A stretch of 35,220 nt of DNA from Thermoleophilia bacterium (GTDB taxonomy: Bacteria; Actinomycetota; Thermoleophilia; Solirubrobacterales; 70-9): assembly GCA_016650125.1 (NCBI GenBank), contig JAENWT010000025.1, positions 1 through 35,220 of the forward strand, read 5' to 3'. Every line of letters begins with the position of its first letter. Position 1 is the first letter of the stretch. Below are positions 1-35,220 of the stretch, in pieces. Both the position numbers and the translations under genes were made by a program. A model generated the notes under the pieces. That model made no database searches. It worked only from the letters and a program-made list of their open reading frames with translations, and was not told the DNA's origin.

Positions 1-368
1 AACCGACCCAGTTCCGGATTTGGCTTCCTGCCTGGGTCTCGGGTACTTCGGGCCTCTCGATTCACGAAGTGACCGGATTAAGGGCCGCTATGTGGCCTCG
101 ATTCAGGTCACTTCCATCTCTGCGGGCTTTCGGTGCTCGGCCCTTGGCGACATCGCACGGTCAGGTCGCGGTACCTCGGGCTCAGGTGTGGTTCGGGTAC
201 CCCTGTCCAGGTGCCTCGCTGTTGGATCAACCTCGGCGCCGCGCGAACGATTTCTCGTCCCGTCGACTAACCGCATCCTGGACAGGGGTACCCGGACCGC
301 GCCCACGGCACGTCGCTATCCCGGGATCCTGGACAGGGACACCCGCGCCGCGTCCCACGGCAGACCGA
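1..368. other. non-coding region at the left edge, with repeats
   Basis: I see no convincing gene in this stretch; the open frames that cross it have no family resemblance and no ribosome binding site. It holds a nested inverted repeat at 66-114 (GAAGTGACC at 66-74 against GGTCACTTC at 106-114, with GGCC/GGCC inside). It also holds the 18-bp repeat family listed separately at 194-350. It lies just downstream of the minus-strand transglycosylase-like gene, so some of these hairpins may end that transcript, although no T-run follows any of them. Confidence 0.6.
194..350. repeat. 18-bp repeat family, two inverted copies plus one degenerate direct copy
   Basis: CGGGTACCCCTGTCCAGG at 194-211 is the exact reverse complement of 277-294, with 65 nt between them. 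A third copy at 329-346 matches the 277-294 copy with two changes (GGGACACCC for GGGGTACCC). The second and third copies also share downstream sequence: roughly 36 bp are alike from 275 and from 327, with one indel. The arrangement resembles REP/REPIN-type intergenic repeats. I do not recognise a named family, and no coding sequence is associated with it. Confidence 0.7.
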
Positions 369-1352
369 CTACCCACAAACCCACGGAGCTGTGCCCGAGT
401 CCGCGTAGATCAAGGCCGCGATCCGGTCCTGCTCTGCCTTCGAAGCTTCGTTAGGCAAGCCCGTACCTCCGTACGCTTCCCATGTCGCGGGCATGATCTG
501 GTAGGCGCCGCCGGCTCCGCTGGGGTTCAGTGCGGAGTAGTTGCCGCCTGATTCGCACATCACGATGTAGGTCGGGATCGAGTACGGGCCGCCGAGCTGC
601 GAATCGACCTCTTCCGCGGCCTCGGCCGCGGTCGCGGCCTGTTGCTTCTCGATCTGCTTCTCCCAGCCGTTGATGTCCGACTTGAGTCCGGCAATCTCGC
701 CTTCGCGTGAACTGTTGACCGAGGCCAGTTCGGCCGCGCTCGACTCCGCGGCGGCACGTGCGGCCTCGATGCCGGCCTGGGCCGCGGCCAGCTCGGCGTT
801 GTGCCGGTCGACCCTCACCTTGAGCAGGGTCAGCCGGTCCGTCTTGTCTTCGAAGTCGTTACGCACCGAGCGCACCCGGGTGGCGAGACGCACGTCGGCG
901 TTCTGGACGGCCTCGAGGTACTCCTGTCCGGTGGCGAGGTCGCTGAAGTCCGCGGCGCCCAGCACCATGTCGGTCAGGTCGGGTGAACCGGTCATGTAGA
1001 TCGCGACCAGCCGCTCGGACAGCAACCGCTCGGCGCGCTTCAACCGTTGGCGCGAGCGATCGAGCTCGGCCTGGGAACCGGCGACCTTCTCTTCAAGCGT
1101 TGCCGACTTCTCAGCGCCGGTGGCGATCAGGCCGTTCATCTCGTCGGCCCTGGCCGCCGCGGCGGCGGCCTGCTCCTGGGCGGAATCCAGTTCCGCCCGG
1201 CCTTCACCCAGCGATTGCGAGACCTGCTCGATGCGCTGCTTCGCCGCTGCCGTATCGGATTCGAGATCGTCGACGTCGCCCTGCGCTGAAGCCGAAAAGG
1301 CCGCACAAAGCAGCGCGGGCACGATCGTGCCCGCAAGGATTGAACGCCTCAT
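369..1352 (-). CDS. secreted coiled-coil protein with a C-terminal Rpf/transglycosylase-like domain
   Basis: A 327-residue protein predicted to be exported and to act on peptidoglycan. Residues 1-24 look like a signal peptide (MRRS, hydrophobic core, ASA cleavage site). Residues about 28-245 are Ala/Glu/Arg-rich coiled coil of the kind found in RipA/PcsB-type cell-wall hydrolase partners. The last 75 residues match the transglycosylase-like (resuscitation-promoting factor) fold: CESGGNY with E267 as the probable catalytic glutamate, GAYQIMPATW, and Cys266/Cys326 positioned for a disulfide. I chose ATG at 1352; a TTG at 1358 adds two residues. Neither start has a good Shine-Dalgarno sequence. 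The gene has about 290 bp of non-coding DNA upstream and appears to be a single transcription unit. Cleavage of murein is inferred from the family and is not visible in the sequence. Confidence 0.85.
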   Translation of the reverse strand: MRRSILAGTIVPALLCAAFSASAQGDVDDLESDTAAAKQRIEQVSQSLGEGRAELDSAQEQAAAAAARADEMNGLIATGAEKSATLEEKVAGSQAELDRSRQRLKRAERLLSERLVAIYMTGSPDLTDMVLGAADFSDLATGQEYLEAVQNADVRLATRVRSVRNDFEDKTDRLTLLKVRVDRHNAELAAAQAGIEAARAAAESSAAELASVNSSREGEIAGLKSDINGWEKQIEKQQAATAAEAAEEVDSQLGGPYSIPTYIVMCESGGNYSALNPSGAGGAYQIMPATWEAYGGTGLPNEASKAEQDRIAALIYADSGTAPWVCG

Positions 1353-1382
1353 CTTCAAACCGAACCGATGAGTACTTTGAAT

Positions 1383-1412
1383 GTGTGAGTTGAAGCCAAA
1401 ACCGACTCACAC
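1383..1412. promoter_or_regulatory. 8-bp inverted repeat upstream of the transglycosylase-like gene
   Basis: GTGTGAGT at 1383-1390 is the exact reverse complement of ACTCACAC at 1405-1412, separated by 14 nt. It lies 31-60 bp upstream of the chosen start. It could be a repressor operator or a hairpin in the 5' leader. The half-sites contain TGTGA/TCACA, but they are too far apart for a standard CRP/FNR-type site. Confidence 0.35.
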
Positions 1413-1489
1413 CGTAACCAAGCCTCTCGCCCGGCCCCCCGACTCAGGGGTCCCAAGCAAGATCTCGTGCAAAAGCAGGTTTCGCCAGA

Positions 1490-1645
1490 GCCTATCCCGG
1501 TAGGGCTGCGAAGCCAACGTGCCGATCCGTGGACGCAGGGGGCCGATTGGCGGTGAGAGCGGGCTGGTTGCCCGTTCGATCCGACACATCGGGTCCCGGC
1601 GTCCGCGGGGCGGTGCGGTGGCGAGCTCTGCCTACCGGGATAGGC
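1490..1645 (+). ncRNA. candidate structured RNA: long rod with a symmetric bubble
   Basis: The two 58-nt arms 1490-1547 and 1588-1645 pair in a single register with no gaps. There is a perfect 15-bp closing stem (GCCTATCCCGGTAGG 1490-1504 with 1631-1645), then an 8x8 unpaired bubble (1505-1512 with 1623-1630). Then come 35 positions (1513-1547 with 1588-1622) with only four mismatches. A small hairpin (1560-1564 with 1570-1574) caps the structure. Five of the pairs are G-U on the plus strand and would be A-C on the minus strand, so a plus-strand RNA is favoured. The shape (closing stem, central bubble, long apical stem, about 156 nt) resembles 6S RNA, but I find no conserved 6S sequence. I also see no clear promoter or T-run terminator, and a MITE-like DNA element is an alternative. 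Confidence 0.4.
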
Positions 1646-1646
1646 G

Positions 1647-1814
1647 CTAGCCTTCGGGGACGTCCCGGGTGGCCAGGTAGCCGGCGACACCGACCACGGT
1701 GATGCCGGCCGCGACTCCAACCCCGGCGAGCAGCGCGGTCCGCAATACGAACTTATGCCTGAAGAAACTCACGAACACCTTGATGGTGGCTCTTCCTATC
1801 AGCGAATAGAACAT
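1647..1814 (-). CDS. 55-residue membrane peptide coupled to argG
   Basis: A small protein (MFYSLIGRA...DVPEG) with an amphipathic, basic N-terminus (residues 1-25, ending FFRHKFVLR) and one clear hydrophobic helix at about residues 26-48, so probably a single-pass inner-membrane peptide. Its ATG shares one base with the argG stop codon (TGATG), which implies translational coupling and a real gene. It is the last gene of the arginine operon. I do not recognise the family. The RATIKVFVSFFRHKF segment suggests a membrane-surface or partner-binding helix, but no function can be assigned. Confidence 0.7.
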   Translation of the reverse strand: MFYSLIGRATIKVFVSFFRHKFVLRTALLAGVGVAAGITVVGVAGYLATRDVPEG

Positions 1815-3088
1815 CAGTTTTCCTCTCGATTTCGTACCTGGTGAGCCATGCGGCTCTGCAGTGAGAAAAGTTCGATGAAACCGGGACTGGCCTGCTGGGA
1901 GAACTCTCCCCCGGACTCGCCGAATGAGGCCAGGCTCTCGTCGTACAGAGCGTAGGGCGAATTGCGGGTGGTCGGCGTGGCCGATCCCTTGAAGAGCTTG
2001 ACCGAGATCTCACCGGTCGCGTATTCATTGGCGGAGTCCATGAAGGCATCGAGGTTGTACCGCAGGGGCTCGTGCCACAAACCGGCGTAGGCCAGGTAGG
2101 CCCAGTGACGGTCGAGCGTGTTCTTGAAGTTGTTCTGGTGGATCGTCGAGACGAGCTTCTCCAGCTCTTGATGGGCGGTGAGGATGATCGCCGCCGCCGG
2201 CACCTCGTAGATGTCCCGCACCTTGAGGCCGACGATGCGGTCCTCGATGTGGTCGACGATGCCGACGCCGTGGCGGCACCCGGCCTCGGAGGCGGCGTCG
2301 ATCAGCGGCACCAGGTCCATCGCCTCCCCGTTGAAGCTGACCGGGCGGCCGGCCTCGAATCCGATGGTGACCGTCTCTGGCTCGTCCGGTGCGAGCTCCG
2401 GCCGGGTGACCAGCTGGAAGACGTCTTCCGGCGGCGGTGAACTGAGGTCCTCGATCGAAATGCCTTCCGAGGAACGGCCCCAGAGGTTGTCGTCGATCGA
2501 GTATGGCGCCGCCGAAGTGCCGCCCTTGAGTGGGATGTCGTGCTTCCGGCAGTACTCGAGTTCCTCTTCGCGGCCGATCCTCCAGGCCCGGACCGGCGCG
2601 ATCATCTTCAGGTCGGGGGCGAGCGTCGCCACCGTGCTTTCCAGGCGGACCTGGTCGTTGCCTTTGCCGGTGCAGCCGTGGGCCAGGGTGTCGCAGCCGG
2701 TCCGGGCCGCCACTTCGACCCCGAGCTTGCCGATCAGCGGGCGCCCCAGTGAAGTGAAAAGCGGGTAGCCGCCGCCGTAGAGCGCGTTCGCCTTGATCGC
2801 CGGCAGGACATAGTCCTCGGCGAACTCCTCGCGGGCGTCAATGACCACGGTCTCGATCGCCCCCATCGCTTTCGCCTTGTCGGTTACCTCGGTGTAGTCC
2901 TCGCCCGGCTGGCCGAGGTTGACCGTCAGGGTGACGACCTCGGCCCCGTACTGCTCCTGGATCCAGTGGAGCATGACGCTCGTGTCCAGCCCGCCCGAAT
3001 AGAGCAGGAGGACCCTTTGTACGTCTTCGGGCCTCGCCTCATAGGTGGCGATCGGCTCCGGCATGGAGTCGAGGGTCAGATCGGTCAT
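1814..3088 (-). CDS. argG: argininosuccinate synthase
   Basis: Condenses citrulline and aspartate with ATP to give argininosuccinate, the penultimate step of cytosolic arginine synthesis. The 424-residue protein carries the N-type ATP pyrophosphatase P-loop SGGLDTS at 31-37. It also has the conserved ALYGGGYPLFTSLGRPLIGK stretch near 113-132 and the GCTGKGNDQVR loop typical of the family. The start ATG at 3088 overlaps the upstream membrane gene's TGA (ATGA), and the stop overlaps the next small gene. argF and argH, which often neighbour argG in actinobacteria, are not in the window, so ornithine carbamoyltransferase and argininosuccinate lyase must be encoded elsewhere. Confidence 0.97.
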   Translation of the reverse strand: MTDLTLDSMPEPIATYEARPEDVQRVLLLYSGGLDTSVMLHWIQEQYGAEVVTLTVNLGQPGEDYTEVTDKAKAMGAIETVVIDAREEFAEDYVLPAIKANALYGGGYPLFTSLGRPLIGKLGVEVAARTGCDTLAHGCTGKGNDQVRLESTVATLAPDLKMIAPVRAWRIGREEELEYCRKHDIPLKGGTSAAPYSIDDNLWGRSSEGISIEDLSSPPPEDVFQLVTRPELAPDEPETVTIGFEAGRPVSFNGEAMDLVPLIDAASEAGCRHGVGIVDHIEDRIVGLKVRDIYEVPAAAIILTAHQELEKLVSTIHQNNFKNTLDRHWAYLAYAGLWHEPLRYNLDAFMDSANEYATGEISVKLFKGSATPTTRNSPYALYDESLASFGESGGEFSQQASPGFIELFSLQSRMAHQVRNREEN

Positions 3089-3531
3089 CCGGGGCCGATA
3101 CCACCGCTCGAGCCACCGCTGTCGGTCGGGGGGCTCACGCCGCCGCCGGTGTCGGGGGTCACTGTGCCACCGTCGCTCGGAGGGGTCTCCGGGCTGACGC
3201 CGCCGCCGGTGTCCGGCTCGACCGGGGTATCCGGCTCGACCGGGACGTCCGTGGTGCTGGTTTCACCGGTCGTACCGGTCGGCACGGTCGGGGTGAGTTC
3301 AGTCACTCCGGTAACTCCGGTGGCGCCCGTGTTCTCGCTTCCGGAGTCATTCGTATTTGCGATAACGACCACGGCAACAACGAGACCAATGATGATCGCG
3401 AGCATGGCGATGATCAGCCACCGCACATGGCGCCTCTTGTCTTCCGGCTCATACGGGTCGTAGCCGTCGTCGTCCCTCCGGCGGGGCGGCGGGCGGTCGT
3501 CTCTCATGATTCGGGTCGGATCGTCATTCAT
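3085..3531 (-). CDS. single-pass membrane protein with a Thr/Pro/Gly-rich tail
   Basis: A 148-residue protein between argD and argG. Residues 1-35 are charged and cytosolic (RDDRPPPRRRDDD...). About 37-60 is one strong transmembrane helix (WLIIAMLAIIIGLVVAVVVIA). The rest is a low-complexity outer segment rich in Thr, Val, Pro, Gly and Ser, with an internal duplication around PDTGGGVSP that also shows in the DNA at about 3129-3153 and 3192-3214. A GGAGG ribosome site lies 8 nt before ATG 3531, and the stop overlaps the argG start by four bases, so it is translated with the operon. No family is recognised. It sits where argF or argR is found in related clusters, but it has no similarity to either. 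Confidence 0.75.
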   Translation of the reverse strand: MNDDPTRIMRDDRPPPRRRDDDGYDPYEPEDKRRHVRWLIIAMLAIIIGLVVAVVVIANTNDSGSENTGATGVTGVTELTPTVPTGTTGETSTTDVPVEPDTPVEPDTGGGVSPETPPSDGGTVTPDTGGGVSPPTDSGGSSGGIGPG

Positions 3532-3579
3532 CGCTGGAACCTCCGGTGCAGTTGAAGAGTGCGGATGCTACGGGAAAGG

Positions 3580-4779
3580 TCATCGTGAACCCACCCCGGA
3601 AAGGTGGTCGGAAAGGGTGCCCGAGATGATCTCCAGAGCCTGCCCGGCCTGCTCGTCAGTCAGGACGAACGGCGGCAGGAGGCGCAGGGAATCAGGCCGG
3701 GGCGCGTTGGCCACCAGACCCCGGGAAAGCAGCTCGGCGTTCAGCTCGGCGGAATTGATCCCTTCGCTGAGCTCGACCCCGAGCATCAGCCCGCGGCCGC
3801 GCACGGCCTCCACCCCGTCCATCTTCAAAAGACCTTCGGTGAGACTGGAGCCGAGCGACCGGATACGGCGAAGCGTCTCCGGCTGGTCAACCAGGTCGAG
3901 CACCGCCAGGGCTGCTGACGCGGCGACCGGGCCGGCCGCAAAGGTCGAGCCGTGGTCACCCGGCGCAAGGACTTCGCCCGCGGCTTCGTCGGTGATGCAG
4001 GCGCCGATCGCGACACCTCCGCCGAGCGCCTTGGCGCTGGTGATCACGTCCGGCCGGGCCGGGCCCTGCTCGTAGGCCCAGAGCGAGCCGGTCCGGCCGA
4101 TGCCGGTCTGGATCTCGTCGAGGATCAGCAGGGCTCCGAAACGATCACAGAGTTCACGGGCCAGCCTCAGGGTCTCGTCCGAAACGACGAACACCCCGGC
4201 CTCGCCCTGGATCACTTCGATCAGGATCGCCGCCGTGTCAGGACCAGTGGCGGCCTCCAGCGCGGCGCCGTCGTCGAAGGGCACCGACCGGAAGCCATCG
4301 AGCATCGGGCCCAGCTTGGGATCCCTGGCGAGCCCCGGCGTCGCCGAGAGCGAGCCGTAGGTGCGGCCGTGGAAGTCGTCTTCGAAGGAGATGATCTCCG
4401 GGTTCTCGACACCCCGCCCGTGCGCTGCCTTGCGCGCGATCTTGATCGCGCATTCGTTTGCTTCAGTGCCGGAGTTGCAGAAGAACACACGGCCGCCGAG
4501 CGACGACACGGAGAGCCGCTCCGCCAGATCGACCATCGGCTGGGTGTAGAAGAGGTTCGAGACATGCATCAGCTCGCCGGCCTGCTCCCGCACCGCGGCG
4601 ACGATGTCGGGATGGCAATGGCCCATCGAGGCGACCGAGATCCCGCCGAGCAGGTCGAGATACTCCCGCCCGTCCTCGTCGAAGAGCAGGGCGCCTTCAC
4701 CCCGCACGAAATTGACTTCCGCCCGGCGGTAGGTCTGCATCACGAAACGTTCTTCCCGCTCTTTCAGTTCCGGATTCAC
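3580..4779 (-). CDS. argD: acetylornithine aminotransferase
   Basis: PLP enzyme that converts N-acetylglutamate semialdehyde to N2-acetylornithine using glutamate as amino donor. The 399-residue length is normal for class III (subgroup II) aminotransferases. Visible landmarks are the phosphate-binding NSGTEANE (102-109), FHGRT (136-140), the cofactor-ring aspartate in LDEIQTG (D221) and the Schiff-base lysine in TSAKALGGG (K250). The start ATG overlaps the argB stop by four bases (ATGA). A 48-bp gap separates it from the downstream membrane gene. Some ArgD proteins also act in lysine synthesis (DapC); the sequence alone does not exclude that. Confidence 0.96.
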   Translation of the reverse strand: MNPELKEREERFVMQTYRRAEVNFVRGEGALLFDEDGREYLDLLGGISVASMGHCHPDIVAAVREQAGELMHVSNLFYTQPMVDLAERLSVSSLGGRVFFCNSGTEANECAIKIARKAAHGRGVENPEIISFEDDFHGRTYGSLSATPGLARDPKLGPMLDGFRSVPFDDGAALEAATGPDTAAILIEVIQGEAGVFVVSDETLRLARELCDRFGALLILDEIQTGIGRTGSLWAYEQGPARPDVITSAKALGGGVAIGACITDEAAGEVLAPGDHGSTFAAGPVAASAALAVLDLVDQPETLRRIRSLGSSLTEGLLKMDGVEAVRGRGLMLGVELSEGINSAELNAELLSRGLVANAPRPDSLRLLPPFVLTDEQAGQALEIISGTLSDHLSGVGSR

Positions 4780-5654
4780 GGGTTCACCATGGTGCCGATG
4801 CCGACGTCGGTGAAGAGCTCGAGCAGCAGCGAATGGGGGCGCCGGCCGTCGATGATGTGCGCGGCCTGGGCCCCGCCCTGGATCGCGTTGATGCAGGCGG
4901 TCATCTTCGGCCGCATGCCGCCCTGGATGCCCTCAAGGGCCTTTTTCACCTCGTCGACGCTGGTCCGCGAGATCCGCGTGGTCTCGTCTTCGGGATCCTC
5001 GAGCCAGCCGACGACGTCGGTCAGGAAGACCGCCTTGTAGGCACCGAGCGCCGCCGCGACCTTGCCGGCGGCCTCGTCGGCGTTGACGTTGTACGAATTG
5101 CTGTCGCGGTCGGAGGCGACCGAAGCGATCACCGGGATGTAGTCCTCGGAGATGTGGTTGAGCACGCCGACGTCGACCCGCTCGATCTCGCCGACGAAAC
5201 CGACCTCGGCCGCGTTGGCGACCGGAGCGACCTCGAACAGCGCGCCGTCCTCGCCGGAAAGGCCGACCGAAGGCTGGCCGGCCCGGTTGAGGCGCCGGAC
5301 CAGGTCGGCGTTGACCTTGCCGAGCAGGACCATCTTCGCGACCTCGACCGTCTCCGCGTCGGACACCCGCAGCCCGTGGTGAAACTTGACCTCGAGGCCC
5401 ATCTTGTTCATGACCTCGGAGATCTCAGGACCACCGCCATGGACGATCACCGGGTTCATGCCGACGTACTTGAGCAGGACCACGTCCTTGGCGAAGGCCT
5501 CCCGCAGGGACTCCTCTCGCATCGCCGCTCCCCCGTACTTGATGACCACGGTCTTGCCGTGGAATTCCCGGATGTAGGGGAGCGCCTCGAGCAGCACGGT
5601 GACGTTCTCGTCATCGAGTACTCCGGCGATCTCCTGGGCTTTTTTGTCATCCAT
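4776..5654 (-). CDS. argB: acetylglutamate kinase
   Basis: Phosphorylates N-acetylglutamate at the gamma-carboxylate, usually the arginine-inhibited step in bacteria that use the cyclic ornithine pathway with ArgJ. The 292-residue amino-acid kinase has the phosphate-binding VIKYGGAAM (K39), the substrate loop VIVHGGGPEI (about 67-76) and GGMRPKMTACI near the C-terminus. The N-terminal extension (residues 1-25) is of the kind seen in hexameric, arginine-sensitive enzymes; feedback control is inferred from that. AAGGA lies 7 nt before ATG 5654, and the gap from argJ is 9 bp. Confidence 0.97.
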   Translation of the reverse strand: MDDKKAQEIAGVLDDENVTVLLEALPYIREFHGKTVVIKYGGAAMREESLREAFAKDVVLLKYVGMNPVIVHGGGPEISEVMNKMGLEVKFHHGLRVSDAETVEVAKMVLLGKVNADLVRRLNRAGQPSVGLSGEDGALFEVAPVANAAEVGFVGEIERVDVGVLNHISEDYIPVIASVASDRDSNSYNVNADEAAGKVAAALGAYKAVFLTDVVGWLEDPEDETTRISRTSVDEVKKALEGIQGGMRPKMTACINAIQGGAQAAHIIDGRRPHSLLLELFTDVGIGTMVNP

Positions 5655-5663
5655 CGGAGGTCC

Positions 5664-6821
5664 TTACGTTGTGTATTCGGCGTTGATGACGATGTATTCG
5701 TGAGTCAGGTCGCTGAAGTAGATGTGGGCCCGGCCATCACCCCGGTCGAGCTTGAGCGAAAGCTCGGCTTCGGGGGCATCAGTAGCCAGGTCGGAGGCTT
5801 CAATCACGTCCGGTCCGAGTTCGCCGATGTCGGAACCGGCCAGTGCGGCGCCGGCTGCCTGGGCGATCCGGCCCCAGTTCGGGTCCCGGCCGAGCAGCGC
5901 CGTCTTGACCAGAGGTGAGTTGGCGATCCGCCGCGCGACCATCTCCGCCTCTTCGTCGTCGGCAGCGCCAGAGACTTCGATCCGCCCGACCCGGGTCGCG
6001 CCCTCTCCGTCCCGGACCACTTCGATCGCCAGCTGGAGCAGCACGGCCTCGAGCAGGCCGGCGGGCAGAGGCTTTCCGGAAAGTCCGCTTCCCTGGAGCA
6101 GCACGGTGTCGTTGGTGCTCATCTGGCCGTCGACGGTGATGCGTTCGAAGGAGCTGTCGACCGCGCCGCGCAGGAGGGCCTCCGGGCCCTCGAGAACAGC
6201 GTCGGTCTGGACGAAGCAGAGCATGGTGGCGAAACCGGGCTCGATCATGCCGGCACCTTTTGCCTGAGCGGAAATGGTCACCCCGCCGAGCCGCACGCAA
6301 CATTGTTTGGGCCACTGGTCGGTGGTCATGATCGCCTCGGAGAAGCTCACGCCGCCGTCGGCCGCAAGCGATCCGGCAAGTCCGTCGATCCCCGACAGGA
6401 CCAATTCCATGTCCATCGGCACCCCGATCACTCCGGTCTCGGCGACCGCGACCTGCGTCGGTTCGAAGCCGAGCGCCGCGGCGGCACCTTCCCGCATCGC
6501 GAGGGCGTCCTTGATGCCCTGCTTTCCGGTGGCGGCGTTGGCGTTGCCCGAGTTGACGATCGCCGCCCGAATCGTGTCCTGCTCCAGCTGGTCCCGGCAG
6601 ACCCGGATCGGGGCCGCGGCGGCCGCGTTCTTCGTCAGGAGGATCGCCGAGCTGACCTCGTCTGAATCGCAACTGACCAGACCGAGATCGGTCTTGCCGT
6701 CGTCCTTCAGCCCGCAGGGGACGCTGGCCGCCCGGAACCCGGCCGGAAGGTCTTTCGGATCGAGCTGCTCTACCCCTGCGGGGGCATTGACCCACTTCGA
6801 CCGAAAAAAGTCCTCGCTCAT
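5664..6821 (-). CDS. argJ: bifunctional glutamate N-acetyltransferase / ornithine acetyltransferase
   Basis: Recycles the acetyl group from N-acetylornithine to glutamate and can also use acetyl-CoA. The 385-residue precursor has the autocatalytic cleavage site in KGAGMIEPGFATML: T199 is the expected N-terminal nucleophile of the beta chain after self-processing. The oxyanion-hole region TGVIGVPM (129-136) and the C-terminal YIVINAEYTT are also typical. The start overlaps the argC stop by four bases. Having argJ means argE is not needed for this step. Whether it is mono- or bifunctional cannot be told from sequence. Confidence 0.96.
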   Translation of the reverse strand: MSEDFFRSKWVNAPAGVEQLDPKDLPAGFRAASVPCGLKDDGKTDLGLVSCDSDEVSSAILLTKNAAAAAPIRVCRDQLEQDTIRAAIVNSGNANAATGKQGIKDALAMREGAAAALGFEPTQVAVAETGVIGVPMDMELVLSGIDGLAGSLAADGGVSFSEAIMTTDQWPKQCCVRLGGVTISAQAKGAGMIEPGFATMLCFVQTDAVLEGPEALLRGAVDSSFERITVDGQMSTNDTVLLQGSGLSGKPLPAGLLEAVLLQLAIEVVRDGEGATRVGRIEVSGAADDEEAEMVARRIANSPLVKTALLGRDPNWGRIAQAAGAALAGSDIGELGPDVIEASDLATDAPEAELSLKLDRGDGRAHIYFSDLTHEYIVINAEYTT

Positions 6822-7852
6822 CTGAGCCCCAATCCTTCATCGAGGCCGAGGATCAGGTTCAGGTTCTGGATCGCCTGGCCCGAGGAACCCTTCCAGAGGT
6901 TGTCGATCGCGGCAAAGATGAGGATGCGGTCATCACCGACGACCGCCTGGATATGGCACTGGTTGGTGTCCCTCACGTCCCGCATGCCGGGCGGGGAATC
7001 GGTCACCTTGACGAAGGGCTCGCTCAGGTACCGGTCCGAATAAAGCTTGTCGAGGTCTTCCTGGGCCAGATCGACCGACGACTTCACGTAACAGCTGACC
7101 AGTTCTCCCTGGTCGACCGGAACAAGGTGCGGCACGAAGGTGAGCGACGGGATGTCGCTGGGCGCAAGGCCGTTCAGCTGCTCGAGGATTTCGGGGCGGT
7201 GCCGGTGGCCGACCGCCTTGTACGGCGACACGTTCTCGGTGACCGTGATGAACGAAGTGGCCTCGCCCCCGCCCCGGCCGGCGCCCGAGACGCCGGACTT
7301 GGCGTCGATCACGACGTCGTCGATCAGGCCGGCTTCGGCGAGCGGCGCCAGTGCCAGGATCGTCGCTGTCGGATAACAGCCGGGGTTGGCGATCAACTCG
7401 GCTTCTTTGACGGCATCCCGGTTCAGCTCAGGCAGTCCGTAAACCGCGCCGTCGAGCAGGTCGGGAGCACCGTGGCTTCCATAGAAGCGTTCGTAGGTCG
7501 GAAGGTCTTCGAGCCGGAAATCAGCGGAGAGATCGACCACGATCATGCCGAGCCCTCGCATCTCGGCGACCACTGGGGCAGCCGCGCCGTGCGGGTAGGC
7601 GACGATGCCGACGTCGACATCCTCGAGGCCGGCCAGGTCCAGCTCCTTCAGTACCAGAGGCACGTCGTATCGCGGGTAGAGCGCGTTCAGGGCCACACCG
7701 GTCTCGGACCGGGCAGTGATTTCGGCCAGCTCGAGCTCGGGGTGAAACCAGACGAGCTGGGCCGCGAGCGCGCCGGCGTAACCGGTCGCGCCGGCGACGA
7801 CGACCCTCGCCCTGGCCCCTTCGGGCCCGATCGGTTGCGCCCAATCAGCCAC
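6818..7852 (-). CDS. argC: N-acetyl-gamma-glutamyl-phosphate reductase
   Basis: NADPH-dependent reduction of N-acetylglutamyl phosphate to the semialdehyde. I place the start at GTG 7852 (344 residues) because GGAGG lies 8 nt upstream, it overlaps the pheT stop by only 8 nt, and the length then fits the family. An in-frame GTG at 7882 would add ten residues but overlap pheT by 38 nt. Motifs: GATGYAG dinucleotide fold at 21-27, catalytic cysteine in NPGCYPTA (C159), and the GVSGAGRG loop. It opens the argC-J-B-D block directly behind pheST, an arrangement known from other actinobacteria. Confidence 0.96.
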   Translation of the reverse strand: MADWAQPIGPEGARARVVVAGATGYAGALAAQLVWFHPELELAEITARSETGVALNALYPRYDVPLVLKELDLAGLEDVDVGIVAYPHGAAAPVVAEMRGLGMIVVDLSADFRLEDLPTYERFYGSHGAPDLLDGAVYGLPELNRDAVKEAELIANPGCYPTATILALAPLAEAGLIDDVVIDAKSGVSGAGRGGGEATSFITVTENVSPYKAVGHRHRPEILEQLNGLAPSDIPSLTFVPHLVPVDQGELVSCYVKSSVDLAQEDLDKLYSDRYLSEPFVKVTDSPPGMRDVRDTNQCHIQAVVGDDRILIFAAIDNLWKGSSGQAIQNLNLILGLDEGLGLR

Positions 7853-10301
7853 GGACCTTGCCTCCGAGCGCCTCGGCGGCACTGATGATGTTCTGCCAGA
7901 CGGGATCGACCTCTTCGTCGCTCAGGGTCCGGTCGTCCGCCCGGAAGCGCATCCTCAGGGCGAGGCTCTTTTCATCGGGGCCGATCTGGTCTCCCCGGTA
8001 TACGTCGAAGACGGTCACCGAGACCAGCAGGTCTCCCCCGGCTTTCTCCGCGGCGGCGAGCACGCTCGCCGCCTCGACGGAATCGGCGATGACCAGTGCG
8101 AGGTCCCGGTCGACCGGCGGGAAGCTGGTGAAGTCGCCGTAAGTCTCCTCGCCGAGCGGCGAAGCCTCGAGCAGCTCGGCCAGCCTGATCTCGAAAGCGA
8201 CGGTGTCATCGAGGTCCCAGGCGGCGGCGACCGACGGGTGGATCTGGCCGATCCAGCCGATCTCCTGACCATTGGCGACGACCGTTCCCGAGCGTCCCGG
8301 ATGGAGGAACGGCTGCTCGCCGGCGATGACCTCGATCGTGGTGCCGAGGCCGAGCGCCAGCCGTTCGAGCACACCCTTGATCTGGAAGAAGTCGGCCGAA
8401 GCCGGATCGTCGGCCCAGCTTGCGGGGTCGATCGCGCCGGTCGCCAGGACCGAGAGGTGCTGAGGTTCGTTGACCGGTGGCCGCTGGTTGCCCGGGAAGT
8501 CGCCACCGAGCGGCCCGGGACCGAAGTCCCCTGCCGGAAGGTAGACCCGTCCGAACTCGAACAGGGCGATCCGACCGGCACCCCGTGACCGGTTGCGGCC
8601 GGCGGCGCCAAGCAGGGAGCCGAGCAGGGTCGTGCGCATCACCGACTGGTCTTCGGAAAGCGGATTGGAGAGCCGGACCGCGCGGGCGCGGGGATCGGAC
8701 TCGGCCAGCCTCAGCCGTACGGCCTCGGCGGGATCGGTAAAGCTCCAGCCGACGATCTCGTCAAACCCGGCTTCCCGCATCGAATCTTCGGCCCGCCGCT
8801 GCAGGCCCTGCTGTCGGCTGAGCCCGCCGACCCGTCCGGAGCCCGAAGGCAGGGTCGCCGGCAGCCGGCGGTCGAGGTCGTTGACCCGGCCGACCTCTTC
8901 GACCAAATCGATTTCCCGGGTCACGTCGTAGAACCGGTCGGCCGGGACCGAGACCAGCAGGTCTTCGCCGTCCGGCTCGACACCGAAGCCGAGCATCTCC
9001 AGGGCTTCGGTCTGGTTGGCGGTGTCGATCGCGAGTCCGAGAATGCGCTCTACCTGTCCGTTCCGCAGCCGGATCGGCTCAGCTTCGGGCATCGGCGCGG
9101 CCACATCGACCATGCCGGAGGCCGGGGTCGCGCCACAGAGTTCGACCATCAGGGCCGTGGCCACGATCTGGGCCCTTTCGGCGAGTTCAGGATGGAGCTG
9201 CTTCTCGAACCGGGACGAGGCCTCGGACCGCAGGTTGAGGTCGCGCGAGGTGCGCAGGATGTTCGGGCCGTTCCAGGTCGCCGCTTCCATCAGCACCGAG
9301 GTGGTCGATTCCGAGACCTCGGACACCGCACCGCCCATGACCCCGGCGATCGAGGTCGGGCCGTTGCTGTCGCAGACCAGGACGGTGTCTGCCGAGACTT
9401 CCCGCTCGACGCCGTCGAGGGTGGTCACCTTCTCGCCGGCCTCCGCCGAGCGGATCGACAACGCTCCATCGGGTACGAGGTCGAGGTCGAAGGCGTGCAT
9501 CGGCTGGCCGGTGAGCCACATCACGTAGTTGGTGATGTCGACCACATTGTTGATCGGCCGCAGGCCGGAAGCGATCAGCCGCGCCCGCAGCCAGAGCGGC
9601 GAAGGCGCGATCGTGACATTCGTGAAGGTCCGGGCCGTGAAGCGCGGACAGAGATCGTGGTTCTCTACTTTGACCGAGACAAGCTTGTCGACCTCGCCGC
9701 CGGGTTCGATCGCCTGGTCCTGCCACGGGGGAGGCGCCAGCGCAGCGCCGGTGATCGCGTGCGCCTCGCGGGCCACGCCATAGATGCCGAAGCAGTCGGT
9801 CCGGTTCGGGGTGACTTCGAGTTCGAGTACCTGCTCCGAGATCGGCACCACCTCGGCCGCAGGCGTTCCCGGGGCAGCCAGGACGTCCTCGAGGACCATG
9901 ATGCCGTCCTTGCCGTCACCGAGTTCGAGCTCGCTCTCCGAGCAGATCATGCCTTCGGAAGGCACTCCTCTCAGCTTGGCTTTCTTGATCTTCATACCAC
10001 CGGGCATCACCGCGCCCGGCAGGGCGACTACGACCGTCTGGCCCGCGGCAACGTTCGGCGCACCACAGACGATGCTGCGCTCCTCGCCACCGGCATCGAC
10101 GGTGCAGACCCGCAACCGGTCGGCGTCGGGGTGCTCCTCGACCGCCTTGACCAGTCCGATCACGAAGTTGTCGGCCGACGGTGGACCCGAAGTCACAACC
10201 CTTTCGACCTCGGTGCCGGTCATCGCCAGCTTCTCGGCGAGCACTTGCGGCGAGAGGCCCGGATCGCAGTATTCGGCCATCCAGCCGTAAGGGACCCTCA
10301 T
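7845..10301 (-). CDS. pheT: phenylalanyl-tRNA synthetase beta subunit
   Basis: Beta chain of the alpha2-beta2 PheRS that charges tRNA-Phe. At 818 residues it is the full bacterial length. It has the EMAP/OB-like tRNA-binding region (about 40-150), the B3/B4 editing domain, the B5 domain and a C-terminal ferredoxin-like anticodon-binding domain (about 725-818, SFPPVDRDLALV). The ATG overlaps the pheS stop (ATGA), consistent with balanced synthesis of the two subunits. The 3' end overlaps argC slightly, so arginine synthesis is coupled to this translation operon. Confidence 0.97.
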   Translation of the reverse strand: MRVPYGWMAEYCDPGLSPQVLAEKLAMTGTEVERVVTSGPPSADNFVIGLVKAVEEHPDADRLRVCTVDAGGEERSIVCGAPNVAAGQTVVVALPGAVMPGGMKIKKAKLRGVPSEGMICSESELELGDGKDGIMVLEDVLAAPGTPAAEVVPISEQVLELEVTPNRTDCFGIYGVAREAHAITGAALAPPPWQDQAIEPGGEVDKLVSVKVENHDLCPRFTARTFTNVTIAPSPLWLRARLIASGLRPINNVVDITNYVMWLTGQPMHAFDLDLVPDGALSIRSAEAGEKVTTLDGVEREVSADTVLVCDSNGPTSIAGVMGGAVSEVSESTTSVLMEAATWNGPNILRTSRDLNLRSEASSRFEKQLHPELAERAQIVATALMVELCGATPASGMVDVAAPMPEAEPIRLRNGQVERILGLAIDTANQTEALEMLGFGVEPDGEDLLVSVPADRFYDVTREIDLVEEVGRVNDLDRRLPATLPSGSGRVGGLSRQQGLQRRAEDSMREAGFDEIVGWSFTDPAEAVRLRLAESDPRARAVRLSNPLSEDQSVMRTTLLGSLLGAAGRNRSRGAGRIALFEFGRVYLPAGDFGPGPLGGDFPGNQRPPVNEPQHLSVLATGAIDPASWADDPASADFFQIKGVLERLALGLGTTIEVIAGEQPFLHPGRSGTVVANGQEIGWIGQIHPSVAAAWDLDDTVAFEIRLAELLEASPLGEETYGDFTSFPPVDRDLALVIADSVEAASVLAAAEKAGGDLLVSVTVFDVYRGDQIGPDEKSLALRMRFRADDRTLSDEEVDPVWQNIISAAEALGGKVRG

Positions 10302-11383
10302 GAGAACTGCTCCAGCATCCGGACGTCGTTCTCGAAGAAGAGCCGCAGGTCTCCCACGCCGTGCCGCAGCATGGCGATGCGCTCGATGCCGAAGCCGAAG
10401 GCGAATCCGGTGACCAGGTCGGGGTCGTAACCGGCCTCGCGCACGAAACCGAAGACGTTCGGATCGACCATGCCGGCACCGCCGAGCTCAATCCAGCCGA
10501 TGCCCTTGCAGAGGTTGCAGCGCTCACCGTCGTCGAGCTTTCCGGAGCCGCCGCACTTGAAGCAGGAGACGTCGAACTCGACCGAAGGCTCGGTGAACGG
10601 GAAGAAGTGCGGCCGCATCCGGATTTCGCGATCGGGGCCGAAGATCTCCCTCAGCATCGCCAGCAGGGTGCCCTTGAGGTCGGCCAGGGTGATTCCTTCG
10701 GCGACCGCGAGGCCTTCGACCTGATGGAACATCGGGCTGTGGGTGGCGTCTGAATCCCGCCGGTAGGTCTTGCCGGGCACGATCATGAAGAGCGGCGGTG
10801 GCGCGGTCTCCATCGCCCGCACCTGCATCGGCGAAGTGTGGGTCCGGAGCAGCACGTCCCGCGGACCGGCGTCATCGGGCGCGCCGGCGCCGGCCTCGAT
10901 GTAGAAGGTGTCCTGGAGCATCCGGGCGGGATGGTCCGCCGGATGGTTGAGCGCGGTGAAGTTGTAGAAATCGTGCTCGACTTCGGGGCCCTCCATCACC
11001 TGGTAGCCGAGACCGATCATCACGTCTTCGATCAGCCGCCTGGTTCGGGTGATCGGGTGAAGGTGGCCGACCGCCCTTGCCGGTGAGCCGGGCAGGGTCA
11101 CGTCGATCCGGTCACCGGCGAGGCCGGCTTCGAGCTCGGCTCCGGCCAGCGAAGCGATCCGCTCTTCGATCAGAGCTTCGAGTGCCTTGCGGACCTTGTT
11201 GGCAGCGCCACCGACCGGACCCCGCTCAGCCGGTTCCAGATCGGCGATCCCCCGGAGGATCGAGGTCAGTTCGGCCTTCCGGCCGAGATACTTGACCCGC
11301 AGGTCCTCGAGCTCGGCGGACGAGCCGGCGGCACCAACGGAGTCGGTTGCTTCGGCCTCGATCTGTTCCAGTCTTATCTGCAT
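10298..11383 (-). CDS. pheS: phenylalanyl-tRNA synthetase alpha subunit
   Basis: Catalytic subunit of PheRS, 361 residues. An N-terminal coiled coil (about 1-85) is followed by the class II core. Motif 2 is recognisable in the TYRRDSDATHSPMFHQVEGL stretch, and motif 3 in GFGIERIAMLRHGV near the end. The cysteine-rich stretch CFKCGGSGKLDDGERCNLC (about 279-297) contains two CxxC pairs that could bind zinc, an insertion seen in only part of the PheS family. The gap to the upstream methyltransferase is 5 bp. No phenylalanine leader peptide or T-box was found in front. Confidence 0.96.
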   Translation of the reverse strand: MQIRLEQIEAEATDSVGAAGSSAELEDLRVKYLGRKAELTSILRGIADLEPAERGPVGGAANKVRKALEALIEERIASLAGAELEAGLAGDRIDVTLPGSPARAVGHLHPITRTRRLIEDVMIGLGYQVMEGPEVEHDFYNFTALNHPADHPARMLQDTFYIEAGAGAPDDAGPRDVLLRTHTSPMQVRAMETAPPPLFMIVPGKTYRRDSDATHSPMFHQVEGLAVAEGITLADLKGTLLAMLREIFGPDREIRMRPHFFPFTEPSVEFDVSCFKCGGSGKLDDGERCNLCKGIGWIELGGAGMVDPNVFGFVREAGYDPDLVTGFAFGFGIERIAMLRHGVGDLRLFFENDVRMLEQFS

Positions 11384-11388
11384 TGCTC

Positions 11389-12102
11389 TCAGCTCGATTC
11401 TCCGGCCGACGGTTGCGACGATATCCGCTCACAGGCGATCGCCGCTGCGGCCGCGACGTTCAGGGATTCAGCCCGTCCTTCCCGCAGGGGGATGGTCCAG
11501 GTCTCATCGCATTGATTCAAGACCACATGCTGGATTCCTGCTCTTTCGGAGCCCAGGACGATGGTCACCGGAGTGGCGTGACCGTCGGGCCAGCCACCAC
11601 CGGAGGCGACCATCGCCACCCGCGGCTCCGGAGTGACGTCGATCTTGCCCTTGAGGACGGGCTGGGTGAAGATCGAACCCATGCTGGCCCGGACCGATGC
11701 CGGCGCGTACGGATCGACGCTGCCGGGGCCGACAACCACGGTGGCATCGAGCAGCGCGTCGACGGTGCGGATGATCGTGCCCATGTTGCCCGGGTCGGCC
11801 AGACCGTCGAGGAAAACGCAGACTTCCTTCGGCTCTTCAGCCCATATCTCGTGCCAGATGCCGATCACATTCGTACCCGAAGCGAGCGACGAGACCCGCT
11901 CCAGCAGCTCCGGTTCGACCGCCTCGCCTTCGATGTCGGAGTCCGGATGGACCAGCAACGCCTTCGGCTTGTGGCCAGCGGCCAGGCCGGCGGCAGCCAG
12001 GTCTTCGCCCTCGGTCACGAACAGGCCGAGCTTCTCCCGGTGCTTCTTCTGGCCGAGCTTCCGGACCAGTTTCAGTTTTTCGTTGTCAGGGCTGGTGATC
12101 AT
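11389..12102 (-). CDS. TrmH/SpoU-family RNA 2'-O-methyltransferase
   Basis: A 237-residue SPOUT methyltransferase that probably methylates a ribose in 23S rRNA. The N-terminal domain (LGQKKHREKLGLFVTEGED) is the L30e-like RNA-binding substrate domain. The three SpoU motifs are visible: DPGNMGTIIRTVDA, TIVLGSERAGI and IPLREGRAESLNVAAAAAI, which form the trefoil knot that binds S-adenosylmethionine. I place the start at ATG 12102 because GGAGAG lies just upstream; a longer frame to 12135 would run into the terminator hairpin. The position between rplT and pheS is common in actinobacteria. The exact target nucleotide cannot be told from sequence. Confidence 0.92.
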   Translation of the reverse strand: MITSPDNEKLKLVRKLGQKKHREKLGLFVTEGEDLAAAGLAAGHKPKALLVHPDSDIEGEAVEPELLERVSSLASGTNVIGIWHEIWAEEPKEVCVFLDGLADPGNMGTIIRTVDALLDATVVVGPGSVDPYAPASVRASMGSIFTQPVLKGKIDVTPEPRVAMVASGGGWPDGHATPVTIVLGSERAGIQHVVLNQCDETWTIPLREGRAESLNVAAAAAIACERISSQPSAGESS

Positions 12103-12116
12103 TTCTCTCCAAAAAC

Positions 12117-12149
12117 AAAAAAGGGCGACTCGCAAATGCGAAGCCGCCC
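12117..12149 (-). terminator. intrinsic terminator after rplT
   Basis: On the minus strand GGGCGGCTTCGC (12149-12138) pairs with GCGAGTCGCCC (12133-12123) across an ATTT loop: 11 pairs with one bulged T, followed directly by six T residues. It is the strongest rho-independent terminator in the window. It lies between rplT and the methyltransferase-pheST-arg genes, only 14 nt before the next ATG, so it could also act as an attenuator. Confidence 0.85.
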
Positions 12150-12173
12150 GAAATAAGTGAGTGCCGAAGCGCG

Positions 12174-12533
12174 TTACGCGGCGGCACCCTCCCGGGCGAT
12201 CTCGACAAATCGGCGAAAGTCCTCACGGTCGTGGACCGCGATATCGGCGAGCATCTTCCGGTTCACTTCGACGCCGGCCTTGTCCAGGCCGTGGATCAGC
12301 TGCGAGTAGCTCATGCCCTCGGCCCGCGCGGCGGCGTTGATGCGGGTGATCCAGAGGCGACGGAAGTCACGCTTCCTGACCCTGCGGTCGCGGTACGCGT
12401 AAGCACCGGAACGCATGACCTGTTCCTTGGCCAGCTTGTAGGAAGAACTCTTCCGGCCGTAATAGCCCTTGGCTTCTTCGAGTACCTTGCGGCGCTTCTT
12501 CCGCGCGTTTACCGACCGCTTGACGCGAGGCAT
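12174..12533 (-). CDS. rplT: 50S ribosomal protein L20
   Basis: 119 residues, the normal length. Binds 23S rRNA early in large-subunit assembly. The sequence [16 protein letters not shown], followed by the [17 protein letters not shown] helix and [18 protein letters not shown], is diagnostic. Its ATG overlaps the rpmI stop (TAATG), so L35 and L20 are translationally coupled. In E. coli and B. subtilis L20 represses the infC-rpmI-rplT operon; here infC is detached by wecB, so that control, if present, must act on rpmI-rplT alone. Confidence 0.98.
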
Positions 12534-12730
12534 TATTTGCCTCCAAGCAGTTTGTTGATCCGCGGTGCGTCGGCATCCGAGATTTCGACGGGCCGGGCCA
12601 TGCGGCGCTTGCGCTTCGGCGACTTCTTCTCCAGGATGTGGCTGGAGTAAGCGCGCCGTCCACGCAGCTTGCCATTGGCGGTTCTTCTGAACCGTTTCTT
12701 GGCTCCGGAATGTGTCTTCATCTTCGGCAT
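12533..12730 (-). CDS. rpmI: 50S ribosomal protein L35
   Basis: 65 residues, basic, with the family opening [21 protein letters not shown] and the central SSHILEKK. A structural protein of the large subunit. It is the first gene of the minus-strand series, and its ATG is 75 bp from the divergent wecB ATG, so a promoter must lie in 12731-12805. There is no good Shine-Dalgarno sequence directly before the ATG. I could not identify a convincing -10 element at the leaderless spacing. Confidence 0.97.
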
Positions 12731-12791
12731 GCGACGGCGTATTCAATCAAACAAAGAGGAGGAGCACCCTTCCGGCGTCTGTTTGCACGGA

Positions 12792-12797
12792 TAGGGT
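12792..12797 (+). promoter_or_regulatory. candidate -10 element of wecB
   Basis: TAGGGT ends 8 nt before the wecB ATG at 12806, so transcription would start within about two bases of the start codon. A GGTGAG that could pair with the 16S tail overlaps it, so an ordinary leadered start is also possible. Confidence 0.4.
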
Positions 12798-12805
12798 GAG
12801 CCGCA

Positions 12806-13879
12806 ATGCGAATCATGCACGTGCTCGGCACCCGGCCGAATTTCGTAAAGATGGCCCCGCTGATCGCGGCTCTGCGTGAGCGGCTGCCCGATTCAGATCA
12901 GGAAATCGTCCACACCGGTCAGCACTACGACCGGATGATGTCGGAGATCTTCTTCGAGCAGCTCGGAGTGCCGGAACCGGACCACATGCTGGAGATCGGG
13001 TCCGGCACCCATGCCCAGCAGACCGCGCGGGTGATGGAGCGGCTCGAGCCCCTTTTGGTCGCCGACCGGCCCGACCTGGTGGTCGTGCCCGGCGACGTCA
13101 ATTCGACCTTCGCGGCGGCGCTGACCGCGGTCAAGCTGGGGATCCCGGTCGCCCACCTCGAATCCGGCCTGCGCAGCTGGGACCGCACCATGCCGGAAGA
13201 AGTCAATCGGGTCCTGACCGACGCGATCGCCGATCAGCTCTATGTCCACTCGGCGGAAGCCCTCGACAACCTCGCCCGCGAAGGCATCCCGGCCGAGAAG
13301 GCCCATTTCGTCGGCAACACGATGATCGACAGCCTGGTCGCGCTCGAGGACCGGTTCCGGCCCCTCGAGGCCTGCCGGCAGTTCGGCCTCGAGCCGGGTG
13401 GCTACCTGCTGGTAACCCTCCACCGCCCCGCTCTGGTCGACGGACCCCTGCTCTTCGAAGCGATCGCGGCGCTCAACCTGGTCGCAGCAGACGTACCGGT
13501 CCTGTTCCCGGTCCACCCGCGCACCCGGGCCAAACTCGATGCCGAGGGCGCTGACATTGCGCCCGGCCTCCACCTGGTCGACCCGGTCGGTTACCTCGAG
13601 TTCCTCTCGCTGGAGTGCGACGCCACCGCGGTCCTCACCGACTCGGGCGGCATCCAGGAGGAAACCACCTACCTCGGCGTGCCATGTTTCACCCTCCGCA
13701 ACAACACCGAACGACCGGTGACGGTAGAACTCGGAACCAACACGATGCTCGGCCTCGACCCGGCAAGAATCGTCGAGATCCCGGGACTGATCACCGACGG
13801 CGGAGCGGTCACCTCGCAGCCACCACCCCTCTGGGACGGCAAGGCGAGCGAGCGAATCGCCGATCTGATCGCCGGTTGA
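12806..13879 (+). CDS. wecB: UDP-N-acetylglucosamine 2-epimerase (non-hydrolysing)
   Basis: Interconverts UDP-GlcNAc and UDP-ManNAc to supply ManNAc for surface polymers. The 357-residue GT-B fold protein shows GTRPNFVKMAPLI at the N-terminus, TGQHYDRMMSEIFF, HLESGLRSWDRTMPEEVNR with the catalytic acidic residues, NTMID, and the UDP-binding TDSGGIQEETTYLGVPC near 276-292. The gene lies on the opposite strand between infC and rpmI, which are normally adjacent, and ends only 3 bp from the infC stop, tail to tail, with no terminator between them. It has no sugar-polymer neighbours, so its pathway context is not shown here. Confidence 0.94.
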   Translation: MRIMHVLGTRPNFVKMAPLIAALRERLPDSDQEIVHTGQHYDRMMSEIFFEQLGVPEPDHMLEIGSGTHAQQTARVMERLEPLLVADRPDLVVVPGDVNSTFAAALTAVKLGIPVAHLESGLRSWDRTMPEEVNRVLTDAIADQLYVHSAEALDNLAREGIPAEKAHFVGNTMIDSLVALEDRFRPLEACRQFGLEPGGYLLVTLHRPALVDGPLLFEAIAALNLVAADVPVLFPVHPRTRAKLDAEGADIAPGLHLVDPVGYLEFLSLECDATAVLTDSGGIQEETTYLGVPCFTLRNNTERPVTVELGTNTMLGLDPARIVEIPGLITDGGAVTSQPPPLWDGKASERIADLIAG

Positions 13880-13882
13880 GTT

Positions 13883-14734
13883 CTAGTCGGAGCTGCTGGA
13901 GTCGCCGGAGTCGGATGAATCGGAGTCTGATTCCGCGGCGTCATCCGTTGCTTCGGCTTCTTCAGCCGGGGCGTCAGTGGTTTCTTCTTCAGCCGGGGCG
14001 TCGGCGGCTTGTTCGGCCGGGGCGTCGGCGGCTTCTTCTTCGGGCTCTTCGCCAGCTTCATTCTCGGTCGCTTCCACCTGCTCGGGCGTCATCGCCTGCG
14101 GGTGGGTGTTGACCGGTGCGCTCGCAGTCTCTTCTTCGTCCGTGGTCGGCTCGCCTTCCTTCTTGTCGGCCTCGACGAACTTGGCGGCCTCCTTGGACGG
14201 GCCGAGCAGCATGCTCATGTTGCGGCCCTCCTGGAGCGGCTTCGACTCGATCGTCGCCAGGCCCTCAAGATCTTCGAAGAGGCGGTAGAGCAGATCACGG
14301 CCACGCTCGGGGTGGGCCTGCTCGCGACCGCGGAACATGATCGTCACCTTGACCTTGTCGCCGTGCTTCAGGAAGCGGGTGACGTGGCCCTTCTTGGTGT
14401 TGTAGTCGTGGACCGCGATCTTCGGGCGCAGCTTGATCTCGCGCACGTTGACCTGGGTCTGGTGCTTGCGCGCGGCCTTGAGCTTCTGCTCCTGCTCGTA
14501 CTTGTACTTCGAGTAGTCGAGGAGGCGGGCCACGGGCGGCTTGGCGCCGGCGGCGACTTCGACCAGGTCGAGGTCCGCGTCGCGGGCCATCTCCCGGGCG
14601 TCGTCGGTCGTAACGATGCCGACCTGCTCGCCGTCGGCTCCGATGAGCCGGACCTTGGGCACGCGGATGCGCTCGTTGATACGAGTCGAATCACGCTCGG
14701 GCGGACGCCGATCGAACCTGCGAGGAACCGGCAC
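13883..14734 (-). CDS. infC: translation initiation factor IF-3 with a long acidic C-terminal tail
   Basis: IF-3 binds the 30S subunit, checks initiator tRNA and prevents 70S formation. Residues about 18-185 are a complete two-domain IF-3 ([16 protein letters not shown]; linker [30 protein letters not shown]). Residues about 186-283 are an extra tail rich in Glu, Asp, Ala, Thr and Ser with a DAPAEE repeat and a serine/aspartate end. The family is usually about 170-180 residues. The start is GTG 14734: an in-frame TAA lies two codons upstream and no earlier start exists, and no Shine-Dalgarno sequence is visible. infC often uses unusual start codons. It is 93 bp behind thrS. Confidence 0.95.
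13959..14034 (-). repeat. tandem repeat of about 25 bp in the infC tail
   Basis: Three near-identical units beginning at 13959, 13984 and 14011 share the core GCCGGGGCGTC (plus strand) and encode the DAPAEE/DAPAEQ repeats of the IF-3 tail. Units differ by 2-3 bp in length and by point changes. Repeat-number variation between strains is plausible. Confidence 0.7.
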
Positions 14735-14827
14735 TAGTTAGCAGCCAAGCGGAGGTTCAAGCGGACGGACAAACTGGAAATTGGCTCACGAAGGCGAGCT
14801 GGAAAGGGTTCTGTTCAAAGCAAATAT

Positions 14828-16750
14828 TCAAGTGTCAAGCAGCATACAGAACTTTTCCGAAGACATTGAGCCGAGTTCGCCCTCGTCGTGGGAACGGACC
14901 GCGACCTCCCCCGCCTCGACCTCGCGGTCACCGACGACCAGCATGTACGGATACCGGCCCAGTTCGGCCGCGCGGATCTTCTTGCCGACCGACTCCGAGC
15001 GCTCCTCGACCTTGACCCTGGCCCCCGAGGCCCGCAGGTCTTCGGCCACCTCCCTGGCGTATTCGATGTGACGGTCGGCGACCGGCACGATCATCGCCTG
15101 GACCGGCGCCAGCCAGGACGGGAAACGGCCGGCATAGTGCTCGATGAGGATTCCGGCGAAGCGTTCCATCGAGCCGAGCAGGGCGCGGTGGATCATCACC
15201 GGGCGCTGCCGCTCGTCGTCGGCGCCGGTGTAGTCGAGTTCGAACCGCTCCGGCATCTGGAAGTCGAGCTGACAGGTGCCGAGCTGCCAGGAGCGGCCGA
15301 GCGCATCGGTCACGTGGAAGTCGATCTTCGGGCCGTAGAAAGCGCCGTCGCCCGGATTGATCGTGTAGTCGCGCTCCTGGCTGTCGAGTGCGGCCTTCAA
15401 CTTGGCTTCGGCCTTCTCCCAGAGGTCGTCGCTGCCCATCGCCTTGTCCGGCTTGGTTGAGAGCTCGACCGAAACGTCCTCGAAGCCGAAGCGGCCGTAG
15501 AGCTCGTCGATCGCCTCGCAGATGTCGCCGACCTCGGCTTCGATCTGATCCTCGGTGCAGTAGACGTGCGCGTCGTCCTGGGTGAAGGCCCGGACGCGCA
15601 ACAGGCCGTGGAGCACCCCTTCGCGTTCATTTCGGGTGACCCGGCCGAACTCCGCGAGCCGCAGCGGCAGGTCACGGTAGGAATGCCGGTGGGCGCCGTA
15701 GACCAGGCAGGCGCCAGGGCAATTCATCGGCCGCAGCGCGTATCGCCGGTCGTCGACCTCCATGAAGTACATGTCGTCCTTGTAGTTCTCCCAGTGGCCG
15801 GACCGGTGCCAGAGCGCCTCGTCCATCACTTGCGGCGTCGCGATCTCCTGATAGCCGCGCCGGTCGAGCTGTTCCCGGACTTCCTTTTCGATCAGGCCGA
15901 GCAGGACGGTGCCGTTCGGCAGCCAGAAGGGCATGCCGGGGGCTTCCTCTCGCAGCATGAACAGGTCGAGCTGGGGTCCGAGCCGGCGGTGGTCCCGGGC
16001 CTTTGCCTGCTCGATCTTCTCGAGGTACTCGGCCAGGTCCTTCTTGTCGAAGAAAGCCGTTCCGTAAATCCGGGTGAGCGTCTCGCGGTTCTCGTCGCCG
16101 CGCCAGTAGGAGCCGGCGACCGAGTTCAGCTTGATCACCTTGATCTTCCTGGTGCCGGGGCCGTGCGGGCCGCGGCAGAGGTCTTCGAAGGGGCCGTTCC
16201 GATAGAGCGAAACGGTCTCCGCGCCTTCGTTCGTGATCAGGTCCTCGATCAGCTCGACCTTGAAGTTCTCATCCTGCTCCCTGAAGATCTCGATCGCCTC
16301 GGCCACCGGCACGTCGCGGCGCTCGAACTTCTCGTCGGCCTTGATGTGCTTCTTCATCGCCGCCTCGATCTCCGGCAGCTCGGCGTCGGTGATCGTCACG
16401 TCCTCGGGGAATTCGAAGTCGTAATAGAAGCCGTTCTCGATCGCCGGCCCGATCGTCACCTTGGTCCCCGGGTAGAGCTCCTGGACCGCCGTCGCCATCA
16501 CGTGCGCGGCGTCGTGGCGGATCAGCTCGAGTCCTTCCGGGTCACGCGAGGTGATGATCGAGATCTCTTCCCCATCACTCACAGGTGCCGAGAGGTCGCG
16601 GACCTCGTCGCCCACTTTCAGTCCGAGGGCGGCCCGGGCCAGGCCCTCGCCGATCGCCATCGCGGCGTCGGCACCGGTCGCGCCGGGTTCGAGCTCGAGC
16701 GCGGTGCCGTCGGGCAGGCTGACGGTCAGTTTTTCGGTACCGGCGGGCAT
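14828..16750 (-). CDS. thrS: threonyl-tRNA synthetase
   Basis: Charges tRNA-Thr. 640 residues from ATG 16750, the normal bacterial length; frames that extend upstream run into the esterase. Domains in order: TGS (about 6-67), editing domain with HxxxH (H79, H83) and C192/H196 for hydrolysis of Ser-tRNA, class II core with zinc ligands C344 and H395, then the anticodon-binding domain (about 540-640). It lies 13 bp behind the esterase gene and 93 bp before infC, all co-directional. Its transcription probably depends at least partly on the promoter in front of the esterase. Confidence 0.97.
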   Translation of the reverse strand: MPAGTEKLTVSLPDGTALELEPGATGADAAMAIGEGLARAALGLKVGDEVRDLSAPVSDGEEISIITSRDPEGLELIRHDAAHVMATAVQELYPGTKVTIGPAIENGFYYDFEFPEDVTITDAELPEIEAAMKKHIKADEKFERRDVPVAEAIEIFREQDENFKVELIEDLITNEGAETVSLYRNGPFEDLCRGPHGPGTRKIKVIKLNSVAGSYWRGDENRETLTRIYGTAFFDKKDLAEYLEKIEQAKARDHRRLGPQLDLFMLREEAPGMPFWLPNGTVLLGLIEKEVREQLDRRGYQEIATPQVMDEALWHRSGHWENYKDDMYFMEVDDRRYALRPMNCPGACLVYGAHRHSYRDLPLRLAEFGRVTRNEREGVLHGLLRVRAFTQDDAHVYCTEDQIEAEVGDICEAIDELYGRFGFEDVSVELSTKPDKAMGSDDLWEKAEAKLKAALDSQERDYTINPGDGAFYGPKIDFHVTDALGRSWQLGTCQLDFQMPERFELDYTGADDERQRPVMIHRALLGSMERFAGILIEHYAGRFPSWLAPVQAMIVPVADRHIEYAREVAEDLRASGARVKVEERSESVGKKIRAAELGRYPYMLVVGDREVEAGEVAVRSHDEGELGSMSSEKFCMLLDT

Positions 16751-16763
16751 CGCTCCATCGTAT

Positions 16764-17843
16764 TCAGTCGCCTGAAATCGAAGTGGCCGGGTCCGGTACC
16801 TCGGCCAGGTAGCGCCGGATCTGGTCCGCGACGACCTCGTGGGCCGCAATGGACGAGCGCGAAAGCGTGACGTTGAACCAAGCGTGGACCAGCGGCATGC
16901 GGTCGAGCCTGACCGGAACTCCCGCCTTTTCCAGGTTCCTGGCGTAGTCCTCCGCCTCGTCACGGAGCGGATCGGCCAGCGCGGAGACGATGTAAGCCGG
17001 AGCGAGTCCCGAAAGGTCCTCGTTCAGCGCCGGAGAGGCGCGGTGGTCCAGACGGAGGTCCCCTGGCGAGTACTGCGCGTCGTACCAGTCCATCCGCTCG
17101 GTGGTGAGATAGAAGTCTCTTGCAAAGTCGGCCTTTGATCGGGTCTTCGCTCCGACCTTCACTACCGGGTAGATCAGCAGCTGGTAGAGCGGCTGGGCCT
17201 GCCCCATGTCCCGCAGGTCCTGACAGAGAACCGCCGCGAGGTTGCCGCCGGCGCTGTCGCCACCGGCACCGATTCGGGACAGATCGGCTCCAAAGCGATC
17301 GGGATCAGCCTGAACTGCCTGCCAAGCCGTGAGTGCATCGTCGGGCGCGGCCGGGAAAGGATGTTCCGGCGCCAGCCGGTAGTCGACCGCGAGAATCCGG
17401 GTGCCTCCCGCGCGGGCCAAGCGCCGGCAGGCGCGGTCATGGGTGTCAAGCGATCCGACTACCCAGCCGCCGCCGTGGAAATAGACCATCAGGGGACCGC
17501 TGGCGGGAGCCGCAGCCGGCACGTACAGACGCGCATGCAAGGGGTGGCCCTCCACGCCGAGGTCGAAGTCTTTCGAGGTGACACCCGGGTCCGGTTCCCT
17601 GGTCACGACCTGCGCAAGTTCCTCGGTGTCCTGCCGCATCTCCTCGACCGTGACCTTGCTCGCATCCTTCTCGACCAGACCGGCGATCCGGCACAGCGCC
17701 CAGGCATCGGGCCTCAGGCCACTGGCGACTTCCGGCGGCCGGCCGAAGATAAGGGTGAGCAGCCGACCCGGCAGCGCGAAGACCATCCTGGCCGCGGCGG
17801 CAAGGACTGCGACTCGAATCTTGGTGAAGACTGGCGCGGACAT
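16764..17843 (-). CDS. alpha/beta hydrolase, hormone-sensitive-lipase-type esterase
   Basis: 359 residues. The catalytic domain (about 95-359) has the oxyanion motif HGGGW (123-127), nucleophile S197 in GDSAGG, D291 in ADPLRDE and H320 in LVHAWF, a complete HSL/family IV esterase set. It is expected to hydrolyse short-chain carboxyl esters; the natural substrate is unknown. Residues about 8-38 are hydrophobic (VAVLAAAARMVFALPGRLLTLIF) and may anchor the protein to the membrane. The ATG at 17843 is preceded by TAGGAT-N6, implying a leaderless transcript. It shares a 42-bp divergent spacer with the cyclase gene and precedes thrS. Confidence 0.9.
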   Translation of the reverse strand: MSAPVFTKIRVAVLAAAARMVFALPGRLLTLIFGRPPEVASGLRPDAWALCRIAGLVEKDASKVTVEEMRQDTEELAQVVTREPDPGVTSKDFDLGVEGHPLHARLYVPAAAPASGPLMVYFHGGGWVVGSLDTHDRACRRLARAGGTRILAVDYRLAPEHPFPAAPDDALTAWQAVQADPDRFGADLSRIGAGGDSAGGNLAAVLCQDLRDMGQAQPLYQLLIYPVVKVGAKTRSKADFARDFYLTTERMDWYDAQYSPGDLRLDHRASPALNEDLSGLAPAYIVSALADPLRDEAEDYARNLEKAGVPVRLDRMPLVHAWFNVTLSRSSIAAHEVVADQIRRYLAEVPDPATSISGD

Positions 17844-17849
17844 CAGCGC

Positions 17850-17855
17850 ATCCTA
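17850..17855 (-). promoter_or_regulatory. -10 element of the esterase gene (leaderless type)
   Basis: TAGGAT on the minus strand is followed by exactly 6 nt and the ATG at 17843, so the expected transcription start is the A of the start codon. AGGA within it could be mistaken for a ribosome site. Confidence 0.55.
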
Positions 17856-17873
17856 GCCTCGCGGGACCCGGCT

Positions 17874-17879
17874 TATAGT
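17874..17879 (+). promoter_or_regulatory. -10 element of the cyclase gene (leaderless type)
   Basis: TATAGT is followed by TGGAGG and then the ATG at 17886. With the usual 6-nt spacing, transcription starts at the A of ATG. The GGAGG touches the ATG with no spacer, too close to serve as a Shine-Dalgarno sequence, which supports a leaderless start. The two divergent -10 elements are only 18 bp apart. Confidence 0.6.
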
Positions 17880-17885
17880 TGGAGG

Positions 17886-18650
17886 ATGGAAATCATCGAT
17901 CTTTCGGCCCCGATCGTTCCCAGTCCCGATGGCACCCCGGAGGTGCTCCGGACCGAGGTCGAGTTCAGCGACCACGCCGATGGCGCGAAGGTGATCAAGG
18001 AGCTCTTCGGGGTCGATCCCGAACTTCTGCGCAACGGTGAAGGCTGGGCCAACGAGTTCTTCACCCGGTTCGGCACCCACAACTCGACCCACATCGATGC
18101 GCCCTGGCACTACAACTCGACGATCGGCGGCGAACCGGCCCAGACGATCGACCAGCTGCCGCTCGAGTGGTTCGTGAACCCGGGGGTCGTCCTCGACTTC
18201 GATGGCCGCCCCGCCGGGGAAGTGATCGACGTCGCCGACGTCGAAGTTGCCCTGGCCGATGCCGGCCATGAGCTGAAGCCGTTCGACATCGTGCTCGTGC
18301 GCACCGGCTGCGACCAGTGGATCGAAACGCCCGAGTACATGGCCCACGGGCCCGGGGTCAGCGGCGCCGCTACCGAGTGGCTCTATGAGCGCGGAGTGCG
18401 GGTGATGGGCATCGACGCCTGGGGCTGGGACCGCCCACTGTGGATGCAGGCTCAGGAGGCGATCGAGAAACAGGAGGCGGGCATCTTCTGGCAGGCACAT
18501 CAGGTCGATCTCGCTTATTCACAGATCGAGCGACTGGTCAACCTCGACCGGTTGCCATCCACCGGCTTCACCGTGTCCTGCCTCCCCCTGCCGCTGGTCG
18601 GCGGCAGCGGTGCCCCCGCGCGGGCGGTCGCCATGCTCGAGCGCAACTGA
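17886..18650 (+). CDS. metal-dependent hydrolase, cyclase family
   Basis: 254 residues. The family includes kynurenine formamidase (KynB) and bacterial cyclases/lactonases. The diagnostic metal site is HNSTHIDAPWHY (H65, H69, D71, H75), matching HxxTHxDxPxH, with IDAWGWDRP (177-185) forming the rest of the pocket. It opens with EIIDLSAPI, as is typical. No tryptophan-degradation genes are nearby, so calling it a kynurenine formamidase would be a guess. It is followed after 41 bp by the PI-PLC-like gene, probably in the same transcript. Confidence 0.88.
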   Translation: MEIIDLSAPIVPSPDGTPEVLRTEVEFSDHADGAKVIKELFGVDPELLRNGEGWANEFFTRFGTHNSTHIDAPWHYNSTIGGEPAQTIDQLPLEWFVNPGVVLDFDGRPAGEVIDVADVEVALADAGHELKPFDIVLVRTGCDQWIETPEYMAHGPGVSGAATEWLYERGVRVMGIDAWGWDRPLWMQAQEAIEKQEAGIFWQAHQVDLAYSQIERLVNLDRLPSTGFTVSCLPLPLVGGSGAPARAVAMLERN

Positions 18651-18691
18651 GGCTCAGCTGCAGGGTTTATCCGGGCATGGGATCATCAGGA

Positions 18692-19993
18692 ATGTTCGCT
18701 TACCGGGGAAGAGCTGTCTGGATCATCGCGGCGCTGGGGCTGCTGATGCTGCTCCCATCGGCCGCAGCGGCCGCGGACGAACCCTGCAACGGAGCACCCG
18801 AGCTTTGCGACCGGCCCCTGGACCAGGTGGTCCTGCCGGGAACCCACAACTCGATGTCAGCGGCAGAGCTCAACTGGAGCCTCCCCAACCAGACCTATTC
18901 GATCTCAAACCAGCTGAAGCTCGGCGTACGCGCCCTGCTCTTCGACACGCATTACGGCGAAGCTAACGGGAACGGCACGGTCATCAAAATCCCGAAGAGC
19001 GAAGGCCGGGTCACCCACGCCCACACGTACATGTGCCACGAGCTTTGCCAACTGGGTTCGGTCGACCTGACCGAGGAGCTTGGCCGCATCGCCGATTTTC
19101 TTGCCGCCAATCCGCGTGAGGTGCTCACCTTCATCAATCAGGACGGCATCTCACCGGAGGACTACGCAACAGCGGTCCAGAACAGCGGGCTGCTGCCATA
19201 CGTCTACCAGGGTTCCGCGACCTCGTTCCCGACGCTCAGGCAGATGATCGACTCCGGCCAGCGGGTCGTGATGCTCGCTGAGCAGGAAGCGGCCGGTGTC
19301 TCCTGGTACCACCTCGCCTACGACGGTTCCGTCATGGAAACGCCGTACGAGTTCATTGAACCGGTCGAAGGCAATTCCACCGCAAAACTCACCGATCCGG
19401 CCCAGCTCAACGAGAGCTGCCGGCCGAACCGTGGTCAGGAAGGCTCACCCCTGTTCCTGATGAACCACTGGATCACGACTAGCGTCACACCGCAACCGGC
19501 CAGGGCCGCGATCGTCAACACGAAAGAGGCGCTGGTTGCCAGGGCAAAGGCCTGTGAAGCGCGACGCGGCAAGCTGCCTAACATCGTCGCCGTGGACTTC
19601 TTCGGCCAGGGCGACCTGATCGGCGCGGTGCGCCAGCTGAACGGAGTCGAAAAACCGATCCTCACGGTCTCGAAGCCCAAGCCGAGAACTGCGAAGTCCA
19701 AGCGCAAGGCGACCTTCCGGGTGAAGGTCTCCAACGCCGGCGACGCCGATGCGACCTCCGTCAAGGTCTGCGCCACGGTGCCGTCCAGGCTTGCGAAGAA
19801 GCCTCGCTGCTCGACGATCGCAAGCGTTCCGATCGATACGACCGGAACCGCCAGCCTTAGCTTCAAGACGAAGAAGCGCTTCCGCAAAGGCACGGGCACA
19901 GTTCGCTTCTCCATTTCATCGAGTCAGCCGACCATCAAGACGACGGCGAAGCTGACCGTCAAGCCGCTCAAGAAGCCAAAGCGGCACAAGTAA
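18692..19993 (+). CDS. secreted PI-PLC-like phosphodiesterase with a C-terminal Ig-like/CARDB-type domain
   Basis: 433 residues. A signal peptide (1-28, ending AAAAADE) is followed by a PLC-like TIM-barrel domain (about 30-320): LPGTHNSMS holds the first catalytic histidine (H52), and LLFDTHYGE and the HAHTYMC region (H109, H111) hold candidates for the second. The C-terminus (about 335-433, TVSKPKPRT...KKPKRHK) resembles CARDB/DUF11 beta-sandwich adhesion domains and ends in a basic tail. Substrate could be a phosphoinositide or another phosphodiester; not decidable here. ATG 18692 gives the cleaner signal peptide; ATG 18677 is an alternative. A hairpin terminator follows at 20020. Confidence 0.85.
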   Translation: MFAYRGRAVWIIAALGLLMLLPSAAAAADEPCNGAPELCDRPLDQVVLPGTHNSMSAAELNWSLPNQTYSISNQLKLGVRALLFDTHYGEANGNGTVIKIPKSEGRVTHAHTYMCHELCQLGSVDLTEELGRIADFLAANPREVLTFINQDGISPEDYATAVQNSGLLPYVYQGSATSFPTLRQMIDSGQRVVMLAEQEAAGVSWYHLAYDGSVMETPYEFIEPVEGNSTAKLTDPAQLNESCRPNRGQEGSPLFLMNHWITTSVTPQPARAAIVNTKEALVARAKACEARRGKLPNIVAVDFFGQGDLIGAVRQLNGVEKPILTVSKPKPRTAKSKRKATFRVKVSNAGDADATSVKVCATVPSRLAKKPRCSTIASVPIDTTGTASLSFKTKKRFRKGTGTVRFSISSSQPTIKTTAKLTVKPLKKPKRHK

Positions 19994-20019
19994 GCCCGGC
20001 AAATCACCCGGGAAATGCG

Positions 20020-20043
20020 AAAGCCCCGCATTCGCGGGGCTTT
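20020..20043. terminator. bidirectional hairpin terminator
   Basis: AAAGCCCCGC at 20020-20029 pairs perfectly with GCGGGGCTTT at 20034-20043 around a 4-nt loop. It lies between the 3' ends of the plus-strand PI-PLC-like gene and the minus-strand tRNA-Val gene, and it has short T-runs on both strands, so it can serve both. Confidence 0.8.
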
Positions 20044-20050
20044 GCTTGAG

Positions 20051-20123
20051 TGGGCACAACTGGGCTCGAACCAGTGACCTCCACGATGTCGACGTGGCGC
20101 TCTACCAACTGAGCTATGCGCCC
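20051..20123 (-). tRNA. tRNA-Val (GAC)
   Basis: 73 nt, full cloverleaf: acceptor GGGCGCA/TGTGCCC with one G-U pair, D stem GCTC/GAGC, anticodon stem CCACG/CGTGG, T stem ACTGG/CCAGT, discriminator A, CCA not encoded. The anticodon loop is TCGACAT, giving anticodon GAC. Position 33 is therefore C in place of the nearly invariant U. A possible -10 (TAGGCT, 20139-20134) lies 10 nt before the 5' end. Confidence 0.93.
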
Positions 20124-20226
20124 GGGATCGAGGAGCCTACCAACGCGGCAGATCCTTTGACTCGGAGCGCGGCACCCGGACCTCCGCAGACCGAGTGCGC
20201 AACTTGCCGCCGGAGGTGGTGTTTCG

Positions 20227-20243
20227 ATTGGCGAAGCGCCAAT
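20227..20243 (+). promoter_or_regulatory. 7-bp palindromic hairpin in the DUF6351 gene leader
   Basis: ATTGGCG, AAG, CGCCAAT is a perfect stem with a 3-nt loop, centred about 54 bp before the ATG at 20289. It could be an operator or a leader hairpin; no function is visible. Confidence 0.35.
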
Positions 20244-20288
20244 TCTCCGTTTCGTCCCGGTTCACCCCCGATCGAGGAGTCCCGAGCA

Positions 20289-21131
20289 ATGAAGTCAGTC
20301 GCGACAGCACTCAGCCTCGTCGCCCTCGCCCTGGCGGCGGTCGTATTCCTTGCCGGTCCGGCCTCGGCCGCTGCTCCGATCAAGATCGAGACTCTTTCGA
20401 GCAAGCCGAACCGGGTCACCGGTGGTGACGCCCTGATGGCGGTCACCGCGCCCAGCGGGACCAGCCGGAACAAGCTGATCGTCCGCCGCAACGGCACGGT
20501 CGTCACCAGCTCCTTCAAGGCAGACCCGGGCAATTCGCAGCGCCTGATCGGTCTGGTGACCGGACTCCGCAACGGCAGTAACGTCGTCTCGGCCTGGGCC
20601 GGCACCGACGCGATCAATCCGGCCCGGCACGACATGTTCAACTCTCCGAGAATCGGCCCGCTGTTCTCCGGGCCGCAGCAGAGCCCGTATTACTGCACCA
20701 CCGCCGCCCTCGGCGCCGGACCCCCCACCGATGCGAACTGCTCGGCCCCGACCACGGTCTCCTACAGCTACAAGAGCACCAACGGCACGTTCAAGCCGCT
20801 GGCCGACCCGAATTCACGCCCGTCCGACCTGGCGCAGACCACGACCCGCACCGGCCAGACCGTCGATTACGTGGTCCGGGTGGAGCAGGGCACGATCAAT
20901 CGTGCCGTTTACCAGTGGGCGGTACTTGCCTCTGACGGAGTGACCGGCTCCAAGTGCCAGGCAAGCACCCGGATCAAGAAGATCCGCAAAGGTACGAAGC
21001 TGCGCGCCCGAGCCGACAAGATCAACGGCTTCTGCAAGGCCTACGCCCCGGTGAAAGTCGTCAAGGTGAAGCAGCTAAAGGCGCCTGCCGGAGTCGAACC
21101 GGCGTACACGGCTTTGCAGGCCGCTGCGTAA
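20289..21131 (+). CDS. secreted DUF6351-like N-terminal fragment
   Basis: 280 residues from ATG 20289 (GAGGAG ribosome site 9-10 nt upstream). Residues 1-27 are a signal peptide. About 30-225 resembles the N-terminal part of DUF6351 proteins (KIETLSSKPNRVTGGDALM; FSGPQQSPYYC; RPSDLAQTTTRTGQTVDYVVRVEQGTINRAVYQWAVL). Members I recall are several hundred residues longer, with a hydrolase-like C-terminal part. Here that part is missing and a basic tail replaces it. The frame runs 53 nt into the tRNA-Cys gene on the other strand, and its stop TAA lies inside that gene. The DNA also separates tRNA-Val from tRNA-Cys/Gly. It could be a degraded remnant or a shortened working protein. Confidence 0.65.
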   Translation: MKSVATALSLVALALAAVVFLAGPASAAAPIKIETLSSKPNRVTGGDALMAVTAPSGTSRNKLIVRRNGTVVTSSFKADPGNSQRLIGLVTGLRNGSNVVSAWAGTDAINPARHDMFNSPRIGPLFSGPQQSPYYCTTAALGAGPPTDANCSAPTTVSYSYKSTNGTFKPLADPNSRPSDLAQTTTRTGQTVDYVVRVEQGTINRAVYQWAVLASDGVTGSKCQASTRIKKIRKGTKLRARADKINGFCKAYAPVKVVKVKQLKAPAGVEPAYTALQAAA

Positions 21132-21149
21132 CCACTCCGCCAAGGCGCC
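21079..21149 (-). tRNA. tRNA-Cys (GCA)
   Basis: 71 nt, acceptor GGCGCCT/AGGCGCC, anticodon loop CTGCAAA (GCA), T arm GCCGG TTCGACT CCGGC, discriminator U73 as required for cysteine. CCA is not encoded. The last 53 nt overlap the 3' end of the plus-strand DUF6351-like frame. A 35-bp spacer holding an AGGTGCC/GGCACCT hairpin (21155-21180) separates it from tRNA-Gly. Confidence 0.96.
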
Positions 21150-21184
21150 AAAGGAGGTGCCAGCCGGTTGACCGGCACCTCGCA

Positions 21185-21258
21185 AGCGGCTGATGGGATT
21201 CGAACCCACGACCTTCTGCATGGCAAGCAGACGCTCTAGCCAGCTGAGCTACAGCCGC
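21185..21258 (-). tRNA. tRNA-Gly (GCC)
   Basis: 74 nt, acceptor GCGGCTG/CAGCCGC, D stem GCTC/GAGC, anticodon loop TTGCCAT (GCC), T arm GTGGG TTCGAAT CCCAT, discriminator U73. CCA is not encoded. It is the first gene of the tRNA transcript, followed by tRNA-Cys. Confidence 0.97.
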
Positions 21259-21269
21259 GAAGTCGGGCG

Positions 21270-21275
21270 AGTATA
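21270..21275 (-). promoter_or_regulatory. -10 element of the tRNA-Gly/tRNA-Cys transcript
   Basis: TATACT on the minus strand, one change from the TATAAT consensus, ends 11 nt before the tRNA-Gly 5' end, so the primary transcript would carry about a 5-nt leader. The -35 region at 17-bp spacing (ATACGG) is poor. Confidence 0.6.
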
Positions 21276-21339
21276 CCCGGCTGAATCACACGCCGTATGC
21301 CTCTGAGCGCGGTGAGCGGGCGCTTCCCGGCGACGCCAC

Positions 21340-21735
21340 TCAGCCGTCGAGTACTTCGTTGACGAGGCGGTCGGCCTCGGAGTTCATTTCCCGGCGGACA
21401 TGCTTGATCGTCCACTCGTCGAAATCGGCCAGGGCGGTCTTTGCTTCGGCGTGAAGTGGCTTGATTCCGGCGTTTTTCACCTTGTACTCGCCCCTCACCT
21501 GTTTGACGACGAGCTCCGAGTCGCCGATCAGTTCAACCTTGTCGGCCCCGAGTTCCTTGGCCAGCGCGATGCCGGCGATGAGCGCCTTGTATTCGGCGAC
21601 GTTGTTGGTCGCGTCACCGATCTTCTCGCCGCGTTCGAGCAGGACTCCCCCGGTTTCGTCGCGCACAACGATCCCGATCGCCGACGGACCGGGGTTACCC
21701 CTCGCACCACCATCGACGTTCACGGTCAGTTTCAT
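21340..21735 (-). CDS. rnhA: ribonuclease HI-family protein
   Basis: 131 residues, close to the minimal RNase H fold. Catalytic acids are D8 in NVDGGARGNPG, the E of NNVAEYKAL, the D of LIGDSELVVKQ and the last D in NSEADRLVNEV. It cleaves RNA in RNA-DNA hybrids. It has the short actinobacterial/archaeal-like form (GGARGNPGPSAIG) without the basic protrusion of E. coli RNase HI. The ATG at 21735 has no ribosome site but is preceded by TACATT-N6, so it probably has its own leaderless promoter. RNase HII is encoded at the right end of the same window. Confidence 0.92.
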   Translation of the reverse strand: MKLTVNVDGGARGNPGPSAIGIVVRDETGGVLLERGEKIGDATNNVAEYKALIAGIALAKELGADKVELIGDSELVVKQVRGEYKVKNAGIKPLHAEAKTALADFDEWTIKHVRREMNSEADRLVNEVLDG

Positions 21736-21741
21736 CGAGAG

Positions 21742-21747
21742 AATGTA
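21742..21747 (-). promoter_or_regulatory. -10 element of rnhA (leaderless type)
   Basis: TACATT on the minus strand is followed by CTCTCG and the ATG at 21735, with the same 6-nt spacing as in front of the esterase, cyclase, comM and yraN genes. No Shine-Dalgarno sequence is present. Confidence 0.6.
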
Positions 21748-21823
21748 CCGTCGACCGATGAAGCGAGGGATGTTGTGCGTTTGTAGCTCATATACGACAC
21801 CGATCGCACATCATGCACCTGCT

Positions 21824-22777
21824 TCAAGCGCGCGGATGGCTGCCGGCGTAGGCGTCGCGCAGGCGGGCGGCATCGAGGTGCGTGTAGATCTGCGTGGTTG
21901 AAATCGAGGAATGGCCCAAAAGCTCCTGGATCGTGCGCAGGTCGGCGCCGCCCTCAAGCAGGTGGGTTGCGAACGAGTGCCTCAGGGCGTGTGGCGAGAT
22001 GCCGCCGGTGCCGGCGGCTTCGCGGACCCAGATCGCCAGCCGGCGGGTCACGTCAGAGGGAGACAGGCGGCGACCGTTGCGGGAAAGGAACAGGGCCTTC
22101 TCGCTGCGGTCGGAGACGAGGCTGGGCCGGCCGCGGGCCAGATAGGCCTCGACCGCCCGTTGTGCCGGCTCACCCACCGGCAGGCGCCGGTGGCGTGAGC
22201 CCTTGCCGACGACGTAGATCTGCTCGCTGTCGAAGTCGATCGAATCGGTTTCGATCGAGATCACCTCTTCCGAGCGCAGGCCACATGAGTAGGCGAGTTC
22301 GAGCATGGCGCGGTCCCTCATCTCGAGCGGGGTGCGAGCTGGAACGCGGTCAAGCAGCGTCTCCATCTGCTGCGCGGTCAGGACCGTAGGCAGCTTCGAA
22401 TCCGCCTTCGGGGCCGAGACCAGATCGGCCGGGTTCTGCTTCACGCGGCCGGTCCGCAGGAGGAAGGCGTAGAACCCACGAATCGCCGCGAGCTTGCGAC
22501 TGATCGTGGTTGCCGCGAGGTCCTGGCCGGAAAGCGACGCGGCGTAACGCCTCAGGTCGCGGTGTCCGACCTCATCCGGCGCGAGTCCGGCACGGCCGGC
22601 CCACTCTGCCACCTGAAGCAGGTCGTGGTGGTAGGCCTTGATCGTTTTCGGCGACGAGGCTGTGGCGACAAGATCGGCCTCATAGAGAGCCATAGCCTGT
22701 GACCAGCGCGGATCGGGTTCGGGCCCGGCCTCGTTTACGACCGGCAAATCAGCCGATGTAGATGGGAGTACCGACAT
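21824..22777 (-). CDS. tyrosine recombinase XerC/XerD
   Basis: 317 residues from ATG 22777 (ATG 22789 is also in frame). A SAM-like N-terminal DNA-binding domain (about 20-105) is followed by a catalytic domain with the first Arg in SCGLRSEEV, HALRHSFATHLL (HxxR), the final LLGHSSISTTQIYTH and its tyrosine nucleophile. Length and motifs fit the chromosome-dimer-resolving Xer proteins. The order and lack of phage genes argue against a prophage integrase. The start lies inside the end of the L,D-transpeptidase gene (29-bp overlap), so the two are co-transcribed. Whether it is XerC or XerD cannot be decided here. Confidence 0.9.
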   Translation of the reverse strand: MSVLPSTSADLPVVNEAGPEPDPRWSQAMALYEADLVATASSPKTIKAYHHDLLQVAEWAGRAGLAPDEVGHRDLRRYAASLSGQDLAATTISRKLAAIRGFYAFLLRTGRVKQNPADLVSAPKADSKLPTVLTAQQMETLLDRVPARTPLEMRDRAMLELAYSCGLRSEEVISIETDSIDFDSEQIYVVGKGSRHRRLPVGEPAQRAVEAYLARGRPSLVSDRSEKALFLSRNGRRLSPSDVTRRLAIWVREAAGTGGISPHALRHSFATHLLEGGADLRTIQELLGHSSISTTQIYTHLDAARLRDAYAGSHPRA

Positions 22778-23789
22778 CGACCTGGTCATAGAGTTCGATC
22801 ACGTCGGCAATCCCCATCCGGACACAGCCGTGGGACGCGGCCGAGCCGAGTGAGCCGATGTCATCCGTTCCGTGAATGCCGGCACCGTCGAAGATGCCCA
22901 TCCAGCGCGCCTTCAGCGGGTTCTCGGCAGTGCCACCGGGCACGACCATTCCGGCCTGATCCCCGGCCCAGGCCGAATTCGGCACGGTCCAGACAGGATC
23001 GACCTGCTTGTCCTGGATGCTGTAAGTGCCGGCCGGCGTCTCGAGGCCGACCTGGCCCACTGCGACCGTGTAGGTCTTGGTCAGTTCGAGATCCTTCCAG
23101 AGCGTCAGCTGGTAGTTGGCGCGGTCCAGGGTCAGGTAAGTCGGGTACTTCGTCGCGACCTCTTTGGTCGTGACCGCGGGCTTGGTGACGTTCACCTTGG
23201 CGGGCAGGGTGCGAACGCCCTTGCCGGAGTCGAGCAGGGAAGTCAGCTGGGTCGTGAGCAGGTTGTCCCGCAGCTTGTGTCCGTCATGCGCCTTGACGAC
23301 GCTGAGCGAGTCGGGTCCGGCGGAGACCGAAGCGTCGACCGGGTCCTCGTTCACGTTCTCGGCGACTTCGCGCACGAACTTGTTGACGGCCTTCCTCGAA
23401 TAGGTCACCTCGACCGGGATCGCGGCGTTGACCTCGCCCCCGGTCACTTGTCGGACCAACCGTGACGGCAGCGAGCCTTCCCGGCTCTCTTCGAAAGCGC
23501 GATCGACGCTGGTCGTGACGTCGGCCTGGATGTTGAGCTCCTTGGCCGGCAGCTTGTATGACTTCTTGTTAAAAGTGACCGCGACCGGCTTGCGCTGCGG
23601 CGCCAGTACATGGTTGGTCACGGCCTCGGTCGCCTGGTCGCGGCTCATGCCACTGACGTTGACGCCGCTGATGGTTACGCCCTGAGCGAGCTCATCCTTG
23701 GTCGAGCTGTCATACGCGTAGGCACCGACCGCTCCTCCGATCAGGAGGAAAACCGCTGCGATCATCAGTATCTGAGTCTTGCGTCCCAT
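22749..23789 (-). CDS. L,D-transpeptidase with a VanW-type peptidoglycan-binding region
   Basis: 346 residues. Residues 7-26 form a signal-anchor helix (ILMIAAVFLLIGGAVGAYAY). About 35-215 holds two related alpha+beta units of the PG_binding_4 type (ITISGVNVSGMSRDQA...; PVEVTYSRKAV...). The YkuD domain (about 222-346) ends in IHGTDDIGSLGSAASHGCVRM, where the cysteine of SHGCVR is the catalytic residue. It makes 3-3 cross-links in murein or attaches proteins to it, outside the membrane. A CAGGG ribosome site lies 5 nt before ATG 23789, and a promoter is seen at 23836. Confidence 0.95.
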   Translation of the reverse strand: MGRKTQILMIAAVFLLIGGAVGAYAYDSSTKDELAQGVTISGVNVSGMSRDQATEAVTNHVLAPQRKPVAVTFNKKSYKLPAKELNIQADVTTSVDRAFEESREGSLPSRLVRQVTGGEVNAAIPVEVTYSRKAVNKFVREVAENVNEDPVDASVSAGPDSLSVVKAHDGHKLRDNLLTTQLTSLLDSGKGVRTLPAKVNVTKPAVTTKEVATKYPTYLTLDRANYQLTLWKDLELTKTYTVAVGQVGLETPAGTYSIQDKQVDPVWTVPNSAWAGDQAGMVVPGGTAENPLKARWMGIFDGAGIHGTDDIGSLGSAASHGCVRMGIADVIELYDQVDVGTPIYIG

Positions 23790-23835
23790 TCAAACCCTGT
23801 CCTGGCTAGGTAAATCGTCAAGAAACCGTTCCGCA

Positions 23836-23841
23836 ATTGTA
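23836..23841 (-). promoter_or_regulatory. -10 element of the L,D-transpeptidase/xer transcript
   Basis: TACAAT on the minus strand, with TTTGCC (minus strand) 16 bp upstream as a possible -35. Transcription would start near 23829, giving a leader of about 40 nt with an ordinary ribosome site. The surrounding 23800-23900 is unusually AT-rich and has small hairpins (AGCTG/CAGCT, TTGCG/CGCAA) downstream of the epimerase stop. Confidence 0.5.
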
Positions 23842-23905
23842 GTTACCACGGAGGCCGGGCAAAACCTTTTTGCGAAACGCAAGCTGTTTTGCAGCTATTT
23901 GCAGG

Positions 23906-25048
23906 CTATTCCCCGACCGGCGGAGACGGATCGAACATCGCGGCATCTTCCGGACCTACATCCTTCGACGGCTCCCGGATCACGTGCGGGCTGTGTCGCA
24001 GGAATTCTTCCACCTCGGGCTCGTAGCGGTAAGGATTCGCCACCCCGGACGCCACCGGATTCAGCCGCAGCCGTTCCCGCAGATGGATCACCGTTTCCCG
24101 TGAGGTGTTGCGGTAATGAAAACCGGTCGACTTAAAGAGCCGGTTGTCAATGCCGCGGCCGAATCGGAGCTGGCCGATCATCTCGTCCGGGATATTCAGC
24201 CCGAAGCGGCGGTACGCGGAGGCGGCAAGACCGGTCCCCCAGGGCGGGATCACCGGGATCGGGTGCTTGCCGAGCAGGGAGATCGTCTCGGTCAGGGTCA
24301 GCACGCCGTCACCGGCCACGTTGAAGATGCCCGGCAGGTCGCGGATCGTCACGTGCTCGAGGGCGTGGACGACGTCGACCTCGTCGACGAACTGGTACCT
24401 CGGGTCGAAGCCGAGGACCATCGGCACCAGCGGTAAAGAGAAGAGATGGACGTGTGAGGTGTCGACCTCGGCACCGAGAACGTTCGAGAAGCGCAGCACG
24501 GAAACGGTGACGTCCGGCCGGTGCTGTCGGAAATCATCGACCGCGGCTTCGGCCTCGACCAGATCACGCTCGATCGCCGTCTCCGGCGGGTGCTGGCGGT
24601 TCATCGATTCGGTGAAGTAGGCGGGATCGTCCTGGGCGCAGCCGTACCAGTGCGCCGAGCTCTTGAAGACCAGCCGCCGCACCGGTGAATCCTTGGCCGA
24701 ACAGGCGGCGAGGATGTTGAGCGTGCCGATCACGTTGTTCTCGTGGACCGACTCCGGTCGTGTGCCGGCCGGACCCCGGACCGAATCGACGACCAGTCGG
24801 GTGTCGACGACCGTGTCGATCTGCGCCGCGTTGACGATCTTCTCGATCAGGCCATGCTGGGCGCCGACCTTGACGTATTCGGTCCGTTCGAGCTCGCGGG
24901 TCGGCTCGCTGGAGTCGACCCCGATGATCACTTCGATCTCCGGATTCGACTCGAGGGCGGCAGCCAGCCGCCCACCCCAGTAGGTGGAAAGGCCGGTGAC
25001 CAGAACCCGGCGTGCGGCACCATCTTCCACAGTTGCCATGTCAGTCAT
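23906..25048 (-). CDS. NAD-dependent epimerase/dehydratase (extended SDR)
   Basis: About 380 residues from ATG 25048 (377 from ATG 25039). The N-terminal Rossmann motif is RRVLVTGLSTYWGGRLAAALE, an altered GxxxxxG glycine motif, followed by VIIGVD where the NAD ribose is held. KSSAHWYG (about 152-159) is in the position of the catalytic Ser/Tyr region, but the usual YxxxK is not obvious, so the activity may be atypical. The C-terminal half has the LGFDPRYQFVDEVDVVHAL and IFNVAGDGVLTL blocks of nucleotide-sugar-epimerase-like SDRs. Substrate unknown. It is divergent from the hydrolase gene, with 50 bp between starts. Confidence 0.8.
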   Translation of the reverse strand: MTDMATVEDGAARRVLVTGLSTYWGGRLAAALESNPEIEVIIGVDSSEPTRELERTEYVKVGAQHGLIEKIVNAAQIDTVVDTRLVVDSVRGPAGTRPESVHENNVIGTLNILAACSAKDSPVRRLVFKSSAHWYGCAQDDPAYFTESMNRQHPPETAIERDLVEAEAAVDDFRQHRPDVTVSVLRFSNVLGAEVDTSHVHLFSLPLVPMVLGFDPRYQFVDEVDVVHALEHVTIRDLPGIFNVAGDGVLTLTETISLLGKHPIPVIPPWGTGLAASAYRRFGLNIPDEMIGQLRFGRGIDNRLFKSTGFHYRNTSRETVIHLRERLRLNPVASGVANPYRYEPEVEEFLRHSPHVIREPSKDVGPEDAAMFDPSPPVGE

Positions 25049-25083
25049 TCTGACAGTCCCCACCCGCTTTCGGATGCGGGCGA

Positions 25084-25089
25084 TAAAGT
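25084..25089 (+). promoter_or_regulatory. candidate -10 element of the alpha/beta hydrolase gene
   Basis: TAAAGT ends 9 nt before GTG 25099, which would give a leader of about three bases. A CCCGC/GCGGG hairpin overlaps the upstream part. No ribosome site precedes the GTG. Confidence 0.4.
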
Positions 25090-25098
25090 CCCTTGGCC

Positions 25099-26034
25099 GT
25101 GACCGAGACGAAAATGGCATTAATCGAACCGCCGCCGCCCGTCCACGACGACTACGGAGTCTCGGACGGTGAATGGCTGCGCATCGACTGGAGCGAGCAT
25201 CTCAGGTCGATCACGGTTAAGTCGGAACTCGGGGAGACTGAGGTCCACTACGCCGAACTCGGCGAGGGTCCGCCGATCTTCTTCGTCCACGGACTGGGTG
25301 GCAGCTGGCGGAACTGGCTGGAGAACATCCCCGCCGCGGCCAAGAACCACCGAGTCGTCGCCCTCGACCTGCCCGGCTTCGGCACCAGCCCGATGCCGAC
25401 GGAGCCGATCTCGATACGTGCATACGGCGACCTGATCGTGGCTTTTGCCGACCAGATCGGCCTCGGGCCGGACACCGCACTGGTCGGGCATTCGATGGGC
25501 GGCTTCATTTCGACCGAAGCCGTGATCGAGGCGCCCGAGCGCTTCTCCAGCCTGACCCTGGTCGCCGCTGCCGGCATCACCTTCGCGAACTTCCCGCAGA
25601 CCCGCAAGCAGATCACCAAGATCGCGATCCAGATGACACTCCCCATTGCATCGAGCCAACTCGAACGGTACATGGGCCGCAAGCGCCTGCGGTCGGCGTC
25701 CTTCAAGGGCCTGATCGCCCATCCGTCGATGATCGGCCGCGAGATCCTCTGGGAGCTCGGCACCTACGGCGTCAAGGCGCCGGGCATGCTACAGGCGGCC
25801 TACGCTCTCGCCGGTTACGACACTCGCCATCGTCTGGCCGAGATCACCTTGCCGACCCTGGTGATCTGGGGCGAGCAGGACCGACTGGTGCCGGTCTCCG
25901 CCGCCCATTCATACGACCGGCGCATCCCGCACTCAGAGCTGGAGCTGATCGACGACGCCGGCCACATGGTCCAGATGGAACGCGCGGGACGCTTCAACCG
26001 CATCCTCGAGGACTTCGTCTCCCGCAAGAACTGA
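25099..26034 (+). CDS. alpha/beta hydrolase
   Basis: 311 residues from GTG 25099 (TTG 25093 and ATG 25114 are alternatives). Single-domain fold: oxyanion loop VHGLGG (63-68), nucleophile elbow GHSMGG with S132, acid in WGEQDRLVP and histidine in DDAGHMVQME. A full Ser-Asp-His triad is present. There is no signal peptide, so it is cytosolic. Related proteins include haloalkane dehalogenases, C-C hydrolases and esterases; with Ser as nucleophile a dehalogenase is excluded, but the substrate remains open. A weak GCCGG/CCGGC hairpin (26041-26055) follows the stop, facing the convergent DUF3089 gene. Confidence 0.88.
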   Translation: MTETKMALIEPPPPVHDDYGVSDGEWLRIDWSEHLRSITVKSELGETEVHYAELGEGPPIFFVHGLGGSWRNWLENIPAAAKNHRVVALDLPGFGTSPMPTEPISIRAYGDLIVAFADQIGLGPDTALVGHSMGGFISTEAVIEAPERFSSLTLVAAAGITFANFPQTRKQITKIAIQMTLPIASSQLERYMGRKRLRSASFKGLIAHPSMIGREILWELGTYGVKAPGMLQAAYALAGYDTRHRLAEITLPTLVIWGEQDRLVPVSAAHSYDRRIPHSELELIDDAGHMVQMERAGRFNRILEDFVSRKN

Positions 26035-26073
26035 CCGAGAGCCGGCTGATCCGGCCCTCCGCTTCCTGTCGAG

Positions 26074-27450
26074 CTATACGACCTTGTTCAGGTCCTTGAT
26101 CTCGCGCTTGTGGGACTTGATCCTGGCCTTCAGCTTCCTGACCGCCTTGCGGTTGGTCTTGATCCGCCTGGTCAGGCTCTTCTGCGGCTTGCAGCTCTGC
26201 TTGGCACGGCAGTGTTTCTTGGCCTTCTTCAGCTTCTTGTTGAGCTTCTTGATGGTTCCCTGCCTGGACTTGAGATTCTTCTTGGCCTTGGCCAGCCGCT
26301 TCTTGACGATCTGCAGTCGGGCCCGGGCCTTTTCGCGTGAGGCGTAAGCCGCCGCCTCGGTGGAAGCGATGCTGACCAGGTTGTCCTCGGCGAGGTTGAC
26401 GTCACCGAGGTGGAGGTTGCCACCATCCGAAGCAATCAGCTGGGCAAGGTCGAGCCTGCTGTCGGGCGGTGTCGTGGTGATCCGCGAGACGTTCAGCCAG
26501 CTCGCACCGTTCTGGTGAATGCAGGCCCCCGCGTAGTAGTCGGGCTGCGCGAGCCAGGGCTTCTCTGACTCGGGCTGTCCGGTGAACACCGAGAGGTTGG
26601 CAAGCGGTGCCAGGCTGCCGCCGGTGAGGTCTGAGGGATCCACGCACATCACTTCGAACTTGGCTGGATCGGCCCGCGGCATCGGATTGATCCAGTAGCC
26701 GGACTCGACCCGACCGAAGGCGCTGATGGCCGGCGGCTCGTTCAGGTAAGCCGAGTACGCGATTACGCAACCGAGCTGATCGTTGGCCTCACAGGTGGGG
26801 ATGTGCTGAAACTGACCACCGACCGTCTTCCCCTTGGGCACGAACGCATTGGCACCCGGCATGATCGAGGAGATCATCAGGTCGCGGACCTCGGGACTGT
26901 TGTCGATCTCTTCCTGCATCAATCGGCCGAGGTGCATTGAACCCTGGGAATGTCCGATCAGGATCACGCCGCGGCCCTTGTTGTAGTACTTGAGGTAGTT
27001 CTTCCAGCCCTGAAGAACGCCGGCGTAGGCGATGTCCCTTATTTCATCGGTTACGGGACCACCCTTGAAGGTGTACTGGCGATAAACCGGTGCGTATACA
27101 TCGCAAACCCGGGAGAACATTCGTGCCTGATTGACGGCGACGTCCTTGAGTTCCTGGTCGCGACTCAAATCGGCGTTAGGGGTGTCCTGATCACTCTGGG
27201 TCGGGTAGACATAGAAGCAGTCGATCGGCGCGTCGGCTTTTGCCTCGTAGCCGAGGTCGGTCGAGGAGCCACCAGCGTTGCTGGAAGTGCCGCCGAATTT
27301 GCCGAGGCACGGATTGTCAGCTATGCCGGGCTTGCAGAGCCAAACCGAATCATCGGCCGCGTTGGCCGGACCCGCAAAGGCCACTGCCCCGAAACCCATG
27401 ATCACGGCGACCAGTGCCGCAAGCCGCCAGAAAGTCTTCAACTCACCCAT
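26074..27450 (-). CDS. secreted DUF3089 (lipase-like) protein with a C-terminal lysine-rich coiled coil
   Basis: 458 residues from ATG 27450 (GAAGGA just upstream). Residues 1-32 form a signal peptide. The DUF3089 alpha/beta-hydrolase core (about 35-375) has APIDCFYVYPT, ARMFSRVCDVYAPVYRQYT and nucleophile S168 in IGHSQGS. Several cysteines (C39, C48, C78, C116) suggest disulfides. The tail (about 385-458) is a highly charged Lys/Arg coiled coil that may bind the cell envelope; the downstream paralogue lacks it. Probably an extracellular esterase/lipase by family. It is the second of two tandem DUF3089 genes, 110 bp after the other. Confidence 0.85.
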   Translation of the reverse strand: MGELKTFWRLAALVAVIMGFGAVAFAGPANAADDSVWLCKPGIADNPCLGKFGGTSSNAGGSSTDLGYEAKADAPIDCFYVYPTQSDQDTPNADLSRDQELKDVAVNQARMFSRVCDVYAPVYRQYTFKGGPVTDEIRDIAYAGVLQGWKNYLKYYNKGRGVILIGHSQGSMHLGRLMQEEIDNSPEVRDLMISSIMPGANAFVPKGKTVGGQFQHIPTCEANDQLGCVIAYSAYLNEPPAISAFGRVESGYWINPMPRADPAKFEVMCVDPSDLTGGSLAPLANLSVFTGQPESEKPWLAQPDYYAGACIHQNGASWLNVSRITTTPPDSRLDLAQLIASDGGNLHLGDVNLAEDNLVSIASTEAAAYASREKARARLQIVKKRLAKAKKNLKSRQGTIKKLNKKLKKAKKHCRAKQSCKPQKSLTRRIKTNRKAVRKLKARIKSHKREIKDLNKVV

Positions 27451-27560
27451 TGTTCCTTCGCCCTCCTCGGCCGTTGCCGGCCATGATTTACCCATCCCGG
27501 ATGTGACTGTACCGAGTTCCGTTACCCGGTTGCCTCTGTTGGAACCCGCCAGGAGGCGGT

Positions 27561-28727
27561 TTACTTCGGTTTCCGCTGCGCCTTCTTCTTCGCGAGCCGG
27601 ACCTTCTTCACGTAAGCCGCGGTCTGACGGCGGACGACCTCGATCAGATTGCCGCCGGAGTCGCTGACCTCGGTCAGGTGTGTGCCCCAGGTCGGGCCGA
27701 GCGGTTCACCGATCCGCACGCGCTCGTCCTCCGGCGTGGAGATGTCCTTCACCTGGAGGTAATGCGCGCCGTTCTTTCGGACACACTGGCCGTTGTAGAG
27801 GCCGGGATAGGACAGGTACTGCGTGTCGGTCACGGGGAAGTGCGGCAGGACGGCGCCGAAAGACGATCCGGTGATCGGCTGGGCGTCATAGATCGGCTTG
27901 AGTGCTCCCCCGCTGCCGTCGAGGGCCGCGGCGTTTACACACATCACCTCGTACTTGTCGGGATCGAGCCCCGGCTCGATCAGGGCGCCGCTCACCCGGC
28001 CGAAATTGGAGTTGGACGGCGCCGGATCGGTAAGAAAGCCGGACGAAGCGATGATGCATCCGGTCTCCCTGGCGTTCGCGCAGGCCGGGATGTTCTTGAA
28101 CTGCCCGCCGACCCGCTTGCCTTTCGGCACGTAGACGTTGCCGCCCATCAGCACGGCCGAGACCAGCCGCTTCCTCAGCTTCGGCTTCTTGTCGAAGGTG
28201 TCCTCGACCAGGTGGCCGAGGTGGCCGGTCCCCTGGGAATGACCGATCAGCACGATGCCGCGGCCGTGGTTGTACTTCTTGAGGTACTCGTTCCAGGCGG
28301 CCTTGACCCCTGCGTAGGCCGTGGCGATCACCTCATCGTTCAGCTGTCCGGAGAAGATCGCCGGAACGGTGAACTGTGGGTAGACCGGGGCGAATACCCG
28401 GCAGTTGCGGGAGAAGATCGCCGCCTGCTGGCGGGCGGCTCCGATCTGCCCGGGGTCGACGGTCAGGTCGGCGTTCGGGCCCTCCTGGTCGCTTACGGTC
28501 GGGTAGACGTAAAAACAGTCGACCGGCGGCTTCTTCGCGCGCTTCGGCTTCAGCACCGTCTCTTCCCCGGTGCTCGTGACCGAGGTCATATTCAGCGACA
28601 CCATGCACGGGTTGTCGGCCAGGCCGGGCTTGCACATCCACTTGAAGTTCGGCTCGGCCGAGGCCGATCCGGCCAGCGTCAATCCGCCGGCGACGAGGAC
28701 GAGCGTGGCAACCAGTAGACGCTTCAA
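27561..28727 (-). CDS. secreted DUF3089 (lipase-like) protein
   Basis: 388 residues. Signal peptide 1-24 (ending SASAEP). Core shared with its neighbour: WMCKPGLADNPC, VDCFYVYPTVSDQ, FAPVYPQFT and the nucleophile S164 in LIGHSQGT. It ends in a short basic stretch (KKVRLAKKKAQRKPK). The start is TTG 28727, with GGAG 7 nt upstream; its first bases overlap the ilvD TGA (TTGA), so it is translated behind ilvD. The two DUF3089 genes look like a tandem duplication that has diverged widely. Exported esterase activity is inferred from the fold. Confidence 0.85.
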   Translation of the reverse strand: MKRLLVATLVLVAGGLTLAGSASAEPNFKWMCKPGLADNPCMVSLNMTSVTSTGEETVLKPKRAKKPPVDCFYVYPTVSDQEGPNADLTVDPGQIGAARQQAAIFSRNCRVFAPVYPQFTVPAIFSGQLNDEVIATAYAGVKAAWNEYLKKYNHGRGIVLIGHSQGTGHLGHLVEDTFDKKPKLRKRLVSAVLMGGNVYVPKGKRVGGQFKNIPACANARETGCIIASSGFLTDPAPSNSNFGRVSGALIEPGLDPDKYEVMCVNAAALDGSGGALKPIYDAQPITGSSFGAVLPHFPVTDTQYLSYPGLYNGQCVRKNGAHYLQVKDISTPEDERVRIGEPLGPTWGTHLTEVSDSGGNLIEVVRRQTAAYVKKVRLAKKKAQRKPK

Positions 28728-30418
28728 GTGATCGCTCCGAGCGAGGCCGAGCTGACGGTCTTTGCGTACTTGGCCATGACGCCCCTTTCAAACAACGGTG
28801 CAGGCGGCGAGTATGACTTGAGCCGCTCGTCGATCTCCTCGGTGGTCAGGTCGACCGAGAGCTGCCGCTGGTCGAGGTCGACGGTGATGATGTCGCCGTC
28901 GTGGATCGCGCCGATCGGCCCGCCCTTGACCGCTTCCGGCGCGACGTGCCCGATCATCAGGCCGCGGGTCGCTCCGGAGAACCGGCCGTCGGTGAGCAGA
29001 GCGACGTGCTCGCCCATTCCTTCGCCGACCAGTGCGGCCGTGACCTGGAGCATCTCTCGCATGCCGGGACCGCCCGCGGGACCTTCGTTGCGGATGACGA
29101 TCACGTCGCCCTTCTCGATCACACCCTTCTTGACGGCTGCGAAACAGTCTTCCTCGCGCTCGAACACGCGCGCCGGTCCGGTGTGGCTGCGGCGCTCGGT
29201 TCCCGCGACCTTGACCACGGCCCCTTCCGGACAGATGTTGCCGCGCAGGATGGCCAGGCCACCCTGGGCCTTCAGCGGCGCGTCAGCCGGCAGGACCACC
29301 TTCTGGCCGGGAGTCTCGACCGCTTTGTCGGCTTCCTCGCCGATCGTCAAGCCGGTCACGGTCATTTCGTCTTCGTGAAGCATGCCGCCGTCCTTGAGGT
29401 GCTTGAGAATCAGCGGCACCCCTCCCGCCGCGTACAGGTCGGTGGCGACGTAATTGCCACCGGGTTTCAGGTCGGCCAGGAGTGGCGTGCGGCGCGAAAC
29501 CGTTTCAAAGTCATCGATCTCCAGCTCGACCCCGGCTTCCCGGGCGACGGCCAGGAGGTGAAGCACGCCATTGGTGGAGCCACCGGAAGCGCAGACCATG
29601 GCGATCGCGTTCTCGAGTGACTTACGGGTGATGATGCGGCTCGGGCGAAGATCCTCCGCCAGCACCTTGAGCACGAGCTCACCGATGCTTCTCGCGACGA
29701 CGTTCTTGTCTTCGTCCTCGGCCGGGACCATCGCCGAGAAAGCGGGCGAAATTCCGAGAGCCTCGAAGGCACAGGCCATGGTGTTGGCCGTGAACTGGCC
29801 GCCGCAGGCCCCGTATCCCGGGCTCGAGACGTTCTCCATCTCCAGCAGTTCTTCGTCCGAGATCTTGCCGGCAGCGTGGGCACCGATCGCCTCGAACATG
29901 TCGACGATGGTGACGTCCTTGCCGTTCAGCTGGCCGGGCTTGATCGAACCTCCGTAGAGCACGACTGAAGGCACGTCCAGACGGGCGACGCCCATGACGG
30001 CGCCGGGGATCGTCTTGTCGCAGGCGGCGAGCGCGATGATCGCGTCGAACTGGTAGCCGCGGGCCATCAGCTCGATCGAGTCGGCCACGACTTCGCGGCT
30101 GACCAAAGACGATTTCATGCCCTGGGTGCCCATGGTGATGCCGTCGGAAACGGCGACCGTGTTGAACTCCATCGGCGTGCCACCGGCCGCGCGAACGCCT
30201 TCCTTCACGTACTCCGCGAGGCCGCGCAATCCGTAGTTGCAGGGCATGGCCTCGGTCCAGGTGTTGGCGATGCCGATGGTCGGCTTCTTGAGGTCGTCCT
30301 CGGAGAAACCGATGCCCTTCATGTAGGCCCGGGCGGCGGAGCGGTCCGGTCCGTCGAATACCGCTGCCGAGCGCGGTCGCGGCAGGGCAGAGGTAGCGGA
30401 TGAACCGTTGGTAGACAT
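28724..30418 (-). CDS. ilvD: dihydroxy-acid dehydratase
   Basis: Fe-S enzyme that dehydrates 2,3-dihydroxy-isovalerate and -methylvalerate in valine and isoleucine synthesis. 564 residues from ATG 30418. Landmarks are MPCN near residue 59, ACDKTIPG, the GYGACGGQFTANTMAC cluster-ligand block, and SGATRGLMIGHVAPEA with the catalytic serine region near the C-terminus. A GTG at 30424 is an alternative start. There is no ribosome site; TAAACT lies 7 nt before the ATG. It follows thiD by 10 bp. No other ilv gene is nearby. Confidence 0.96.
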   Translation of the reverse strand: MSTNGSSATSALPRPRSAAVFDGPDRSAARAYMKGIGFSEDDLKKPTIGIANTWTEAMPCNYGLRGLAEYVKEGVRAAGGTPMEFNTVAVSDGITMGTQGMKSSLVSREVVADSIELMARGYQFDAIIALAACDKTIPGAVMGVARLDVPSVVLYGGSIKPGQLNGKDVTIVDMFEAIGAHAAGKISDEELLEMENVSSPGYGACGGQFTANTMACAFEALGISPAFSAMVPAEDEDKNVVARSIGELVLKVLAEDLRPSRIITRKSLENAIAMVCASGGSTNGVLHLLAVAREAGVELEIDDFETVSRRTPLLADLKPGGNYVATDLYAAGGVPLILKHLKDGGMLHEDEMTVTGLTIGEEADKAVETPGQKVVLPADAPLKAQGGLAILRGNICPEGAVVKVAGTERRSHTGPARVFEREEDCFAAVKKGVIEKGDVIVIRNEGPAGGPGMREMLQVTAALVGEGMGEHVALLTDGRFSGATRGLMIGHVAPEAVKGGPIGAIHDGDIITVDLDQRQLSVDLTTEEIDERLKSYSPPAPLFERGVMAKYAKTVSSASLGAIT

Positions 30419-30425
30419 GCGCACT

Positions 30426-30431
30426 AGTTTA
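30426..30431 (-). promoter_or_regulatory. candidate -10 element of ilvD
   Basis: TAAACT on the minus strand is followed by 7 nt and the ATG at 30418. It includes the thiD stop codon TAA, so it may be coincidental. It matters because no Shine-Dalgarno sequence precedes ilvD. Confidence 0.35.
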
Positions 30432-31217
30432 GGACAGGCCGAAAACGTCCACGGGTCCGGGTCCGGCGCCGACAGAATCGAGCCCGTTTCCTACAGCCTT
30501 AGACGCCACCTTCCGCGCCGAGCGCGCGGCCTCCAGCGGATCCTGTCCCTTGGCCAGAAAGGTCGCTAGGGCCGAAGAATGTGTACATCCCGAGCCGTGG
30601 CTGGATGAGCCCGGATGGTGATCACCTTCGATCTCAACGAGGTTCTCACCGTCAAAGAAGACATCGATCAGCCCGGAGCTGTGACCGCCAGTGATCACGA
30701 CGCTTGACGGGCCGAGCTTCAGAACAGCTTCGGCCAGTGCGGCCTGGCTGGATTCTTCATTGAGACCGGTCAGGAGGCGCGCCTCGGAGATGTTCGGCGT
30801 CACGACGGTGGCCCGGGGAAGGATCAGCTCAACCAGCGCCGAGCGCGCCTCTGGCTGGAGCAGGTCCGCCCCGGACTCGGCGACCATCACCGGATCGACC
30901 ACCACCGGCGCCTCCGGGATCAGGTCCAGTCCGGTCGCCACCGCTTCGATCGTCTCCGCGTTCCCGAGCATGCCGATCTTCACCGCGTCAACGCCGATGT
31001 CGTCGGCCACCGCCCGGATCTGTTCGATGATCATCTCCGGACTGATCGCTTCGATCGCGCTCACACCGACCGTGTTCTGGGCGGTGATCGCGGTGATCGC
31101 GGTCATGCCGTGGGCACCGCAGCGGGCGATCGCCTTGAGGTCCGCCTGGATCCCGGCGCCGCCGCCCGAATCCGAGCCGGCGATCGAAAGCACCGTGGGA
31201 ACCCTTTCTTCAGTCAT
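30429..31217 (-). CDS. thiD: hydroxymethylpyrimidine / phosphomethylpyrimidine kinase
   Basis: Phosphorylates HMP and HMP-P in thiamine synthesis. 262 residues of the ribokinase fold: IAGSDSGGGAGIQADLK at the N-terminus binds HMP, VVDPVMVAESG holds the magnesium region, TPNISEARLL is typical, and SHGSGCTHSSALA carries the anion hole and the catalytic cysteine seen in this subfamily. The ATG overlaps the end of dprA by 8 bp. No other thi genes and no TPP riboswitch were found, so this is an isolated thiD. Pyridoxal kinase activity is a known side reaction in relatives. Confidence 0.94.
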   Translation of the reverse strand: MTEERVPTVLSIAGSDSGGGAGIQADLKAIARCGAHGMTAITAITAQNTVGVSAIEAISPEMIIEQIRAVADDIGVDAVKIGMLGNAETIEAVATGLDLIPEAPVVVDPVMVAESGADLLQPEARSALVELILPRATVVTPNISEARLLTGLNEESSQAALAEAVLKLGPSSVVITGGHSSGLIDVFFDGENLVEIEGDHHPGSSSHGSGCTHSSALATFLAKGQDPLEAARSARKVASKAVGNGLDSVGAGPGPVDVFGLS

Positions 31218-32361
31218 GCTCGCAAGAGTACGTGCCGGGCGGCAGCGGCTGCGTGGTCCGGGCGTACGTGCCGGTCAGCGAGCAGGCCAGGTACCCCATG
31301 ACCTCGAGGCGGGCCAGGGCGATCGCCACCTCGTCGGCGTCCATCGCGAGGTAGTCGGCTGCCGCATCGACGGTCGCGCAGCCGGCCTCCACTGCCGTGA
31401 TCACTTTCGCCTGTCGTTCATCCAGCGCCGGGCCACCGGCGGGAATCGGCATCGCGCCAACCCCGATCACCCGGTCGATCACATCGCGGCCGTCGCGAAT
31501 CAGGGCGGCGCCGCTGCTGAGCAGTTCGTTCGTCCCGGCGGCCGCGGCGATCGTCACCTGCCCCGGCACCGCCCCGACCTCGCGGCCGGCGTCTCCGGCC
31601 ATCTCCGCGGTGATCAGCGAGCCGGAGCGGAAGGCCGCCTCAACCACCACGGTCATGCCGGAGAGCGCCGCCATGATCCGGTTGCGGGCCGGAAACTGCC
31701 ATCGCATCGGCGTCGACCCCGGCGGCAGCTCGGAGACCACCAGGCCGTTTTCCAGAACCTGGCGATAAAGACGGGTGTGGGACAGCGGATAAGGACGGTC
31801 CGCTCCCGAAGCGAGCACGGCGACGGTGTTGCCCACCTCAAGTGCCCCACGATGTACCGCCCCATCGATGCCGAGGGCCATCCCGCTGACCACGTTGAGG
31901 CCGGCCGACGCCAGCTCCCGGCCGAGCGTCCGTGCCACCTCGAGGCCGTATCCGGTCGCCCGGCGGGCACCGACGATCGTCACTGATGCGGAGGTAGTCA
32001 GGTCGGCCAGGCGCAACCCGGCGCCCTTGCCGATCAGGATGCGCGGAGCGTCCGCTCCATCACTGAGGCCTTCCGGAAACCGGTCGTCGTGGTGGCAGCA
32101 GGCCCAGCAGGCGGCGTCGTCCAGAGAACCCAGCATCTGGCCGACCGTCACCGCGGCCACCTCGGAGAGAATGCGGTCCATGTGGCTGCTCGCGGCCGCC
32201 TCGGCGAGATCTTCGTCGTCGAGGCGCAGCAGCTCCGGAGTCCGCTTGCCGGGCGCGTCGTCGCAGATGACCTGGATGTAAGGCGCGAGAGCAGCGATCA
32301 GCCAGGACCTCCTCAGGCAGTCCTCACACGCAGATTCAGCGGTCACACCGGGTCCGGTCAT
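31210..32361 (-). CDS. dprA: DNA-processing protein DprA/Smf
   Basis: 383 residues. Loads RecA on incoming single-stranded DNA during transformation and is widespread in non-competent bacteria too. The Rossmann-like core shows TIVGARRATGYG, SGMALGIDGAVHRGAL, ARNRIMAALSG and SGSLITAEMAGDAGREVGAVPG; a winged-helix domain is at the C-terminus (about 310-370). The N-terminal part has C12/C15 in CEDC and C85/C88/C89 followed by two histidines, which could form a zinc site. The ATG overlaps the comM stop by four bases. The lepB-rnhB-yraN-comM-dprA order is a conserved bacterial neighbourhood. Confidence 0.93.
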   Translation of the reverse strand: MTGPGVTAESACEDCLRRSWLIAALAPYIQVICDDAPGKRTPELLRLDDEDLAEAAASSHMDRILSEVAAVTVGQMLGSLDDAACWACCHHDDRFPEGLSDGADAPRILIGKGAGLRLADLTTSASVTIVGARRATGYGLEVARTLGRELASAGLNVVSGMALGIDGAVHRGALEVGNTVAVLASGADRPYPLSHTRLYRQVLENGLVVSELPPGSTPMRWQFPARNRIMAALSGMTVVVEAAFRSGSLITAEMAGDAGREVGAVPGQVTIAAAAGTNELLSSGAALIRDGRDVIDRVIGVGAMPIPAGGPALDERQAKVITAVEAGCATVDAAADYLAMDADEVAIALARLEVMGYLACSLTGTYARTTQPLPPGTYSCEHD

Positions 32362-33848
32362 TTTGCTTCCCTTCGGCGGAATTGGAGGGCGGCGGCGATG
32401 TGCGCCTCCTCGATCTGATTCGAATCGGCCAGGTCGGCGATCGTCCGGGCGAGGCGCAGCACCCGGTCGTGGGCCCGGCCACTCAGCTGCTGCCTCTGGT
32501 GCGCCTCTGACAGCAGCTTCCGGGCGGCCGGCTGGATCTCGAAAGCAGCGAGCTCGGAACTGGTGGCCGTCGAGTTGGTGCGGCTGCCGCCGTAGCGGTC
32601 GGCCATCACCTGGCGGGCCGCGATCACCCGTTTGCGAACGGCAGCAGACGATTCGCCGGGTGGACCTGACATCGCTTCGGCCCCGGGCTGTCTCACCCCG
32701 AGGTTGATGTCGATGCGATCGGCCAGCGCGCCGCTCAGTGCCGCGCGGTAACGGCGGATCGAGGCTTCATTGCACTGGCAGGCGGAGTCGTCTTCACCGC
32801 GGCCGCAAGGACACGGGTTCGCCGCCGCGACCAGCGTGAAGCGGCAGGGCAGCGTCTGGCGCCCATTCGCCCGGACGATCGAGACCTCCCCGGTCTCCAT
32901 CGGCTCGCGCAGGGCTTCGAGCGCCGAGCGGCGGAACTCGCAGAGTTCATCGAGGAAGAGCACCCCGCGATGGGCGAGGGTGATCTCCCCCGGGCGCGGT
33001 GGGCTGCCACCGCCGACCAGTCCGGCCGGCGACACCGTGTGGTGCGGTGCACGAAACGGCCTGGTGCTGGAAATCGCCCCGGCTCCGACTCCGCAAGCAC
33101 TCGCGATTCGGGCCACTTCGAGGATCTCGCCCCCGGCCAACGGCGGCAGGATCGAAGGCAGCCGCCGCGCGGCAAGTGACTTGCCCGCCCCGGGCGGCCC
33201 GATCACCAGGGTGCCGTGCTCACCGGCCGCGGCCACCTCGAGCGCGCGCCGGAGGTGTTCCTGCCCGCGCAGGTCTTCGAGATCCGGCAGCGCCGGGGTC
33301 CGGGCCAGGTCGAGTGGTTCCGGCCGGTCACCTGGGAAATCACCGTTCGCCATCCCCCGCAGGCCGGCGACGCTCGGGGTCGTGCGCACCTCGATGCCGT
33401 GGGCCAGCGCGGCCTCGCCACCGTTGGCCGGTGGGACCACGATGCCGGCGCTGCCCATGGCCCGGGCCGCTTCAGCCATCGCCAGGGCACCGCGGACCGG
33501 TCGCAGGGAACCGTCGAGGGCGAGCTCGCCGGCGAATGCCCAGCCGGCCAGCCGTTCGATGGAGATCTCGCCGGCCGCACCGAGGAGAGCAGCAGCCAGG
33601 GCCAGGTCCAGGCCGGGTCCGACCTTGCGAAGGTCGGCCGGGGCCAAGTTGGCGGTGATCCGCCTGAGGGGGAAGTCGAAGCCGCAGTTGATCAGCGCCG
33701 CCCGGACCCGCTCCCGGGCTTCCCGAACCGCCGCATCCGGCAGGCCCACTATCTGAAAGACCGGTAGCCCGCGCTGCACATCGACCTCGACCCGAACGGG
33801 ACGGGCAGAGATTCCATCGAGGGTGAAGGCGGTGGTTTCGGCGAGCAT
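32358..33848 (-). CDS. comM: ComM/YifB-family Mg-chelatase-like AAA+ protein
   Basis: 496 residues. In Vibrio ComM is a hexameric helicase that promotes branch migration during transformation. Domain order: ribosomal-S5-like N-terminal fold (about 1-165), AAA+ core with Walker A IGPPGAGKSLAARRL (about 216-230) and Walker B GVLFLDELCEF, the cysteine-bearing CPCGRGEDDSACQC, then a Mg_chelatase_C domain (about 400-496). The ATG at 33848 has TAGCTT exactly 6 nt before it and no ribosome site. It forms a divergent leaderless pair with yraN, separated by 122 bp. Confidence 0.95.
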   Translation of the reverse strand: MLAETTAFTLDGISARPVRVEVDVQRGLPVFQIVGLPDAAVREARERVRAALINCGFDFPLRRITANLAPADLRKVGPGLDLALAAALLGAAGEISIERLAGWAFAGELALDGSLRPVRGALAMAEAARAMGSAGIVVPPANGGEAALAHGIEVRTTPSVAGLRGMANGDFPGDRPEPLDLARTPALPDLEDLRGQEHLRRALEVAAAGEHGTLVIGPPGAGKSLAARRLPSILPPLAGGEILEVARIASACGVGAGAISSTRPFRAPHHTVSPAGLVGGGSPPRPGEITLAHRGVLFLDELCEFRRSALEALREPMETGEVSIVRANGRQTLPCRFTLVAAANPCPCGRGEDDSACQCNEASIRRYRAALSGALADRIDINLGVRQPGAEAMSGPPGESSAAVRKRVIAARQVMADRYGGSRTNSTATSSELAAFEIQPAARKLLSEAHQRQQLSGRAHDRVLRLARTIADLADSNQIEEAHIAAALQFRRREAK

Positions 33849-33854
33849 GGAGTC

Positions 33855-33860
33855 AAGCTA
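33855..33860 (-). promoter_or_regulatory. -10 element of comM (leaderless type)
   Basis: TAGCTT on the minus strand, then GACTCC, then the ATG at 33848. The spacing is identical to the other leaderless candidates, and there is no Shine-Dalgarno sequence. Confidence 0.55.
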
Positions 33861-33958
33861 GGAGCGACAGGATCACCAGTCATCACCGGACTGCATCAAT
33901 ACGGAGACGCCCTCTCAGGAAGTGGGTCACACCGGGCCGATTCGCCGCCGGCGCCGCC

Positions 33959-33964
33959 TAGATT
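33959..33964 (+). promoter_or_regulatory. -10 element of yraN (leaderless type)
   Basis: TAGATT, then CGGCCG, then the ATG at 33971, so transcription should begin at the start codon. No Shine-Dalgarno sequence is present and no good -35 is visible. Confidence 0.6.
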
Positions 33965-33970
33965 CGGCCG

Positions 33971-34375
33971 ATGCCCAAGCCGCGGCCCGCTCCCAGACGA
34001 CCCGACCCCCGCCGCACAACCGGCCGCCGCGCCGAAGAGATCTGCGCGCAGCGGCTACGCCGCGAGGGTTGGTGGATCCTCGAGCGGAACTGGCGGATCC
34101 GGGCCGGTGAGCTCGACCTGATCGTCCGCAAGGGCCCGGTCCTGGTGATCGTCGAGGTCAAGGCGACCCACACCGGCCTCTTCACCGGCCCGACCAGACC
34201 GGCTTTCGCGGTCGGCCCCAACAAGCAGCGGCGCCTGCGGCGGCTGGCTTCGGCCTGGATCGCCTCGAACGGCCGGCGGATCGCCTTCGAGGAAGTGCGC
34301 TTCGACGTGGTCGGGGTGCTGTTCAACCGGGATGGAACCCTGGCCGAGTACGACCACATCGAGAACGCGTTCTGA
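33971..34375 (+). CDS. yraN: UPF0102 (YraN) endonuclease-like protein
   Basis: 134 residues, normal length. The restriction-endonuclease-like fold shows GRRAEEICAQRLRREGWWILERNWR, the metal site E-x-D in AGELDLIV and EVK in VIVEVKATH. Its biological role is not established; a nuclease role in competence or repair is suspected from its constant neighbourhood with comM, dprA and rnhB. Here it is the only gene of that neighbourhood on the plus strand, divergent from comM and convergent with rnhB (13-bp gap, no terminator). The N-terminus is unusually Pro/Arg-rich (PKPRPAPRRPDPRR). Confidence 0.93.
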   Translation: MPKPRPAPRRPDPRRTTGRRAEEICAQRLRREGWWILERNWRIRAGELDLIVRKGPVLVIVEVKATHTGLFTGPTRPAFAVGPNKQRRLRRLASAWIASNGRRIAFEEVRFDVVGVLFNRDGTLAEYDHIENAF

Positions 34376-34388
34376 CCCCTCGGGCGAC

Positions 34389-35090
34389 TCAGGCGGCTTC
34401 GGCGCCGCGCCACTCACTGTAGGCCGGCGAATCGAATGAAAGGCGGTGGATCGGGGTCGGGCCGTTCGTCACGATCGCCTGCCGGTGCTCGTCGCTGGCG
34501 TAGCCCTTGTGGCCTTCGAAGCCGTATTCCGGGTAGAGCAATCCGGCCCGGACCATGCATCGATCCCGGGTCACCTTCGCGATCACCGAGGCCGCGGCGA
34601 CCGCGGCGCTTTTGCTGTCGCCCTTGACCAGCTTGCGGTGGTTGACGTCGCATTCGGGCAGGAAGAATCCGTCGACCAGGCAGATCGCCTCAGGCCCCGC
34701 GCCGAGCCCGGAGAGGGCCCGGCCGAGGATCTCGATGTTGCTCACGTGCAGGCCGTTGGCGTCGATGTAGCGCGAAGACCTCATCACCACGCAGACCCGG
34801 GTCGCACAGCGCATGATCACCGGATAGAGGCGCTCGCGGTTGGCCGCGGTCATCTTCTTCGAGTCGTTGAGGTCCTGGAGCAGGCCGTCTCCGAAACCTT
34901 CGATGCAGCGGCGGTCGAGGGTCACGCCGGCAGCGACGATCGGCCCGGCCAGACAGCCCCTTCCAGCTTCGTCGGCACCAGCGACCGAGCTTGCACCGAG
35001 CTCGCGATCGTGGGCGAACAGCCCGGCGGGATCCGGTCCGGGCCTCGGCCGGGACTTGCGAGTCCCGGAGGAATTCTTTTTAGAGGCCAC
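34389..35090 (-). CDS. rnhB: ribonuclease HII
   Basis: 233 residues. Removes ribonucleotides from DNA and cuts RNA-DNA hybrids. Catalytic residues are in [13 protein letters not shown] (D, E), the D of CLVDGFFL and the acidic residue region near [26 protein letters not shown] and [17 protein letters not shown] are family blocks. The start is GTG 35090, which lies 11 bp inside the end of lepB; the first 30 residues ([15 protein letters not shown]) are a basic extension. Downstream it meets yraN head-on. Confidence 0.95.
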
Positions 35091-35220
35091 CGATACGATT
35101 CGGCGGCCAGTACGTGCCGAACGCCTTGCCGATCAGCCACTCTTCGGGAAGCGGTCCCCAGAAACGGCTGTCGTCGCTCTGTCCGCGGTTGTCGCCCATC
35201 ATGAAGAAATGGCCTTCCGG
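35080..35220 (-). CDS. lepB: signal peptidase I, C-terminal fragment (cut by the window edge)
   Basis: The last 46 codons are present, with the stop TAA at 35080-35082. The visible part contains the signal peptidase I box [12 protein letters not shown], followed by [15 protein letters not shown] and the end WPPNRIGGL. The catalytic serine and lysine lie beyond the right edge. LepB removes signal peptides from exported proteins outside the cytoplasmic membrane. Its end overlaps the rnhB GTG start by 11 bp, so the two are translationally linked. Confidence 0.92.

What the first reader, a model, noticed from the sequence alone, without database searches (positions are those of the whole stretch)
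1490..1645. Gap-free 58-nt-arm palindrome that folds as a 6S-like rod on the plus strand
Directly seen: arms 1490-1547 and 1588-1645 pair in one register (each pair sums to 3135). There is a perfect 15-bp closing stem, a symmetric 8x8 bubble and a 35-position stem with 4 mismatches. Five G-U pairs on the plus strand would be A-C on the minus strand, as expected for a selected plus-strand RNA. Closing stem, bubble and long apical stem are the layout of 6S RNA, but I see no conserved 6S sequence, promoter or terminator. It lies between a cell-wall gene and the end of the arg operon, where all genes are on the other strand.
Basis: partly seen in the sequence, partly recalled or inferred. Interest (0 to 1): 0.62.

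Follow-up and report, generated by a model that had tools for sequence, protein, structure and literature searches.

The report
Jumping DNA carrying conserved RNA fold
The hairpin is not a 6S RNA: it is one copy of a short jumping DNA element whose inside keeps, in relatives, the same one-strand RNA-like fold behind different transposon ends, so the RNA itself may be what is preserved.

Summary
The palindrome is real (RNA fold -122.6 kcal/mol, z -9.3). It is one of several copies of a 159/160-bp mobile element. Sister copies carry 17-bp terminal inverted repeats, GAGCCTATCCCGGTAGG, and TTA/TAA target duplications. The same ends bound complete ISAzo38-like IS5-family transposons and a truncated IS5 transposase in this genome. 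Genus relatives lack the insertion, which here sits at the stop codon of a conserved small ORF after argG. So it is a MITE, not 6S; the genome's own 6S (RF00013) lies elsewhere.

In 47 of 47 family copies G-T mispairs outnumber A-C (292 to 16, strand-neutral pairing), and 40 of 43 pairs show double compensatory changes. A covariance model built without the terminal repeats finds the same one-strand core in 28 of 399 genomes of the class, behind at least six kinds of terminal repeat; no Rfam family matches. Best reading: an IS5-mobilised MITE carrying a new structured-RNA core with exchangeable ends. Mobility of the family is well supported, and selection on the plus-strand fold is strongly supported. 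What the RNA does is unknown; no transcript was tested.

The parts
1488..1647 (+). whole mobile element (MITE); plus strand is the strand whose fold is conserved
   Evidence: family alignment and ends
1488..1504 (+). left terminal inverted repeat GAGCCTATCCCGGTAGG
   Evidence: shared with ISAzo38-like IS5 elements
1631..1647 (-). right terminal inverted repeat (outer edge mutated, GCGCC for GAGCC)
1505..1630 (+). structured-RNA-like core (models R1 and R3)
1528..1536 (+). conserved motif CGUGGAUGC with bulged A (here CGTGGACGC)
   Evidence: window sequence
1598..1607 (+). partner side of that motif, GGCG(T)CCGCG
1559..1577 (+). apical hairpin with conserved CYGGU loop (CTGGT at 1564-1568)
1647..1814 (-). 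conserved 55-codon small ORF after argG; the element is inserted at its stop codon
1814..3088 (-). argG (upstream neighbour on the other strand)
   Evidence: translation; orthologues
369..1358 (-). Rpf/transglycosylase-like cell-wall gene (downstream neighbour)
   Evidence: Pfam PF06737

Best explanation
The element at 1488-1647 is a non-autonomous IS5-family transposon copy (a MITE). A DDE transposase of the ISAzo38-like IS5 type, encoded elsewhere, recognises the 17-bp ends, moves the element in trans and inserts it into TNA-type sites with a 3-bp duplication; in this GC-rich genome such sites often lie at stop codons. Shown by sequence: copies, matching transposon ends, target duplications in sister copies, empty sites in relatives. 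Between the ends lies a core of about 125 nt that is conserved as a structure on one strand only, and the same core occurs with several unrelated end sequences (shown). Inferred: the core works as a folded RNA, made when the element is transcribed, with the bulged-A/U-G motif and the CYGGU loop as contact sites, and it rides on whichever IS5-type transposase is available. My guess at its role is a protein- or RNA-binding module that benefits the element or tames its insertion (about 0.35); no function is shown.
For: Own-genome copies at 81-95% identity plus a 79-bp short form. TTA/TAA duplications in 5 of the first 6 copies read, and in many others. Truncated IS5 transposase (NF033580, 110.3 bits) beside the end GAGCCTATCTCGGTAGG with TAA outside. 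Complete ISAzo38-like elements in Aromatoleum, Azotobacter and Methylobacterium with the same kind of ends and TNA duplications, and a 940-bp element with such ends in another genome of the class. Empty sites at the orthologous locus in genus relatives. RNA core: covariation on a MAFFT alignment (19 of 60 pairs, 0 of 500 shuffles) and on the wide set (score 0.704 against 0.241 shuffled and at most 0.12 slid); G-T 292 against A-C 16; a sequence-only model finds 40 of 42 loci, on the same strand; at least six end types around one core; no Rfam family.
Against: No RNA data. No promoter is evident, and flanks of different copies are unrelated, so a full-length rod RNA needs read-through transcription. 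By rough gene calls the plus strand is more often antisense than sense to flanking genes (-/- 23 against +/+ 8), so it would often not be in the host mRNA. G-G mismatches exceed C-C (38 to 3), so part of the asymmetry is a G excess on that strand. The window copy has lost its target duplication and changed the conserved U of the motif to C. The core was not found in the autonomous IS5 elements tested, so how it joins new ends is unexplained. The wide alignment is fitted to the model.
Confidence: 0.8

Rival explanations
1. An ordinary MITE whose interior has no RNA function; the G-T excess comes from a G/T-rich strand inherited from the founder and spread by transposition, and the paired changes come from DNA-level correction between the two arms.
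For: G-G exceeds C-C mismatches as well as G-T exceeding A-C; mobility is clear; palindromes can be kept by arm-to-arm correction.
Against: Arm correction would not favour G-T over A-C; the excess is 18 to 1 and present in 47 of 47 copies; unpaired positions are among the most conserved; the core persists with different ends and in copies with decayed ends; Massilia elements with the same ends lack the G-T excess.
Confidence: 0.13
2. The conserved strand acts as single-stranded DNA, not RNA: a hairpin formed during replication or transposition and read by a protein.
For: G-T pairs are also tolerated better than A-C in DNA hairpins; no promoter was found; transcription into the element often yields the other strand by rough gene calls.
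Against: Ends and duplications are those of a DDE element moving as double-stranded DNA; copies occur in both orientations.
Confidence: 0.12
3. The fold serves host genes in cis as a 3'-end hairpin (stabiliser or bidirectional terminator) at the stop codons where it inserts.
For: Many copies abut 3' ends of genes, and convergent gene pairs (16) exceed divergent ones (5).
Against: Co-directional neighbours are mostly antisense to the conserved strand (23 against 8); TNA target choice alone explains stop-codon insertion; no T-tract terminator.
Confidence: 0.1
4. A 6S-like RNA gene acting on RNA polymerase.
For: Rod with closing stem and bubble.
Against: No Rfam match; real 6S elsewhere in the genome; multi-copy mobile element.
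Confidence: 0.02

Closest known systems
Bacterial MITEs with structured transcripts (Correia/NEMIS, ERIC, RUP; review PMC2229807)
   Same: About 100-200 bp, terminal inverted repeats, target duplications, no transposase gene, long stem-loop transcripts; RUP is likewise tied to an IS through shared ends
   Different: Here the internal fold is strand-specific, covarying and shared between families of bacteria under different terminal repeats; target is TNA rather than TA
ISAzo38-like IS5-family insertion sequences
   Same: Same kind of 17-bp ends (GARCCTATCCCGGTAGG) and 3-bp TNA duplications; last bases of the element resemble the transposon's right end
   Different: No transposase gene; core not found in the autonomous copies tested
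6S RNA (RF00013)
   Same: Rod-like fold with closing stem and internal bubble
   Different: No model match; genuine 6S is elsewhere; this is a mobile repeat
Transposon-linked structured RNAs (omega RNA of IS200/IS605 elements, bridge RNA of IS110; general knowledge, not tested)
   Same: A conserved RNA fold carried inside a mobile element
   Different: No linked gene; carried by a DDE-type, gene-less element with exchangeable ends; no guide segment identified

Membership tests
MITE (non-autonomous IS5-family element) | terminal inverted repeats shared with an autonomous IS | tested here: met
MITE (non-autonomous IS5-family element) | target-site duplication | tested here: met
   TTA/TAA in sister copies; not recognisable in the window copy itself
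MITE (non-autonomous IS5-family element) | short, several copies, no transposase gene | tested here: met
MITE (non-autonomous IS5-family element) | empty site in relatives | tested here: met
MITE (non-autonomous IS5-family element) | transposition by the IS5 transposase in trans | not testable with these tools
   needs a mobility assay
6S RNA (RF00013) | match to the Rfam covariance model | tested here: not met
   true 6S at G000:C9
6S RNA (RF00013) | its own conserved locus with a promoter, not a repeat | tested here: not met
   multi-copy, absent at the locus in relatives, no promoter-like site
6S RNA (RF00013) | binds RNA polymerase and templates product RNA | not testable with these tools
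   needs biochemistry
Structured RNA family (new) | covarying base pairs beyond shuffled and slid controls | tested here: met
Structured RNA family (new) | strand specificity | tested here: met
Structured RNA family (new) | transcript observed | not testable with these tools
   no expression data at hand

The most novel reading that the evidence does not exclude
The unit under selection is the RNA: a new structured-RNA family, spread across a class of actinobacteria, that rides on many different IS5-type transposases by swapping terminal repeats, and sometimes stays behind as a fixed RNA after its ends decay.
Probability: 0.45. Interest if true: 0.82.

Novelty: new variant of a known kind. Interest (0 to 1): 0.62.

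Why it matters
Gene-less MITEs are usually seen as inert leftovers of insertion sequences. A core that keeps one strand's fold, with conserved unpaired contacts, while its transposon ends change would mean that RNA can be the cargo that DNA transposons propagate. The covariance model and the list of copies make the question directly testable.

Tried and rejected
6S membership was rejected. Weak Rfam matches to plant microRNA precursors are far below their gathering scores and reflect a long hairpin. Origin as a simple internal deletion of the IS fits only the ends: the right end resembles the transposase 3' end, but the core is not in the autonomous elements tested. Elements with the same ends in Massilia, Byssovorax, Patulibacter and MAG SZAS-14 are also 150-171-bp rods but did not match the wide core model significantly (best within an element E 0.9), so I do not count them as members; Massilia copies share a bulged A beside an invariant U-G pair and show no G-T excess. 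No plasmid or viral copy of the core was found. No paper naming ISAzo38 was found. The orientation bias against genes is left as tentative because gene calls were mechanical.

Full report
OBSERVATION. Window 1480-1655 folds at -122.6 kcal/mol on the plus strand (z -9.30) and -102.8 on the minus strand (z -7.13). The 15-bp closing stem and the G-U asymmetry are correct.

IT IS A MOBILE ELEMENT. A search of the own genome found the sequence at four full-length places (the other three at 81-95% identity) and as a short form at a fifth. Read in register, the element runs from 1488 to 1647 with 17-bp ends GAGCCTATCCCGGTAGG. Sister copies are flanked by TTA or TAA direct repeats, among them L002, L003, L004, L005 and L016. 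Short forms of 79 and 63 bp and many 159/160-bp copies occur in four other genomes of the genus. The window copy itself shows no duplication (CCA against TAG) and has a mutated outer edge, so it is probably an older copy.

PARENT. In the own genome a truncated transposase at C16:52642-53088 (PF01609; NF033580 'IS5 family transposase', 110.3 bits against a cut-off of 110) runs into the end GAGCCTATCTCGGTAGG with TAA outside. Related complete elements on plasmids of Aromatoleum (ISAzo38), Azotobacter and Methylobacterium have ends of the same kind and 3-bp duplications TAA, TTA and TCA. A 940-bp element with such ends and a TAA duplication lies in another genome of the class (L179). The MITE's last 30 bases resemble the transposon's right end.

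EMPTY SITE. In genus relatives argG is followed by a small ORF of about 55 codons and then by the Rpf-like gene, with no insertion. In the window the element sits at the small ORF's stop codon.

NOT 6S. No Rfam family reaches its gathering score at the locus, a permissive scan gives only chance hits, and the genome's own 6S gene is at C9:101691-101846 with 63.7 bits.

THE PLUS-STRAND FOLD. Pairs were defined by aligning each element to its own reverse complement, which treats G-T and A-C alike. The 11 long genus copies then have 62 G-T against 6 A-C helix cells; by position it is 25 against 6 (p 0.0009; positions are not fully independent). Massilia elements with the same ends do not show this, so the method does not create it. 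On the MAFFT alignment A1, 19 of 60 pairs have changes on both sides, and 0 of 500 shuffles reach the score.

A CORE WITH EXCHANGEABLE ENDS. A covariance model built from the core without the terminal repeats (R1) was run over 399 genomes of the class: 28 have matches at E <= 0.001, in four families, often several per genome. Many of the copies inspected have other ends, for example GAAGGTGTCTCAGAACC with a TTA duplication (L237), GAAGGTCTTTCAAAATGAGA with TAA (L252), GGGTCCGTGCAAGAACAA with TAA (L267), GATGCTTGATCGGGAATT at CTAG (L254), GGAGTCTGTTGATCTTTC at CTAG (L243), and GATGGTTGATTCCACG types (L242, L266). A sequence-only model finds 40 of 42 of these loci, each on the same strand as R1, so the matches are not just any hairpin; the loci were preselected by R1, which inflates this somewhat. 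In the wide alignment A4, 93.1% of cells pair, 40 of 43 pairs have double changes, and the covariation score is 0.704 against 0.241 in shuffles and at most 0.12 in slid versions. One of its 48 rows is a reverse-strand match of L003; it was left out of the next count. All 47 elements have more G-T than A-C (292 to 16). The most conserved positions include unpaired ones: GGA before UGC, and GG of the CYGGU loop. Two copies (L260 beside parA, and L263) keep a well-paired core although their ends are close to random similarity to the usual repeat, which hints that the core can be kept without mobility.

LIMITS. No expression data were available. G excess on the plus strand explains part of the asymmetry. 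Flanking genes, called mechanically, are -/- in 23, +/- in 16, +/+ in 8 and -/+ in 5 cases relative to the conserved strand; if true, the fold is more often antisense than sense to neighbours, which argues against a simple 3'-UTR role. How the core is joined to new ends is unknown, and whether the other end types belong to IS5-family transposons was not tested.

Noticed in passing
window 1647-1814 (-): A conserved, easily missed 55-aa membrane-like small ORF (MFYSLIGR...TRDVPEG) overlaps the argG stop codon and is present after argG in genus relatives; no Pfam or NCBIfam match.
   Followed up: partly
window about 1370-1475 (-): The region upstream of the Rpf-like gene holds blocks conserved in genus relatives (GATCTTGC, TACGGTG, TTTTGGCTTCAACTC), perhaps its promoter or leader; no Rfam match.
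   Followed up: no
window 184-303 (-): An inverted repeat (27-nt arms 185-211/277-303) gives a weak match to the wide core model (24 bits, E 0.024); a decayed relative or chance.
   Followed up: no
L121-L124, L126, L130-L133 (Massilia), L134 (Byssovorax): 150-171-bp rods with the same IS5-type ends but purine-rich internal loops (A-G far above C-T); Massilia copies have a bulged A beside an invariant U-G pair like the window family, yet no significant model match.
   Followed up: partly
G000:C9:101691-101846 (L113): A genuine 6S RNA gene above the Rfam cut-off, a useful control in this lineage.
   Followed up: yes
G025 (L174, L217-L224): A genome of the same family has 23 exact copies of the 14-bp end sequence, mostly without a partner end in the loci read; unexplained.
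   Followed up: no
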